NCBI RefSeq assembly: GCF_000622365.1
Contig: NZ_JASC01000013.1
Location: forward strand, 434,001 to 498,000
Reading direction: 5' to 3'
Origin: Sulfitobacter noctilucae
Lineage (GTDB): Bacteria > Pseudomonadota > Alphaproteobacteria > Rhodobacterales > Rhodobacteraceae
DNA length: 64,000 bases
Part shown: positions 1 to 64,000 of the stretch, piece after piece
Numbering within the stretch: position 1 is the stretch's first letter
Layout of the letters: each line of letters begins with the position of its first letter
Notes under the pieces: model-generated
The model's input: only the letters and a program-made list of their open reading frames with translations
Databases searched by the model: none
What the model was told of the DNA's origin: nothing
Translations under genes and position numbers: made by a program

Positions 1-507
1 CACGCGCCGATGAACACCATCATCGCCATTCTCTCTTCCGCAATGGGTGCGCTCTATATCCAAGTGCTATCGCTTGTCATCGTCCTGTTCACCTACCACG
101 TCGCCTGGACCCCGGTCGAGATTGAGCAACCTGCTCAAGCCTTTGGCATGGTGTTGCTTGCATGGTTCACCGGCTGCGCTTTGGGTCTGCTGCTGCTGGC
201 GTTGAAGCCGTGGTTCCCCTCCATCGTGTCCTTGCTAGCGATGGTGTATCAACGGGCCAATATGATTGCCTCGGGCAAGATGTTCGTGGCGAACACGCTG
301 CCGGGGTATATGCTGGCCATGTTCGACTGGAACCCGCTGTTCCACATTATTGACCAGGCGCGTGGTTTTGCTTTCATCAACTACAATCCGCGCTATTCAA
401 ACTGGGAATACGCATTCTGGGTCGGTGTTGTCTTTATTGTGCTAGGGCTGATGGGCGAATTCTACACACGCCGCCATGCCTCACTCAGCTGGAATGCACG
501 GCGCTAA
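1..507 (+). CDS. ABC-2 type polysaccharide/capsule export permease, C-terminal fragment
   Basis: The reading frame is already open at base 1, so the true start lies outside the window; the ATG at base 10 is probably internal. The visible 168 residues hold about four hydrophobic segments. The stretch from DWNPLFHIIDQARG (about residue 109 from that ATG) to the basic tail is typical of the last part of KpsM/Wzm-like ABC-2 permeases, which move lipid-linked polysaccharide across the inner membrane with a separate ATPase. The partner ATPase is not in the window. The gene ends 6 bases before the convergent alkB. The family call rests on the C-terminal pattern, so the exact substrate is unknown. 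Confidence 0.65.
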   Translation, partial: HAPMNTIIAILSSAMGALYIQVLSLVIVLFTYHVAWTPVEIEQPAQAFGMVLLAWFTGCALGLLLLALKPWFPSIVSLLAMVYQRANMIASGKMFVANTLPGYMLAMFDWNPLFHIIDQARGFAFINYNPRYSNWEYAFWVGVVFIVLGLMGEFYTRRHASLSWNARR

Positions 508-513
508 GCACGA

Positions 514-1113
514 TCACTTCACAACACGCAATGTCAGATTGATCCGTCCGCCCTTGGGCAGCAGCGTAGATGTGTCAGGCTTGATCCGATCCACTCCGTG
601 ATAGGTCAGACGCGCCGCGCCGCCCATCACGACGACGTCGCCTGACTGCAGCCAGATTGACTCGGTCTTGCCGCCGCGGGTGATATTGCCGATGCGAAAC
701 AACGCATCATCGCCCAGCGATACTGACACAACCGGCCAGTTGAAATCGGCTTCGTCGCGGTCTTGATGCAGTCCCATCCGGGCATCAGGCGCATAGTAAT
801 TGACCAGACAACACTCCGGCTTGCGAGCAAGACCGGTCGCACGGTCCCAGATCTCAAGCACCTCCTCCGGTATCGCGGGCCACGGGCGCCCGTTCGGATG
901 CGCTTTGACATACCGATAGCCCTTTTTGTCAGCGTACCATCCATAGATCCCGGCCGCTGTCATCCGAACCGACATGGGTTTACCATAGGGGGTATCTGGC
1001 CGAAACAGCGGTGCCTTTCGCACCACATCGCGTACCGTATCTGCCAATTTTTCCTGCGCGGTCCGGTCCAGAAACTCCTTGTAAATATCAAAGCCTCGCA
1101 GTGTCAAAGCCAT
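514..1113 (-). CDS. alkB: AlkB-like 2-oxoglutarate/Fe(II) DNA dealkylase
   Basis: AlkB removes methyl and other alkyl lesions from bases by oxidation, using Fe(II) and 2-oxoglutarate. The 199-residue protein has the iron ligands H116 and D118 (in GLHQDRDE) and H172 (in TYHGVDR). R190 and R196 near the C-terminus (RINLTLR) fit the 2-oxoglutarate-binding and substrate arginines. Length matches bacterial AlkB. I chose the ATG at 1113 because GGAGGGG lies just upstream; an in-frame TTG at 1128 would place that motif inside the gene. No ada gene is adjacent. It converges on the permease gene and is divergent from dnaK. Confidence 0.9.
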   Translation of the reverse strand: MALTLRGFDIYKEFLDRTAQEKLADTVRDVVRKAPLFRPDTPYGKPMSVRMTAAGIYGWYADKKGYRYVKAHPNGRPWPAIPEEVLEIWDRATGLARKPECCLVNYYAPDARMGLHQDRDEADFNWPVVSVSLGDDALFRIGNITRGGKTESIWLQSGDVVVMGGAARLTYHGVDRIKPDTSTLLPKGGRINLTLRVVK

Positions 1114-1185
1114 ACTTAACCCCTCCAATCACGCGCAATATAGAAAAATCCATGCAGATTCTCCGATTCATCCCCGTTCCAGTGG

Positions 1186-1214
1186 TTGCGAGGGCGATAC
1201 CCCCCCACTATATA
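1186..1214 (+). promoter_or_regulatory. Putative dnaK promoter
   Basis: TTGCGA (1186-1191) and TATATA (1209-1214) are separated by 17 bases, about 110 bases before dnaK. The C-rich run directly before TATATA (CCCCCAC) also resembles the -10 element of heat-shock sigma (RpoH) promoters, which is the usual control of dnaK in alphaproteobacteria. No CIRCE inverted repeat is visible. The alkB-dnaK gap (1114-1326) shows nothing else I can name. Confidence 0.45.
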
Positions 1215-1326
1215 CCCTCCGAACCGCTGAACGCACACCGCGTTTGGTGATACCGGATCGGGGCAAAGGTGCCGGAATGGGCCTTATGTCTCGTGTCATC
1301 GCCTTGATTAAAATGAGGGATCAAAA

Positions 1327-3246
1327 ATGTCTAAAGTAATCGGAATTGACCTTGGTACGACCAACAGCTGTATCGCCATCATGGACGGTAGCCAGCCCCG
1401 CGTGATCGAAAACGCCGAGGGCGCACGCACAACACCTTCTATCGTCGCCTTCACGGAAGACGAGCGTCTGGTAGGCCAGCCCGCAAAGCGGCAGGCCGTG
1501 ACCAACCCTGACAACACAATTTTCGGCGTTAAGCGCCTGATCGGCCGCCGCAACGACGATGCGGATCTGGCAAAAGATAAAAAGAACCTGCCCTTCAACG
1601 TGATTGATGGCGGCAACGGCGATGCTTGGGTCGAAGCCCGTGGAGACAAATACTCCCCATCGCAGATTTCTGCCTTCATTCTAGGTAAGATGAAAGAAAC
1701 CGCCGAGAGCTATCTTGGCGAGGAAGTCACGCAAGCGGTTATTACCGTTCCTGCCTACTTCAACGACGCACAGCGTCAGGCCACCAAAGACGCGGGCAAG
1801 ATTGCCGGCCTCGAAGTGCTCCGTATCATCAACGAGCCGACAGCCGCCGCGCTGGCCTATGGACTGGACAAAGAGAACACGCAAACCATCGCGGTCTATG
1901 ACCTTGGTGGTGGTACATTCGACGTGACCATTCTTGAGATCGACGATGGCTTGTTCGAAGTGAAATCGACAAACGGTGACACCTTCCTTGGTGGTGAAGA
2001 CTTTGACATGCGCATCGTCAACTACCTTGCGGAAGAGTTCAAAAAGACCAACGGCGTTGATCTGACCAAAGACAAGATGGCGCTGCAGCGTCTGAAAGAA
2101 GCTGCGGAAAAGGCCAAGATCGAACTGTCCTCTTCATCCCAGACGGAGATCAACCAGCCGTTCATCTCGATGGGCAAGGACGGTTCGCCGCTGCATATGG
2201 TCATGAAACTGACCCGTGCCAAGCTGGAGAGCCTGGTTGGCGATCTGATCAAGGCTTCCATGAAGCCATGTAAAGACGCGCTGAAAGACGCCGGTCTATC
2301 TGCCTCTGACATCGACGAAATCGTTCTGGTCGGTGGTATGACCCGGATGCCGAAAGTCGTGGAAGAAGTGACAAAGTTCTTCGGCAAAGAGCCGCACAAG
2401 GGCGTGAACCCTGATGAAGTTGTTGCCTTGGGTGCCGCCATTCAGGCCGGTGTTCTGCAAGGCGACGTCAAAGACGTGGTTCTGCTGGATGTAACACCGC
2501 TGTCGCTTGGCATCGAGACGCTTGGTGGTGTCTTCACCCGTCTGATCGACCGCAACACCACGATCCCGACGAAGAAGTCTCAGGTCTTCTCGACCGCCGA
2601 AGACAACCAGAACGCTGTGACGATCCGGGTTTTCCAGGGCGAGCGTGAGATGGCTGCCGACAACAAGATCCTCGGCGCCTTTAACCTCGAGAACATCCCT
2701 CCTGCCCCACGTGGCATGCCGCAGATCGAAGTGACCTTCGACATCGATGCCAACGGCATCGTGTCGGTTGGGGCTTTGGACAAAGGCACCATGAAAGAGC
2801 AGAAGATCACGATCCAGGCTTCGGGCGGCTTGTCGGATGCGGACATCGACCAGATGGTCAAGGACGCGGAAGAAAACGCCGAGGCGGATAAGGAACGTCG
2901 CGAGTTGGTGGATGCCAAGAACCAGGCGGAAAGCCTGATCCACTCGACCGAGAAGTCTGTGGAAGAGCATTCTGACAAGGTCGACCCAACCACCGTGGAA
3001 GCCATCGAACTGGCAATTGCTGCCTTGAAAGACGATCTGGAAACAGAAGACGCTGGCAAGATCAAAGCCGGCATCCAGAACGTCACCGAAGCCGCGATGA
3101 AGCTGGGTGAGGCGATTTACAAGGCCTCTGCCGAAGCGGGCGATGATGACATGGCTGCTGCCGCTGACGAAGCGGGCGGACCAGTAGACGATGACATCGT
3201 CGATGCCGAGTTCGAAGACCTCGACGACGACAAGCGCGCATCGTAA
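1327..3246 (+). CDS. dnaK: Molecular chaperone DnaK (Hsp70)
   Basis: ATP-dependent Hsp70 chaperone that binds exposed hydrophobic peptides and cycles with DnaJ (next gene) and GrpE (encoded at 53.2 kb). The 639 residues are full length. Visible marks are [10 protein letters not shown] at residues 5-14, the phosphate-binding [21 protein letters not shown], and the acidic tail ending [17 protein letters not shown] ribosome-binding site precedes the ATG. dnaJ follows 83 bases downstream with a hairpin between them, a common arrangement that lowers dnaJ expression relative to dnaK. Confidence 0.98.
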
Positions 3247-3268
3247 GTCGCCATCAGGAACCAATGAC

Positions 3269-3301
3269 AGGGCCGGTCCGATCCAGACGGGCCGGCCCTT
3301 T
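3269..3301 (+). terminator. Hairpin between dnaK and dnaJ, possible partial terminator
   Basis: AGGGCCGG (3269-3276) pairs perfectly with CCGGCCCT (3292-3299) around a 15-base loop and is followed by only a short T run (TTTA). It could attenuate transcription into dnaJ or stabilise the dnaK mRNA 3' end. Confidence 0.45.
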
Positions 3302-3329
3302 ACGTTCCAGCGAAAGGATATGATCCATC

Positions 3330-4481
3330 ATGGCTAAACGTGACTATTACGAGGTGCTTGGCGTCGCAAAGGGCGCGTCGGCAGACGAAATCAAAAAGGG
3401 CTATCGCACCAAAGCCAAAGAGCTGCACCCGGACCGGAACGCAGACAACCCCCAGGCGGAATCGCAGTTCAAAGAGGCCAACGAGGCTTATGAAGTGTTG
3501 AAGGACGCTGAGAAAAAAGCTGCCTATGACCGCTATGGCCATGCGGCATTCGAGGGTGGCATGGGCGGCGGCGGTGGTCGCAGACCGGGTGGCCCCGGGC
3601 AAGGTGATTTCTCATCCGCCTTCTCGGACGTCTTCGACGATCTGTTCGGTGACTTCATGGGCCAGCGCGGCGGGCAGGGCGGCGGCCGTCGTGCTGCGCG
3701 CGGGGCAGACCTGCGCTATAACTTGCGCGTCACTCTGGAAGAGGCCTACGCAGGGCTGCAGAAGTCGATCAACGTACCGACGTCCGTGCAATGCGACAGC
3801 TGTTCCGGCTCCGGTGCCGAGGGTGGTGCAGAACCCACAACCTGCCCCACTTGCTCCGGCATGGGGAAAGTGCGGGCGCAGCAAGGGTTCTTTACGGTTG
3901 AACGCACCTGTCCGACCTGTTCGGGCATGGGCCAGATCGTCAAGAACCCCTGCAAGACCTGTCATGGCGCGGGCCGCATAGAAAAAGAGCGCTCTTTGAG
4001 CGTGAACATACCAGCGGGTGTTGAAACCGGTACGCGTATTCGCCTGTCTGGCGAAGGCGAGGCCGGGATGCGCGGCGGACCTTCGGGTGATCTGTATATC
4101 TTTATCGAAGTGACCGAACACGACCTGTTTGATCGCGAAGGGCCGAACCTTTTCTGTCGCGTTCCGGTGTCGATGAGCACAGCTGCCCTTGGCGGTAACA
4201 TCGAAGTGCCGACGATTGATGGTGGGCGGGGTCGCGTACAGATCCCGGCAGGCAGCCAATCCGGTCGCCAGATGCGGCTGCGTGGCAAGGGAATGCCACC
4301 GCTACGGGGCGGCGGCGTGGGTGACATGATCATCGAGCTTGCCGTGGAAACGCCGGTCAAGCTGACGTCACGCCAGAAGGAATTGCTGAAAGAGTTCGAA
4401 GATCTGTCGTCCGAGAACAATCCGGAAAGCAGCAGCTTTTTCTCCAGCGTGAAGTCCTTTTGGGATTCGATGAAAGGCTAG
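3330..4481 (+). CDS. dnaJ: Chaperone DnaJ (Hsp40, type I)
   Basis: Co-chaperone that delivers clients to DnaK and stimulates its ATPase. The 383 residues hold a J domain with HPD at 33-35, a Gly/Phe-rich linker at about 75-125, and four CxxCxGxG zinc motifs starting at C155, C172, C194 and C208. The C-terminal substrate-binding domains follow. Length and domain order are those of a complete type I DnaJ. It is downstream of dnaK in the same direction, so the two probably share a heat-shock promoter. Confidence 0.98.
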
Positions 4482-4540
4482 GGCGCGCCAAAGAGCGTTT
4501 TTCTTCAAGACTCCGACACAATTAACCGAATCCTAACCAT

Positions 4541-4560
4541 GCCCGCAGCATTCTGCGGGC
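4541..4560 (+). promoter_or_regulatory. Perfect hairpin abutting the radC start codon
   Basis: GCCCGCAG (4541-4548) and CTGCGGGC (4553-4560) form an 8-bp stem with loop CATT, and the radC ATG starts at the very next base. There is no T run on the plus strand, so it is not a standard terminator for dnaJ. It occupies the place where a ribosome-binding site should be. Confidence 0.6.
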
Positions 4561-5316
4561 ATGTCTCATTTTGCCGAACACCCTTCGCCCTATTTGCTGG
4601 ATGAAGCCCCTGAGGCTCTTGTAGCCTCCCCTAACGCGGGACAGCCCTCTTACATCAAGGATCACCGTCAACGTCTGCGCTCCCGATTCCGGCAGGGTGG
4701 TGCAGAACCGATGCCAGATTACGAACTCCTCGAATTGCTTCTGTTCCGCGCCATTCCCCGGCGGGACGTCAAGCCGCTCGCCCGTGCCCTTTTGGACAGG
4801 TTCGGCGATTTCAATCGCGTAATTTCCGCTTCTGATACGCGGCTCAAAGACATCGATGGAGTCGGTGAGGCTGTTGTAACCGAACTCAAGATCGTCGAAG
4901 CGGCCGCGCAACGGTTGGCCCGTGCCAAAGTGATGCAACGCCATGTCGTGTCGAGTTGGGATGCGCTGCTGGACTATTGCCACACCACGATGGCACATCG
5001 CGAAACCGAAGAATTCCGCGTGCTGTATCTTGATCGAAAAAACGTTCTGATCGCGGATGAGGCGCAGGGCAAAGGCACCGTGGATCATGTGCCGGTCTAT
5101 CCCCGCGAGGTGGCCAAACGGGCGCTGGAACTGAATGCCTCCGCTATGATCCTTGTGCATAATCATCCGTCGGGCGACCCGACGCCATCCGGCGCTGATA
5201 TAGATATGACAAATCAAATCGCTGCGGCATGCGGTGCTTTGGGTTTAACCCTGCATGACCATCTGATCATCGGCAAATCTGCTGAACTCAGCTTTCGCGC
5301 TGAAGGATACCTTTAG
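4561..5316 (+). CDS. radC: RadC/YicR family JAMM-motif protein
   Basis: The family was named for DNA repair, but its biochemical role is unsettled. The 251-residue protein has an N-terminal helix-hairpin-helix-like region (about 85-110). A C-terminal metalloprotease-type JAMM domain carries H200, H202, S210 and D213 in the HNHPSGDPTPSGADID motif. The ATG at 4561 gives the usual family length, but no Shine-Dalgarno sequence precedes it, because a hairpin occupies that space. The last 4 bases overlap the convergent gene at 5313. Confidence 0.9.
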   Translation: MSHFAEHPSPYLLDEAPEALVASPNAGQPSYIKDHRQRLRSRFRQGGAEPMPDYELLELLLFRAIPRRDVKPLARALLDRFGDFNRVISASDTRLKDIDGVGEAVVTELKIVEAAAQRLARAKVMQRHVVSSWDALLDYCHTTMAHRETEEFRVLYLDRKNVLIADEAQGKGTVDHVPVYPREVAKRALELNASAMILVHNHPSGDPTPSGADIDMTNQIAAACGALGLTLHDHLIIGKSAELSFRAEGYL

Positions 5317-6872
5317 CGCACCCAAACCTCGACGCGACGGTTCGCCTGTCTGCCCCAAGCGGTATCATCACAGGCCATCGGCATCGCCTCGCCAAAGGCA
5401 TCCACGCCAAGGGTCAGACGATCCGGATTGGCCGTTACCGCTGCCGCTGTGACAGCGCGCAAAACCGCTTCCGCACGGCGCAGGGCGATCTCCCGGTTTG
5501 GTTTGGGCGCGCCTTCGCCATCGCTGAACCCGACAAACAGCAATTGCCGCGCATCGTATCGTCCCTGTTCCAACGCGCGGGCAAGCTGTTGCACATTGGA
5601 CCGCGATTGGGCGTCGAGGCGAATTGACCCGGTTTCAAAGCGAAAGGTTGTCGTCAGCCGCGCCATCGGGGTGAGTGTCGCGGTCATACGTTGCAGTTCT
5701 TGAAGCGGTATTTCCGGACCGGCAACGGTGATTGCATTGGCAAACCGGTTACCCTGCTGCTCGATCGCGATTTCCTCTGGCGCCTGATCCACAAAACCAG
5801 CTCGGCGGATCACATTCTGTGCGCCTGCCCCCCGGGTAAAGGCCAGAAATTCCCGCGCGACTTGCGGCAATCGGCGTGCAGGAAAGTAAAGAAACATCGG
5901 TGCGGTCAGCGGATAATCCTCTGTCTTGATGGTCCGCCGTGCGGCATCCAGCGAAAAGCCGCAGCTTCCCCCAAGTGTCAGCACGCGCGTCGTGCGCCGC
6001 TCTGCATAGCTGGTGAGCCCGAGGGCCAGAATGTCTTTATTGACGGCGTCAGCGATCTGTTCCGGCAGATTATGCTGGATCGTATTCTCCGAAAGACGCA
6101 TGTTTTCCGGTGACATCACCCGGTCTTCGATCACTTGCGCCAGACCGCTGCCTGCCATCGGCACATGCAGTTCAATCGGCGCGTCAGGGCCGCCCAGTGC
6201 CTGCCAGTTCGTGATCTGACCGGCAAAAACCTGCGCCAGTGTCAGTGGCGCGATATTCTTGATCGGATTGCCGGCCGCGACAACAGGCACCAGCGCATCC
6301 AGCGCCAGAACACGGCTTCGGTTCGGGCCAGTCAGGTCGCCCATGCCCGCATCGCGCGCCAATTTACGTTCTTCTGGCCTGATCTCGCGTAGAGCCATCA
6401 CAATGTCAGCCTCATTCGCCAAAAGGTCGGCAAAGCCCTCGTCCGTATTGCTGGCATGAAAGCCAAAACGGGCGGCTAGTTTGCCCGTATCACGCCGCGT
6501 CAACAGAAGGGCAAAGCGCGTCGCATCGATTTGTTCTCGTTCCATCACATAGCCGTTGCGCTGCGCGTAGGCTTCGACCAGCGCAGGCATCAACACAGCA
6601 CCCATCGTGGCAGAACCGGACATCTCAACCTCGGCCACAAACTCCGTCAGATTGGGACAGCCTGGTCCGATACAGGATACGCCGGATCCGTCGACCGTGA
6701 GTTCACCGAATTCCGTGGCGACACGATAGAATTCACCGTCAAATCCCAACAAGGTTCCGCTCAGTTCAACCTTGCCATCCCTTGATGTGAGGGTGACATC
6801 CTGCGCGGCGGCACAGGTGACGGAAAAAAGAAAAAGTGCGGCGAAAACCGCCGCACGTTTCAGACTGATCAT
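5313..6872 (-). CDS. Exported PstS-like substrate-binding protein fused to an OmpA-type domain
   Basis: The protein is 519 residues. A signal peptide covers about 1-23 (cut near CAAAQ). A periplasmic phosphate-type binding-protein domain (about 85-365) contains a GSATMG motif resembling the PstS GSGT loop. A C-terminal OmpA/MotB-like peptidoglycan-binding domain (about 395-519) ends NRRVEVWVR. The combination suggests a periplasmic ligand-binding or sensing protein tethered to the cell wall. There is no ABC transporter next to it, so transport is doubtful. It starts 17 bases after the neighbour at 6890, so the two are probably cotranscribed. AGAGG precedes the ATG. Confidence 0.75.
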   Translation of the reverse strand: MISLKRAAVFAALFLFSVTCAAAQDVTLTSRDGKVELSGTLLGFDGEFYRVATEFGELTVDGSGVSCIGPGCPNLTEFVAEVEMSGSATMGAVLMPALVEAYAQRNGYVMEREQIDATRFALLLTRRDTGKLAARFGFHASNTDEGFADLLANEADIVMALREIRPEERKLARDAGMGDLTGPNRSRVLALDALVPVVAAGNPIKNIAPLTLAQVFAGQITNWQALGGPDAPIELHVPMAGSGLAQVIEDRVMSPENMRLSENTIQHNLPEQIADAVNKDILALGLTSYAERRTTRVLTLGGSCGFSLDAARRTIKTEDYPLTAPMFLYFPARRLPQVAREFLAFTRGAGAQNVIRRAGFVDQAPEEIAIEQQGNRFANAITVAGPEIPLQELQRMTATLTPMARLTTTFRFETGSIRLDAQSRSNVQQLARALEQGRYDARQLLFVGFSDGEGAPKPNREIALRRAEAVLRAVTAAAVTANPDRLTLGVDAFGEAMPMACDDTAWGRQANRRVEVWVR

Positions 6873-6889
6873 GTGACCTCTGGCGTAGA

Positions 6890-7888
6890 CTATTTGCCAG
6901 CGACTTTCAGGTCTTGGAGCAAATTATTCAACACAAGAAAATCACCTTCTGCTTCGCATTCCGGAACAGAGAGCGTGAGGTTCTGCGTTTTAATCTGTCC
7001 CTTGCTGCCAATTTCGAGCGATTGCGCCTCGATCTCTAGGCCACAGTTCGCCTGAGTCACGGCCGCTTCGACACTCAGCGCAATGTTACCTGCGCGGTCG
7101 TTGTACGCCTTAGGAAAACTGTAGACTTCGGCCAGCAACGGTTCTGGCGCGCTGGTATCGCCATGCAGTGTCAGCACGCCACTGGCACCCGAAACAGCAT
7201 CTGCAATGCTTCCCGGCGCATCGCTCCAGATATGTCCTTTGCTACCGTAGTTGGCACCGAATTCGCGCGCGTGAATCTGAAAACCGGTGTTGCCCTTCCA
7301 CTGAAGAACGGCGCGGTCATAGTCAGCAAGCTCTTCGACGGTGGTCTGCGCAACGGCACCTTCGCCATTCGAGAACGCAAGGATATACACCGCGTCGATA
7401 GACAGCGCCGGTACTTTGATTTCAAGCGCGCCAGCGTCGGACGTGGTTTCGGTAAAGATCATGCCGTTGTGGTGCACTGTCACGCGTTCGTTCGGAAGAC
7501 AGGACGCGTTCAGTGTCAAGTCGACCATCGCGCCGGCAATGGGACGGGCGGAAGCAGATACTTCGCATGCGGGTGCGACAGTTGCTTCTGGCGAAACAGG
7601 CTCGGGCAGGACACTGCTTGGGGCCGCCACAGTCACGACCTCGTCGACAGGGTCGGGCAAGGCGATGCCGGTATCGAACTCGGCTGAAGTCAGTGTAATT
7701 TCTTGGACATCCAACAGACTGTCCGTGGTGCTTGAGGCAGTCAGAATGGAGCCCTCGGCCGCATTGATCTGTGCGGACGTTTCACCATAGCGCTCCTGCG
7801 CCGTGTCAGAGCTTTGCATGAAAAAACCGATACCAGCAGCACAAGCCAATGCGCCCACTCCGGTTAGAATCTCTTTCGTGCGTACCAT
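6890..7888 (-). CDS. Membrane-anchored or secreted protein of unknown function downstream of secA
   Basis: I do not recognise a characterised family. From the ATG at 7888 (well-placed AAGGGG) the protein has 332 residues. It begins with a hydrophobic N-terminal segment (about 7-24, uncleaved anchor or signal), followed by a low-complexity Pro/Val/Ser linker. A beta-rich domain around residues 115-190 contains a paired-cysteine, Ig-like stretch (ACEVSASARP to SCLPNERVTV). The C-terminal half carries further cysteines (NCGLE, PECEAE). The frame stays open upstream to 7936, but that extension lacks a ribosome-binding site. It lies between secA and the OmpA-fusion gene on the same strand, so an envelope role is likely but unproven. 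Confidence 0.6.
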   Translation of the reverse strand: MVRTKEILTGVGALACAAGIGFFMQSSDTAQERYGETSAQINAAEGSILTASSTTDSLLDVQEITLTSAEFDTGIALPDPVDEVVTVAAPSSVLPEPVSPEATVAPACEVSASARPIAGAMVDLTLNASCLPNERVTVHHNGMIFTETTSDAGALEIKVPALSIDAVYILAFSNGEGAVAQTTVEELADYDRAVLQWKGNTGFQIHAREFGANYGSKGHIWSDAPGSIADAVSGASGVLTLHGDTSAPEPLLAEVYSFPKAYNDRAGNIALSVEAAVTQANCGLEIEAQSLEIGSKGQIKTQNLTLSVPECEAEGDFLVLNNLLQDLKVAGK

Positions 7889-7990
7889 CTTGGTCCCCTT
7901 CGAACGGATGTTTCCAAGATCGTGATGCCGCAACATCAGGGCCGGGATATGACAGCCGTTAGGGGAATTTAAGGCAAAAGCTGGGCGACG

Positions 7991-10693
7991 TCAGGAGAGC
8001 CGCCCATGGCAATGCTTGAACTTCTTTCCCGAACCGCACGGACAAGGATCGTTCCGACCCGGAGTACCCCAAGTGGTCGGATCGTCTTCATCAAACCCTT
8101 CTGCCACAGCTGTGGGGGAGGGTGCTGGCGGCGTATCTTCGCGTTCTCCGGCTGCCTGCATTGCGGCTTGCTGTGCGCGCATCTCTTCGATCATCGCAGC
8201 GCGCTCTTCTTCCGACATCGGCTGCACCTGACCCAATTTCTGGGTCACATCCTGACGCAGGCTGTCCAACATCTGTTCAAACAGCTGGAAGGATTCATTC
8301 TTGTATTCGTTCAGCGGATCACGCTGGGCATAGCCACGGAAGCCGACAACCGACCGCAGGTGCTCTAGCGTCATCAAATGCTCGCGCCATTTCCCGTCAA
8401 TCGCCTGAAGCAGCAGTTGCTTCTCGATGTTGCGCATGTTGTCGGGGCCAAAGGCTTCGGCTTTGTCAGCCATCATCTTGTCCATCGCCTCGACCATCCG
8501 CTCGCGGATTACTTCATCGTCGACGCCTTCTTCCTCGCACCAATCAACAATGGGGAGGTTGATGTTCAACTGCTCTATCACGGCGTCGTTAAAGCCTTTG
8601 GTATCCCATTGATCCGCGTAGGTCTTCGGCGGCATATAGGTGTCGATCAGATCGTCAATCACTTGATGGCGCATGTCCGTTGTGATCTCGGACAAGTCCT
8701 GGCTTTCCATGATATCCCGGCGCTGGCCAAAGATCACTTTGCGCTGCTCGTTCATCACGTCGTCAAATTTCAGCAATTGCTTGCGGGTGTCAAAGTTGCG
8801 TCCTTCGACTTTGGCCTGCGCACGCTCCAACGACTTGTTCACCCAAGGGTGCACAATCGCTTCGCCTTCTTTCAATCCGAGCGTTGTCAGCACTTTCTCC
8901 AGCCGTTCGGAGCCGAAGATACGCATCAGGTCGTCTTCCAATGATAGGAAGAAAGACGTGCGACCCGGATCGCCCTGACGGCCCGAACGGCCCCGCAACT
9001 GGTTGTCGATGCGGCGGCTTTCGTGACGTTCCGACGCTAACACATAGAGACCACCGGCCTCCAGCACCTTTTTCTTCTCGTCCGCATGTTCTGCTTCGAT
9101 TTTGGCGCGGATCGCTTCGGGATCTGCATCGGGGTCGGCGTCCAGCGCTTCAAGTACCTTCAGCTCGACATTGCCGCCCAGCTGAATATCGGTGCCGCGC
9201 CCGGCCATGTTCGTCGCGATTGTGACGGCACCGAATTTACCGGCATCGGCAATGATCTGGGCTTCCTGTTCATGCTGGCGGGCGTTCAGCACGTTGTGCT
9301 GGATGCCTGCGGCGGTCAGCATCTGGCTCAATTGCTCCGATTTTTCGATCGAGGTCGTACCGACAAGGCAGGGCTGGCCCTTTGCATTGGCCTCCTGCAC
9401 CTTTTCGATCATCGCCTGATATTTCTCGCCCACGGTGCGGTACACCGCATCGTCTTCGTCCACGCGGGCAATAGGCACGTTCGTTGGGATTTCGACCACG
9501 CCAAGACCATATATCTCGGCGAATTCTTCGGCTTCGGTCAGGGCGGTGCCCGTCATTCCGGCCAGTTTGTCATACAGACGGAAGTAGTTCTGGAACGTCA
9601 CGGATGCGAGCGTGACGTTTTCGGACATGATGTTTGTGCCCTCTTTCGCCTCGATCGCCTGATGCAGGCCGTCCGACAAACGACGCCCCTGCATCATACG
9701 GCCCGTGAATTCGTCGATCAGCATGACCTCGCCATCGCGGACGATGTAGTCCTTGTCCTTCTGGAACAGTGTATGCGCGCGCAAACCCTGATTGACGTGG
9801 TGCACAATGGTCGTGCTTTCCGGGTCGTAAAGTGATTGGCCTTCTTCCATCAGACCATTCTTGCGCAGTAGGTCCTCCAGAAACTCGTTGCCGTCATCCG
9901 TGAACGTCACGTTGCGGGTTTTCTCGTCCAGCTCGTAATGCTCTGGCGACAGTTCGGGGATCAGCTTGTTGATCGTCACATACATATCGGACCGGTCTTG
10001 CGCAGGACCGGAGATGATCAGCGGCGTTCGCGCTTCGTCGATGAGGATACTGTCAACCTCATCCACGATGGCGAAAAAGTGATGCCTTTGCAGAATCTCG
10101 TCCAGGTTCGACTTCATATTGTCGCGTAGGTAATCGAACCCGAGCTCGTTGTTGGTGGCATAGGTGATGTCGCAACGATAGGCATCGCGTTTGGCTTCGT
10201 TGCTCATCCCTGAAATGGCGGCACCCGTGGTCAGGCCAAGGGTGGCAAACACTTTGCCCATCCAGTCCGCGTCACGCTGCACCAGGTATTCGTTCACGGT
10301 CACGATGTGCACGCCCTTGCCGGGCAGCGCATTCAGATAGGCCGCCAAGGCCGCGGTCAGCGTTTTGCCTTCACCCGTCTTCTGTTCGGAGATATTGCCC
10401 TGATGCAGGAAAATGGCCGCCATCACCTGCGTATCAAACGCCCGCAAGCCCAGTGTACGTCGGGCCGCCTCGCGACAGTTGGCGAAAGCTTCGGGCAGAA
10501 GATCGTCAAGGCTTTCTCCGGCCATGGCGCGTTTGGCCAAGGTCTCCGTGCGGTCCTTGATTCCGGCGTCCGTCAGTTTTTCAAACTCAGGCTCCAGCGC
10601 ATTGACCTTCTCCACCAATGGGCGCACGGCCTTGATCCGACGATCGTTTGGCGTGCCAAAGACCTTTTTGGCGATTGTTCCGAAACCCAGCAT
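7991..10693 (-). CDS. secA: Protein translocase ATPase SecA
   Basis: Motor ATPase that pushes unfolded precursors through SecYEG. From the ATG at 10693 ([12 protein letters not shown]) the protein has 900 residues. The Walker A motif KTGEGKTL is at about 105-112, the DEAD-like [13 protein letters not shown] at about 210, and a C-terminal zinc/SecB-binding motif [13 protein letters not shown] lies at 884-896. GGAG sits 8 bases upstream. The frame is open to an ATG at 10819, but the extension is unlike SecA and begins upstream of the predicted promoter, so I rejected it. Divergent from the parvulin gene. Confidence 0.97.
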
Positions 10694-10734
10694 GTGTTCT
10701 CCAACAGGCGAAAAAACTATGCGCAGCGATGTGC

Positions 10735-10763
10735 TTGCCCAAGCCTGTGTCAGCCCATAGATA
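10735..10763 (+). promoter_or_regulatory. Possible promoter of the parvulin-argJ-mutT unit
   Basis: TTGCCC (10735-10740) and TAGATA (10758-10763) are 17 bases apart and lie 105 bases before the parvulin start. The match is moderate and no other evidence supports it. Confidence 0.3.
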
Positions 10764-10800
10764 GATGGGGAACCCGGCCTGCATCTGCGCCCTTTAGGGC

Positions 10801-10829
10801 GATGTAAGGGCCGCACCATAGGCTGTCAA
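10801..10829 (-). promoter_or_regulatory. Putative secA promoter with an adjacent palindrome
   Basis: On the minus strand a perfect TTGACA (10824-10829) is followed after 17 bases by TACATC (10801-10806). Overlapping the last base of the -10 and covering the likely transcription start is the palindrome CGCCCTTTAGGGCG (10788-10801). This predicts a leader of roughly 100 bases before secA. Confidence 0.5.
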
Positions 10830-10868
10830 TGTGGCAGCCTTCCTCAGGGCTTAACGATAGGACGATCC

Positions 10869-11717
10869 ATGCAAAAACCTCTCACTTTTCTGGCGTCGAT
10901 AGCGCTTGCCGCGACTTTGACGCTGCCTGCCACCGCTCAGGACGAACCTGGCATCGATACGGTTGTGGCAACTGTTAACGGGACCGATATTACTCTCGGC
11001 CACATGATCATCGCACGCGCCACTCTGCCGGAGCAGTATCAGCAGCTCCCGGATGAGGTGCTTTTCACCGGTATCCTGGATCAACTGGTCCAGCAAAGCG
11101 CGCTCGCGGACACATTTGACGGCGAACTGCCCGACCGAGTCACCCTTTCCTTGCAGAACGAGGAACGCTCGCTCACCGCAGGCGAAGTGATCGAACAGGT
11201 GATGGCCGCCGATGTCGACGAAGCCGAGATCAAAGCCGCGTATGAGGAAACCTATGCCAATCAGGAAGCGGGCGATGAATACAACGCCTCGCATATTCTG
11301 GTCGAAACCGAGGAAGAAGCCGCAGCTTTGAAAGTGCAACTGGATGAAGGTGCCGATTTTGCGGAGCTTGCCCGCGAAAAATCCACCGGTCCTTCCGGCC
11401 CGAGTGGCGGATCGCTGGGTTGGTTTGGCCCCGGCATGATGGTGCCGTCCTTTGAAGAAGCCGTCGCGGCGATGGAGGCGGGTGCGGTTTCCGATCCAGT
11501 CCAGACGCAATTCGGCTGGCATGTGATCAAGCTGAACGAAACCCGCAAGACCGAAGCGCCAGAGCTTGACGCGGTGCGCGAAGAGCTGGAAATGCAGCTG
11601 CGTCAGACACGGGTGCAGGCCCGGATCGAAGAGATCACAGCCGAAGCAGACGTGGACCGCAGTGCCTCGGAAGGCATTGATCCGACGTTGATTAAGAACC
11701 TCGATTGGCTGGAGTAA
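10869..11717 (+). CDS. Exported parvulin-type peptidyl-prolyl cis-trans isomerase
   Basis: A periplasmic PpiC/PrsA/SurA-like foldase of 282 residues. A signal peptide covers about 1-24 (ending LPATAQ). An alpha-helical N-terminal region leads to a rotamase domain at about 135-228, with EYNASHILVETEEEA, GGSLGWFGPGMM and FGWHVIKLNE. This is the standard parvulin core. AGGA precedes the ATG. It is divergent from secA and followed at once by argJ, whose ribosome-binding site overlaps its stop. The link with secA fits a role in folding exported proteins, but clients cannot be inferred. Confidence 0.9.
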   Translation: MQKPLTFLASIALAATLTLPATAQDEPGIDTVVATVNGTDITLGHMIIARATLPEQYQQLPDEVLFTGILDQLVQQSALADTFDGELPDRVTLSLQNEERSLTAGEVIEQVMAADVDEAEIKAAYEETYANQEAGDEYNASHILVETEEEAAALKVQLDEGADFAELAREKSTGPSGPSGGSLGWFGPGMMVPSFEEAVAAMEAGAVSDPVQTQFGWHVIKLNETRKTEAPELDAVREELEMQLRQTRVQARIEEITAEADVDRSASEGIDPTLIKNLDWLE

Positions 11718-11722
11718 CCTCG

Positions 11723-12949
11723 TTGGGTCAAGTCATCAAAGTATCCCCGCTGGCACCTGTTGCGTTTCCTGAACTGCCGGTCATTGACGGCGTGCGTTTT
11801 GCCACGGCGTCAGCCGGCGTAAAGTATCAGGGGCGCACAGATGTCATGCTCACCCTGCTTGACCCGGGTACCAGCATCGCTGGCGTCTTTACCCGGTCCA
11901 AGACGCGGGCCGCGCCGGTGTTGGACTGTCAGGCCAAGATCGGTGGCGCGTCGACAGAGGGTGCCGCGATATTGGTGAACTCAGGCAATGCAAACGCTTT
12001 TACCGGACGCAGCGGTGTCGAAGCGGTTGAGGCTATTACTGCCTCCGTTTCTGACATTTGCGGCCTGCCGCAGTCGCGCGTCTTCACCTCTTCGACCGGC
12101 GTTATCGGGGAGCCGTTGCCCTTTGATCGGGTGACTTCGGTGATCGCTGATACCTTTGGTCGATTGGAAAGCACCAGCATCGCTGCTGCGGCCAAAGCGA
12201 TCATGACCACTGACACCTATCCCAAAGGCGCTACCGCGTCTGCTCAGATTGACGGGAAAACTGTCAGCATCGCTGGCATCGCAAAAGGCTCTGGCATGAT
12301 CGCGCCCGATATGGCGACGATGCTGGTGTATATTTTCACTGACGCTGTGGTCGACCAAAAGGCGCTGCAACAGTTGGTGTCTGAGCAAGCCGACAAAACG
12401 TTCAATTGCATCACCGTTGACAGCGATACCTCCACCTCGGACAGTCTGCTCGTTGCGGCCACCGGCGCGTCAGGCGTTGACGCCACTGACAGCACCGCAT
12501 TCGCAAAGGCTTTGCATGGCGTGATGCTGGATCTCGCGCATCAGGTTGTGCGCGATGGCGAGGGCGCAACCAAGTTTGTTGAGATTGCGGTGACAGGTGC
12601 CCAAAGCGATGCAGATGCCAAGACCCACGCTATGGCCATTGCCAATTCACCGCTGATCAAAACCGCGATTGCAGGGCAGGATCCGAACTGGGGTCGTATT
12701 GTGATGGCCATTGGCAAGTCCGGTGCAGAAGCGGACCGTGATCGTCTCTCCATCTGCTTCGGTGAGATCGAAGTGGCTAAGGACGGGTGGCGCAGCCCAG
12801 ACTATTCAGAGGAAGACGCCGCCGCGCATATGAAAAACGCCAATATTCAGATTGGTGTAGATCTGGGACTTGGGAACGGGACAGCTACGGTTTGGACCTG
12901 CGATCTGACCCATGGATATATCGAAATCAATGCGGATTATCGGTCTTGA
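11723..12949 (+). CDS. argJ: Bifunctional ornithine acetyltransferase / N-acetylglutamate synthase
   Basis: ArgJ transfers the acetyl group from N-acetylornithine to glutamate and, in bifunctional forms, also uses acetyl-CoA, in arginine biosynthesis. The precursor self-cleaves before a threonine into two chains; the site is T199 in KGSGMIAPDMATML. I chose the TTG at 11723 (408 residues, beginning GQVIKVSPLAP) because GGAG lies 8 bases upstream. The upstream TTG at 11705 overlaps the parvulin gene and lacks such a site. argG at 42.1 kb is a later step of the same pathway. Confidence 0.95.
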   Translation: MGQVIKVSPLAPVAFPELPVIDGVRFATASAGVKYQGRTDVMLTLLDPGTSIAGVFTRSKTRAAPVLDCQAKIGGASTEGAAILVNSGNANAFTGRSGVEAVEAITASVSDICGLPQSRVFTSSTGVIGEPLPFDRVTSVIADTFGRLESTSIAAAAKAIMTTDTYPKGATASAQIDGKTVSIAGIAKGSGMIAPDMATMLVYIFTDAVVDQKALQQLVSEQADKTFNCITVDSDTSTSDSLLVAATGASGVDATDSTAFAKALHGVMLDLAHQVVRDGEGATKFVEIAVTGAQSDADAKTHAMAIANSPLIKTAIAGQDPNWGRIVMAIGKSGAEADRDRLSICFGEIEVAKDGWRSPDYSEEDAAAHMKNANIQIGVDLGLGNGTATVWTCDLTHGYIEINADYRS

Positions 12950-13344
12950 AGACTGTTCTCGTCTCTGCGGTCGCCTTGATTGACGTAGACGGGCGCGTGT
13001 TGCTGGGCCAGCGTCCCGAAGGCAAATCCATGGCGGGGCTGTGGGAATTTCCCGGTGGCAAGGTTGAGCAGGGGGAAACGCCGGAAGTCGCGCTGATCCG
13101 GGAGTTGGAAGAGGAGTTGGGCATCAACACATGGGCCTCCTGCCTCGCCCCGCTGACCTTTGCCAGCCATTCCTATGATGACTTTCATTTGCTAATGCCC
13201 CTCTTCGCCTGCCGAAAGTGGGAAGGCACGCCCATGTCGCGGGAAAACCAAGCGTTGAAGTGGGTACACGCCAGGGATTTGCGGAACTATCCAATGCCAG
13301 CCGCTGACATTCCCCTGATTCCGATCATCAGAGATTGGTTATAA
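12946..13344 (+). CDS. mutT: 8-oxo-dGTP pyrophosphatase MutT (Nudix)
   Basis: Removes oxidised dGTP from the nucleotide pool. The 132-residue protein has a complete Nudix box at about 38-60 (GGKVEQGE, then RELEEELGI), and GLWEFPGGK just before it is typical of MutT. The likely start is the TTG at 12946, which overlaps the argJ stop (TTGA); no ATG exists at this end. Translational coupling to argJ is therefore expected. The frame is open further upstream inside argJ, but that part is not MutT-like. Confidence 0.88.
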   Translation: MKTVLVSAVALIDVDGRVLLGQRPEGKSMAGLWEFPGGKVEQGETPEVALIRELEEELGINTWASCLAPLTFASHSYDDFHLLMPLFACRKWEGTPMSRENQALKWVHARDLRNYPMPAADIPLIPIIRDWL

Positions 13345-13447
13345 AACTGATTAAAATTTGGAACTATTTTCCCGGAAGCGGAAACAATGGGCTGGCTTAG
13401 TCACATTTGGTTTACTATGATGCATATACTGTCTGGGGAGAGAGAAT

Positions 13448-13579
13448 ATGCTGCGCACTATTACGCTTGGATCCTGTGTGTCCGTTCAGGGCATTTTCGT
13501 CAAAGACTTGGCCGATGGCCGGGTCGCTGTCAAAGTTGACGAAACCGTCTATGCCGGGACACCTGTTCGCAAGAACTGA
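13448..13579 (+). CDS. Unannotated 43-residue microprotein
   Basis: The open frame starts MLRTITLGSCVSVQGIF and ends YAGTPVRKN before TGA at 13577. A strong purine-rich ribosome-binding site (GGGGAGAGAG) lies about 5 bases before the ATG. A strong intrinsic terminator follows 18 bases after the stop, so the gene makes a self-contained small unit. The composition (alternating Val/Asp/Gly, a predicted beta barrel-like pattern, no signal or membrane segment, one cysteine) suggests a small soluble beta-rich protein. A TATACT hexamer at about 13427 could be a -10 element, but no good -35 is visible. I do not know its function. Confidence 0.7.
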   Translation: MLRTITLGSCVSVQGIFVKDLADGRVAVKVDETVYAGTPVRKN

Positions 13580-13597
13580 TCCTATCGCCAAATAAAC

Positions 13598-13627
13598 AAA
13601 AGGGGCCGCATTCGCAGCCCCTTTTTT
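13598..13627. terminator. Bidirectional intrinsic terminator between the microprotein gene and infB
   Basis: AAAAGGGGC and GCCCCTTTT are arms of a stem around a 10-base loop, with T-rich tracts on both strands (TTTTTT on plus, TTTTGTTTATTT on minus). It can end both the microprotein transcript and the rimP-infB operon. Confidence 0.85.
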
Positions 13628-13673
13628 CATGTCTGACGATCAAAAAGGCGGGCGTTTCCGCCCTGCCCTGATC

Positions 13674-16154
13674 TTAGCTCAACGTCCGCGTGACTTCTTC
13701 GCGCTCGAAAATCTCGATCACGTCATCGGGGCGGATATCGTCGTAGTTCTCGAACGCCATGCCGCATTCCTGACCGGACTGCACCTCTGGTACCTCGTCC
13801 TTGAAACGCTTGAGCGTCTTGAGCGTGCCTTCGTGGATCACCACGTTGTCGCGCAGCAGACGTACACCAGCGGACCTGCGCGCCACACCTTCGGTAACCA
13901 AGCAACCGGCAACTTTACCAACACCGGTAACCTTGAACACCTCTTTGATGTTCGCGTAGCCGATGAAGGTTTCCTTGATCTCGTTGCTGAGAAGGCCGGA
14001 AGCGGCCGCTTTCACATCGTCCACCAGATCGTAGATGACGGAGTAATAGCGAATCTCCACACCCTTCTGGTTCGCAGTGTTCCGCGCAGAGGCATTGGCA
14101 CGAACGTTAAAGCCCATAATCGGCGCGCCTGACGCTTCGGCCAGACCGACGTCCGTCTCGGTAATGGCACCCACACCGGAGTGCAACACGCGCACGCGCA
14201 CCTCATCGTTGCCAATTTTCTCCATCGCCTGAACGATGGCTTCGGCCGACCCCTGCACATCTGCTTTGACCAGGATTGGCAGTTCGGAAACGTCCTCATC
14301 CGCTTTGGCGTTCGCCATCAACTGTTCAAGCGTTGTCGCCGCACCAGCCGCTGCACGTTTGTCTTTGGCCGCGTTTGCACGGTAATCCGCAATCTCACGC
14401 GCCTGCGCTTCGGTGTCTGTTACGTTCAACACATCGCCCGCTTCGGGTGTGCCGTTCAGGCCCAGAACCTCGACCGGAACCGATGGCCCGGCTTCTTTCA
14501 CGCGGTTGCCCTGATCGTCGATCAGCGCACGGACCTTACCGTACTGCTCACCCACAACAAAGATATCACCCTGACGCAGCGTACCGTTCTGAACCAGAAC
14601 AGTCGCGACGGGGCCACGGCCCACGTCAAGCTGCGCTTCGATCACGGCACCAACGGCGGCACGGTTCGGGTTCGCCTTGAGTTCAAGCAATTCGGACTGC
14701 AACGCAATGGCCTCAAGCAATTCGTCCAGACCTTTGCCTGTGGTTGCCGAAACCTCGACATCCTGCACATCGCCCGACATCTTTTCGACGATAACTTCGT
14801 GCTGCAAAAGGTCAGTCCGCACCTTGTCGGCGTTGGCCGCTGGCTTGTCGATCTTGTTGATCGCCACGATCATCGGCACCTCGGCCGCCTTGGCGTGGGC
14901 AATCGCCTCAATCGTCTGGGGCATCACAGCGTCATCCGCCGCAACCACCAGAACAACAATATCCGTTACCTGAGCACCACGAGAGCGCATGGAGGTAAAG
15001 GCCGCGTGGCCGGGTGTATCGAGGAACGACAAGATCTGGCCGCCATCGGTTTTCACCTGATAGGCACCGATGTGTTGCGTGATGCCGCCAGCCTCGCCCG
15101 CGACAACCTTCGCGTTGCGAATGGCGTCGAGCAGCGATGTCTTACCGTGGTCAACGTGACCCATGATGGTGATCACAGGGGGGCGACCAACCAGATCTTT
15201 CGGATCGTCCTCAATCTCTTTGATCACGTCCTCAACATCGGCATCGGAAACGCGCACGACCTTGTGGCCAAATTCCTCGATGATCAGTTCGGCGGTATCG
15301 GCGTCGATGGTTTCGTTCTGCGTAACCATCATACCGTTCTGCATCAGTGCTTTAACCACCGCGCCGGTTTTCTCCGCCATGCGCGCGGCCAGCTCTGACA
15401 CCATGATGGCCGGGGGCAGGTTCACATTGCGAATGATCTTTTCGCGCTCGACCGTGCCGCCCATCGCTTTCTGCCGGGCCCGCTCTTGCTTGCGCTTCAT
15501 TTGCGCCATGGAACGTTGACGTCCGCCTTCGCGACCGGCAAGCGCCTGGTTCACTGTCAGTTTGCCGGAACGGCGGTCATCGGTGCGGTTCTTTTTGTTG
15601 GTCTCCTCGCGGTCACGCTCCGTTTTGCGCGCAGCAGGGCCAGGTGCGGCCTTGTTCGGCGTTGCGCGCGCGGCAACAGGTTCGGCAGGGGCGGCGGCGG
15701 CTTGCGCTGCGGCAACGGCTTCCTGCTTTGCACGCTCTTCCTCGTCAGCTTTCGCCTTGAGGCTCTCTTCGCGTTCGCGGTCTGCCTGTTCTTTGGCTTC
15801 GATCTCGGCGCGGCGGCGCTCGCGGTCTTCTGCCCGCGCCTTTTCTTCCGCTTCACGCGCGGCTGCTTCTTCGGTCTCACGGGCCTTGGCAGCCTGAACC
15901 GCCTTCAACCGGCGCTCCATCTCGGCATCGGTGATGCCGGCGGGACGTTTGGAGGGATCGCCTACGGGTCCGGCACCCGGTCCTGTTGGCTTTTGGCCAC
16001 CAGGCTTGGGCACCACAACGCGCTTGCGTTTGGTTTCGACCACGACATTCTTGGTCCGCCCGTGGCTAAAGCTTTGCTTTACATTGCCCGGACGTGCGCC
16101 GCTGCGCAGACCCAGTGTTTTCTTGCCGTCGGTGTTGCCGTCACTATCGCTCAT
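13674..16154 (-). CDS. infB: Translation initiation factor IF-2
   Basis: GTPase that brings initiator tRNA to the 30S subunit and promotes subunit joining. The protein is 826 residues. A long, highly charged Ala/Glu/Arg-rich N-terminal region (about 75-200) is probably coiled coil. An IF2_N-like segment spans about 248-300. The G domain has GHVDHGKT at 332-339, [10 protein letters not shown] (G2), DTPGH at 379-383 and an NKID motif near 433. The C-terminal domains end in REEVTRTLS. It is the last gene of rimP-nusA-ylxR-infB, 9 bases after ylxR. Confidence 0.98.
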
Positions 16155-16163
16155 TTAGCTCGT

Positions 16164-16784
16164 CTATCCTTTCGACTGGCCCTTGCCAGTCTCGTTTACG
16201 CGCACGCCTTTAAGTCGTTGGGCTTCCTCTACAACACGCAGAGTGAGTCCACCAGAGGCGAGCGCCCCATGTATCACAGTTTGGCGTCCGAATGCCAAAC
16301 CCAATTCATCCGCCGTCAGCCAGCCAATGTATTGACCATAATGCGGCGTGCTCAGTTTCGTTTTGCCGCGCTCAGAACCATCGGTGGCCTGAATAAGAAC
16401 TTCGGCTTCCTCATTTTGAAGCCAGCTTTTCACTTTCTCGTATCCCGCAACAGCGCGCCCGCCCTTGCGTTGTAGCGAAATCAGATCAACGACGCGCCGT
16501 GCCAATTGCTTTTCGACTTCGTCGATCAGGTCGTCCGGCACGTTGACCTGCCGTTTCGCCGCCCGTGTAAACAGCTTTTTCTTAACCGCTTGTTCAAGCG
16601 CCGCACGGTCTGCTGCCACATACATGCCCCGACCGGGCAATTTGCCCAGAATATCGGGAAAGACCTGATCATCCGGCCCGATGACAAAGCGGATCAACCC
16701 AAATTTAGGTTGCACTTCGCCCGTGGCAATACACTTGCGATCAGGACCGTCCGACCGGTCTTTTGAGGCACCACCGCGACTCAT
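16164..16784 (-). CDS. YlxR-type RNA-binding protein with L7Ae-like second domain
   Basis: The protein is 206 residues from the ATG at 16784. An N-terminal YlxR (DUF448) domain has the signature RKCIATGEV and a GRGMYV loop. A second half (about 100-190) resembles the L7Ae/L30e ribosomal fold (VKSWLQNEEAEVLIQATDGSE). Both folds bind RNA, and the gene sits between nusA and infB as in many bacteria, so it probably acts in translation, ribosome assembly or NusA-linked transcription. In-frame starts upstream (ATG 16838, TTG 16862) would overlap nusA and lack homology-like sequence. A hairpin covers the expected ribosome-binding region. Confidence 0.8.
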   Translation of the reverse strand: MSRGGASKDRSDGPDRKCIATGEVQPKFGLIRFVIGPDDQVFPDILGKLPGRGMYVAADRAALEQAVKKKLFTRAAKRQVNVPDDLIDEVEKQLARRVVDLISLQRKGGRAVAGYEKVKSWLQNEEAEVLIQATDGSERGKTKLSTPHYGQYIGWLTADELGLAFGRQTVIHGALASGGLTLRVVEEAQRLKGVRVNETGKGQSKG

Positions 16785-16795
16785 AAGGTACGACC

Positions 16796-16815
16796 GAGGC
16801 CTGAGATCAGGCCTC
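16796..16815 (-). promoter_or_regulatory. Near-perfect 20-base palindrome at the nusA stop and ylxR start
   Basis: GAGGCCTGA and TCAGGCCTC form a 9-bp stem with two bases between them. The nusA stop codon lies inside it, and the ylxR ATG begins 11 bases further on. There is no T run, so it is more likely to control ylxR translation or mRNA stability than to terminate. Confidence 0.55.
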
Positions 16816-18423
16816 GACCTCCACTTCTTCTGCGCCATCTTCGTCGGCTGTTTCCGCTTCAAGCTCTGCCGGATCGACCCAACCCAGCATCACGCGGGCT
16901 GTCATAATCATATCCTGCGCTTCTTCCAGCGTAATTTCAAAGCTTTCGAGCGATCCGTCATCCTTTACGCGTTCGCCGTCAACAGTGGTCCAACCGCCTG
17001 CCAGTTCCCAGTCCGCACAGGTGGCGAAGTCTTCCAGCGTTTTCACGCCATCCTTTGCCAGTGCCTCAAGCATTTGGGGTGTCAGACCTTCAAATTCAAC
17101 CAGGCTGTCTTCGACACCCATGGCGCGGGCCGCTTCCAGCGCCGCTTTGTTCTGCGCTTCCAGCACATCACGGGCACGGGCCTGCAGTTCGCCAGCGGTG
17201 TCTTCGTCGACGCCATCAATGACCAACAGCTCGTCTACCTCGACGTAAGCCACCTCTTCGAGGTTGGTGAAGCCTTCGGAAACCAGAAGCTGGGCAAAGA
17301 ATTCGTCCAGATCAAGGTTGTCCATGAACAACTTGGTACGCAGTTCAAACTCGGCCTGACGGCGCTGGCTTTCCTGCTCCTCGGTCATGATGTCGATATC
17401 AAGGCCGGTCAACTGCGAAGCCAGACGCACGTTCTGGCCACGGCGGCCGATGGCCAACGAAAGCTGCTCTTCCGGCACCACCACTTCGATTTTGCCAGCT
17501 TCTTCGTCCAGAACAACCTTGGACACCTCGGCAGGCTGAAGTGCGTTAACCAGGAATGTGGGCTGGTCTTCATTCCACGGGATAATGTCGATCTTTTCAC
17601 CCTGAAGCTCGTTCACGACGGCTTGCACACGGCTGCCGCGCATACCGACGCAGGCACCGACAGGATCAATTGACCCGTCATAGCTGATGACAGCAATCTT
17701 GGCGCGCGAACCTGGGTCGCGGGCAACGGCCTTGATTTCGATAATGCCATCATAAATCTCGGGCACTTCCATCTTGAACAACTCGGCCATGAACTCAGGC
17801 GCGGTGCGGCTCAGGAAAATCTGCGGGCCACGCTGCTCGCGTCGCACGTCTTTGATGTAGACGCGGATGCGGTCATTCGGGCGATACGATTCGCGGCCAA
17901 TCTTTTCGTTGCGACGCAGGATCGCCTCACCGGCACCCACATCAACAATAACGTTGCCGTATTCTTCGCGCTTGACCAGACCGTTGATGATTGTACCGGC
18001 GCGATCTTTGAATTCTTCGAACTGGCGATCACGCTCGGCTTCGCGGACCTTTTGCAAAATCACCTGTTTGGCCGATTGCGCGGCGATGCGACCCATCTCT
18101 ACGGGCGGGACTTCTTCGATGAACTCCTGACCAACTTCCGGCGCATCCATATACTGCTTGGCTTGCTCAACGGTGAATTCCGCCTGATAATTCTCAAGCT
18201 CTTCATCCTCGACCACGGTGCGCACCCGCGTAAATGTCGCCCGACCCGTCTTGCGGTCAATCGCAACACGAATGTCCATCTCAGCGCCGTAACGCGACTT
18301 TGCCGCACGGGCGAGTGATTCTTCCATCGCCTCGATGACCAGCGCAGGGTCGATCATCTTTTCGCGGGCCACGGCCTCTGCGGTTTGCAAAAGCTCAAGC
18401 TGGTTGGCGGATGTAATGGCCAT
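16807..18423 (-). CDS. nusA: Transcription termination/antitermination factor NusA
   Basis: RNA polymerase-binding factor for pausing, termination and antitermination. The 538 residues show the N-terminal polymerase-binding domain, then S1, KH1 and KH2 (GACVGMRGSRVQAVVNEL is the KH GxxG region). Two C-terminal helix-hairpin-helix repeats include FEGLTPQMLEALAKDGVKTLEDFATC. An acidic tail follows. The start overlaps the rimP stop by one base, indicating translational coupling. In several bacteria NusA represses its own operon, which makes the hairpin upstream of rimP of interest. Confidence 0.97.
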   Translation of the reverse strand: MAITSANQLELLQTAEAVAREKMIDPALVIEAMEESLARAAKSRYGAEMDIRVAIDRKTGRATFTRVRTVVEDEELENYQAEFTVEQAKQYMDAPEVGQEFIEEVPPVEMGRIAAQSAKQVILQKVREAERDRQFEEFKDRAGTIINGLVKREEYGNVIVDVGAGEAILRRNEKIGRESYRPNDRIRVYIKDVRREQRGPQIFLSRTAPEFMAELFKMEVPEIYDGIIEIKAVARDPGSRAKIAVISYDGSIDPVGACVGMRGSRVQAVVNELQGEKIDIIPWNEDQPTFLVNALQPAEVSKVVLDEEAGKIEVVVPEEQLSLAIGRRGQNVRLASQLTGLDIDIMTEEQESQRRQAEFELRTKLFMDNLDLDEFFAQLLVSEGFTNLEEVAYVEVDELLVIDGVDEDTAGELQARARDVLEAQNKAALEAARAMGVEDSLVEFEGLTPQMLEALAKDGVKTLEDFATCADWELAGGWTTVDGERVKDDGSLESFEITLEEAQDMIMTARVMLGWVDPAELEAETADEDGAEEVEVEA

Positions 18424-19016
18424 TAGGTTTCTCCCTCTCCGGACTCTTCGGAAATCTCATCAAACTTGGTTTCATCAATCGCACCGGACGCTTTGCGCTG
18501 GCGCAGCATTTCTTTGATCAGCTCGTCGGTCAGCACCAGCTTGGCATCGCTCAACCAATCAAACTTGAGCCCGACAGTACCTTCGGCCACATTGATCAGC
18601 ACTTCGTCACCCTCGATACCCGCCAGCTCACCCTTAAAGCGGCGGCGGCCGTCGATCAGCTCGTCCGTCTCGATCTTGGCTTCATACCCTTCGAACATGT
18701 CAAAGTCCTTGAGCCGTGTCAGCGGACGGTCAATGCCGGGGCTGGATACTTCGAGCGTATATTCCTCGATGATCGGATCTTCGACATCCAGGACTGCGCC
18801 CAGCGCCTGATTGATCAGGGCCAGATCATCCACTTCGATCCCGCCTTCAGGCTTGTCTGCCATGATCTGGAGAATCGTTTCCTTGCCCGACATTAAACGC
18901 ACCCGCACCAGCTCATAGCCCATATCCTCGATCACCGGTGTGATGATCTCGGCCATGCGGCGATCAATGGCAGCTTTGGCAATCAGTGTGGTCGAAAGTG
19001 GTTGGTCGTCGGTCAT
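18423..19016 (-). CDS. rimP: Ribosome maturation factor RimP
   Basis: Assists 30S subunit assembly. The protein is 197 residues from the ATG at 19016 ([14 protein letters not shown]). [22 protein letters not shown] is the conserved core of the N-terminal domain, and an SH3-like C-terminal domain follows. The frame is open upstream to 19232, but that part crosses the terminator-like hairpin and the predicted promoter, so it is not coding. The ribosome-binding site is weak. First gene of rimP-nusA-ylxR-infB. Confidence 0.93.
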
Positions 19017-19043
19017 AGGTATCTGTCGATTTCCATCAGGCAC

Positions 19044-19066
19044 AAAAAAACGGGCGCGCGGCCCGT
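19044..19066 (-). terminator. Intrinsic terminator-like hairpin in the rimP leader
   Basis: On the minus strand ACGGGC (19061-19066), a five-base loop and GCCCGT (19050-19055) are followed by a run of seven T. It lies only 27 bases upstream of the rimP ATG and downstream of the predicted promoter. It could end readthrough from the pip/binding-protein unit or act as an attenuator for the rimP-nusA-infB operon. Confidence 0.75.
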
Positions 19067-19120
19067 GTTCAAGATCGGTGGAGCGTTTGGTGTGGACCCG
19101 AACGCGCCGCTGTTGAAAGC

Positions 19121-19149
19121 CATATACGCAAGGCCGCCGGAAACTACAA
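19121..19149 (-). promoter_or_regulatory. Putative promoter of the rimP-nusA-infB operon
   Basis: On the minus strand TTGTAG (19144-19149) and TATATG (19121-19126) are separated by 17 bases, just after the stop of the binding-protein gene. The predicted leader would be about 100 bases and would contain the terminator-like hairpin. Confidence 0.5.
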
Positions 19150-19155
19150 GGGGGA

Positions 19156-20010
19156 TCAGGCGAACCACCACCGTTCAGCTGCGCGCAGATTATCCAACGG
19201 CCGCAAATGACTGACCTGCGCGGGTTGGGCAACCTCGGCTGAAACAGCCTGCGTAGGGTGCCGGCGATCGGGTTGAAAGCTGATATCCGGCATCCCGGTC
19301 AACGCGCCTGCCTCGCGCAGATCGACGGCATCGACCATATATTCGCCCAGGGCCTGACCCCGAACCGTCTCGGACGGGATCGAGGTCAACTCGACCTCAT
19401 CGAACCATCCGGCGGTGCCATCCTTGTAATGTGCAGCGACCCTCTCGGTCAGCAAGCGCTGGCCCGGCACAAAGGACGCCAGGCGATACAGCCCCGTACC
19501 GATGCCTTGGCCCATCGCATGCGCAGCAGAGATGTAAAACTCCGGCTGTGCCAACCGCAAAGGTAGACCGGCATCAGGATGATACAGACTAAACGTCACT
19601 TGGTGCGCGCCGGTCGCCCCGACAGTACCATTCTCAAAACCTGCCGCGCTCGCCACGACATCCGCAGCAGTGAACGGCTTACCATCATGAAAAGTCACGT
19701 CTTTGCGCAAATCGAACGTCCAGACCGTTGCATCAACAGAAGAGGTCCAGCCAATCGCCAGTTCGGGGCGCAACGTACCGTCCGCCGCAACTTCGGTCAG
19801 GGTGTCAAAGACCAACCCCTGCCGGGCCACTTGCATGAACAACCCGTGGCCCTGCCCCCATGTATCCGACCGCGATGCACCCGAAAGCGCCATGCGCAGA
19901 CGTCCGCCACGCTTTGGCCCCGCAGCAGAGACACCAGTTGCCGCTAACAAAGCCGCCGCTGCCGCGCTGGAGAAAAGAGCCCGCCGATCAAGGATACGCG
20001 ACCGGCTCAT
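19156..20010 (-). CDS. Short family-5 (peptide-type) extracytoplasmic solute-binding protein
   Basis: Exported binding protein related to DppA/OppA. It has 284 residues, whereas the family usually has about 500. The N-terminus has a twin-arginine-like signal (DRRALFS followed by an Ala-rich stretch). [21 protein letters not shown] and [14 protein letters not shown] are the conserved first-lobe motifs. After about residue 235 it jumps to a tail ending [11 protein letters not shown], so most of the second lobe is absent. There is no frameshift and no permease genes nearby. It starts within the pip stop codon (ATGA), so it is coupled to pip. It could be a compact functional variant or a decayed remnant. 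Confidence 0.7.
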
Positions 20011-20981
20011 CTTTGCGCGCCAATCTGGTCCATCGCACGCACCAGTTCCGCCGATATGCCTGGCTCGGAAAGCGCGTGCCCGGCATTTCGGACCATCTTT
20101 AACGTCCCCGCGGGCCAGCGCTCTGACAGTTCATAGGCGCTGGTGGGCGGGCAGATCATGTCGTACCGCCCCTGCACAATCACGCCGGGGATATGAGCGA
20201 TGCGCGGCATATGCGCCAAAATCTGTCCGTCGAATTCCAGAAAGCCCGCATTCGTGAAGTAGTGATTCTCAAGCCGTGAAAACGCACGGGCATATTCAGC
20301 CGGGCCTTCGTGATTGCCGCCTGTCGAATGGATTGATGCCAGTGCATTTTCCCACGCCGCCCACGCCTTGCCATAGCGCTGTTCTATCGGCAGATCGCCG
20401 GAAAACAAACGCCGGTGGTAGGCTTTGATCAGATCGTCATGCTCGTCATCCGGAACAAGCGACGTAAACCGCGCCCAGACCTCGGGCCAGAATTTACCGG
20501 CACCACCGCCATAGAACCAGTCCAGCTCGGCCTGCGTCATCAAAAACACACCGCGCAACACCAGATTGCGCACCGCTTCGGGGTGCGTTTGCGCATAGAC
20601 CAGCGACAGCGTCGCCCCCCAGGATCCGCCAAAGACGACCCACTGCTCAATCCCCAACTCGCGGCGAATCATCTCGATATCCGCGACCAGATGCCATGTC
20701 GTGTTGTCCGTCACGCTGGCATGCGGCTTTGACCGGCCACAGCCGCGCTGATCAAACAGAATCACACGAAATTTCGCCGGGTCAAAATACCGTCGCATGG
20801 ACGGGCTGCACCCGCCACCGGGGCCGCCATGCAGCACAACGACAGGTATCCCATCGGGGTTGCCGCATTGCTCCATATAGACGTGATGCCCCTGCCCAAC
20901 CGACAGCATCCGCTGATCGAACGGGTCAATCGGCGGATACAGATATTGAACAGCGCGTTTTTGATCGGGATATTTGTCCAT
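20007..20981 (-). CDS. pip: Proline iminopeptidase
   Basis: Alpha/beta hydrolase that removes N-terminal proline from peptides. From the ATG at 20981 (MDKYPDQKRAVQ) it has 324 residues. It shows HGGPGG at 51-56 (oxyanion region) and the nucleophile S120 in GGSWGATLSL, the signature of prolyl aminopeptidases. Catalytic His is probably in RNAGHALSEPG near the C-terminus. The frame stays open far upstream into the divergent ubiG gene, which is a shadow. Followed with a 4-base overlap by the short peptide-binding protein, which hints at peptide use. Confidence 0.93.
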   Translation of the reverse strand: MDKYPDQKRAVQYLYPPIDPFDQRMLSVGQGHHVYMEQCGNPDGIPVVVLHGGPGGGCSPSMRRYFDPAKFRVILFDQRGCGRSKPHASVTDNTTWHLVADIEMIRRELGIEQWVVFGGSWGATLSLVYAQTHPEAVRNLVLRGVFLMTQAELDWFYGGGAGKFWPEVWARFTSLVPDDEHDDLIKAYHRRLFSGDLPIEQRYGKAWAAWENALASIHSTGGNHEGPAEYARAFSRLENHYFTNAGFLEFDGQILAHMPRIAHIPGVIVQGRYDMICPPTSAYELSERWPAGTLKMVRNAGHALSEPGISAELVRAMDQIGAQR

Positions 20982-21029
20982 CACCGCCCTATATAACGAC
21001 TGAACAGACAAGAACATAGGGAGCACGAG

Positions 21030-21788
21030 ATGCAAACCGCTCAATCGACAGTCGACGATGGTGAAATTGCCAAGTTCGAGGCGATGGCCGCTGAATGGTG
21101 GGATCTGAACGGCAAATTCAAACCGTTGCATATGCTGAACCCCTGTAGGCTCGATTATATCACAAACCAGATTGCGGGCGAATTTGATCGTGACCTGAAA
21201 ACTGAAAAACCCTTCGCTGGGCTGCGCATCCTCGATATCGGCTGCGGTGGGGGTTTGCTGGCTGAACCGATGGCGCGACTGGGTGCGGATGTGGTTGGTG
21301 CGGATGCTGCGGCACGCAATATTCCAGTAGCTCAGGTTCATGCGGAACAGTCAGGCCTCGACATCGATTACCGCCACACAACTGCCGAAGCGATGGCCGA
21401 AGCAGGCGAGCAATTCGATGTGGTGCTGAATATGGAGGTGGTCGAGCATGTCGCTTCGCCCATCGACTACCTGCGCGCTTGTCATGATCTCTTGAAGCCC
21501 GGTGGCTTGCATGTCTGTTCAACCATCAACCGCAACCCGAAATCCTATGTCTTCGCAATTGTCGGGGCCGAGCAGGTCATGCGCTGGTTGCCCAAGGGCA
21601 CGCATGAATGGTCAAAATTCATTACACCGGACGAATTGTTCGACCTGATGCGGCAAGCCGGACTTGAACCAGTGGACCGCAAGGGGTTCGTTTTCAATCC
21701 GATTGCATGGAGTTGGTCTCTGTCGGACCGGGATCTCAGCGTGAACTATGTGACCGCCAGTTTGCGGCCTAACTCAGCTTCAGCCTGA
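21030..21788 (+). CDS. ubiG: Ubiquinone biosynthesis O-methyltransferase UbiG
   Basis: SAM-dependent enzyme for both O-methylations in ubiquinone synthesis. The 252 residues contain [19 protein letters not shown] (typical N-terminus), SAM motif [15 protein letters not shown] at about 71-84, and a C-terminal [14 protein letters not shown] region. GGGAG precedes the ATG. It is divergent from pip. Its last 20 bases overlap the convergent marR gene, which is unusual for a housekeeping gene. Confidence 0.95.
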
Positions 21789-22203
21789 TCTCGCGCAAAA
21801 TGGGCAGGGCCGCTCGGGCCTGCTCTTCGCCCAGATCCTCGACCACTTGATTGATCATCGGGGTGATCGCCGCAATCGCCGTGTCCCGCGCCAGTTTGCC
21901 TGCCGGGCTGATCCCGACCATTTTGCGCCGCGCGTCATCCCAATCGGGGCGAATGTGCACATAGCCCGCCCATTCCAGTTTGGTCAGTGTATTTGTCATC
22001 GCGCCACGGGTCACGCCCAGCACTTCGGCCAGCCGCGCCGGAGAGCTTTCCGTCTTTTGCCATGCCAGATGGTTCAGCACGGAAAAATGCGAAATCTCCA
22101 TACCTTTGGGCAACACGCGGCTAAGCCGTCCACGCATCGAATGATCCGCAGCGAGGATTTCGCTGAAAAGCATAATCGCTAATGTGTTCTTGTCATCACT
22201 CAT
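21769..22203 (-). CDS. MarR-family transcriptional regulator
   Basis: The 144-residue winged-helix repressor-type protein has a recognition region [20 protein letters not shown] (about 54-73) and a wing with a DDARRKMV loop (about 88-95), both typical of MarR. Effector and targets are unknown. It is the last gene of a minus-strand set comF-grxC-nitrilase-marR, 22 bases after the hydrolase gene, and overlaps ubiG tail to tail. Confidence 0.88.
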
Positions 22204-22225
22204 CCGCTCACCACGTCATCGCCTT

Positions 22226-23056
22226 TTAGGGGCCATGAAACGCGCGTGCATTGGCAAGGCTGGGCACCTTCCCACGCGCTTCGGTGACTTTTTCAAGGTT
22301 CAGGTCGAATTTGTAAACGCCTGGCTCGGTCCCCGCGTCCAACAGCACCTCACCCCAGGGATCAACGACCAGCGAATGACCATAGGTATCGCGGGTCTTG
22401 TGCATGGCGCTTGCATGGGTGCCGGTTTGCGCTGGTGCGATCACAAAACAACCTGATTCGATGGCGCGGGCCCGCAATAACGCATGCCAATGCGCAACCC
22501 CTGTCACGGGCGAAAACGCGGCGGGCACGGTCAAAATTTGCGCGCCCGCCTGCGCCAAGGCCCGATAGAGATGCGAAAACCTGACGTCATAGCAGACGGT
22601 CATTCCGATCTTTGCAAAGGTCGTATCCGCCACCACAGCCCGATCGCCGGGGCGGTATCCTTCGCTCTCGCGCCATGTCTCCGTTGCGCTGATCTGCACG
22701 TCGAACATGTGTATCTTGTCATACTGCGCGACAATACCACCATCCGGCCCGATCAAAAACGAGCGATTGGCAAACCGCCCGTCCGGATCATCGGTTTTCA
22801 AGCCCAGCGATCCGATCAGCAAATGGATTCCGGCCGCCTTTGCCTCCGCGCGCAGGCTGCGCAGGGTGACATCGTCAGCCTGCGATTGCAGCACGTCACG
22901 TTGGTGCGCGCGGCTGGTGGAAATGCAGTTGGTCACCTCGGGCGTCAGTACAAACTGCGCACCCTGTGCCACAGCCTCGCGCAGCTTGGTGACCGTTTGC
23001 TCGAGATTGGCGGCAGGATCATCCGATACATTCAGCTGCAGGATCGCGCCCTGCAT
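22226..23056 (-). CDS. Nitrilase-superfamily carbon-nitrogen hydrolase
   Basis: The 276-residue amidase has the catalytic triad E40 (LTPEVTN), K114 (YDKIHMFD) and C155 (VCYDVRF). The sequence around these residues is most like the Nit1/omega-amidase branch, which hydrolyses amides such as deaminated glutathione. The adjacent glutaredoxin gene fits a link to glutathione metabolism, but this is inference. Its start touches the grxC stop (TGATG), so the two are probably translated together. Confidence 0.85.
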   Translation of the reverse strand: MQGAILQLNVSDDPAANLEQTVTKLREAVAQGAQFVLTPEVTNCISTSRAHQRDVLQSQADDVTLRSLRAEAKAAGIHLLIGSLGLKTDDPDGRFANRSFLIGPDGGIVAQYDKIHMFDVQISATETWRESEGYRPGDRAVVADTTFAKIGMTVCYDVRFSHLYRALAQAGAQILTVPAAFSPVTGVAHWHALLRARAIESGCFVIAPAQTGTHASAMHKTRDTYGHSLVVDPWGEVLLDAGTEPGVYKFDLNLEKVTEARGKVPSLANARAFHGP

Positions 23057-23313
23057 CAGGCGGCCAGCAACGCGTCAAGCTTGCCTGCCCGCTCCAGCGC
23101 CTGCAAGTCGTCGCACCCACCTACATGAGTCTCACCGATGAAAATCTGAGGCACGGTACGACCGCCACTCGCCCGCTGGATCATCTCTGGCTTGCGGTCC
23201 GGGTTGGCCCAGATGTCGATTTCGGAAAACTCCACGCCCTTGGAACTCAGCAGCCGCTTGGCCGCGTGACAAAAGCCGCAAAGGGGCGATGTATAGATCT
23301 CAACCGGTTTCAT
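23056..23313 (-). CDS. grxC: Glutaredoxin 3
   Basis: Small glutathione-dependent disulfide reductase of 85 residues. The active site is C12-G-F-C15 (LCGFCHAAK), a variation of the usual CPYC with Gly-Phe in the middle. The cis-proline region is TVPQIFIG. Complete for the family. The ribosome-binding site (AAAGGA) lies partly in a hairpin just upstream. Part of comF-grxC-nitrilase-marR. Confidence 0.93.
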   Translation of the reverse strand: MKPVEIYTSPLCGFCHAAKRLLSSKGVEFSEIDIWANPDRKPEMIQRASGGRTVPQIFIGETHVGGCDDLQALERAGKLDALLAA

Positions 23314-23322
23314 TGTACGGTC

Positions 23323-23344
23323 CTTTCAATTTGCTAATTGAAAG
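23323..23344 (-). promoter_or_regulatory. AT-rich hairpin overlapping the grxC ribosome-binding site
   Basis: CTTTCAATT and AATTGAAAG form a perfect 9-bp stem with a 4-base loop between comF and grxC. On the minus strand the 3' arm ends in GAAAG and continues GACC before the grxC ATG, so part of the Shine-Dalgarno sequence is in the stem. No T run follows. Confidence 0.6.
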
Positions 23345-23349
23345 CAGAC

Positions 23350-24084
23350 TTAGGTGTCTTTGCCCACCCGCGCCAGTGTTACCACGCAAACAGCGCCTGA
23401 TCCGGCCTCAAGACAGGCACGGGTACAGGCCGCCAATGTTGCGCCCGATGTCATCACGTCATCCACCAAAAGCACCGGCCGTCCGATCAGCCGATGCCGC
23501 CGCCGGGGGTGCACGCGGATGGCCCCATCGACCATCGCGATCCGTTCCCCACGGCCCAGACCATCCAGCGACCTTGTGCGCCGAAAGCGTTGCAGCAGAT
23601 CAGGGCACATGGGCCTGTCGACGCGTTTGGACAAGGCCTGCGCCAGCAGCGCGGATTGATTATAGCGCCGTTTGATCATGCGCTGCCAATGCAGCGGTAC
23701 CGGGGCAATCAGCGTGTTCGGCGTCAGTAAATCCTTTACCGCAGTGCCCAGCCACAGCCCCGCGGGATAGGCGATTTCCTGTCGGTCGCCATGTTTCAAC
23801 GCCAGCACCAATTTGCGCCCCGTATCGCGATAGAGCATCGCCGCGCGCCCGCGCTTCCACGGCGGCGGGTTGGTGATACAGCTGTCACACTGCGCTGCAT
23901 CCCCGGTATCGGCACCCGGCAGGGGAATGCCGCATCCATCACAGACTGTCCCCCCGATGAACGCCGTGTCGCGCCAGCAAGTGCCGCAGAGGCCAAAATC
24001 ACCGTCAACTACGGCACCACAGGTCAGGCACCTTGCGGGATAAATGGCGTCCAGCCCTGTTTGAAGTCCGCGTAACAACACCAT
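23350..24084 (-). CDS. ComF-family phosphoribosyltransferase-like protein
   Basis: The 244-residue protein has an N-terminal double zinc ribbon (CLTC, CGTC, CDGC, CDSC within the first 80 residues). The C-terminal phosphoribosyltransferase domain carries the PRPP motif VLLVDDVMTSGATL. Homologues (ComF, GntX) are linked to DNA uptake or precursor recycling, but the precise reaction is unknown. Its ATG lies only 11 bases from the divergent methyltransferase ATG, and no clear ribosome-binding site is visible. Confidence 0.88.
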   Translation of the reverse strand: MVLLRGLQTGLDAIYPARCLTCGAVVDGDFGLCGTCWRDTAFIGGTVCDGCGIPLPGADTGDAAQCDSCITNPPPWKRGRAAMLYRDTGRKLVLALKHGDRQEIAYPAGLWLGTAVKDLLTPNTLIAPVPLHWQRMIKRRYNQSALLAQALSKRVDRPMCPDLLQRFRRTRSLDGLGRGERIAMVDGAIRVHPRRRHRLIGRPVLLVDDVMTSGATLAACTRACLEAGSGAVCVVTLARVGKDT

Positions 24085-24095
24085 ATGACACCCAG

Positions 24096-24914
24096 ATGAG
24101 TAAACAATCCGCGCTGACAGACCACAAAGCCCTGACGCTGCATCGCCGCCGCGTCAAAGCGGATGCGATGTTCCTGCACCACGCTGCCGCCGATGAGGTG
24201 CACGATCGTATGGGGATGGTTAACAAGTCGTTTAATTCAGTGGCGGTGGTCACCGGTTTTCCCGATCTATGGTCAAGCGTCCTCCCGCTGGCGCAAGTCT
24301 TGGCAGATACCGAAACCCTCGATCTGACCGCAGGCCAGCATGATCTTGTGATCCATGCGATGGCCCTGCATTGGGCCAATGACCCCGTTGGCCAGCTTAT
24401 CCAATGCCGCCGCGCCATGGCACCTGACGGGCTGTTTCTGTCTGTCGCCTTTGGCGGTCAAACCCTGCATGAATTGCGCGCCTGTCTTGGGCAGGCCGAA
24501 GCGGAAGTGACCGGCGGCATGTCTCCGCGTGTGGCCCCCATGGCAGAGCTGCGCGATATGGGCGGCCTGCTACAACGCGCAGGCTTTGCTTTGCCAGTGG
24601 CGGACACACAAACGCTGACGGTCGAATATACGGATATGCGGCATCTGATGCGCGATTTGCGGGCAATGGGCGAAACAAACGCGCTGGCCGCCCGCCTGCG
24701 ACGTCCTACCGCAGGGCGCGTGATGCACCGAGCAGCGGAGCTCTATGCCCAGCATTTTGCAACCGACACACAACGCGTCACTGCAACCTTTGAATTGGTA
24801 TATTTGACAGGCTGGGCCCCTGCCGACAGCCAGCCCAAACCCTTGCGCCCCGGCTCGGCGCAACAGCGTCTTGCAGATGCACTGCGCACCGAGGAGACAA
24901 AACTGCCTGATTGA
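24096..24914 (+). CDS. SAM-dependent methyltransferase-like protein (BioC/NDUFAF5 type)
   Basis: The protein is 272 residues from the ATG at 24096 (MSKQSALTDH). HHAAADEVHDRMGMVNKSF resembles the start of the BioC/NDUFAF5 group, whose mitochondrial member acts in complex I assembly. The usual SAM glycine motif is poorly kept (VAVVTGFPDLW), so cofactor binding may be changed. VTATFELVYLTGWAP near the C-terminus is typical of the group. The frame extends 5' to a TTG at 24033, but that would overlap comF. Next gene is hemH, 55 bases on. Confidence 0.75.
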   Translation: MSKQSALTDHKALTLHRRRVKADAMFLHHAAADEVHDRMGMVNKSFNSVAVVTGFPDLWSSVLPLAQVLADTETLDLTAGQHDLVIHAMALHWANDPVGQLIQCRRAMAPDGLFLSVAFGGQTLHELRACLGQAEAEVTGGMSPRVAPMAELRDMGGLLQRAGFALPVADTQTLTVEYTDMRHLMRDLRAMGETNALAARLRRPTAGRVMHRAAELYAQHFATDTQRVTATFELVYLTGWAPADSQPKPLRPGSAQQRLADALRTEETKLPD

Positions 24915-24969
24915 CGCTTTGGCAAAACCCCCTATCTGACGGCAGAGATTTTGGCTAAGGGACCGTGTG

Positions 24970-26040
24970 ATGGATTTTTCGAAGGACCACAAAATGCAAG
25001 CTGCGCGACCTGCACATGCCAACGAAGATCATCCTGTCATTCCCAAGCAGCGCGTTGGTGTTCTGGTCGCGAACCTCGGCACGCCTGACAATTACGACTA
25101 TTGGTCCATGCGCCGGTACCTGGGTGAATTCCTGTCGGATCGACGGGTCATCGATTATTCCCCCTGGTTGTGGCAGCCGTTGTTGCAACTGATCATCCTG
25201 ACCAAACGTCCCTTCACATCCGGTGCAGCGTACAAATCTATCTGGAACCACGATGAGGGCGAAAGCCCCCTGATGACGATCACCAAAGCCCAGACCGCAA
25301 AAATTACCGCGAAGATGAAGCAGCGCTATGGCGATGATGTCATGGTTGATTTCTGCATGCGCTATGGCAACCCGTCCACCAAATCCAAGGTCGAGGCGAT
25401 GACGAAAGCCGGATGCTCGAAGATCCTGTTTTTCCCGCTCTATCCTCAATATGCCGGGGCCACTTCGGCAACAGCCTGCGACGCGTTTTTTGCCGCGCTG
25501 GGCAAAGAAAAATGGCAGCCCATCGCCCGCGTGGTCGAACCCTACTTCGACCGCCCCGACTATATCGAGGCATTGGCCCAAAGCATCGAACGCGCTTTTG
25601 CAGCCGCCGACAAGCGCCCGGATATCCTGATCTGCTCCTACCACGGCGTGCCGATCCGCTATCTGATGGAAGGTGATCCCTATCACTGTCAGTGCCAGAA
25701 AACGACGCGCCTGCTGAAAGAGCGGCTGGGCTGGAAAGACACCGAGATCATGACGACCTTCCAGTCAAAGTTCGGGCCCGAAGAATGGCTTCAGCCCTAC
25801 ACCGTGGAAGAAGTTGCACGGCAGGCCGAAGCGGGGAATAAGAACATTGCTGTTTGCGCCCCTGCCTTCTCTGCCGATTGCATTGAAACGCTCGAAGAGA
25901 TCAACGAAGAGATCAAGGAAAGCTTTGAAGAAGCGGGCGGCGAACACTTCACCTATATTCCCTGTCTCAACGATGACGAGATGCACATCGAAGCCCTATC
26001 GAACGTCATTTCCGAGAACCTCAAAGGTTGGCTCGACTGA
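24970..26040 (+). CDS. hemH: Ferrochelatase
   Basis: Inserts Fe(II) into protoporphyrin IX, the last step of heme synthesis. The 356 residues show VLVANLGTPDN near the start, catalytic His in LICSYHGVPIRY, and FAPAFSADC-like ending motif CAPAFSADCIETLEEI. Two starts are possible: ATG 24970 with AAGGGA, or ATG 24994 (MQAARPAHANED) with a better placed GAAGGA. The first is listed. Ends 9 bases before the convergent unknown gene at 26050. Confidence 0.95.
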   Translation: MDFSKDHKMQAARPAHANEDHPVIPKQRVGVLVANLGTPDNYDYWSMRRYLGEFLSDRRVIDYSPWLWQPLLQLIILTKRPFTSGAAYKSIWNHDEGESPLMTITKAQTAKITAKMKQRYGDDVMVDFCMRYGNPSTKSKVEAMTKAGCSKILFFPLYPQYAGATSATACDAFFAALGKEKWQPIARVVEPYFDRPDYIEALAQSIERAFAAADKRPDILICSYHGVPIRYLMEGDPYHCQCQKTTRLLKERLGWKDTEIMTTFQSKFGPEEWLQPYTVEEVARQAEAGNKNIAVCAPAFSADCIETLEEINEEIKESFEEAGGEHFTYIPCLNDDEMHIEALSNVISENLKGWLD

Positions 26041-26049
26041 CTTAGTGGT

Positions 26050-26670
26050 TCAGATGTGCGCCGCCAGACTGCTGAGCGCTTTGTTCGCGGTACGGTAGTC
26101 ACCACTTTCCGCCCGCCGCACCGCAAGATCGCGAATCGCAGCGATTTTTAGTGCGTTGGGATGGTCTGAATGTTCGATCTGGTCGATCTTGGGCGTCATC
26201 ATTTTGAACATGGTTTCATAGCGTGTCTGTTCTGGTGAAACCTCCGGTTCGGGTGCTGCAGGTGGCTCCGTCGCGCTTTCAGCTGCAACTGGTTCAGCCT
26301 CCTGAACGACGTCTTCATCAAGCCCATCTTCATCCGGTAAAGGTGCAACCTCATCGACCAGTTCGACAGTCATCATCAGTTTGAGGATTTTTAGATATTT
26401 CTTCAAGTTCTTAGAAAGTCCTGTCGGAACAGTACCTTCGCAACACAGCTTGAGCGTACGACCGTCTACTTCCATCCGCCCTTTGGCGACCTTGGGTGTA
26501 GTGCCGTCCGCCTTGGCCTGTCGCCCCAACACTAACGGTTTCACGCGTCGATGTATGACAAAAACAGTCTCGACCGGCTCTTCGCCCATGCAAACAGCAA
26601 AGTTCAATGTGCGACTGCGGCCAACCTTAAGCAGGGTTCGGATTTCTTCCTTTTCGCCTTCGGATATCAC
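26050..26670 (-). CDS. Unknown acidic protein paired with a LysM protein
   Basis: I do not recognise a family. The 206-residue protein starts at GTG 26670 with AGGGGG upstream. The N-terminal half (about 1-105) is basic and looks like a compact alpha/beta domain (GRSRTLNFAVCMGEEPVETV, VIHRRVKPLVLGRQAK). A Pro/Glu-rich acidic linker follows (about 106-150), then a helical tail (residues 150-206) with TRYETMFKMMTPKIDQIE. No signal peptide or membrane segment, so it is probably cytoplasmic. It lies 75 bases downstream of the LysM gene on the same strand and probably shares its transcript. Confidence 0.6.
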   Translation of the reverse strand: MISEGEKEEIRTLLKVGRSRTLNFAVCMGEEPVETVFVIHRRVKPLVLGRQAKADGTTPKVAKGRMEVDGRTLKLCCEGTVPTGLSKNLKKYLKILKLMMTVELVDEVAPLPDEDGLDEDVVQEAEPVAAESATEPPAAPEPEVSPEQTRYETMFKMMTPKIDQIEHSDHPNALKIAAIRDLAVRRAESGDYRTANKALSSLAAHI

Positions 26671-26745
26671 GTCTGGCCCCCTCGCTGAGTGATCAAAGCG
26701 TAGAGAGTTCCCCCATTTCTGGCAACTCTCGCCAAAACGAGCACT

Positions 26746-27453
26746 CTAAACTGTCAGCTTTCGCTCCGAGCCTAGCTCCTTGATCCGGCTTTCAATCTCT
26801 TTAACGGCATCGGTGTGGGCTTTGGTCCATTCGGCGGTCAGCTTTCTGATCTTTTCCATATCCTTGTTGACCATTCCCACCGCGAACATCGCCTTGGTGG
26901 GATCGCGACGCAGATGCTTGTCTGCCTCGTCGATAGTTTTCAGTGTGTTGATCAATCGACCCAATGCGGCCTGACGTTTTTCGAATACCGCAAAGGACCG
27001 GGGGGTTGCAGCGACGCAGCCTTTCGCATCATCCGAACACTTCGTTGTCATCTGATCCATAATCTGGACTTCGGCCCGATGCATCGCCTGCATGCCGCGC
27101 ATCTTCTGAATATCGGTCTGGATCAAAGCTCCGGTCTTGGTGATGCGCTGCGCCTCTTTCGCCATCCGCTGCGCTTCCATCGTCACCTTTTTGACCGATA
27201 GGGGCATGGAATTAAGCTTGTCCAGCATGGCCTTCAGGGATTTCATTTCGGCGTCGATATCTTTGCCAGGTGTACCAGGCACAAACAGTTCGTCCTTGGG
27301 TTCGATCAGATCCGGATCGGGACGCAATTTGCGAAAGGCGGAATTCTTGGGGTGTTTGTAAATCTTGACCCAATCGCCACCGGCAAACCCATAGCCCTTC
27401 GCGATCTTCGACAGGTTCTCACCCTTTTTGACGGTATGTTTGATAAAATCCAT
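26746..27453 (-). CDS. LysM-domain protein with a long helical region
   Basis: The protein is 235 residues from the ATG at 27453, which has a strong GGAGG. Residues 4-58 are a LysM-like domain (HTVKKGENLSKIAKGYGF, then WVKIYKHPKN and PKDELFVPG). The rest (about 65-230) is charged and helical, with two cysteines (TTKCSDDAKGC). There is no signal peptide, so a cytoplasmic LysM is expected, as seen in proteins of contractile injection and type VI-like devices; no other part of such a device is present. The function is unknown. Forms a pair with the gene at 26050. Confidence 0.7.
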   Translation of the reverse strand: MDFIKHTVKKGENLSKIAKGYGFAGGDWVKIYKHPKNSAFRKLRPDPDLIEPKDELFVPGTPGKDIDAEMKSLKAMLDKLNSMPLSVKKVTMEAQRMAKEAQRITKTGALIQTDIQKMRGMQAMHRAEVQIMDQMTTKCSDDAKGCVAATPRSFAVFEKRQAALGRLINTLKTIDEADKHLRRDPTKAMFAVGMVNKDMEKIRKLTAEWTKAHTDAVKEIESRIKELGSERKLTV

Positions 27454-27547
27454 TTCAGCCTCCGGCCCATAATAATGGTCAGAAGTCTGGAGGACGACCT
27501 GCATTCCGGTCAAGTGCCGTAAAATCTTTAAACGCTACCGCAGGCAT

Positions 27548-27574
27548 AAAAAAAGGCGGCACCGAAGTACCGCC
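27548..27574 (-). terminator. Intrinsic terminator with UUCG loop
   Basis: On the minus strand GGCGGTAC, loop TTCG and GTGCCGCC form an 8-bp stem (one G-T pair) followed by seven T. It ends the transcript of the 60-residue gene at 27601-27783 and separates it from the LysM gene. Confidence 0.85.
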
Positions 27575-27600
27575 CTTTTCTGTTTGTAGTGCCGTTCCGA

Positions 27601-27783
27601 TTAGTCGGAAGCAACAGCCGCAGCAACCAGAGCCAGCAAAAGCAGCGGGATCAGGATACCGGAAGAAGAACCTGTTGCCTCTTCGACAATCACAGGAGCT
27701 TCGATCACTGGGTCCGCAAGGGAGCCAGCGAATGCGGTGGATGCAGCAGCTGACAATGCAGCGGCGAGAACGAGCTTTTTCAT
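27601..27783 (-). CDS. Small exported or membrane peptide (60 residues)
   Basis: The protein begins MKKLVLAAALSAAASTAFAG, a clear signal peptide with cleavage after AFA. An acidic Pro/Val/Glu segment follows, then a second hydrophobic stretch (about 42-58, GILIPLLLLALVAAAV). A mature product of about 40 residues would be a single-pass membrane peptide. GGAGG lies 7 bases before the ATG and a strong terminator follows, so it is a real, probably well expressed gene. Function unknown. Confidence 0.8.
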   Translation of the reverse strand: MKKLVLAAALSAAASTAFAGSLADPVIEAPVIVEEATGSSSGILIPLLLLALVAAAVASD

Positions 27784-27922
27784 AGTATAACCTCCAGAAA
27801 TGGCGTGCTACGCAATTGCGCGCACGCGCCCAAGACTTACCTCGTAATCCTTTCTAAACAGCATATTTAGACGATTGCAAATACGGATTGGACGTTTAGG
27901 CCGTACAATCGACGCGATGTCG

Positions 27923-28534
27923 TCAAATAAGCAACACTTGGGTCCCGACTTTCGCCATCGCGTAAAGCTCTTCAATATGCTCGTTATACAAACCGATGCA
28001 GCCGTTCGAAGATTTACGCCCGATCTTGCGCGTATCATGAGTGCCGTGGATCCGGTAATACGTCCAGCTCAGGTGCAGTGAACGCGTGCCCAACGGATTT
28101 TCCGGGCCAGGACCGATGAACGGCGGCCAATCAGGATTGCGCTTCAACATCGAGGGCGTGGGCCGCCAGGACGGCTCCGGGTCTTTGAGGATAACCCGTG
28201 TCCGGCCCCGGCGCGTCAGATCATCGGTCAGCGGCACGCTGGAGGGATAGAGTTTATAGATGCTCTGATCCTCGGACCAATAATGTACAGCGCGGCTGTC
28301 GATATCCACCAAAATCGCACCGTTGCGGGTGTTGTCGAAATAGGGCTGCCAATCCAGCGTGCGGAAGCTAGAGATATTTCGGCGCACAACCTCGTTAAGG
28401 TCACGCTCTGTCTGGGTCGTCGCGGCAGAGTTCACAGCGGATGTCGATTGCGCCAGTGCAGGTGCCGCCAGTAGCGCGGCCGAGCCAGCAAGAAAAGCGC
28501 GCCGGCTTGGTGTATTGCTTGATTTATGAGCCAT
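27923..28534 (-). CDS. L,D-transpeptidase (YkuD domain), Tat-type signal
   Basis: Periplasmic enzyme that makes 3-3 cross-links in peptidoglycan or attaches proteins to it. The 203 residues begin with a twin-arginine-like signal (SRRAFLAGSAALLAAPALAQ). The YkuD active site is IHGTHDTRKIGRKSSNGCIG, with His and catalytic Cys in SNGCIGLYN near residue 179. Complete for the family. GGAG precedes the ATG and a good promoter lies 40 bases upstream. A second, different L,D-transpeptidase is at 29238. Confidence 0.92.
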   Translation of the reverse strand: MAHKSSNTPSRRAFLAGSAALLAAPALAQSTSAVNSAATTQTERDLNEVVRRNISSFRTLDWQPYFDNTRNGAILVDIDSRAVHYWSEDQSIYKLYPSSVPLTDDLTRRGRTRVILKDPEPSWRPTPSMLKRNPDWPPFIGPGPENPLGTRSLHLSWTYYRIHGTHDTRKIGRKSSNGCIGLYNEHIEELYAMAKVGTQVLLI

Positions 28535-28574
28535 TTGAATTCTCCATCAATGGATATTCTGTATCTTATGCTTT

Positions 28575-28603
28575 GATATATGGCGCGAAAGACGCAGTAT
28601 CAA
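28575..28603 (-). promoter_or_regulatory. Putative promoter of the L,D-transpeptidase gene
   Basis: On the minus strand TTGATA (28598-28603) and TATATC (28575-28580) are 17 bases apart, about 40 bases before the start codon. The rest of the divergent gap to 28704 shows only a weak TTGAAC candidate for the CAP gene. Confidence 0.5.
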
Positions 28604-28704
28604 ATCAAACAAGTGTCAACAGGCGCGGTAACGCTGATGTGCGTTTGAACTGCAACGCCTTGCACGATATGGCATAACACAAATTAACCCGCTGGAGCAG
28701 CTTC

Positions 28705-29214
28705 ATGATCCGTATTCTGTCTATTCTCGTGGCGCTTGCCCTTGCCTTGTCTGCCTGTGCACCGGTGCCACCTCAGTTGGGCCCCGATGGGAAGCCCCTG
28801 CCCCGTGCCTACCGGATCAGCCGCGCTGACACTGGCAAAATCCAGTTCCGCATGCTCGATTCGGTTAACGCGTTGCGCCAATCGGCTGGTCGCGCCCCAG
28901 TACAGCTGAACCCGAACCTGAACGCTGCTGCGGCGACCCATTCCCGCGATATGTCGGTTCAGAACCGCCCTTGGCATTTTGGCTCTGACGGATCGTCGCC
29001 GATCGACCGTATCAGCCGCGTCGGATACGCAGGCAAGCTGGTCGGCGAAACGATTTCAGAGACTTACGAATCGGAACTGGAAACGTTGGCCGCCTGGATG
29101 GAACAACCTGACACCCGACGCATCATTATGTCGGCAGATGCCCGTAATATGGGATTTGCATGGTTCCAGGAAGCAGGCGGCAAGATCTGGTGGACGCTGG
29201 TGATGGGCGAGTAA
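28705..29214 (+). CDS. CAP/SCP-domain lipoprotein
   Basis: The 169-residue protein has a lipobox LSAC (Cys at 18), so the mature protein is lipid-anchored in the envelope. A CAP (SCP/PR1) domain follows, with LNAAAATHSRDM (first His), the region around FGSDGSSPIDRI, and a GETI stretch followed by a C-terminal FAWFQEAGGKIWWTLVMG. Bacterial CAP proteins of this kind have no settled activity; some bind lipids or metal. GGAG precedes the ATG. It is flanked by two L,D-transpeptidase genes, which suggests a cell-wall role. Confidence 0.85.
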   Translation: MIRILSILVALALALSACAPVPPQLGPDGKPLPRAYRISRADTGKIQFRMLDSVNALRQSAGRAPVQLNPNLNAAAATHSRDMSVQNRPWHFGSDGSSPIDRISRVGYAGKLVGETISETYESELETLAAWMEQPDTRRIIMSADARNMGFAWFQEAGGKIWWTLVMGE

Positions 29215-29237
29215 TCGGCCACCACCACATTCATCAT

Positions 29238-29735
29238 TCAGGGATTGATCTGGATGGGCGTGCCGTCGCCCACCATCGCATAGATGTCTTCCATTTGTTT
29301 GTTGGTCACCGAAATACAGCCCCAGGTCCAGTCATCCCGATCCTTGCGCTTTGGATGCCGCTGTCCGTGGATGAAAATATCACCCCCGGGTGATTTGCCC
29401 ATCTCGCGCGCACGTTCTCGGTCTCGGTCATTGGGATACGATATGCCAAGCGAAAGATGGAATCGGCTGTTGGGATTGCGACGGTCAATCAGGTAAATAC
29501 CTTCTGGCGTTTTCCCGTCGCCCTCAATTTCCTTGTGGCCAAGCGGCGCGAAACCAAGCTTGATCTTATAGTCCTCAAGTACGCGATCATGGTGCAACAA
29601 CATCATTCTGCGCTGCTGTTTGTTCACCACAACATATGTGACTTCCGGTCCGTAGTACCGCTTGAACTTGCTACTGCCGCACGCCCCGAGCGCGACCAAT
29701 GCGGTACCGCCCAAAATCAATGTTCTGCGTTTCAT
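29238..29735 (-). CDS. L,D-transpeptidase, lipoprotein-type
   Basis: The 165-residue protein has a lipobox LGAC (Cys at 19) and a YkuD domain. The active-site region reads FIHGQRHPKRKDRDDWTWGC and continues ISVTNKQM, with catalytic Cys in WGCISV. This is the short ErfK/YbiS-like branch, distinct from the Tat-type enzyme at 27923. It converges on the CAP gene with a 23-base gap. Downstream of the RNA methyltransferase gene on the same strand, 75 bases away. Confidence 0.9.
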   Translation of the reverse strand: MKRRTLILGGTALVALGACGSSKFKRYYGPEVTYVVVNKQQRRMMLLHHDRVLEDYKIKLGFAPLGHKEIEGDGKTPEGIYLIDRRNPNSRFHLSLGISYPNDRDRERAREMGKSPGGDIFIHGQRHPKRKDRDDWTWGCISVTNKQMEDIYAMVGDGTPIQINP

Positions 29736-29810
29736 GCCCTATTGCCCTTAGTGCCAGATGTTACCGGCCTGCCTGTGATCTCCGCTATCACATAGCAGTT
29801 TTTTTCCTAT

Positions 29811-31061
29811 TCAAAAAGACGTGAGGTTAAGACCGGTCGCACGTTTGTCGGTGGTGAAACACGCGGCAAGCTCAATATGTGCGGACCAGCGGAACTGGTC
29901 CACCACCTGCACCCAGTGCAGGGTATAGCCGGCGTCGACCAATGTCTGTGCGTCACGGGCGAATGTCACGGGGTTGCAAGACACATAGGCAATGCGCGGC
30001 ACGGACGCCAAAGCCAACTGTTCCACCTGGCGTTCGGCCCCAGCGCGCGGCGGATCAAGCACAACCGCGTCCAGTTTGTGCAATTCGTCCGGCAGCATCG
30101 GGCGACGATACAGATCCCGCGTTTCGACCGTCAGAGGTTTCAACCCCGTAGCGGCACGCCAGCCTTTATCCAAGGCCGCCATCATCCCTGCATCACCCTC
30201 CACAGCATGCACATCAGCCCGTTCTGACAGAGGCAGCGCAAAAGTACCGCAACCGGCAAAAAGATCAGCGATATGCGCCGCATCGCCAATCGCCTCGCGC
30301 ACAGATGTCAGCAGAGCAAGCTCGCCATGTGCGGTGGCCTGCAAAAAAGTCCCTGGTGGCGGCAATACCTTGGCTTTGCCAAACCGCTGCGCGGGTGGCA
30401 GACGTGTGGCGATCACCTCGCCCGCCCATGCCAGCCGTGCCAATTTCATGTCATCACAAAGCTGGGCCAACCCCATGCGCAACGGTCCGTCCAGCGGTTT
30501 GCCCTGCGCCGCCGCCACATCCAGACCATTTGCACAAAGCGTGACTGTCACCGCCAAAGTCCCTTTACGGCTTGCGCCCAACTTGGCCAGTTCCTGTGCC
30601 ACTTCCAACCCACGCATCAAATCGGGGTGCAACAACTCACAATCCGGAATTTCGATGATCACGTCAGAGCTGCGGGCATAGAGACCTGCCATCGCCCCTT
30701 TCTTGGTGCGCCTTGCCGCAAAGGTCGCTCTGCGTCTTGATTGCGCCGGCGAGGTCTGGATCGGCCTCAGATCAGTCTCTAACCCGTGCGCTTCCAGCGC
30801 ACTGCGCACCACGTCTACCTTCCAATCCGCAACCAACCGGTCCGACCCATGCTGGACGGCGCAACCGCCGCAAGCCTTGAAATGACGGCACGGTGGCGAG
30901 ACCCGGTCAGCAGATGGCGTGACCACGCGCATGTCGCGTAGCGCCTGGCCCTCTACGGTGCCGCTGACCACTTCGCCCGGCAGGGTCATTGGGATAAACA
31001 AAGGACCATCAGCGATCCCGTCGCCGTGGTGGCCTAATCTGCGTATAATATGTTCACTCAT
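29811..31061 (-). CDS. Class I SAM-dependent 5-methyluridine RNA methyltransferase (RumA/TrmA type)
   Basis: The 416 residues show an N-terminal TRAM-like region and an iron-sulfur cysteine cluster motif CRHFKACGGC. The SAM domain has LFAGCGTFALPL, the DPPRAGAE motif, and the catalytic Cys in VSCNPVTFARD. These place it in the RlmD/TrmA family that methylates uridine C5 in rRNA or tRNA. Which RNA it modifies cannot be told from the sequence. It follows the two ABC transporters by 37 bases. Confidence 0.88.
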   Translation of the reverse strand: MSEHIIRRLGHHGDGIADGPLFIPMTLPGEVVSGTVEGQALRDMRVVTPSADRVSPPCRHFKACGGCAVQHGSDRLVADWKVDVVRSALEAHGLETDLRPIQTSPAQSRRRATFAARRTKKGAMAGLYARSSDVIIEIPDCELLHPDLMRGLEVAQELAKLGASRKGTLAVTVTLCANGLDVAAAQGKPLDGPLRMGLAQLCDDMKLARLAWAGEVIATRLPPAQRFGKAKVLPPPGTFLQATAHGELALLTSVREAIGDAAHIADLFAGCGTFALPLSERADVHAVEGDAGMMAALDKGWRAATGLKPLTVETRDLYRRPMLPDELHKLDAVVLDPPRAGAERQVEQLALASVPRIAYVSCNPVTFARDAQTLVDAGYTLHWVQVVDQFRWSAHIELAACFTTDKRATGLNLTSF

Positions 31062-31098
31062 GCCGCTGCTTTACCCTGCAGCGCGGCTGGCCCCAAGC

Positions 31099-32955
31099 CT
31101 ATTCGGCAGCACGCATGTTCAAAAAGCCACCGGATTGACGTTGCCAGTACCGCGCATAAAGCCCGCCCTTGGCCAAAAGCGCCTCATGCGTTCCGCTTTC
31201 GACGATCCGCCCGGCATCCATCACGATGATCCGGTCCATTTCGGTCAAAGTCGACAGGCGGTGCGCGATAGCCAGCACGGTCTTCCCCTCCATTACCCGC
31301 GTCAACGCGGCTTGGATTGAGGCTTCGACCTCACTGTCCAAAGCCGAAGTCGCCTCGTCCAGCACGAGAATGGGCGCGTCCTTCAGAATAGCACGGGCAA
31401 GCGCGATCCGCTGCCTTTGCCCGCCCGAAAGTTTAACGCCCCGCTCACCCAAATGTGCATCGTACCCTTGCCGGCCTTTATGATCCTGCAAATCCTTGAT
31501 GAACTCATGCGCCTCGGCCCGTTCTGCCGCAGCGATTACATCTTCTTTGGTCGCATCCGGCCGGCCATACAGAATGTTGTCGCGGGCCGACCGATTGAAC
31601 ATCGCGGTCTCTTGCGTCACCATTCCGATATTGCGGCGCAGGCTTTCCTGCGTCACATGCCGCAGATTCTTTCCATCAATCGAAATACTACCGCTTTCCC
31701 CTTCATAGAGCCTTAGTAGCAGTGCAACCAAGGTGGATTTCCCGGCGCCCGATGCACCAACGATGCCCAACTTCTCACCGGGCTGTACCGTCAGATTCAC
31801 ATCCTGAATGCCGCCCGTGCCCTGACCATACGTAAAGGTCAGGTCATCCAGTTCTATCTCTCCTCGATCGACCACCAGACTACGGGCATCGGCACCGTCA
31901 TCAACCCGATTGCGAGGCGTCAAAGTTTTCATCCCATCCTCGATTTCCCCAATGTTAGAGTATATCGCCATCAGCGTGAAACTGACCCAGCCCGTCATCT
32001 GCGCAATCCGGATGGCAATAGCACCAGAGGCAACAATATCCCCTTCGGTCGCAATGCCACGCTGCCACAACAGGATGGTTCCTCCGATCAGCAGCACAGG
32101 CAAAACGCCGGCAAGGCTCATCAACGCCAGCCGGAAACCGGCGGCGAGATGGCCAAACTCCAACGCCCGTTGGCGAAACGTCTGCATCGCGCCCAGCGCT
32201 GCACGGTCTTCGTGATCTGCGTGGGCAAACAGCTTGACCGTTTTGATATTGGTAATCGTATCGACCACCTGCCCCGATACCATGGCCCGCGCCCCGGCCC
32301 GTCCTGCCGATCGCGCACGCACCCGTGGCAAGAACCAGTTGATCAGGCCGAAATATGCGACAAGCCAAACAGCAAAGCCCAGCGCGACCCGCCAGTCGAT
32401 GGCCACCAGCAAAGCGACCGATCCAAACAGCGATGCCAAAGCAAAAGCCACCACATTAATCATCTCGGATGCCACATCAGTCACAGCCCGCGCGGCCTGC
32501 ATCTGCTTTTGGGCGATGCGGCCCGCGAAATCATCGTCGAAGAACCCGACATTCTGACCCAGCGTCCAACGGTGCAATCGCGACAACACCAGTGGATTGA
32601 TATTGGGCTGTACCATGATCGCGTTGGAAGCGGACGACAAACCAAACAGAACAGGCCGCGCGATCAGGAAAAACGCCATGGCACCCGCAATCAAAGCAAT
32701 GTTGCGTCCGTCAAAGAACGCATCTGGTCCCGCGCTTGTTGTGGCATCAATGACCTTGCCCAATATCCACGCAGTACCGGCCTCCATCACGCCGGCGGCG
32801 GCTGAGAAAAAAGCAGCGAGCCACAGCACGGGCCATGCCCCAGACAGGCACCACCGCATAAACGCACCAAGCGTCTGCGGCGGCGGTCCATCGGCGGCCG
32901 AAAACGGGTTGATCCAATCTGATACTTTCAAGGGTCTATCCTTCGGCGTCATCAT
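31099..32955 (-). CDS. ABC exporter half-transporter (second of a pair)
   Basis: The 618-residue protein joins six hydrophobic segments (about 40-330) to an ATPase domain. Walker A is GASGAGKST, the signature is LSGGQRQRIALARAIL, and Walker B is ILVLDEATSALD, all intact. Multidrug, lipid or peptide export is typical of such MsbA-like proteins. The substrate is unknown. Its start overlaps the end of the upstream paralogue by 20 bases, so the two are probably cotranslated and may form a heterodimer. Confidence 0.9.
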   Translation of the reverse strand: MMTPKDRPLKVSDWINPFSAADGPPPQTLGAFMRWCLSGAWPVLWLAAFFSAAAGVMEAGTAWILGKVIDATTSAGPDAFFDGRNIALIAGAMAFFLIARPVLFGLSSASNAIMVQPNINPLVLSRLHRWTLGQNVGFFDDDFAGRIAQKQMQAARAVTDVASEMINVVAFALASLFGSVALLVAIDWRVALGFAVWLVAYFGLINWFLPRVRARSAGRAGARAMVSGQVVDTITNIKTVKLFAHADHEDRAALGAMQTFRQRALEFGHLAAGFRLALMSLAGVLPVLLIGGTILLWQRGIATEGDIVASGAIAIRIAQMTGWVSFTLMAIYSNIGEIEDGMKTLTPRNRVDDGADARSLVVDRGEIELDDLTFTYGQGTGGIQDVNLTVQPGEKLGIVGASGAGKSTLVALLLRLYEGESGSISIDGKNLRHVTQESLRRNIGMVTQETAMFNRSARDNILYGRPDATKEDVIAAAERAEAHEFIKDLQDHKGRQGYDAHLGERGVKLSGGQRQRIALARAILKDAPILVLDEATSALDSEVEASIQAALTRVMEGKTVLAIAHRLSTLTEMDRIIVMDAGRIVESGTHEALLAKGGLYARYWQRQSGGFLNMRAAE

Positions 32956-34780
32956 CCAGCGTCAGAAATCCGCCCGATTGGCGGTTCCAGAAATCTGCAT
33001 ATAGCCCGCCTTGCGCCAAAAGCGCGTCATGGGTGCCATCTTCAACAATGCGCCCCTGATCCAGCACGATAATGCGGTCCATTTCAGCGATTGTGGACAG
33101 GCGGTGCGCAATTGCGATCACCGTTTTCCCGGCCATCATCCCGTACAGCGTCTCTTGAATTGCCGCTTCCACCTCGCTGTCGAGCGCGCTTGTCGCCTCG
33201 TCCAGCAGTAGGATCGGCGCGTCCTTCAGGATCACCCGAGCCAGCGTGATACGTTGCCGCTGACCGCCGGACAATTTGACACCACGCTCACCAACCCGCG
33301 CGTCATAGCCATGATTGCCTTCAGGGTCGGCAAGATCGAGGATGAATTCATGCGCCTGCGCCTGTTTGGCGGCATCAACCATCTCCGCTTCTGTCGCTTC
33401 GGGTCTTCCGTACAAGATGTTGTCCCTGACAGAGCGATGCAGCAGCGAACTGTCCTGCTGGACCATGCCGATATGCCGCCGCAGGCTGTCTTGTTTGACC
33501 CCTGAAATATCCTGACCATCAATCAGAATTTGGCCGCCCTCTGCATCATAAAACCGCAAAAGTAGCTTTACGAGGGTCGATTTTCCGGCACCTGACCGCC
33601 CCACAAGGCCGATCCGCTCTCCCGGTTTGATCGTCAGATCAATGGCCTGAAGTCCGCCCTGCTCCCGTCCGTAGTGATGAGTCAGACCTTTCAATTCAAT
33701 ACGACCCTTGGTCAGCGCCAGAGGCTCTGCATCCTCTTGATCGACCAGCGTGATCGGCTGGGCGATGGTCTCCATCCCCTCGGCAACAACACCCAATTCG
33801 CGAAAGAACGAAGACAGCGCCCACATGATCCAACCGGTCATTGAATTCAGCCGCAGTGTAAGTGCGGCAGCCGCAGCAACAACGCCAACGCTCGCCTCGC
33901 CCCAGGTCCACAGCAACAGGGCCCACCCCACGACGCCGATGATCAACAGACCGTTCAGCGTAACCAATGTTACATCCATCTTTGTGAAAATGCGCATTTC
34001 CTTCTGGAAGGTTTCGCGGGCGTTTTCGATGGCTTCCTTGGCGAAATCGACCTCAAGATCGTGATGCGCAAACATCTTAACCGAATGGATGTTGGTATAG
34101 GCATCGACCACGCGCCCTGTAACCTGCGACCGCGCATCGGATGCCGCTTTAGAAGCCGGCCCCACGCGCAGAATGGTCCAGCGGATCAAGCCGCCATAAA
34201 GTACAAGCCAGGCCAGCAAGGGCAACATCAGCCGCCAATCAGAAGTGCTGAGCAAGATCACCGCGCCGATCATATAGGCCAGAGCATAGGAAATCGCATC
34301 AAATGTCTGGAACACAACCTCGCCTGCGGCAGGCGGGGTTTGCATGATCCGGTTGGCGATACGCCCGGCAAAGTCATTCTCGAACCAGCCCACCGATTGC
34401 CGCAAGACCTGGCGATGCGCGCGCCAGCGGATCAACGTGCCTACATTTGGCAGGATCGTATTGTTGATCAACGCAACATCCAGGCCCTGCATAAAGGGCC
34501 GTATGATCAATACGAAACCCGCAACCAACAGCAATTCAGTACCGTAGGTGTCCCACATCTGCGTGGGATCGCTGCCCAGCAAATCGACGATGCGACCCAT
34601 ATAATAGATAAGCCCGATCTCGATCGCGGCAGTCACCAATGACATGAAGCCCGTCAGCGCAAATATGCCTTTGAACGGTTGGCAATAGGCCCAGAGGAAG
34701 GGCGCAAGGCGCTGAGGCGGTGCGTCGTCTTCGACATAGGGTATGTATGGATTAACAAGGTTTTCGAAAAAGCGGAACAT
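32936..34780 (-). CDS. ABC exporter half-transporter (first of a pair)
   Basis: The 614-residue paralogue of the next gene has the same fused membrane-ATPase layout. Walker A is GRSGAGKST, the signature is LSGGQRQRITLARVIL, and Walker B is ILLLDEATSALD. I chose the ATG at 34780 (MFRFFENLVNPY) with AGAGG upstream; the TTG at 34786 is weaker. The gap up to cca (34781-34949) shows no feature I can name. Both partners keep catalytic motifs, unlike many heterodimers with one degenerate site. Confidence 0.9.
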   Translation of the reverse strand: MFRFFENLVNPYIPYVEDDAPPQRLAPFLWAYCQPFKGIFALTGFMSLVTAAIEIGLIYYMGRIVDLLGSDPTQMWDTYGTELLLVAGFVLIIRPFMQGLDVALINNTILPNVGTLIRWRAHRQVLRQSVGWFENDFAGRIANRIMQTPPAAGEVVFQTFDAISYALAYMIGAVILLSTSDWRLMLPLLAWLVLYGGLIRWTILRVGPASKAASDARSQVTGRVVDAYTNIHSVKMFAHHDLEVDFAKEAIENARETFQKEMRIFTKMDVTLVTLNGLLIIGVVGWALLLWTWGEASVGVVAAAAALTLRLNSMTGWIMWALSSFFRELGVVAEGMETIAQPITLVDQEDAEPLALTKGRIELKGLTHHYGREQGGLQAIDLTIKPGERIGLVGRSGAGKSTLVKLLLRFYDAEGGQILIDGQDISGVKQDSLRRHIGMVQQDSSLLHRSVRDNILYGRPEATEAEMVDAAKQAQAHEFILDLADPEGNHGYDARVGERGVKLSGGQRQRITLARVILKDAPILLLDEATSALDSEVEAAIQETLYGMMAGKTVIAIAHRLSTIAEMDRIIVLDQGRIVEDGTHDALLAQGGLYADFWNRQSGGFLTLDDDAEG

Positions 34781-34949
34781 GGGCAAATGCCTCTGTGCAG
34801 GAACAACAAAATGTCCGGACGCTGAAATCAGACGGCCCGGCGAGACGTAAGGTTATGACGGCTTCAGCCGAACCAGATCCCGCGATACATTTTGTATTCC
34901 TCCCTGTTCTGCCCTCTGTTTAGGCGGCAAATCCTATTTTGTCGAGAGG

Positions 34950-36128
34950 TCAGGGTGCGGATAGCAGTTCCTGTGCGCTGAGGGCGAAGCCGGAGTCGAT
35001 CCAAAGCTGTTCAAGATACTTCAGTCGCTGCCCCAATGCTGGCCCTTTCAACTCCGGCATCAGATCCTGCGCATTGACCGGAAATTCAGCTTCAGCCGCT
35101 TTGATAACAGTCTCTAACCTATGTCTTTCAGGTAAAGCGTGTGCCATAACCGAACGCAGCAAGACCGTGGCGACGCCAATTCTTTTTCCATGGCGGTAAC
35201 TGATCTCTTCAGGCGTTGGGCCACTGAACCCCACTTCCCGCATGATGCTCAAAACCTGCGCATCGGCTTTGCTCAGACGCAATCGGTTTACTAGGTCGTC
35301 ACCGCCCAGCGCAGCAAGACGGCAGAGCCAATCCGGATCAAGGCCAAGCGCTTGTTCGATATGCACCAACGGTGCCAGCCACCTGTCATCTGCGCCGGGA
35401 AGGACAGTGTTTAACACACCAGTTTGGCGCATGAGCGCAACCGACGGCGCCGGATTTAGCGCCATCAGAACTTTCGCTATTTCCTGACCTACGCGTTCGG
35501 CGGAAAGCGTCTCTAACCCGTCCAAATTTGCTGAAATTGCAGCCAAGGCTTCAGGATCAAATCCATCAGAGGTATCTGCATACCATGCTGAAAACCGGAA
35601 GAACCGCAGCGTTCTAAGGTAATCTTCGGTGATGCGCGCGGCAGGGTCTTCGATGAACCTGACACGCCGCGCCAATAGATCGGGCAGTCCGCCGAGGGGG
35701 TCGATCACCTGGCCATCGACAGTTGCGTAGAGGGCGTTCATCGTAAAGTCGCGCCGCCGGGCGTCATCCTCAATCCGGTCCGAAAACGCGACAACAGCCC
35801 GCCGCCCATCGGTTTCGACATCGCGGCGGAAAGTTGTCACCTCAAACGGTTTGCCCTGAACAACAACGGTGATCGTTCCATGAGCAATCCCTGTCGGAAT
35901 CGCTTTGAAGCCTGCATCAATCGCGACTTTGGTCACGACTTCGGGCAAGGCATTTGTAGACATATCGACATCACTGTCCGGCAAACCCAAAAGGGCGTTC
36001 CGCACGCAGCCGCCAACGAAATAAACCTGATGCCCCGCGCCCTTAACCGCAGCGCAAAGCGCCTGCGCCGCGGGATCAACCAACCAGCTTGTCGCTGGCG
36101 GTATTTTTATGTCATGCGTTCTGCCCAT
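34950..36128 (-). CDS. cca: CCA tRNA nucleotidyltransferase / poly(A) polymerase family
   Basis: Adds or repairs the 3' CCA of tRNA. The 392 residues contain VGGCVRNALLG (about 38-48), the two catalytic aspartates in DSDVDM, RRDFTMNALY, and the RIEDDARRRD region. This fits the class II family. It overlaps the Nudix gene by 22 bases, so the hslO-nudix-cca set is probably one operon. Confidence 0.92.
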   Translation of the reverse strand: MGRTHDIKIPPATSWLVDPAAQALCAAVKGAGHQVYFVGGCVRNALLGLPDSDVDMSTNALPEVVTKVAIDAGFKAIPTGIAHGTITVVVQGKPFEVTTFRRDVETDGRRAVVAFSDRIEDDARRRDFTMNALYATVDGQVIDPLGGLPDLLARRVRFIEDPAARITEDYLRTLRFFRFSAWYADTSDGFDPEALAAISANLDGLETLSAERVGQEIAKVLMALNPAPSVALMRQTGVLNTVLPGADDRWLAPLVHIEQALGLDPDWLCRLAALGGDDLVNRLRLSKADAQVLSIMREVGFSGPTPEEISYRHGKRIGVATVLLRSVMAHALPERHRLETVIKAAEAEFPVNAQDLMPELKGPALGQRLKYLEQLWIDSGFALSAQELLSAP

Positions 36129-36700
36129 GCCCGCAACATACGCGCGGTTGCGCCCCAGATGTAGTAGGGACCGTACGGGACTGTGAAATAATGCCGCCGT
36201 GTGCCCCGCCAGCGTCGGGACTCGATGATATAGTTCTCGGGTGCCAGCACATGAGACAGAGGCACCGAAAACACTTCGTCCACCTCTCCGGGCTCCGGGA
36301 TCACCGTGAATGTGTCACTTACAAACGCAAAAACTGGCGTCACCGAAAAGCCGGTGACCGTCTCATGCGCTGGCAACGTCCCCAAAACCTCTACAAGGTG
36401 ACGAGGCAGGCCGATTTCCTCCTCTGCCTCGCGCAAAGCGGCGGCAATAACATCGGCATCTGTGTCGTCCTGCTTGCCGCCCGGAAAAGCAATCTGGCCG
36501 GGGTGATGCTTGAGCGCTGACGATCGTTTTGTCAGCAGCAAATGCCAGTCGTCATTTCTACGAACAATCGGCGCCAAAACCCCGGCGGGCCGCAACGCGC
36601 GCCCTAAAGGCAACTCAACATCGGGGTTCAGATCAAAATCGGAAGTCTCTGCACCATTATGCGCCAGAGCGTCCCTAATCTGACCAATCAGATCAGGCAT
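36107..36700 (-). CDS. CoA-type Nudix pyrophosphatase
   Basis: From the ATG at 36700 the protein has 197 residues. LLTKRSSALKHHPGQIAFPG is the motif upstream of the Nudix box that marks the NudL/YeaB (CoA diphosphatase) branch. The Nudix box continues GGKQDDTDAD then REAEEEIGL. The start overlaps the hslO stop by 8 bases. Substrate specificity is inferred from this motif only. Confidence 0.87.
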   Translation of the reverse strand: MPDLIGQIRDALAHNGAETSDFDLNPDVELPLGRALRPAGVLAPIVRRNDDWHLLLTKRSSALKHHPGQIAFPGGKQDDTDADVIAAALREAEEEIGLPRHLVEVLGTLPAHETVTGFSVTPVFAFVSDTFTVIPEPGEVDEVFSVPLSHVLAPENYIIESRRWRGTRRHYFTVPYGPYYIWGATARMLRAWAERMT

Positions 36701-37691
36701 CGGGTGCTGCTTCTGCATCAAAGCCAACGGTCTTGGGGTCAAGATCGTAGTGGGCACCGCAGAACTGGCAATCCGCAGTGACACGGCCCTCATCCGTGGT
36801 CATCTTTTCGATGTCTTTTGCGGAATAAATCGACAGGCTTTGGCGCACACGGTCTTCGGAACATGAACAGCCAAAGCGGACAGCCTGCGCATCAAAGACA
36901 CGCGGTTGCTCTTCGTGAAACAAGCGCAACAGCAGATCCGTCGGCGGCACGGACGGACCAACCAGCTCCAGATCCTCAACCGTATCAAGCAGGATATTCA
37001 CGCGGTTCCAGTTTTCTTCCTCATCGCCATGCACCAGATCGGTGGCCTGCAGAACTTCTCCCGTTCCACCATCTTTGGCCGCGAAAGGTGACGCTTTGGG
37101 CATCATTTGCAGCATAATGCCACCGGCACGCCAATGCTCGGGCTCGGTCGGGCCGGACGAGCGGCCAAAGCTAAGTGAAAACCGCGTCGGCAATTGTTCG
37201 GATTGGGCGAAATAAGACTCTGCACAGGCGGAAATGGACCCACCTTCAAGCGGTGTGATGCCCTGATATGGGGTCATCCCCTCGCCCTGGTCGATCATGA
37301 TGGCGAAATACCCTTCCCCAATCTGGTCGAACGGAGCTTCATCTGTCAGCCGTTCCGCATCATAGCTCGCATAGGCTCTGATCCGCGCGGGCGCACCTTC
37401 TGCTTCGGGGCCGTAGTAATCCGTTGCGATCATTCGCACGGCACCTTTTGACTGCACCTGCAATTGCAGCTTCCAACGCACTTTGATCGTTTGACCGATC
37501 AATGCGGCAAGCAGCGCCATCTCGGCAACCAATGCCTCGACCTGCGGCGGATAATCGTGCTGACGCAAGATCCCTTCCAACACCCCGTCCAGTCGCGCCA
37601 CACGTCCGCGAATGTCGCAATGATCCAGTTGGAACGGCAGAACACTGTCGTCCCAGGCAATCTGATTTCCTGGCTGCTGTGGCGTTGTCAT
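36693..37691 (-). CDS. hslO: Redox-regulated chaperone Hsp33
   Basis: Holdase chaperone that unfolds and becomes active when its zinc cysteines are oxidised. The 332 residues carry the zinc motif CSC (FGCSCSED) and CQFC (ADCQFCGAHY) near the C-terminus, the four ligands expected. Length is about 30-40 above the shorter family members, mainly at the C-terminal tail. AAGGA precedes the ATG. First of a probable hslO-nudix-cca operon. Confidence 0.93.
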   Translation of the reverse strand: MTTPQQPGNQIAWDDSVLPFQLDHCDIRGRVARLDGVLEGILRQHDYPPQVEALVAEMALLAALIGQTIKVRWKLQLQVQSKGAVRMIATDYYGPEAEGAPARIRAYASYDAERLTDEAPFDQIGEGYFAIMIDQGEGMTPYQGITPLEGGSISACAESYFAQSEQLPTRFSLSFGRSSGPTEPEHWRAGGIMLQMMPKASPFAAKDGGTGEVLQATDLVHGDEEENWNRVNILLDTVEDLELVGPSVPPTDLLLRLFHEEQPRVFDAQAVRFGCSCSEDRVRQSLSIYSAKDIEKMTTDEGRVTADCQFCGAHYDLDPKTVGFDAEAAPDA

Positions 37692-37769
37692 CTGGGGTTT
37701 CCTTACTTCGGGCCGCTTGGCATACCGCGTCTATATAGGCGCAGCAAGCCGCGTATAAAGGGGGACGGG

Positions 37770-38207
37770 ATGATCAGACGGATGGGCAAGCCGCCAAAGC
37801 GGAACAGGACCTATAAACTTAGGCCCGGTGCCTATGCCATTCTACCGCTCGGCACGAACATTTTGCTGACCGCACAGATGGACCCGGTTTTCGACGTGCA
37901 ACTGCCCGGTGGCGGCATTGATCCCGGCGAATCCCCGCTTCAAGGCTTGTTTCGCGAGGTCCGCGAGGAAATCGGGTGGAGCATCACGAAGCCCCGTAGA
38001 CTGGGTGCCTTCCGTCGGTTTGTATTCATGCCCGAATATGACCTTTGGGCTGAAAAGCTGTGCCATGTTTATGTCGCCCGTCCCGCACGGCATATCATTG
38101 ATCCCATTGAGCCAGATCATCAGACCCTTTTATTGAGCCCCGCTGAAGCCATAGATGCTTTGGGAAATGATGGGGACAGAATGTTTCTAAAGCACTACTT
38201 GCGCTGA
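37770..38207 (+). CDS. Nudix hydrolase
   Basis: The protein is 145 residues from the ATG at 37770, with a strong AAGGGGGA upstream. Nudix box: GGGIDPGESP then REVREEIGW, preceded by DVQLPGG. The highly basic N-terminus (MIRRMGKPPKRNRTYKLRPG) is unusual. The substrate is unknown. Its last 13 bases overlap the convergent receiver-phosphatase gene. Confidence 0.85.
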   Translation: MIRRMGKPPKRNRTYKLRPGAYAILPLGTNILLTAQMDPVFDVQLPGGGIDPGESPLQGLFREVREEIGWSITKPRRLGAFRRFVFMPEYDLWAEKLCHVYVARPARHIIDPIEPDHQTLLLSPAEAIDALGNDGDRMFLKHYLR

Positions 38208-39478
38208 GCCGGATTTCTGAATTCAAACAGAATGCCCGATATGTCATCGGGAAAATCCTCTGTCTTGGCAAAATCGGCAAGCTCCCAGATGAGACCATCC
38301 AGCAAAGCTTCGCCCGTTATCTCGTGCATGCGCATGATGATCTGTTCCAGCCCCTCTTCCCCCAGCATGACACCTTGCGGATCGGGACATTCAGTCACGC
38401 CATCGGACAACAAAAGCAACCTGTCCCCGGGTTCCAATTTTACGTCGAACTGCGTGAACGGAACCTGCTCCAACAGCCCTACGGGAAAGCCGCCGGCACC
38501 GGTTTGCTCGATCCTGCCATCTGCCCGCTGGATCACCGGATGCGGGTGCCCCGCCTGTGCAATGGTGACCATACCGCTGTCCATATCGACAAAAGCAAGA
38601 AGCAGGGTGAAGTAATGCTCTGTCTCCATTTCGTTTAGAACGAGATCATTCAACGTGGCGATGACCTCCGCGGGCGGTCTGGTGCGGTAGGTACCATCCG
38701 GTTGCAAGGTCAGTGCGATGTTCTGATCCGAAGAGGTCGCCGACAGATACCCCGCCAGCCGCGCTGTCATCAACGCAGAGCTGATGCCGTGACCGGAGAC
38801 ATCAATCGCAAACAGCCCAAGCTGGGCATCGTCGGTCGGGAAGAACCCGACCAGATCGCCCCCCACATGCCCCGCAGGCCGAAGCATCAAAGAAAGCTCT
38901 CCCTCTGGAAAGACGCGATGCCTCTCGCGCAATAGCGATTGCTGAAGTTTCTTCGCCTCAAGCAGGTCATTATCCAGCAGATCATGAACCCGCTGCAATT
39001 CTGCCAACGTATCACTGATCAGCCGGTTCTGCGCCGCAAGCTCGCGCTGCATTTGCAAGATGCGTTCTCCCGCCGTTATCCGCGCGCGCAGCTCGCTGGA
39101 ATCCACAGGTTTGGTCAGGAAATCGTCCGCGCCTGAATCCAGCCCCCGTGCTACCTCCTTTTTTTCACTGATTGAGGTCAGCAGAATGAAATAGGCGTAG
39201 CGGTCTCCGGACAATGCTCTGAACTTTTCGCAAAATTCGATGCCTGACATGCCGGGCATCATCCAGTCGCTTACGATCAGATCGGGAAAGGTTTCCGCAC
39301 ACCGTGCAAGCGCGTCCTCTCCGCTTGCCGCCTCTGTCACGGTAAAACCCCATCGCGCCAGTGTTCTGGAGAGGATATGCCGCTGCATCCGGCTGTCATC
39401 GACAATCAGAATATGGTGCGGTTGCGCCGTTGGAGGGTTCGGTTCCGGCAGGGCGGTCTTGAGATGCCTTTGGGCCAT
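38195..39478 (-). CDS. Response regulator with SpoIIE/PP2C-type phosphatase output
   Basis: The 427-residue protein has a receiver domain at about 22-140 with phosphoacceptor D71 (IVSDWMMPGMSG), a short coiled-coil linker (about 145-185), and a PP2C/SpoIIE serine phosphatase domain (about 190-420). This RsbU-like layout turns phosphorylation into dephosphorylation of an anti-sigma-factor antagonist. No RsbV or RsbW-like gene is in the window. The divergent gene is an Hpt protein, a likely phosphate donor. AGGA precedes the ATG. Confidence 0.88.
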   Translation of the reverse strand: MAQRHLKTALPEPNPPTAQPHHILIVDDSRMQRHILSRTLARWGFTVTEAASGEDALARCAETFPDLIVSDWMMPGMSGIEFCEKFRALSGDRYAYFILLTSISEKKEVARGLDSGADDFLTKPVDSSELRARITAGERILQMQRELAAQNRLISDTLAELQRVHDLLDNDLLEAKKLQQSLLRERHRVFPEGELSLMLRPAGHVGGDLVGFFPTDDAQLGLFAIDVSGHGISSALMTARLAGYLSATSSDQNIALTLQPDGTYRTRPPAEVIATLNDLVLNEMETEHYFTLLLAFVDMDSGMVTIAQAGHPHPVIQRADGRIEQTGAGGFPVGLLEQVPFTQFDVKLEPGDRLLLLSDGVTECPDPQGVMLGEEGLEQIIMRMHEITGEALLDGLIWELADFAKTEDFPDDISGILFEFRNPAQRK

Positions 39479-39625
39479 ACTTTTCCTAAAGCGGCTGAAA
39501 ACGCATCAATCACACAGCAGACTTAAGACAAGGTGAAAGATCGAAATCCGCATAAAGCCCCACCTTTTGATGAAGCTTTGTTAAGGCTACAACGCGCATA
39601 TTGCGCCGTCAGGAGGACGGTACGC

Positions 39626-39955
39626 ATGATAAATTGGCAAAGGTTGCGTGAACTTCAGGATGAAATTGGCGCAGAGGATTTTGACGAGGTTGTCGACCTG
39701 TTCCTCGAAGAAGTTGCCGAGACGATCCAGCGTGTATCATCTGCGCAGGATGTCAAAACGTTGGGCGAAGATCTGCATTTCCTGAAAGGAAGTGCGCTGA
39801 CGCTTGGCTTTGAGCAGTTTGCGGCGATGTGCAAAGAAGGCGAAGATGCTGCGCAAAAGAACGCAGCTGCCGTGATCATAGAGCCAATACTGGCTTGCTA
39901 CGCGCTATCCAAAGATGCCTTTCTGTCAGAATACAAGCAACAGCTCGCAGCCTAG
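39626..39955 (+). CDS. Histidine phosphotransfer (Hpt) domain protein
   Basis: The protein is 109 residues from the ATG at 39626, with GGAGG nine bases upstream. The phosphorylatable histidine is H51 in DLHFLKGSALTLGF, which matches the HxLKGSA core of four-helix Hpt domains. It lies 147 bases from, and divergent to, the receiver-SpoIIE gene, so the two may form a phosphorelay; the sensor kinase is elsewhere. It ends in a 4-base overlap with the convergent SDR gene. Confidence 0.88.
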   Translation: MINWQRLRELQDEIGAEDFDEVVDLFLEEVAETIQRVSSAQDVKTLGEDLHFLKGSALTLGFEQFAAMCKEGEDAAQKNAAAVIIEPILACYALSKDAFLSEYKQQLAA

Positions 39956-40758
39956 ACAAGCTTGTAGAAGTTCGCGACATCGACGGCACCGAAGGTATCC
40001 AACGCTTTGCCCCGTAACATCTGCATTCCCGTGATCCAACGGTCGTGATCTTTGGCCCTATGGATCGCATACCCCTGTACCTGCGGGTGAGACAGGATCA
40101 GAAACTGATTTGCTTCCACGCCGAGAAGAATCGCCTCCGCTACATCATCGGCAGTCAGCAATCCTTCGCGTGCATCCTCATCCGAAAGACCCAAAAGGGG
40201 CGTCGCAACATACTGCGGACAGACCACCGATACACCGATACCATCCCCGCCATGCGAAATTGCCAGGGATTCAGCAAAGCTGACGGCGGCGTGTTTCGTC
40301 GCGGAATAGGCCGCATCGCCAATTTGGCTAAGCAGCCCGGCCGCGGAGGCAACATTCACGAGATGGCCGGAACCACGCTCCATCATCATCGGCAGCAAGG
40401 CGCGTGCGGCATAGACGTGGCTCATGACATGAACCTGCCAATTCAACGTCCAATCCGCATTGGATTGCGAGGCCGCATGGCTGGGATCACCCCTACCCAG
40501 CCCCGCGTTAGAGACGTATATGTCCACATCACCCAAGGCTTCGGATGCCTGCGCGATAAGTGCCTGAACCTGTGCTTCATCGCGCACGTCACATGCGACA
40601 GCGATGCCACCAATCTCGTCCGCAACAGCTTTTGCCTTGGCGGCATCAAGATCGGAAACGCAGACTTTCGCGCCCGCTTTCGCCGCACGACGGGCGAGTG
40701 CTGCGCCAATGCCGCTGCCCGCCCCGGTGATCACAACCGAGCTTCCCTCAAATTTCAT
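39952..40758 (-). CDS. Short-chain dehydrogenase/reductase
   Basis: The 268-residue Rossmann protein has cofactor loop TGAGSGIG at 11-18, NAG at 84-86, and catalytic S138, Y151 and K155 (YSATK). D36 at the end of the second strand (SDLDAAKAK) suggests NAD preference. The substrate is unknown. It lies 10 bases after ilvA and probably shares its transcript. Confidence 0.88.
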   Translation of the reverse strand: MKFEGSSVVITGAGSGIGAALARRAAKAGAKVCVSDLDAAKAKAVADEIGGIAVACDVRDEAQVQALIAQASEALGDVDIYVSNAGLGRGDPSHAASQSNADWTLNWQVHVMSHVYAARALLPMMMERGSGHLVNVASAAGLLSQIGDAAYSATKHAAVSFAESLAISHGGDGIGVSVVCPQYVATPLLGLSDEDAREGLLTADDVAEAILLGVEANQFLILSHPQVQGYAIHRAKDHDRWITGMQMLRGKALDTFGAVDVANFYKLV

Positions 40759-40768
40759 CGCTGTCTCC

Positions 40769-42001
40769 CTAGATCACAAATTGTGCCAATGTTTCGTCAT
40801 TGGTGATGTCAGTATAGGTAAAGCCGGCTGCATCAATGCGTTCAAACATAGCAGGAAAATTCCCCGCCTGATCCGTTTCGATCCCGATCAGGACAGAGCC
40901 AAAGTTGCGCGCGGATTTCTTCATGTACTCAAAGCGCGTGATGTTGTCGTGCGGTCCAAGTGTATCGAGAAAGTCGCGCAAGGCACCCGGCCTTTGGGGC
41001 AGACGCAGGATGAAGTACTTCTTCAACTCGGCATAGCGCTGCGCCCGTTCTTTGACCTCTGGCAAACGCTCGAAATCGAAATTTCCGCCCGACGCGATAC
41101 AGACCACCGTCTTTCCTTTGATACGCTCTGCCACTTCGCCCAGCGCTTCGATCGCCAGTGCACCGGCAGGCTCCAGCACGATCCCCTCGACATTCAGCAT
41201 CTCGACAATCGTCGCGCAAATGCGGTCTTCCTCTAGGGCAATCACGTCATCCGCATTGATTGTCTTTAACCGCTCAAACGTACGGGCACCGATTTTGGCA
41301 ACCGAGGCACCATCTACAAAAGTATTTACTGGCGACACATCGACAGGCGCACCTTCGGCTATTGCTGCGGCGAGGCTTTTGGCACCCGCAGGCTCAACGA
41401 AAGTATAGCCGCATTCATTTCCGAAATAGCTGTATGTGCCCGCGGACAGCCCGCCACCGCCGACCGGCAGGATGATGTGATCCGGCACCCGTCCCAACTC
41501 CTGTTCGATCTCCACCGCGACAGAGGCCTGTCCCTCGATTACGTCTTCATCATCAAAAGGCGACAGAAAATGCGCGCCCTCCTCCGCACTGAACTTTTGC
41601 GCCGCAGCGAGGGACGCATCAAAGTAGTCTCCAACAAGGCGAATTTCGACAGACTCCCCGCCAAACATCCGGGTCTTCAGGATTTTCTGTTCTGGCGTTG
41701 TAACCGGCATAAAGATGACGCCTGTGACCCCGAAGTGCTTACACATAAAGGCGACACCCTGCGCATGGTTGCCCGCTGATGCGCAGACAAAGAGCGACTG
41801 ATCCGGGATCACCTTGCGCATGGCGTTAAACGCCCCGCGTAGTTTGTAGGATCGTACCGGGCTCAGGTCTTCGCGCTTAAGATAGACATCGGCTTCGAAC
41901 CGCTCGGACAGCAATTCGTTGCGCAACAGCGGGGTGGCGGGAAAAACCGGGCGCATCTTGGCCGCTGCCAATGTCGCCATCGCTTGGAAATTCTCTCTCA
42001 T
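40769..42001 (-). CDS. ilvA: Threonine ammonia-lyase (threonine dehydratase)
   Basis: PLP enzyme that converts threonine to 2-oxobutyrate, the first step to isoleucine. From the ATG at 42001 (AAAGGA 8 bases upstream) it has 410 residues. The PLP lysine is K53 in SYKLRGAF. A glycine loop GGGGLSAG follows, and one ACT-like regulatory domain closes the protein (about 330-410, LRLPQRPGALRDFLDTLGP). The frame is open to 42049 but without a good site. Divergent from argG. Confidence 0.92.
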   Translation of the reverse strand: MRENFQAMATLAAAKMRPVFPATPLLRNELLSERFEADVYLKREDLSPVRSYKLRGAFNAMRKVIPDQSLFVCASAGNHAQGVAFMCKHFGVTGVIFMPVTTPEQKILKTRMFGGESVEIRLVGDYFDASLAAAQKFSAEEGAHFLSPFDDEDVIEGQASVAVEIEQELGRVPDHIILPVGGGGLSAGTYSYFGNECGYTFVEPAGAKSLAAAIAEGAPVDVSPVNTFVDGASVAKIGARTFERLKTINADDVIALEEDRICATIVEMLNVEGIVLEPAGALAIEALGEVAERIKGKTVVCIASGGNFDFERLPEVKERAQRYAELKKYFILRLPQRPGALRDFLDTLGPHDNITRFEYMKKSARNFGSVLIGIETDQAGNFPAMFERIDAAGFTYTDITNDETLAQFVI

Positions 42002-42127
42002 ACCGCCCATCCTTTGACTGTTCCTCATCGTTAGGGGCGTCAAAGGCATTGGTCAACGCGGCCCAGCGCCTTGCCCGTCCCTGCAAAACCCGATACCTCG
42101 CCTCTGATATCCCAAAGGAGACGTCCG

Positions 42128-43345
42128 ATGTCCGCGCCCAAGAAAGTCGTGCTTGCCTATTCCGGTGGCCTTGATACCTCAATCATCCTCAAGTGGCTGC
42201 AAACCGAATACGGCTGCGAAGTTGTGACCTTTACCGCTGATCTGGGTCAGGGCGAAGAGCTTGAGCCCGCCCGCGCCAAGGCCGAAATGATGGGCGCGTC
42301 AGAGATTTACATCGAAGACGTTCGCGAGGAATTTGTGCGCGATTTCGTTTTCCCTATGTTCCGCGCCAATGCCGTGTACGAAGGGCTGTACCTGCTGGGC
42401 ACATCCATCGCGCGCCCGCTGATCTCAAAACGATTGGTTGAGATTGCCGAAGAAACCGGTGCCGATGCCGTGGCACACGGGGCGACAGGCAAGGGCAACG
42501 ATCAGGTGCGATTTGAACTGGCCGCCTATGCGCTGAACCCCGATATCAAAGTGATCGCGCCGTGGCGTGAATGGGATTTATCCAGCCGGACAAAGCTTTT
42601 GGAATTCGCTGAAAAGAACCAGATCCCCGTCGCCAAAGACAAGCGCGGCGAGGCGCCTTTCAGTGTGGATGCGAACCTCCTGCATACCTCGTCCGAAGGT
42701 AAAGTGTTGGAAGATCCCGCCATCGACGCGCCTGATTATGTGTATCAGCGTACTGTCGCCCCAGAAGATGCACCGGATACACCCGAATACGTGGAGATCG
42801 GTTTCGAGCGGGGTGATGCCGTGTCGATCAATGGCGAGGCGATGTCTCCCGCAACGATCCTTACACGCTTGAACGAATTGGGCGGTAAACATGGCTGCGG
42901 CCGACTTGATCTGGTCGAGGGTCGGTTTGTCGGGATGAAATCGCGCGGCATTTACGAAACACCGGGCGGTACGCTGCTTCTTGAAGCGCACCGTGGGATT
43001 GAATCAATCACCCTGGACCGCGGTGCCATGCATCTGAAAGACGAATTGATGCCGCGCTATGCCGAGCTGATTTACAACGGGTTCTGGTTCAGCCCTGAAC
43101 GCACGATGCTGCAAGCGGCCATCGACGCAAGCCAGACTCATGTCACAGGCACCGTACGCTTGAAGCTATACAAAGGGCATGTCCGCACCGTGGGCCGTTG
43201 GTCGGATCATTCGCTCTACTCCGAAGCGCATGTGACCTTTGAGGATGACGCAGGCGCTTACGATCAGAAAGACGCGGCTGGGTTTATCCAGCTGAACGCA
43301 CTGCGGCTGAAATTGTTGGCGGCCCGCGACAAGCGCCTCAAATAA
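42128..43345 (+). CDS. argG: Argininosuccinate synthase
   Basis: Joins citrulline and aspartate in arginine synthesis. From the ATG at 42128 (AAAGGAG upstream) it has 405 residues. ATP motif AYSGGLDTS is at 10-18, [13 protein letters not shown] and the [11 protein letters not shown] region are typical of the class I enzyme. Complete for the family. Followed by a strong hairpin. Confidence 0.97.
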
Positions 43346-43375
43346 AAAAAAGCCCGAACCTTTCGGTCCGGGCTT
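43344..43375 (-). terminator. Intrinsic terminator between argG and the DUF7282-like gene
   Basis: AAGCCCGAACC and GGTCCGGGCTT pair with one mismatch around a small loop. On the minus strand a run of eight T follows, so it ends the gene at 43413. It may also end argG, although the plus strand lacks a T run. Confidence 0.75.
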
Positions 43376-43412
43376 CGCACTCGTTACGCGTCACAGACAG
43401 GCACAGCGGAAC

Positions 43413-43826
43413 TTATTCCGCTGTGACAACCGTCATGACAAGTTTGCCATCCGGCTTGATCGGGCCATCTTCTTTGGCGCCCAGTGTGTATTCAAACACG
43501 CCGGTCTTCATCCCGCCTTGTTCGGCGTGGACCATCAGCATCAGCATTTCGCCGGAATTCACTTCTTCCTGAAGGATCGCGGCAACATCGGTGTTCTCGC
43601 CCGCACGCAAGGGCGCATAGCCCACCACGGGGCCAGGCTTCATCTCGGCGTCCGTCCGGTGGACAACCAGCCAACCGTTTTCGCCGGCCATAACTTTCTC
43701 GGCACTTACGACGCCGTTTGACACATCCTGATTCGACGCCTCGACCATTGGCATCGCGTGACCTGCTGCCATCGCCATGCCGCCAGCAAGGGTCAGTGCA
43801 AGGGTCGTTGTTGTAAGCAATTTCAT
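43413..43826 (-). CDS. Secreted DUF7282-like protein
   Basis: The protein is 137 residues from the ATG at 43826 (AAGGAGG upstream). A signal peptide covers about 1-21 (ending GMAMAAG). The domain contains VEASNQDVSNGVVSAEKVMA, then GWLVVHRTD, GPVVGYAPLRAG and a C-terminal beta strand LVMTVVTAE. It resembles the DUF7282 pattern found in exported proteins; no function is known. No cysteine and no anchor, so probably periplasmic. Confidence 0.7.
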   Translation of the reverse strand: MKLLTTTTLALTLAGGMAMAAGHAMPMVEASNQDVSNGVVSAEKVMAGENGWLVVHRTDAEMKPGPVVGYAPLRAGENTDVAAILQEEVNSGEMLMLMVHAEQGGMKTGVFEYTLGAKEDGPIKPDGKLVMTVVTAE

Positions 43827-43889
43827 TTTCAGTTCCTCCTTGGATGACGAAGCCACGTCAGAGAGAACAGAAAAGTTTCAAAGAAAGAT

Positions 43890-44582
43890 TTAGACGAGTC
43901 GATCCAGACGCATTTTCTCGTAGAACGGCATCGCTTTTTCCAGAACACCCGACAATTCCGGCCCGATGTCGGGCAGCGGCCCTTCGGCCCCGGCAAATCC
44001 TGTGCTGGCATGAACCGATGGATACCAGTGCGCCGCCCATACACCATCTTCGGGTCGCGGACCCGCTGGCCAGTGCAACATCGCGGGATCGAACGGAAGC
44101 TCAATCGCGTCGCAAAGTTTGCGCAGCATGTTTGGTGGGTCGGCACGAACATCAGTGCTATCAACTACCACGCCGCCAAATTTCCCATAGATTTCTGCTT
44201 GCTGGACAAATCCGATATCCTCTAGCGTCGGCGCCTCGCGCTTTGCCGCATAGCTTGCGATGACCCGTGCAGGATGTCGTATCAAATGAACATGCACACA
44301 ATCTTCGGCCCAATCCATCGGGAAGCCGTCAAGCATGTGATGCGGCATGTGCTTCATATAGATATGCGGCGCGTCATCGGCCATACAGGCGATACCGACC
44401 TTGTTAGGGTCTGTTTCATGCGCTGCGATAATTTCTTGGGCCATCGGATGATCAAATCCGGTTTGCGCGAGATAGGGCGCATAAAAAGGTTCGTCCATGA
44501 TGGCAAAGTCCGGCCGCGCGCCGAAACTATACATCATCGCCGTACTCAGATTACGTGGCCCGGACCACATCGCTATGCGCAT
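43890..44582 (-). CDS. Sulfotransferase-family P-loop protein
   Basis: The 230-residue protein begins MRIAMWSGPRNLSTAMMYSF, a phosphosulfate-binding loop of PAPS-dependent sulfotransferases. A central HLIRHPARVIASYAA fits the 3'-phosphate-binding motif. Substrate unknown. AGGAG precedes the ATG. It lies 63 bases upstream of the DUF7282-like gene on the same strand. Confidence 0.75.
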   Translation of the reverse strand: MRIAMWSGPRNLSTAMMYSFGARPDFAIMDEPFYAPYLAQTGFDHPMAQEIIAAHETDPNKVGIACMADDAPHIYMKHMPHHMLDGFPMDWAEDCVHVHLIRHPARVIASYAAKREAPTLEDIGFVQQAEIYGKFGGVVVDSTDVRADPPNMLRKLCDAIELPFDPAMLHWPAGPRPEDGVWAAHWYPSVHASTGFAGAEGPLPDIGPELSGVLEKAMPFYEKMRLDRLV

Positions 44583-44729
44583 GAGGTTCTCCTGATTTCT
44601 GCGCTGACGCTAGAAATGTTACGAAGCCGCGCCAAGTGGTAAAGTCACTTCACCACCGCGTGAGGCGCGAAAGAGTGGCTTGCAGAACAATAAACGCAGG
44701 CGCAGCGTAGTCGCAAACAGGAGACTGAT

Positions 44730-45395
44730 ATGAAACATCTTTCAACGATCAAGACCGTCGCCTTGGCCGGGTGTATCGCCATCGGCCTTTGCGCACAAAG
44801 CACTACTGCCAAAGCAGCCGGAACAGAGACCCTTACTGTAGCAGGGGGCTGCTTCTGGTGTGTCGAATCTGACTTCGAATCCGTAAAGGGCGTCAAAGAA
44901 GCCGTGTCCGGATTTGCTGGCGGGCGGACGGCTAATCCCACTTACAAGCAGGTTACGGGGGGTGGCACCGGACACTATGAAGCGGTCCAGATTGAGTTTG
45001 ATCCAGATGTCGTAAGCCGGGATACGCTGCTTGATCTCTTTTTCCGATCGATCGACCCGACAGATGCCGGCGGCCAGTTCTGCGATCGCGGCGAAAGCTA
45101 TCGCAGCGCAATCTTTCCTGCGGATGGGGCGCAAAAAGCTGCAGCAGAGCGTGCAAAATCCGAAGCCGAAGCGGCGTTGGGCCAAAAGATCGTCACGCCG
45201 ATTCTTGGCAGTGCGAAATTTTATCCCGCCGACGCCTATCACCAGGACTACTACAAAAGCAGTGAACGTCTGGTTCTGACATCTGTTGGTGTCGGCGTCA
45301 AAAAATCCACCGCATACAAACGTTATCGCAAGGGATGTGGCCGCGATGCCCGGGTGAAACAGCTTTGGGGCTCTGCTGCACCTTTTGTGAACTAG
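44730..45395 (+). CDS. msrA: Exported methionine sulfoxide reductase A
   Basis: Reduces the S-form of methionine sulfoxide in proteins. The 221 residues begin with a signal peptide (about 1-30, ending TAKAAG), so this copy acts in the periplasm. Catalytic Cys is C41 in GGCFWCVE. The resolving Cys is in YRKGCGRD near the C-terminus. FCDRGESYRSAIF and YHQDYYK are family motifs. GGAG precedes the ATG. Overlaps ribokinase by 4 bases tail to tail. Confidence 0.93.
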   Translation: MKHLSTIKTVALAGCIAIGLCAQSTTAKAAGTETLTVAGGCFWCVESDFESVKGVKEAVSGFAGGRTANPTYKQVTGGGTGHYEAVQIEFDPDVVSRDTLLDLFFRSIDPTDAGGQFCDRGESYRSAIFPADGAQKAAAERAKSEAEAALGQKIVTPILGSAKFYPADAYHQDYYKSSERLVLTSVGVGVKKSTAYKRYRKGCGRDARVKQLWGSAAPFVN

Positions 45396-46264
45396 GTGAA
45401 ATCGTGGTCCTGGATGTCTTTGAGATCCGGGATCACATCTGCCGTCCCTTCGCGTGTCACCATGAGTGCCGCTGCCCGCAAAGCCAGATCAATTGCATCC
45501 GGCATGGAAAGGTGACGGTCCAAACCGGCAATCAGGTAACCGGTAAAAGTATCCCCTGCCCCGGTCGTATCTATTGCAGTGACATCATAAGCGGAAAAAC
45601 TTTGCGGTGTTGACCCTTTGTTAGAGACCCATTTGCAGCCGTCTTGCCCTAGTGTCACAACTATATTCGGGATCCCCAATTCGGCTAGGTCGCGCTTTAA
45701 AGCAGTTTCTAATTGTTCGGCCTCAACGCCATTCAGCACCAACAAATCAATTTGATCCGCCAATGTCCTGATCGCCTCGGGTGAAAACGGCGCTGCGGCA
45801 TAGGCAATCCGCAGACCCAGGGTGCGGGCCGTCCGAGCAGCACAGCCCTGTCCGTTTGTTTCATTCTGCATCAGCAGAAAATCACCCGGCCCTGCTTCGG
45901 CCAAGGCCGCCCCGGTCATCTGATCTGTAATACCGTGGTTGGCACCGGGATATAGAACGATGCTGTTCTCCCCAGCGGCATCAATCGCGATGTTGGCATG
46001 CCCCGTTGGCGTATCAACCACAGATATATGACGTGTATCCACGCCATATTCCATCAGCCGTTCAATCGCCCATGCGCCGTCCTTGCCGACTGCACCGATG
46101 TGAACGGCCCGCGCCCCCGCACGCGCCGCAGCAACGGACATATTGGCACCCTTTCCGCCCAAGCCTTGATGGAAACGATCGGCGGCAATGGTTTCACCGG
46201 CACCCGGCAGACGGCTTAGGTAATAGAAGTTGTCCGCGTTGATAGAGCCGAGGTTCCAGATCAT
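45392..46264 (-). CDS. rbsK: Ribokinase (PfkB family)
   Basis: Phosphorylates ribose to ribose 5-phosphate. The 290 residues have the sugar loop INADNFYYLSRLP, GGKGANMSVAAAR, and the ATP/anion motif DTTGAGDTFTG. It starts inside the maeB stop (ATGA), so translation is coupled to malic enzyme. No ribose transporter is nearby, so a related sugar or nucleoside is possible. Confidence 0.85.
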   Translation of the reverse strand: MIWNLGSINADNFYYLSRLPGAGETIAADRFHQGLGGKGANMSVAAARAGARAVHIGAVGKDGAWAIERLMEYGVDTRHISVVDTPTGHANIAIDAAGENSIVLYPGANHGITDQMTGAALAEAGPGDFLLMQNETNGQGCAARTARTLGLRIAYAAAPFSPEAIRTLADQIDLLVLNGVEAEQLETALKRDLAELGIPNIVVTLGQDGCKWVSNKGSTPQSFSAYDVTAIDTTGAGDTFTGYLIAGLDRHLSMPDAIDLALRAAALMVTREGTADVIPDLKDIQDHDFT

Positions 46265-48519
46265 TCGCCGACCTTACACGCCGCCAGGATCGCCATATTC
46301 AAGATGTCGTTCGAAGTTGAGGTGGTCGAGCAGATCTGAATGCTCTTGTCCAATCCGGTAAGGATCGGGCCGATCACCGTTGCGCCAGCCATTTCCTGCA
46401 TCAGCTTCACTGAAATACTGGCCGAATGCCGCGCCGGAACCACCAAAATGTTCGCAGGACCAGTCAGGCGTGAAAACGGATATTGGGCTTGCGCAGCCGG
46501 GTTCAGCGCAACATCAACGGTCATCTCGCCTTCGTATTCGAAATTCACACCGCGTTCATCCAGCACCATAGGCGCGCGATGCATTTTCTCTGCGCGCTCT
46601 GACACCGGATAGCCGAAGGTTGAGAAGCTGACGAAAGCCACACGTGGCTCTAACCCGAGATTTCGAGCCACTACAGCACCACTTTCAGCGATGTTGGCCA
46701 GGTCATTCTCATCTGGCCATTCATGCACCAACGTATCCGCGATAAACACGATCCGACCTTTGTGCAGCAGCGCGGTAAAGCCCGCCGCACCATGTTCGGC
46801 ATTCGCCTCGAACACATGGTTCAGACGCTCCAACACATGTGCCGATTTTCGCGTCGCCCCGGTGACCAGCCCGTCACCATGACCGTGTTCCAGCATCAGC
46901 GCCGCAAAAACATGCCGGTCCCGCGCGGCAAGCCGGTGGATGTCTTTGTTGTCGAACCCGCGCCGCTGCAAACGATTATACAAAAACCCTTTGTAGGTAT
47001 CGAGGTGATCCGTCTTGGCGGCATTGACCACCTCCAATTCGCGCACCGCATCGGCCATCCCGGCTTCTTCGAGCTTCGTCTTCACATCTTCTGGTCGACC
47101 AACAACCAGTGCCTTGCCCAGACCGGAGCGCTGATAGGTGACCGCAGCACGCAACACGCGCGGATCATCCCCTTCGGCAAAGATCATCCGCGCCTGATTG
47201 GCCCGCGCACGGGCATTGATGCCGCGCAGAATGTTCGCGGTCGGATCCATCCGCGACTTCAATGTCAGTTCATAGGCGTCCATGTCGATGATCGGGCGTC
47301 GCGCCGCGCCCGTTTCCATACCAGCTTTTGCCACCGCAGGCGGAATCCGGTGGATCAAACGCGGATCGAAAGGCGTTGGAATGATATAGTCGCGCCCGAA
47401 GCTTAGCGTCTTGCCATAGGCAACGGCCACCTCATCCGGCACATCCTCGCGGGCAAGATTGGCCAAGGCGTGGGCGCAGGCGATCTTCATCTCGTCATTG
47501 ATCGCGCGTGCGTTGATATCCAACGCGCCCCGGAACAGGTAGGGAAAGCCCAATACGTTGTTCACCTGGTTTGGGTAATCACTGCGCCCGGTTGCGACAA
47601 TCGCGTCCATCCGAACCTCATGCGCCTCTTCCGGCGTAATCTCAGGATCAGGGTTGGCCATGGCGAAAATGACAGGATTGTCCGCCATGCTCGCCACCAT
47701 CGCCGGCGTCACCGCCCCTTTGACAGAGACGCCTAGAAAGACATCCGCGCCTGACATCGCTTCTTCCAGACTGCGCAATTCGGTGTTCGCTGCATGGGCA
47801 GACTTCCACTGGTTCATACCTTCGGTACGCCCTTGGTAGATCACACCTTTGGTATCGCACATGATACAATTGTTGTGGCTTGCCCCCATCGCCTTGAGCA
47901 ATTCAAGGCAGGCGATCCCGGCCGCACCCGCACCGTTCAGAACGATCCGCACGTCTTCGATCTTTTTGCCGGAAATATGCAGCGCGTTGATCAGTCCGGC
48001 GGCGCAAATCACCGCAGTGCCATGCTGGTCATCATGGAAGACAGGGATATCCATCTCTTCCTTCAGCCGCTGTTCAATGATGAAACACTCGGGTGCCTTG
48101 ATGTCTTCAAGGTTGATGCCCCCGAATGTCGGGCCCATCAAACGCACCGCATTGATAAAGGCTTCGGTATCTTCGGTATCCAGCTCAATATCGATAGAGT
48201 TTACATCAGCGAACCGCTTGAACAGAACCGACTTGCCTTCCATCACCGGTTTGGACGCAAGCGCCCCGAGATTGCCGAGACCCAGAACGGCCGTCCCGTT
48301 TGAGATCACCGCCACCAGGTTACCCTTGTTGGTGTAATCATAAGCAAGCTCCGGATTTTCCGCGATCCGTTCGCAGGGCACCGCAACACCGGGAGAATAG
48401 GCCAAGGACAGATCGCGCTGCGTGGTCATCGGCACGGTCGCTGAAATCTCGAACTTGCCGGGTGTCGGCTCAAGATGAAAGGCGAGGGCTTCTTCGTCGG
48501 TAATTCTGTTATTGGTCAC
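46261..48519 (-). CDS. maeB: NADP-dependent malic enzyme with phosphotransacetylase domain
   Basis: Decarboxylates malate to pyruvate. From GTG 48519 (AAGGAA upstream, beginning TNNRITDEEALAF) it has 752 residues. The malic domain covers about 1-430 (SLAYSPGVAVPCE, FHDDQHGTAV, NGAGAAGIACLELL). A C-terminal phosphotransacetylase-like domain (about 430-752) is typical of MaeB and is thought to be regulatory. The frame is open to a TTG at 48576 without support. Forms an operon with rbsK. Confidence 0.95.
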   Translation of the reverse strand: MTNNRITDEEALAFHLEPTPGKFEISATVPMTTQRDLSLAYSPGVAVPCERIAENPELAYDYTNKGNLVAVISNGTAVLGLGNLGALASKPVMEGKSVLFKRFADVNSIDIELDTEDTEAFINAVRLMGPTFGGINLEDIKAPECFIIEQRLKEEMDIPVFHDDQHGTAVICAAGLINALHISGKKIEDVRIVLNGAGAAGIACLELLKAMGASHNNCIMCDTKGVIYQGRTEGMNQWKSAHAANTELRSLEEAMSGADVFLGVSVKGAVTPAMVASMADNPVIFAMANPDPEITPEEAHEVRMDAIVATGRSDYPNQVNNVLGFPYLFRGALDINARAINDEMKIACAHALANLAREDVPDEVAVAYGKTLSFGRDYIIPTPFDPRLIHRIPPAVAKAGMETGAARRPIIDMDAYELTLKSRMDPTANILRGINARARANQARMIFAEGDDPRVLRAAVTYQRSGLGKALVVGRPEDVKTKLEEAGMADAVRELEVVNAAKTDHLDTYKGFLYNRLQRRGFDNKDIHRLAARDRHVFAALMLEHGHGDGLVTGATRKSAHVLERLNHVFEANAEHGAAGFTALLHKGRIVFIADTLVHEWPDENDLANIAESGAVVARNLGLEPRVAFVSFSTFGYPVSERAEKMHRAPMVLDERGVNFEYEGEMTVDVALNPAAQAQYPFSRLTGPANILVVPARHSASISVKLMQEMAGATVIGPILTGLDKSIQICSTTSTSNDILNMAILAACKVGE

Positions 48520-48589
48520 GGGCCGGGTGTTCCTTATATTTTGCCGCAACCTATCTATCTTCGCCAAGGCACACAATAATGCGCGCGCG

Positions 48590-50365
48590 TCACGCGACGT
48601 ATCGGACCCATTCGTGATTGTTTAAAAAGTTGTCATGGCGCTGGGGAAAGTCAATTTTCAGACGCGCCAGCGCCCATCTGATGACCTGGGGACGGTCACA
48701 CCGTTTGGCGCACCAAATCATTCGAACCAATGTCTGCCATCGCCCCGGGTCAGCTTTATGCGCCATATCAAGCGCGACCAACTCCGATTTCGGTTCGTCC
48801 AGCTCCTTGTGGCAATCCGCTTTAATCAGGCACAGCCGTCCACTTGTTGGTAACATAGCGCTGTGTTTTTCCAATAGCCCAACAGCATGTTCGGCCCCAC
48901 CAACCTGCAGGACTTCGCTGGCAAGTTGCGCCAAAGCGCGCGGTCTTTTCAAATCCGGGTATTGACCAAAAAGCGTAACGATAAGACCCACAATCTGTGC
49001 TATTGCAGCTTTGGACAAGGAAGCCGGAACGATACCATCGGCTTCGAAATCAGGCTCTGACAAAGGGTCTTCTGCCTTAAAGTCACCGAAAAAGTTTATG
49101 TACTTGCACCCCGACGCAAGAGCCAGAGGCCAAAAATCGCCCCATCTGATCTGCGCTGTCTGAAGCGTTCCTATCTCGATCGCATAGGTTTGCGGCCCAG
49201 CGAACAGCATATTGGTAAAGCCCGCTCCGTGATACGAAACCATCATCTCGGCGCGCGCCATAAGGGCGATCTGTTCAAGCGGAGAGAGATTTTCAAACAC
49301 GACGTATTCAAACCCGAACAGCGCAAGGTGGTCGAACAACAGTTCTTCGCCCTCAAGGTGTCTTTCTCGGCTGAACCTTGTGTCCCGCCCCACGAAAAAC
49401 CGTTTAGGAAGATGGTCGAAATTGCCGCCCTCGATCGCCCGATGCGCACGCTGACGCAGTGCAATTAGGCTGCTGTTCACTGTGTTCATGTTAAGAGACA
49501 CCCGTAGTTCAAGCGACGTAGCCCCTCCATTCTCGGCAATCGGCTCCGGCAGAAGATCGTTCATGCCTGCAAGATCGTCGATAGGAGCCTGATAATGGCC
49601 GCCGATCAGGTCGTATGCTGTCAGAACCCGCGAATAGTCTTTCGGTGCCCGTTCGAAAAAGACGCGGCCTTCGTACTCGGGAAACAAGGCGTCGACAAAG
49701 GCTTTGGCAAATGGCTGTTGCTTGTCTTCCTGATTGGGAAAATGGAAAAAGATATTCCCTTGGAAACCCAAGCCGTCCAGCATGGTCAGCTGGCACAAGG
49801 ATTCAGTGATAAAATGAAAGTAGTTGAACGTATTGCGGCACTCGACGACAAAGGGAATATCAGGCTCTAGCAGGCCGGAATATATCGGTACCTCTTTGCC
49901 TGCATTGTTTTCGCGACAGGTCTCGAAATAGTCTTCAAGCCGTGCATCCGCATCGACACCGGCGTCGTTATTGTCCCGTCGATACCGGTTCACAGCGCGC
50001 GTCCCCGACGCACCGCTCAGCAAAACCCTGTCCCGGGCCATCACGAATGACTTGCGAAAACTGGCCTTCTCCAGAATGACCGGAACGGAATTGTACTCCA
50101 CCGGTTGCCGAAATCTCTTTGCCCGGCGTGCAGTCTGCAGGACCTGTTTGATCTTGTCGTTGACCTCGGGATGGGCGCTGGCGGCAAAGCCTTCGATCCG
50201 CGCATTCGGCAAAGGACGCCAGATAAACTCAGGCTCACCCAGCATCCGAAACCCCGGATCCCGCCAGGGATTCAGAAACAGAACATCGGGGGGTAACGTG
50301 AGGTCGATTTTATTGCGCACGGGCTGTTGGCCTGTCATTTGCTCGGTTTTCTCTAGTTTTACCAT
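48590..50365 (-). CDS. Glycosyltransferase family 61-like protein with helical C-terminus
   Basis: The 591-residue protein shows the DUF563/GT61 pattern: ECRNTFNYFHFITESLCQL (about 175), PKRFFVGRDTRFSRERHLE, and VSYHGAGFTNMLFAGPQ (about 375), with the final YAIEIG strand. After about 460 a helical, repeat-like tail (QLASEVLQVGGAEHAVGLLE, MAHKADPGRWQTLVRMIW) resembles TPR. Sugar donor and acceptor are unknown. No signal peptide, and divergent from mutS. It may add sugar to a surface polysaccharide. Confidence 0.65.
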   Translation of the reverse strand: MVKLEKTEQMTGQQPVRNKIDLTLPPDVLFLNPWRDPGFRMLGEPEFIWRPLPNARIEGFAASAHPEVNDKIKQVLQTARRAKRFRQPVEYNSVPVILEKASFRKSFVMARDRVLLSGASGTRAVNRYRRDNNDAGVDADARLEDYFETCRENNAGKEVPIYSGLLEPDIPFVVECRNTFNYFHFITESLCQLTMLDGLGFQGNIFFHFPNQEDKQQPFAKAFVDALFPEYEGRVFFERAPKDYSRVLTAYDLIGGHYQAPIDDLAGMNDLLPEPIAENGGATSLELRVSLNMNTVNSSLIALRQRAHRAIEGGNFDHLPKRFFVGRDTRFSRERHLEGEELLFDHLALFGFEYVVFENLSPLEQIALMARAEMMVSYHGAGFTNMLFAGPQTYAIEIGTLQTAQIRWGDFWPLALASGCKYINFFGDFKAEDPLSEPDFEADGIVPASLSKAAIAQIVGLIVTLFGQYPDLKRPRALAQLASEVLQVGGAEHAVGLLEKHSAMLPTSGRLCLIKADCHKELDEPKSELVALDMAHKADPGRWQTLVRMIWCAKRCDRPQVIRWALARLKIDFPQRHDNFLNNHEWVRYVA

Positions 50366-50461
50366 GAAAGCGCTACCCGTCTACCGAGAAGCTTGGCCGG
50401 ACGCCTCTTTCACTGCGGGGCGGGGTTTTGTACAGAAAGGGCGGCACAGGGAGAGAACCGG

Positions 50462-53107
50462 GTGAGCGACGCAAAGACCACGCCGATGATGGCGCAATAC
50501 CTTGAGATCAAGGCCGACCATCCCGATGCATTGCTGTTCTATCGGATGGGCGATTTTTACGAGATGTTCTTTGACGATGCTTTCGCTGCCGCGGACGCAT
50601 TGGATATTGCGCTGACCAAACGCGGCAAACATGACGGCGCGGACATTCCGATGTGCGGCGTCCCGGTACATGCTGCCGAAGGCTACTTCCTGACACTCAT
50701 CCGCAAAGGGTTTCGGGTGGCGGTCTGCGAACAGATGGAAAGCCCGGCCGAAGCCAAAAAACGCGGATCGAAATCCGTGGTCAAGCGTGAGGTCGTCCGT
50801 CTGGTGACCCCCGGCACACTGACCGAAGACACATTACTCGAGGCGCGGCGGCACAATTATCTGGCGTGCTACTCTGAGGTGAGAGAAGCAGGCGCCCTCG
50901 CCTGGGTCGACATCTCGACCGGTGCGTTTCACGTTATGCCACTCACTTTGCTGAACTTGGGGCCGGAACTCGCCCGTCTCAGGCCTTCAGAACTGATTGT
51001 ATCAGAGGCGGGGCGCGAGAAAGTCGCCGATTTAGTCTCTGAATTCGACCTCTCGGTAACAGATCTGGCACGTTCTGCTTTTGACAGCACTAGCGCCGAA
51101 AACCGCATATGCACGCTGTTTGGAATAGCGACGCTCGATGCTTTCGGACAGTTCGAACGCGCAGAGATTTCCGCGATGGGGGCGTTGATCGACTATCTCG
51201 ACATCACGCAAAAGGGAAAGCTGCCCCTGCTGCGTCCTCCACAGAAAGAAAATGCAGCGCGCTCCGTCCAGATCGATACTGCGACACGGCGGAATCTGGA
51301 ACTGACCCATGCGCTGAATGGCGGCAAAGCCGGATCACTTCTGGCTTTGATGGACCGCACAAGCACAGCGGCCGGAGCGCGGTTGCTTGAACAGCGGATC
51401 TCAAGCCCTTCGCGCACTTTGGAAACGATTACCGCACGGCTTGATGCGATCAGTTTCGGGTGTGAGCACAGTCGGATCCGCCAGGAACAGCGCGAAACCC
51501 TACGCAAAGTTCCTGATCTGGATCGCGCGTTATCACGTCTGGCTCTTGATCGCGGGGGCCCCCGCGATCTTGCCGCCGTGCGCAACGGCTTGACCCAAGC
51601 CTCTCACCTCCATCGAACTTTGTCGCAGATCGACCTGCCCGACCTTCTGGCCTCGGCCGCAACCGGTCTAGCGAACCATGATGCTTTGAACGACCTTTTG
51701 GACGAAGCACTGATTGCCGAGCCACCCCTGCTGATGCGCGACGGCGGATTTATCGCAAGTGGCTTTAACGAAGAACTGGACGAGGCGCGGAAGTTGCGGG
51801 ACGAAGGCCGCAGCGTCGTTGCGGCCATGCAGGTGAAATTTGTCTCTGACACAGGGATTTCATCGCTCAAGATCAAACACAACAACGTCCTTGGCTATTT
51901 CATCGAGACCACTGCGACGCACGCTGAACGCATGCTGTCCCCACCCCTCTCCGAGGTGTTCATCCACCGCCAGACAACCGCCAATCAAGTCCGCTTTACC
52001 ACGGTAGAGCTAAGCGAGCTGGAAACCAAAATTCTCAATGCCGGGAATCGCGCACTTGAGATAGAAAAGCGGCTCTATGAAACGCTAAGATCTGCAATCC
52101 TCGACCAAAGCGCCGCGATCTCTCAAACATCAACAGGCATTGCAGAGATTGACCTAGCGCTGTCGCTGGCTGACCTTGCGATCGATGAAAACTGGGTCCG
52201 CCCCAAGGTCGATGACAGCCGCGCCTTTGACATTCAGGGCGGTCGCCATCCCGTCGTGGAACGTGCACTGGCCCAACAAGGCGGGTCGCCCTTTGTTGCA
52301 AACGACTGCAACTTGAGCGCTGACGCAGATACCGCAAATATCTGGTTGCTGACCGGCCCGAACATGGCGGGTAAATCGACATTTCTACGGCAGAACGCGC
52401 TGATAGGATTGATGGCGCAAATGGGCAGCTTTGTGCCCGCTACCTCCGCGCATATCGGGATCATCAGCCAGCTGTTCAGCCGGGTCGGCGCTTCGGACGA
52501 TCTTGCCAAAGGTCGGTCGACCTTCATGGTCGAAATGGTCGAAACCGCGGCGATCCTGAATCAAGCAGATGATCGAGCCTTGGTAATCCTGGATGAGATC
52601 GGCCGAGGCACCGCCACGTACGACGGTCTGTCAATCGCTTGGGCAACGCTGGAACACCTGCACGATGTGAACAAATCCCGCGCGCTCTTTGCCACTCATT
52701 ACCACGAAATGACGGCCCTTTCCGCCAAGCTTGACGGCGTGGAAAACGCGACTGTCACAGTGAAGGAATGGGAAGGCGATGTGATCTTCCTGCATGAGGT
52801 CCGCAAAGGGGCCGCCGACAGATCATATGGTGTTCAGGTCGCCCAACTTGCCGGCTTGCCGGACAGTGTCATCGCCCGCGCACGCGTTGTGCTGGATGCT
52901 TTGGAAAAAGGTGAGCGGGAAGGCGGGGCGAAGCAGAAAACACTGATCGACGACCTCCCACTTTTTTCAGCGATGCAGCCGCCGCCACCCCAGCCCGCAA
53001 AAGGGTCGAAAGTCGAAGCGCAGCTCGCAAAGATCCTCCCGGACGAACTCACGCCGCGTGAAGCACTTGATCTGCTCTATAAATTGAAAGAGGCGGCCAA
53101 AACCTGA
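50462..53107 (+). CDS. mutS: DNA mismatch repair protein MutS
   Basis: Recognises mismatches and starts repair. From the GTG at 50462 (GGGAGAG upstream) it has 881 residues. The mismatch-reading F-Y-E is in RMGDFYEMFF near residue 28. The ATPase has GPNMAGKSTFLRQ, VEMVETAAIL, LDEIGRGTATYDG and ATHYHEM. Domain order and length are complete. The frame extends 5' to 50393 but without similarity. No mutL in the window. Confidence 0.97.
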   Translation: MSDAKTTPMMAQYLEIKADHPDALLFYRMGDFYEMFFDDAFAAADALDIALTKRGKHDGADIPMCGVPVHAAEGYFLTLIRKGFRVAVCEQMESPAEAKKRGSKSVVKREVVRLVTPGTLTEDTLLEARRHNYLACYSEVREAGALAWVDISTGAFHVMPLTLLNLGPELARLRPSELIVSEAGREKVADLVSEFDLSVTDLARSAFDSTSAENRICTLFGIATLDAFGQFERAEISAMGALIDYLDITQKGKLPLLRPPQKENAARSVQIDTATRRNLELTHALNGGKAGSLLALMDRTSTAAGARLLEQRISSPSRTLETITARLDAISFGCEHSRIRQEQRETLRKVPDLDRALSRLALDRGGPRDLAAVRNGLTQASHLHRTLSQIDLPDLLASAATGLANHDALNDLLDEALIAEPPLLMRDGGFIASGFNEELDEARKLRDEGRSVVAAMQVKFVSDTGISSLKIKHNNVLGYFIETTATHAERMLSPPLSEVFIHRQTTANQVRFTTVELSELETKILNAGNRALEIEKRLYETLRSAILDQSAAISQTSTGIAEIDLALSLADLAIDENWVRPKVDDSRAFDIQGGRHPVVERALAQQGGSPFVANDCNLSADADTANIWLLTGPNMAGKSTFLRQNALIGLMAQMGSFVPATSAHIGIISQLFSRVGASDDLAKGRSTFMVEMVETAAILNQADDRALVILDEIGRGTATYDGLSIAWATLEHLHDVNKSRALFATHYHEMTALSAKLDGVENATVTVKEWEGDVIFLHEVRKGAADRSYGVQVAQLAGLPDSVIARARVVLDALEKGEREGGAKQKTLIDDLPLFSAMQPPPPQPAKGSKVEAQLAKILPDELTPREALDLLYKLKEAAKT

Positions 53108-53121
53108 CCGCCTCTCTTTTT
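53090..53121 (+). terminator. Intrinsic terminator at the mutS stop
   Basis: GAGGCGG (53090-53096) and CCGCCTC (53108-53114) form a 7-bp stem around an 11-base loop that includes the mutS stop codon, followed by TCTTTTT. It lies between the convergent mutS and grpE. Confidence 0.8.
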
Positions 53122-53153
53122 GGCCTTATATACCGTAGTGCTGAACCAGCAGC

Positions 53154-53717
53154 TTAGCCCGCCGGTTGCGACGAGACGCCAACCTGTGCAGGGCGCAAAA
53201 GACGGTCGTGCAGCATGAAGCCTTCGGCAGCGACCTGGATGATATCCCCGGCCTTTGTTCCCGGGACAGGTGCTTCGAACATCGCCTGATGATGCTGCGG
53301 ATCAAACTTGTCGCCTACTTCGGGTGCGATCACATCAATACCGTGCTTTTTAAATACGCTCAGCAATTCGCGCATTGTCAGCTCGACGCCTTCGAGCAAC
53401 GGGCCGGAAACCGCACGCTGGTCTTCAGTCGCCGCTTCAAGCGCACGCTTCATATTGTCGTAGACCGGAAGCATATCGCGGGCCAGTTTGGACCCGCCAT
53501 AGTTCTCTGCCTCGCGGCGGTCCTTGTCGGACCGTTTGCGTGCATTCTCTGCATCCGCAAGCGCGCGCATAAAGCGGTCTTTCAGCTGATCACGCTCTGC
53601 GCGCAGCTGATCAATTTCAAGATCCTCATCGTCGATCTCGGCTTCTTCGGCTGCGAATTCCTCCGCCATTGCCGTTTCGATATCGTCGAGAAAATCGTTC
53701 TCTTTCGGGTCTGCCAT
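53154..53717 (-). CDS. grpE: Nucleotide exchange factor GrpE
   Basis: Exchanges nucleotide on DnaK. The 187 residues have an acidic coiled-coil N-terminus (about 1-60) and the core LARDMLPVYDNMKRAL, then GVELTMREL and the C-terminal wing with LLRPAQVGVS. AGAGG precedes the ATG. It follows hrcA by 9 bases on the minus strand, while dnaK/dnaJ are about 50 kb away. Confidence 0.96.
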   Translation of the reverse strand: MADPKENDFLDDIETAMAEEFAAEEAEIDDEDLEIDQLRAERDQLKDRFMRALADAENARKRSDKDRREAENYGGSKLARDMLPVYDNMKRALEAATEDQRAVSGPLLEGVELTMRELLSVFKKHGIDVIAPEVGDKFDPQHHQAMFEAPVPGTKAGDIIQVAAEGFMLHDRLLRPAQVGVSSQPAG

Positions 53718-53726
53718 CTTTCACCT

Positions 53727-54803
53727 CTAGCTGCGGTCTGACACCAGTTTGCCGACCAGCTGTGCTGTGTAGTTCACAATCGGTACGATCCGCCCATAGT
53801 TCAGACGTGTAGGGCCAATCACCCCGACCGCACCAATCACCTTACGATCAGCGTTCATATAAGGGGAAACCACCAGAGAGGAACCCGAAAGTGAGAAAAG
53901 TTTGTTCTCAGAGCCGATAAAAATGCGCACACCATCGCCATCTTCGGCCAATTCAAGGAATTCGGCAATATCGCGTTTGCGTTCCAGATCATCAAACAGG
54001 CTTTTGATCCGCGCGATATCGGCTTCATCGCCTTCATTTGCCAAAAGGTTCGACCGACCGCGCACGATCAGTCTCTCGGTTGATTCGTCGTCGCCGGTCC
54101 AAAGGGCAAGACCGCTTTCCACCAGTTGACGGGCCAGTGTGTCGATTTCCTGACGGCGCTGCGCGATTTCCTGAGTGACGGCGCGCTGCACTTCGCTGAT
54201 CGTCTTGCCCTCGACGATTGCGTTCAAGAAATTTGCCGCTTCGCGCATCGAACTTGGCGTTTGACCAAGCGGCGGCGTGAATAACCGGTTCTCAACATGC
54301 CCGTCCGAGAAGACCAGAACGACCAAAGCACGTTCCGCTGAAAGGGAGACAAATTCGATGTGCTTGATCGGCGCTTCGTGTTTGGGCGACAGCACCAGTG
54401 ATGCACCCTGCGTGACACCAGACAGCGCCGATCCCACCCGATCAAGCAAACCGCCGACATCCGTGGCATTGCTGCCTGCGGTCGCGTCGATCTTTTCCCG
54501 GTCCATTTCGGTCGGATCGCCCAGTTCGATCATGCCATCCACGAACATGCGCAGACCCAGTTGGGTCGGTATCCGCCCCGCGCTGACATGCGGCGAGCCA
54601 AGCACACCCATGTACTCCAGATCCTGCATCACATTGCGGATCGTGGCGGCACTTACCTTTTCGCTAAATTCACGGGTCAGCGTCCGCGAGCCAACCGGAT
54701 CACCACTTGCCAGATACCCTTCGACAACGCGCCGAAACACCTCGCGCGAACGATCGTTCATCTCGCGCAGCAGGGTTGATGTTTCGGGTGTCGGTTTTTC
54801 CAT
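53727..54803 (-). CDS. hrcA: Heat-inducible transcription repressor HrcA
   Basis: Represses heat-shock operons by binding CIRCE elements; the GroE system controls its activity. From the ATG at 54803 (AGGA upstream) it has 358 residues, the usual length. The winged helix has [20 protein letters not shown] and [14 protein letters not shown]. The open frame continues upstream into rph as a shadow. No CIRCE is visible upstream of hrcA, grpE or dnaK, so its targets (often groES-groEL) lie elsewhere. Confidence 0.95.
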
Positions 54804-54902
54804 GTTAGTCCTAATAAAGGTGCGCGGGCACCAAACGTCAATCAGGGTTGCAACATGTCGTCCCGCAGCGGTATGCCCGCCCTGTATCAAAAAGGAAATC
54901 AA

Positions 54903-55616
54903 ATGCGTCCCTCTGGCCGGAAACTCGATGAAATGCGTGCTGTCTCTGTTGAGGTTGGCTTCACTAAACATGCTGAAGGCTCTGCCTTGATCAAGATGGG
55001 CGATACCCATGTGCTGTGCACCGCGACAATCGAAGACCGCGTGCCGCCCTTTATCAAAGGTTCCGGTTTGGGCTGGGTCACCGCAGAATACGGAATGCTG
55101 CCCCGCGCCACGAACACACGGATGCGGCGCGAAGCAGCAGCGGGCAAGCAAGGCGGACGGACCGTTGAAATACAGCGTCTGATCGGACGGTCCTTGCGGG
55201 CCGGCGTTGACCGCGTCGCCTTGGGCGAACGCCAGATCACCGTCGACTGCGATGTTCTGCAAGCAGACGGCGGCACGCGCTGCGCCTCGATCACCGGTGG
55301 CTGGATCGCATTACGTCTTGCCGTGAACAAGCTGATGAAAGCGGGCGATGTTGTATCTGATCCATTGGTCGATCCGGTTGCCGCCATCAGCTGTGGCATC
55401 TACGCCGGCCAGCCCGTTCTTGATCTGGACTACCCCGAAGATTCCGAAGCAGGAGTCGATGGCAACTTCATCATGACCGGCTCGAAGAAACTGATCGAAG
55501 TGCAAATGAGCGCCGAAGGGTCAACATACTCCCGCGACCAGATGAACCAACTGATGGATCTTGCTGAAAAAGGCGTCACCGAGCTGGTCGAGATTCAGAA
55601 AGCTGCGACCGCGTGA
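54903..55616 (+). CDS. rph: RNase PH
   Basis: Phosphate-dependent 3' to 5' exoribonuclease that trims tRNA precursors. From the ATG at 54903 (AAAGGA upstream) it has 237 residues. It has [12 protein letters not shown] at the start, [12 protein letters not shown] and [12 protein letters not shown], typical of the family. Divergent from hrcA. Overlaps rdgB by 4 bases. Confidence 0.96.
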
Positions 55617-56224
55617 CCCGCAAATTCACCGATAAACGCATTCTTTTCGCCACCCACAATGCGGGCAAGCTTGAAGAACTGCAGGAGCTTTTTGCACCCT
55701 TCGATGTAGTGGTTGTGGGTGCTGCAGAAATGAACCTGCCTGAGCCGGATGAAACCGAAACCACCTTTGTCGGCAATGCGCGGATCAAGGCACATGCCGC
55801 AGCCAAGGCCACCGGCATGCCCGCCTTGTCTGACGATTCCGGTATCGAGGTTGAAGCATTGGATGGTGCTCCGGGCGTTTATACGGCGGATTGGGCCGAG
55901 ACCCCCAAGGGCCGTGACTTTCTCATGGCGATGACAAAGACCCACAATCTGCTCGAAGAGCTGGACGCACCCCACCCCCGCCGTGCCCGGTTTTGTGCAA
56001 CGATGGTTCTTGCTTGGCCAGATGGGCACGACGAAGTGTTTGAAGGCAAGGTGACCGGCTCATTGGTTTGGCCTTTACGCGGTGAGTTGGGTCATGGCTA
56101 CGATCCGATGTTCCAGCCTGACGGATTTAGCCAGACCTTTGCGGAAATGACCCATGCCGAAAAGAACAGCATCAGTCATCGCGCAGATGTCTTCGCCAAA
56201 CTCTTGAAGGGCTGTTTTGACTGA
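55613..56224 (+). CDS. rdgB: XTP/dITP diphosphatase (RdgB/HAM1)
   Basis: Clears non-canonical purine triphosphates such as ITP and XTP. The 203 residues show the substrate loop [12 protein letters not shown] near residue 12, [18 protein letters not shown], and SHRADVF near the C-terminus. It starts at GTG 55613 inside the rph stop (GTGA), so it is translationally coupled to rph. Confidence 0.95.
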
Positions 56225-57374
56225 GGATTGGCAACAGGGGGGGTTTGGGCTCTACATTCACTGGCCCTTCTGCGAGGCGAAATGCCCCTATTGCGACTTT
56301 AACAGCCATGTCAGTCGCAGCATCGACCAATCGGCCTGGCGTGACGCATACCTGAAAGAGCTCGCCCGCGCGGCATCAATGACCAAAGGGCGCGTTCTGA
56401 ACGCGGTGTTCTTTGGTGGCGGAACACCCAGCTTGATGGACCCCGACACTGTCGCGGCGATCATCGACGCCATTCGCAAGCATTGGCCTACAGCAAATGA
56501 TCTTGAAATCACGCTCGAAGCGAATCCCAGCTCGGTCGAAGCAGGTCGCTTTGCTGCATTCCGTCAAGCAGGCGTCAGCCGTGTCTCAATGGGCATTCAG
56601 GCACTGAATGATCCTGACCTGAAGCGACTGGGCCGTCTGCATACCACCGACGAGGCATTAAAGGCGTTTGAAGTTGCCCGACAGCATTTTGACCGGGTCA
56701 GCTTTGATCTGATTTATGGCAGACAGGATCAAACACTTCAAAACTGGAAATCCGAGCTGAAAGAGGCTCTAACATTGGCAATCGATCATATTTCGCTTTA
56801 CCAACTGACCATCGAGGGCGGAACCGCTTTCGGCGACAGATATGCCCGGGGAAAGCTGAATGGCCTACCAAGCGAAGATCTGGGGGCGGATATGTTCGAA
56901 GCTACGCAGGAAATTTGCAGTGAATTCGGAATGCCAGCCTATGAGGTCTCAAATCACGCCCGCGATGGCGCGCAGTCACGGCATAACCTGATCTACTGGC
57001 GCTACGGCGACTATATCGGGATCGGGCCCGGTGCGCATGGACGATTGACACTGAATGGCATCAAGTTTGCCACAGAATGTTTCAGCAACCCGAACCGCTG
57101 GCTGACCGGTGCTGCAGTAGGCGAAGTTGAGAAGCCCAAATTGGCGCTATCCCGATCCGAGCAAGCAACAGAGTTTCTGCTGATGGGCCTCAGGTTAAAG
57201 GAAGGTATTTCGCTTGATCGCTATGAGACTATCAGCGGGCAGCGCATTCCGGATGAAACGCTGGCCCACCTGATTGAAATCGGTATGGTAAACCTGTCCG
57301 GATCCCAGTTAATCGTTACAGATCAGGGGGTTAATGTGTTGAACGCAGTTATCGAAGCCCTTTTGCCGGATTAA
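56217..57374 (+). CDS. hemW: Radical SAM heme chaperone HemW
   Basis: HemN-like radical SAM protein now regarded as a heme chaperone, not a coproporphyrinogen oxidase. The 385 residues have the iron-sulfur motif C19-x3-C23-x2-C26 ([12 protein letters not shown]), FGGGTPSLM and EANPSSVE. HemW-specific short N-terminus without the coproporphyrinogen-oxidase extension supports the name. Start TTG 56217 overlaps rdgB by 8 bases, with GAAGGG upstream. It ends in a 4-base overlap with parB. Confidence 0.9.
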
Positions 57375-58267
57375 CTTCCCGATAGTATCCGGCACAGGGC
57401 ATCGAGGTCATCGAGCGACTTATAATGCACGGTAAGCTTGCCACTTTCCTGCCCCGGAGCGTGGTCCAAATTGACCTTCATACCAAGCGTTGCGGACAGA
57501 TCGCCTTCAAGCGCCTTGGTGTCCGCATCTTTCTCTTCCCGCTGGGAACTGGTGTTGGTCTTAGCTTTTGCTGGCTCCCCAGCGGATTCCCTCTTAACCA
57601 AAGCTTCCGCAGCTCGGACGGACAAGCCACCGGCCACAATTTGACGCGCGAGCTCAACCGGATTTTCTGCTGGTATCAAAGCCCGCGCATGTCCCGCAGT
57701 CAAATCACCATTGCGGACCATATCAACCACGGGATCTGGCAGATTGAGCAACCGCATTAAATTCGCGATATGGCTACGGCTTTTACCAAGCGCCTCGGCC
57801 AGCTTTTCTTGCGTATGGCCGAATTTATCCATCAACTGGCGATACCCGACCGCTTCTTCGATCGCGTTCAGGTCGGCCCGCTGAATGTTCTCGATGATCG
57901 CAACCTCGAGCACCTCAACATCGGTAAACTGGCGAATAATGATCGGTAGTTCGTGAAGCTGCGCCATTTGCGCAGCCCGCCATCGCCTTTCACCTGCGAC
58001 AATCTCAAACTGCTGTTCACCGGTAGCTCGGACGATCAAGGGCTGGATAACGCCCTTCTCTTTGATCGAAGCCGCCAATTCTGTGAGGTCGTCCTTCTCG
58101 AACCGTTTACGCGGCTGATCTGGATTTGGCCTGATCTGTTCAATCGGGACTTTCTGTTCCGCTGACGATGGCCCCTGCGCCGCAACTGTTTCTGTTTCCG
58201 CTACATCAGCCATCAATGCCGATAAACCGCGTCCAAGCCCGCGACGTTTCTCCTGTTTATCAGCCAT
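57371..58267 (-). CDS. parB: Chromosome partitioning protein ParB
   Basis: CTP-dependent clamp that loads at parS and spreads along DNA. From the ATG at 58267 it has 298 residues. N-terminal arm KRRGLGRGLSALM, then PDQPRKRFEKDDL (about 50-65), the CTP-binding ERRWRAAQ, and ENIQRADLNAIEEAVGYRQL (arginine-patch region and helix-turn-helix). AGGGG lies before this ATG; the GTG at 58273 overlaps the parA stop. Two parS sites are 1-3 kb away. Confidence 0.96.
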   Translation of the reverse strand: MADKQEKRRGLGRGLSALMADVAETETVAAQGPSSAEQKVPIEQIRPNPDQPRKRFEKDDLTELAASIKEKGVIQPLIVRATGEQQFEIVAGERRWRAAQMAQLHELPIIIRQFTDVEVLEVAIIENIQRADLNAIEEAVGYRQLMDKFGHTQEKLAEALGKSRSHIANLMRLLNLPDPVVDMVRNGDLTAGHARALIPAENPVELARQIVAGGLSVRAAEALVKRESAGEPAKAKTNTSSQREEKDADTKALEGDLSATLGMKVNLDHAPGQESGKLTVHYKSLDDLDALCRILSGS

Positions 58268-58269
58268 GA

Positions 58270-59076
58270 TCACCCCTGTACCTGATTGTTTTTCATTAGC
58301 TCATCCGCCAGAGCCCGGTACGCCACCGCACCTTTCGAAAGGCTGTCGTACGACAGCACGGGCATGGCAAAACTAGGCGCTTCGCTGACCCTCACGTTTC
58401 GTGGAATAACCGTCTTAAACACCAATTCCCCAAGGTTGCTTCGCGCATCACTCTCTACCTGTTGGGACAAGTTATTGCGTCTATCATACATGGTAAGCAC
58501 AACACCTTCGATGCGCAAATCCTTGTTCCCTGTCTGCCTGACCTCCCGAATGGTCATCATCAATTGACTCAAACCCTCCAAAGCAAAGAATTCGCTTTGA
58601 AGGGGGACCAGAATGGAATGCGCGGCAATCATTGCATTGACCGTGAGCAAATTCAGGGATGGCGGGCAGTCGATCAGGATATAATCAAACGCAAACTCGT
58701 CCATCTGGACCTGCCGCAGCGCATCATGCAGCAAAAAGCTCCGCTTCTCTGTCGCCATAAGCTCAATATCCGCTGAACTTAGATCAACGGTCGCCGGCAC
58801 GATACTTAGCCCTTCCACGCCCGTAGGCTGAATAACATCATTCAGGTCAAGATCTTCCAGCAGTAACTCGTATGTGGTGTAGTCGCGATCCTCAAGTTCA
58901 ACGCCCAAGCCGGTCGAAGCGTTACCCTGGGGGTCGAGATCAACCAACAAAACCCGCATACCTGCTTCTGCAATCGCTGCTGCCAGATTGATGCTTGTTG
59001 TCGTCTTCCCGACACCACCTTTTTGATTAGCGACGGCGATGATTTTAGGGCCGTTCGGCCGAGACGGATCAGACAC
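58270..59076 (-). CDS. parA: Chromosome partitioning ATPase ParA
   Basis: Deviant-Walker ATPase that moves ParB-parS complexes. From the GTG at 59076 (AAGGA 8 bases upstream) it has 268 residues. Deviant Walker A KGGVGKT is at 19-25, DLDPQGNAS follows, and IDCPPSLNLLTVNA is the Walker B region. It overlaps the rsmG stop by 8 bases; the TTG at 59082 is too close to the ribosome-binding site. Coexpressed with parB. Confidence 0.95.
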   Translation of the reverse strand: MSDPSRPNGPKIIAVANQKGGVGKTTTSINLAAAIAEAGMRVLLVDLDPQGNASTGLGVELEDRDYTTYELLLEDLDLNDVIQPTGVEGLSIVPATVDLSSADIELMATEKRSFLLHDALRQVQMDEFAFDYILIDCPPSLNLLTVNAMIAAHSILVPLQSEFFALEGLSQLMMTIREVRQTGNKDLRIEGVVLTMYDRRNNLSQQVESDARSNLGELVFKTVIPRNVRVSEAPSFAMPVLSYDSLSKGAVAYRALADELMKNNQVQG

Positions 59077-59671
59077 GGACAATATCCTTAATCTTCAGAA
59101 CAGCAGCATCAGGGTGAGATTTACTTCTAAATGACTCGCTACTGAAAGACCACTTATCAGTAGCGACTTGCGCTTCTTTTTCCCATCGAGCCCCCTTAGG
59201 AAACAGCGCGGTTCCGCCCTCAGCGAGGTGGTGGTCAGCATATCCTAAAAGAATGGTGAGATCCGCCAGTGCACGAGCGGACAAGATTAGTGCACCTAAC
59301 GGCTCAATTTCTTCAATACGCTCGGAAATCACCGTCCCAGACAGATTCAGCTCTCGCAATGCTGTGCGTAAAAATACAGACTTCCGCTGATCGCTTTCCA
59401 CCATGATCAGTTCGTGGTCATGGCCTTTTTCCGGAGACAGAATTGCGATAATTATTGCAGGAAATCCCCCTCCGCTGCCAAGGTCGACCCACCTACCCTG
59501 CTGCGGAGCTAATTCGAGAAGTTGTGCGGAGTCCCATATATGTCTTGCCCAAAGATCATCCAGACTATGCTTGGATACTAGATTTATCTTTGGTGTCCAT
59601 TTTTGAACCAACGATGCAAATGCCTCCAGTTTTTGCATTGTTTCACGTGAAACATTTATTTTCGGATCCAT
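59069..59671 (-). CDS. rsmG: 16S rRNA (G527-N7) methyltransferase RsmG (GidB)
   Basis: Makes m7G527 in 16S rRNA. The 200 residues have the SAM motif VDLGSGGGFPAI at about 62-73 and MVESDQRKSVFL. Codons 6-11 (NVSRET) are built from a perfect parS site, a pattern seen in several alphaproteobacteria. It starts 2 bases after mnmG. Confidence 0.95.
   Translation of the reverse strand: MDPKINVSRETMQKLEAFASLVQKWTPKINLVSKHSLDDLWARHIWDSAQLLELAPQQGRWVDLGSGGGFPAIIIAILSPEKGHDHELIMVESDQRKSVFLRTALRELNLSGTVISERIEEIEPLGALILSARALADLTILLGYADHHLAEGGTALFPKGARWEKEAQVATDKWSFSSESFRSKSHPDAAVLKIKDIVRV
59639..59654. promoter_or_regulatory. parS centromere site 1 (inside rsmG)
   Basis: TGTTTCACGTGAAACA, a perfect 16-bp match to the bacterial parS consensus and a full palindrome. 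It lies in the first codons of rsmG, close to parA-parB. Confidence 0.95.
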
Positions 59672-59673
59672 AA

Positions 59674-61545
59674 TTACGCGAGCTTCTTGCGATCGGATTT
59701 GCGAAGGTTTGCAAGGATCAGTGTAAGCGCAGCTGGCGTTACACCGTCCACTCGTGCCGCTTGTGCAAGATTCTCAGGCCGCGCTTTGGATAGCTTGCCT
59801 TTTAATTCGTTCGAAAGACCATTCAGAGAATCATAATGAAAATCTACCGGAATCTGGAGTGCTTCATCCTTCTTGAGTTCGTCAATCTCTGACTTTTGGC
59901 GGTCGAGGTAGTTTGAATAAATTGCATCCCGCTCAATCTGCTCGCGGATCAACGGCTCAACCTGGTGCAACCTTTGATCCAGCCGCGCGACATCGTCAAA
60001 GGAAACATCAGGAAATGACAAAAGCTGAAACGCAGTTCTCCGGCTACCGTCTTGGCTTACCGTCAACCCTGCCTTCATTGCTTCCGTTGGGGTGAAATCT
60101 CTGTCCGTCAGAGCAGTCTTGGCGAAAGAGAGCTGTTCCATTTTCGCTTCAAAAACCCTCTTTCTTGCCTCCGAAACGCAGCCGAGGCTGATCGCGAGCG
60201 GCGTCAGGCGTTGGTCCGCATTGTCCGCTCTCAGCGAGAGCCGAAACTCTGCGCGAGATGTAAACATTCGGTACGGTTCAGTAACGCCCCGCGTGGTGAG
60301 GTCATCGATCATCACGCCGATGTAGCTGTCGGCGCGACTAAAGATTACAGGTTCTTCCTTTAATACAAGCCTTGCAGCATTCAAACCGGCGACAAGCCCC
60401 TGCGCTCCGGCCTCTTCATATCCTGTAGTGCCGTTGATCTGGCCCGCTAGAAAAAGCCTTGGAACGCTGGCTACTTCCAGTGAGCTTTTGAGCGCTCTCG
60501 GATCAACATAATCGTATTCAATTGCGTATCCCGGTTGCAGGATTTCCGCATTCTCAAGCCCACGCATTGATCGGACGTAATCAAGCTGAATATCTTCTGG
60601 GAGAGAGGTCGAGATACCATTGGGATAGACAGTATGGTCATCCACTCCCTCTGGTTCAAGGAAGACCTGATGGGAGTCCTTGTCCGAAAACCGAACGACT
60701 TTGTCCTCAATCGACGGGCAATACCGCGGTCCAACGCCGTCGATATGACCACCATACATCGCCGAACGGCTCAAATTGGCTCGGATAATCTCATGCGTCT
60801 CTGCATTGGTATGTGTGATTCCACAGGAAATCTGCGTCGCTGACGTTTTCTCTGAAAGAAATGAGAACAGCGTCGGTTCATCATCTCCAGGCTGAGTTTC
60901 CAGAATGTCCCAATTGATTGTCCGTCCATCCAAGCGCGGCGGCGTCCCAGTTTTCAAACGACCCATCGGTAGGCCGAAACTGTCCATGCGATCAGCGAGC
61001 GCAGTAGACGCTTTGTCCCCCATGCGGCCGCCAGATTTCGAGACATCGCCAATATGAATAACGCCGCGCAAAAATGTGCCGGTCGTTAAAACCACAGCTC
61101 CGGCTGAGAGGTGTTCACCATCGGCGGTCTCAACGCCTTTAACAGCACCGTCTTCGACGACAAAATCAACAACCTCTGCCTCAACAATCGTAAGATTGTC
61201 TTGAGTCTCCATCTCCATCAGCATTTCTGTTCGATAGATCTTCCGATCCGCCTGCGCTCTCGGCCCTTGAACAGCAGGGCCTTTGCGTCGGTTCAGTAAT
61301 CTGAACTGAATACCGGCCTTATCCGCGACCCTGGCCATCACGCCATCCATCGCGTCAATTTCGCGGACGAGATGACCCTTACCCAAACCACCGATCGCTG
61401 GATTACAAGACATAATACCGATGCCGCTTTTTGCCATCGTGATCAAAGCTGTGGAAACGCCCATACGAGCCGCAACATGTGCAGCTTCTACACCGGCGTG
61501 CCCGCCTCCGATTACCACGACATCAAAATGTTTCACGTGAAACAC
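59674..61545 (-). CDS. mnmG: tRNA uridine 5-carboxymethylaminomethyl modification enzyme MnmG (GidA)
   Basis: FAD enzyme that with MnmE modifies the wobble uridine of some tRNAs. The protein is 623 residues, with [14 protein letters not shown] at the N-terminus, [20 protein letters not shown], and the C-terminal end NLRKSDRKK. Start: GTG 61545 gives MFHVKHFD. GTG 61536 (MKHFD) is also possible and has GGAG at an 8-base spacing. The first codons are a parS site. It follows mnmE by 4 bases. Confidence 0.96.
61529..61544. promoter_or_regulatory. parS centromere site 2 (at the mnmG start)
   Basis: A second perfect TGTTTCACGTGAAACA, 1,890 bp from the first, overlapping the start codon region of mnmG, where it encodes FHVKH on the minus strand. 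Confidence 0.95.
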
Positions 61546-61549
61546 TCCA

Positions 61550-62836
61550 TCATTTACCTATGCAAAAACTTGAGAAAATCTCGTCCAAAAGATTCTCTAC
61601 ACCGATACGCCCGATCAAAGATTCGAGCTGACGTACCCCTGAACGAAGTTCTTCCGAAGCGATATCATACTGCTCGACCCCATTCAAAAGAATACGTTCA
61701 ACTTCCACAATGTTCGTTTTGGCCCGGATCATAGCGACGCGGTGCCGTTCCCGCGTCGCTAGACCTGCGCCACCACTTAGTTGTGCGAGGGTTCTCGTAA
61801 TCTGATTAATCAGATCATCTATCCCTTGTGACGTAATACCGGATATCGCGTTCTTCTCTTCCGGATACAGATCAGCTTTCGGATGCACCTTAATATCTTG
61901 TGGCCGCATATCCACCGGCAACTGTTCATCAGGGAACGTCAGAAAGACCCGCAAATCCGCTCCCTCGGCCCGCTGAATAGCACGCTCGATGCCCATGACT
62001 TCAATTGTATCGTCGCTGTCTCTCAGACCAGCGGTGTCCAGCAGCGTCACGGCAAGGCCACCTAGATCCATCCGGACTTCAACAATATCGCGCGTCGTAC
62101 CTGCAATCTCTGAGGTGATCGCGGCCTCCCGTCCCGCCAGAGCGTTCAACAAAGTTGACTTCCCCGCATTTGGGGCACCGACGATCGCAACTTCAAAACC
62201 TGCGCTAATGCGTTCTGCTATCTTTGATCCATCAATTTCTTTTGTCAGTTGTCCTGCGACCCTGGCTAGAATGGCAGAGACTTCTGGTGTCACATCAACC
62301 GGCACATCTTCGTCGGCGAAATCTATCGTTGCTTCCAGCAAAGCTGCGGCCCGGATCAGATCAGAGCGCCAACCCTCGACCAGATCGCCGAATCGGCCAG
62401 TGAGAACATTTAGCGCTTGTTTGCGCTGCGCTTCCGTTTCCGCCTCAATCAGATCAGCCAAACCTTCAACCTGGGCCAAATCGAGTTTCTGATTTTCCAA
62501 TGCCCGACGGGTGAATTCCCCCGCATCTGCAATCCGGCAGCCTTTATACTCAGACAGTCGCGACAAAACAGCCTGCACAATTGCGACGCTGCCATGAAGG
62601 TGTAGTTCGACTACGTCCTCTCCGGTGAAACTGTTTGGTCCCGCAAAGGGCAGCACCAATCCTTTATCAATTGGTACCCCCTCGCTATCGCAAATCGTGC
62701 GCAGCGCCGCGATGTGAGATTGAGGTAAGGGGCCGGACAGATCCTGAGCGACCTCAAACGCAAGGGGCCCAGATATACGAACAACCGACACACCCGCCCT
62801 GCCCGCGGCGGTGGCCTGCGCAAATATCGTATCCAT
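61550..62836 (-). CDS. mnmE: tRNA modification GTPase MnmE (TrmE)
   Basis: GTPase partner of MnmG. The 428 residues show the N-terminal tetrahydrofolate-binding domain, the inserted G domain with [14 protein letters not shown] at about 222-235 and GTTRDIVE, and the C-terminal CIGK (cysteine of the CxGK motif). All the hallmarks are kept. Order rho-mnmE-mnmG-rsmG-parA-parB is the common alphaproteobacterial one. Confidence 0.96.
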
Positions 62837-62867
62837 AAATGTATAACCTTTTGTTATTAAATAACAA

Positions 62868-64000
62868 TCAGGTGTTCATCGAATCAAAGAAGTCAGAGTT
62901 TGTCTTGGTCTGCTTCAATTTTCCAATCAGGAACTCAATGGCGTCGGTCGTACCCATCGGATTCAAAATACGGCGTAGAACGAACGTCTTCTGCAGATCG
63001 ATCTTGTCCACCAGCAAGTCTTCTTTCCGTGTACCGGACTTGAGGATGTCGATGGCCGGGAACACCCGTTTGTCTGCAATTTTGCGATCCAGAACGATTT
63101 CCGAGTTACCCGTCCCTTTAAATTCTTCAAAAATCACTTCGTCCATACGGGAGCCGGTGTCGATCAGCGCAGTCGCGATGATGGTCAGCGAGCCGCCCTC
63201 TTCGATATTCCGCGCGGCACCAAAGAAGCGTTTGGGCCGTTGCAGGGCGTTGGCATCCACACCACCTGTCAGAACCTTACCCGAGGATGGCACAACCGTG
63301 TTAAAGGCGCGACCAAGGCGGGTGATGGAATCGAGCAAGATCACAACATCGCGCTTGTGTTCGACCAAACGCTTGGCCTTTTCAATCACCATCTCAGAAA
63401 CAGCAACGTGGCGCGTGGCCGGTTCGTCGAAGGTAGAGGACACAACCTCGCCTTTTACAGACCGCTGCATGTCGGTGACTTCTTCCGGCCGTTCATCAAT
63501 CAACAAAACAATCAGATAACATTCGGGGTGGTTCTGTTCGATTGAATTCGCAATGTTCTGCATCAGAACCGTCTTACCCGTGCGCGGCGGGGCTGTGATC
63601 AGACAGCGCTGACCTTTGCCGATAGGGGTTACCAGATCGATGATCCGGGCAGAGCGATCCTTGATTGTTGGATCGTCCACTTCCATCGTCAACCGCTCAT
63701 CAGGATAGAGTGGCGTCAGATTCTCGAAGGCGACCTTGTGGCGCGCCTTCTCGGGTTCTTCGAAGTTGATCCGTGTAACTTCGGTCAAGGCAAAATAACG
63801 CTCGCTGTCATCAGGTGCCTTGATAAGACCTTCGATCGTGTCGCCAGTCCGCAGCGAATGCTGTCGGATCATGTCAGGCGAGACGTAAATATCATCCGGG
63901 CCGGGCAAATAGTTCGCCTCGGGCGAACGCAGGAATCCGAAACCATCCTGCAACACTTCCAGCACGCCATCGCCAGAGATCTCCCAGCCCTCATCCGCAC
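62868..64000 (-). CDS. rho: Transcription termination factor Rho, N-terminal part outside the window
   Basis: RNA helicase that ends transcription. The frame is open to the edge, so the gene continues past 64000; 376 residues are visible. RNA-binding cold-shock-type domain ([20 protein letters not shown]), P-loop [11 protein letters not shown]-loop region and C-terminal R-loop-type motif are present. Between mnmE and the rho stop (62851-62867) lies only a weak AT-rich inverted repeat (TTGTTAT / ATAACAA), which may or may not be a terminator. Confidence 0.96.

Follow-up and report, generated by a model that had tools for sequence, protein, structure and literature searches.

The space between mutT and infB in Sulfitobacter noctilucae holds a frame of 43 codons, which raises the question of whether so small a frame is a gene and, if it is, what its product might do. 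The frame, here called X, was studied within a stretch of 64,000 nucleotides (the window) and in related genomes.

Gene order and coding evidence between mutT and infB

The following features of the window surround or make up the locus:

10869 to 11717, plus strand: gene for a parvulin-type PPIase, probably the first gene of the run that ends with X (neighbourhood analysis)
11705 to 12949, plus strand: argJ, the second gene 5' of X, with a putative start
12946 to 13344, plus strand: gene for a mutT-like NUDIX hydrolase, directly 5' of X, with an inferred TTG start at 12946 that overlaps the argJ stop
13435 to 13440, plus strand: Shine-Dalgarno sequence GGGGAG, 7 nt 5' of the X ATG
13448 to 13579, plus strand: X (group A), gene for a 43-residue predicted mini-barrel protein, ATG at 13448, TGA at 13577-13579, product MLRTITLGSCVSVQGIFVKDLADGRVAVKVDETVYAGTPVRKN (homologues, codon test and AlphaFold2)
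13598 to 13627, no strand assigned: hairpin with an A-tract and a T-tract, probably acting in both directions as terminator for X and infB (sequence and terminator scan)
13674 to 16154, minus strand: infB, convergent with X

The run PPIase-argJ-mutT-X extends from 10869 to 13579, and secA (7991-10819) is divergent to the PPIase gene. The end of mutT and the start of X are separated by 103 nt in the window. From the opposite side, infB, ylxR and nusA converge on X, so that X and infB lie tail to tail. No consensus promoter for X was found by a promoter scan of positions 12800-14200; X may be transcribed from the mutT side, besides a putative promoter of its own.

The initial annotation had claimed a frame with a strong Shine-Dalgarno sequence and its own terminator, located between mutT and infB. 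The frame, the ribosome-binding site and the location were all found as described, with mutT upstream on the plus strand and the order kept in relatives. A hairpin does follow X, but it is probably common to infB rather than X's own. The scan placed this GC-rich stem-loop at 13598-13625 on the minus strand, i.e. the infB side, and in the plus-strand reading a T run stands behind it as well. Since T runs are found beside it on both strands, the hairpin can end the X and infB transcripts alike.

A single-sequence search detected homologues of X in 98 of the 149 family genomes. With a 30-row profile they were found in 207 of 292 genomes of the order and in 4 of 385 genomes of the class, all four Rhodobacteraceae; the window's own genome is counted each time. 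The predicted mini-barrel is confined, in these searches, to Rhodobacteraceae. Conservation in relatives, which the initial annotation had suspected, is thus borne out by homologous frames. For the analysis of loci, genomic stretches matching the motif [LIV]G[ST]CVS[VI]QG were collected; 412 out of 418 encode X, and the best 80 of the 412 were used as homologue loci. As these loci were found through the motif, conservation of the motif residues is partly selected in the codon, gene-order, Shine-Dalgarno/hairpin and position-29 counts made on them. The closest homologues among these best 80 belong to Sulfitobacter and show 95% identity.

The arrangement of mutT followed by X, with infB convergent, was kept among the homologue loci. 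mutT lies 5' of X in 78 out of 80, and the remaining two end at a contig edge. infB is convergent within 900 nt in 73 of the 80 loci and in 74 without a distance limit, the additional one being L036 with infB approx. 1 kb from X. Nine loci lack mutT or a near infB; five of them are cut by a contig end and the others are L036, L095, L097 and L112, with no infB found within the 6-kb stretches of the last three. Out of the 98 matching family genomes, the best 30, the window among them, were also examined as loci. mutT was present in 30, argJ upstream in 29 (the exception, L028, is cut by a contig end) and infB in 28.

Thirty genomes without an infB-linked match were sampled as well, of which 27 gave mutT and 11 had infB within reach. 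In all 11 genomes with both flanks seen, the gap of 13-208 nt between mutT and infB holds no X-like frame. X is therefore dispensable. One of these 30 genomes, G021, has a copy of the sulfate type described below. The window's genome itself carries the infB-linked X only, and no second copy was found at E ≤ 10. A different arrangement was seen in L174 (G691:C17:114500-119500), where two tandem X copies, unlike in sequence, lie between mutT and infB at 2164 and 2431 of the reverse complement.

The substitution pattern was that of a coding sequence, and the codon-bias test named by the initial annotation thus came out in its favour. Between the window and locus L034, pS was 0.47 and pN 0.023. 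Over 105 pairs, formed by the window and 14 Sulfitobacter loci, the mean pS was 0.73 and the mean pN 0.14, values for which pN/pS is rough because pS is close to saturation. In the other two reading frames, pN was higher than pS. X starts with ATG in 75, GTG in 3 and TTG in 3 of 81 sequences (window included). Ribosome-binding sites and hairpins were counted in 79 homologues and the window (n = 80), one homologue shortened by a contig end being omitted. A Shine-Dalgarno-like motif at -16 to -4 was present in 73 of these 80 loci; of 1600 random positions, 36 had one. In 66 of the 80, a hairpin resembling a terminator lay within 110 nt of the X stop, compared to 0.4 expected from base shuffles. 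X is very probably a genuine conserved protein-coding gene.

That X might be a chance frame over a conserved non-coding element can practically be discounted. X is short and no consensus promoter was found, but the codon-position pattern, the conserved start, the Shine-Dalgarno motif, the predicted fold and the coding fusions described below all speak against it. A chance frame was rejected on the codon-position pattern and on the enrichment of Shine-Dalgarno motifs and hairpins. An RNA gene was rejected too; the Rfam search gave a single sub-threshold match, to CsrC, which covers the hairpin on the other strand with an E-value of 0.11. Among the 39 new frames in Table 1 of a proteogenomic study of Ruegeria pomeroyi (PMC3305630), none is shorter than 93 residues.

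The hexamer GTTAAC occurs between -100 and -15 of X in 13 of the 80 loci (within L034-L113), compared to 1.3 expected from shuffles. It presumably resembles a CtrA half-site, in which case it would hint at cell-cycle control.

Predicted structure and library searches

AlphaFold2 predicted X from a 30-row alignment with a pLDDT of 94.0 and a pTM of 0.69. The model has four strands, namely residues 2-7, 11-20, 26-30 and 33-39, and conservation extends over most of the chain. Foldseek returned 277 PDB matches at E ≤ 10, with a best E-value of 0.69 and none at E ≤ 0.001. Its best rows include a Tudor domain, C-terminal domains of HIV integrase, Hfq and BirA proteins, and an Lsm protein and the Hfq of Caulobacter are among the matches. 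In a second structural comparison, the top row was an IscB complex at Z 4.5. Next came C-terminal parts of BirA, then PHF1 and C-terminal domains of integrases; none of 609 chains reached Z ≥ 5. Most of these rows (BirA, integrase, Tudor and Hfq/Lsm) are what we take to be SH3-like or Sm small barrels. Like these, X is predicted to be all-β with approx. 40 residues. They account for most of the best whole-chain rows, yet the scores are non-significant and no sequence relation was found. X may thus be likened, weakly, to a minimal SH3-like small barrel, with closure of the barrel judged via non-significant matches alone.

The initial annotation had also supposed that X is unnamed, and indeed no model in Pfam, NCBIfam, PHROGs or PADLOC names it. 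When 30 members were run against Pfam, five families appeared at E ≤ 1, each in one to three members. The best were DUF5983_N with an E-value of 0.0041 (2 out of 30) and the myosin-XVIIIa SH3 domain with 0.041 (3 out of 30), and no Hfq or Sm family was matched by any of the 30 at E ≤ 1. A PDB sequence search with X gave nothing at E ≤ 10. The best PHROGs E-value among the 30 members was 0.064, PADLOC gave no match for X, no match was found in 50,697 phage records and none was confirmed in viral contigs. On these four negative results, a phage or defence origin of X was rejected.

Among the papers listed by searches of the openly accessible literature, no description of X or of the fused binding protein described below was found. 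X adds a protein family that is widespread in one bacterial family and nameless in the four model libraries searched. It is comparable to CydX and other conserved proteins of less than 50 residues in being an overlooked, widely conserved small gene. CydX is a membrane subunit, whereas X is predicted to be a soluble barrel.

A related domain in sulfate-transport operons

An X-like domain (group B) was found in sulfate-transport operons with cysT, cysW and cysA, often behind the gene of an Rrf2-type regulator. In a profile-profile comparison, groups A and B aligned over 40 gapless columns (Prob 99.2, E = 6.8e-20). Consensus residues common to both groups include T4, Q14, G15, G24 and G37. At position 10, Cys is found in 29 out of 30 infB-linked rows of an alignment made independently of the motif, and 10 of the 13 sulfate-group copies have His; in the divergent copies L192, L193, L175 and L142, Cys10 is lost. 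In a tree of 52 forty-residue domains, in which the window and L001 are identical in sequence, the 13 group B copies group with L178 with a support of 0.84, support being weak in this tree because the sequences are short.

A profile without any infB-linked copies was built from the 13 sulfate-operon copies, L178 and L179. It matched 101 of 149 family genomes at E ≤ 0.01, a few of them partially, and mostly hit the already known X places with E-values down to 2e-15. In the class, 8 of 385 genomes were matched at E ≤ 0.01. Four of these are Rhodobacteraceae, and the other four matches cover 18-31 of the 40 columns with E-values of 0.004-0.006, which is about the chance level over 385 genomes.

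Twenty loci with unusual or second copies were inspected. In 12 of them, the genes for a sulfate-binding protein (SBP), CysT and CysW lie directly 3' of the domain, with an Rrf2 relative upstream in nine of the 12. The domain stands in frame ahead of the signal peptide of the SBP, as judged by eye, in 10 of the 12 loci. In the other two, L188 and L189, it is a separate 48-codon frame that ends 39 and 34 nt, respectively, before an SBP gene with its own signal peptide. The occurrence of an X-related domain either free or fused ahead of the SBP signal peptide in sulfate-uptake operons is new. L176 and L185 have no in-frame ATG, GTG or TTG between residues 2 and 110, so that the fused protein is the sole product from such starts. 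Concerning the remaining eight loci, L174, L192 and L193 are mutT-side copies, L190 lies behind an Rrf2 gene without an SBP, and L175, L178, L179 and L191 gave no match to any of the queried neighbour genes.

The SBP was identified with NCBIfam sulfate SBP models on two fused proteins. These models (TIGR00971, PRK10752) start at residues 77 to 108 of the two proteins, and the N-terminal barrel lies outside them. The relation of the Rrf2-type regulator to the cysteine regulator CymR and to IscR goes no further than the superfamily, its matches lying far below the cut-offs of those NCBIfam models. AlphaFold2 of the whole fused precursor gave a pLDDT of 48.8, which is too poor for use.

The domain is variably present among close relatives of the fused SBP. 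Sixteen SBP genes in 15 of 149 family genomes share 72% identity or more with the L176 protein (L176 included). The domain was found in 10 of the 16, three of which (from G137, G065 and G046) are also among the 12 operon loci; L250 has a remnant and five have none. It was absent from all six more distant binding proteins compared. Two fused copies have damaged frames: in L180 (G545:C31), one of the 10 fused operon loci, the SBP frame is broken after the domain, and in L251 (G131:C104), one of the 10 domain-bearing orthologues, it is interrupted within the domain with only the second part in frame. Either sequencing errors or decay may account for this.

X relatives were also found in four plasmid records. 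Plasmids of Ponticoccus and Thioclava carry the domain as the first 40 residues, counted from its Met, of an SBP frame that follows an Rrf2-type regulator and precedes cysT, cysW and cysA. Free X copies were observed at 10058-10177 of L142 (Paracoccus marcusii pMARC3) and at 82-201 of L141 (a Paracoccus sp. MC1862 plasmid), both without a listed gene over them in a gene table known to be incomplete. A further divergent copy, L179 (2981-3118), lies between frames that resemble, by eye, an HNH-type endonuclease and a phage-type integrase.

The window's own copy is neither beside an SBP gene nor fused with one, and the window's genome has no sulfate SBP of the L176 type at E ≤ 1e-60. Given the lack of such an SBP and of a second copy, the sulfur link of the window's X is by paralogy only.

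Candidate roles of the predicted mini-barrel

The computed evidence on X comprises homology, conserved gene order, selection on the protein, a fold predicted with confidence and the related domain of the sulfate operon. Its size, its fold and the use of its relatives as a detachable domain suggest a binding module. We tentatively regard X as a real, folded, cytosolic four-stranded mini β-barrel of 43 residues, a binding module that is tied in its paralogues to sulfate uptake, and would give this reading not quite an even chance. The only functional anchor is the sulfate operon, which concerns the paralogues and bears on the window's X through homology alone.

X might act as a small adaptor for a partner, be it a protein or an RNA. 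During Sec export, a domain that is N-terminal to the signal peptide should remain cytosolic. The group B barrel would accordingly stay in the cytosol while the SBP is exported, giving it a role tied to sulfate uptake, and a cytosolic partner is expected for it, such as the transporter ATPase, a regulator, the export machinery or RNA. The infB-linked X would be a free version of this sulfate-operon module. The side chain at position 10, mostly Cys at infB and often His in the sulfate copies, may join a contact or ligand site, although it is not always Cys or His. A protein partner seems preferable, and an RNA role is its main rival.

As an RNA-binding regulator of the Hfq/Sm or KOW type, perhaps oligomeric, X would control mRNAs and, in the sulfate operon, bind its own message. 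The Caulobacter Hfq and Lsm rows of Foldseek, the Lsm Z of 3.4 in the second comparison, Lys or Arg at position 29 in 73 of 80 homologues and the neighbourhood of nusA-ylxR-infB, which belong to transcription and translation, agree with such a role. It is nevertheless somewhat unlikely, as the structural matches are non-significant, Hfq/Sm is absent from the five Pfam families matched by the 30 members at E ≤ 1, the nusA-ylxR-infB genes are convergent instead of co-directional, and a trans-acting RNA chaperone would be oddly placed ahead of a signal peptide. The barrel might also be related to export, in that a folded N-terminal cap slows or steers export of the SBP precursor and free X acts with SecA or the parvulin PPIase. 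The fused copies do precede an apparent signal peptide (by eye), and X ends a run begun by the PPIase gene, itself divergent from secA. Yet secA is on the opposite strand, the neighbourhood is one of housekeeping genes and 5 of the 16 close SBP orthologues do without the domain, so that we consider this role unlikely.

Control in cis, with translation of the frame and not its product acting on a downstream gene as attenuator or stalling leader, would suit the separate sulfate-operon frame that ends 34-39 nt before the SBP start. Rhodobacter offers a known case in which a nascent protein controls a downstream gene: with the CutF-like nascent exported sensors of Rhodobacter capsulatus (PMC9973294), a small frame likewise precedes the gene of an exported protein, and CutF, which is exported and has a downstream target, is the nearest precedent in this clade for control by a small upstream frame. 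Unlike such leaders, X has neither a stall motif nor a signal peptide as judged by eye, and with infB convergent it has no downstream target; at infB there is a terminator-like hairpin in place of a co-directional gene. Residue conservation along most of the chain, the confident fold and the fact that in L176 and L185 no ordinary start codon separates the domain from the SBP also count against a leader, which makes it quite improbable. Spread of the module by plasmids or mobile elements, with a plasmid-related role and later fixation at infB, is very improbable. The unlisted Paracoccus plasmid copies and the endonuclease- and integrase-like neighbours of the L179 copy would fit, but the infB-linked place is the commonest among the loci examined, and the phage, viral-contig and PADLOC searches were negative as stated above.

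Returning to the binding module, a more specific version would make the barrel an export-coupled feedback device, which must be called a long shot. Each exported SBP would leave one barrel on the cytosolic membrane face, tethered by the cut signal peptide, and this one-to-one count of export could be passed on to the transporter ATPase or the Rrf2-type regulator. The free X at infB would then be the same switch without its tether.

The relatives of X form a natural experiment, in which one domain of 40 residues is found free at infB, free before a transport gene and fused before a signal peptide. These three settings make its function testable by growth on different sulfur sources and by export assays. 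To our knowledge, folded N-terminal caps ahead of signal peptides have rarely been described, and annotation may clip them. In the Ponticoccus SBP record WP_251374303.1 (L143, 5001-5205), the annotated start lies 3' of the conserved N-terminal domain, so that this record lacks the domain; it is included in the Thioclava record.
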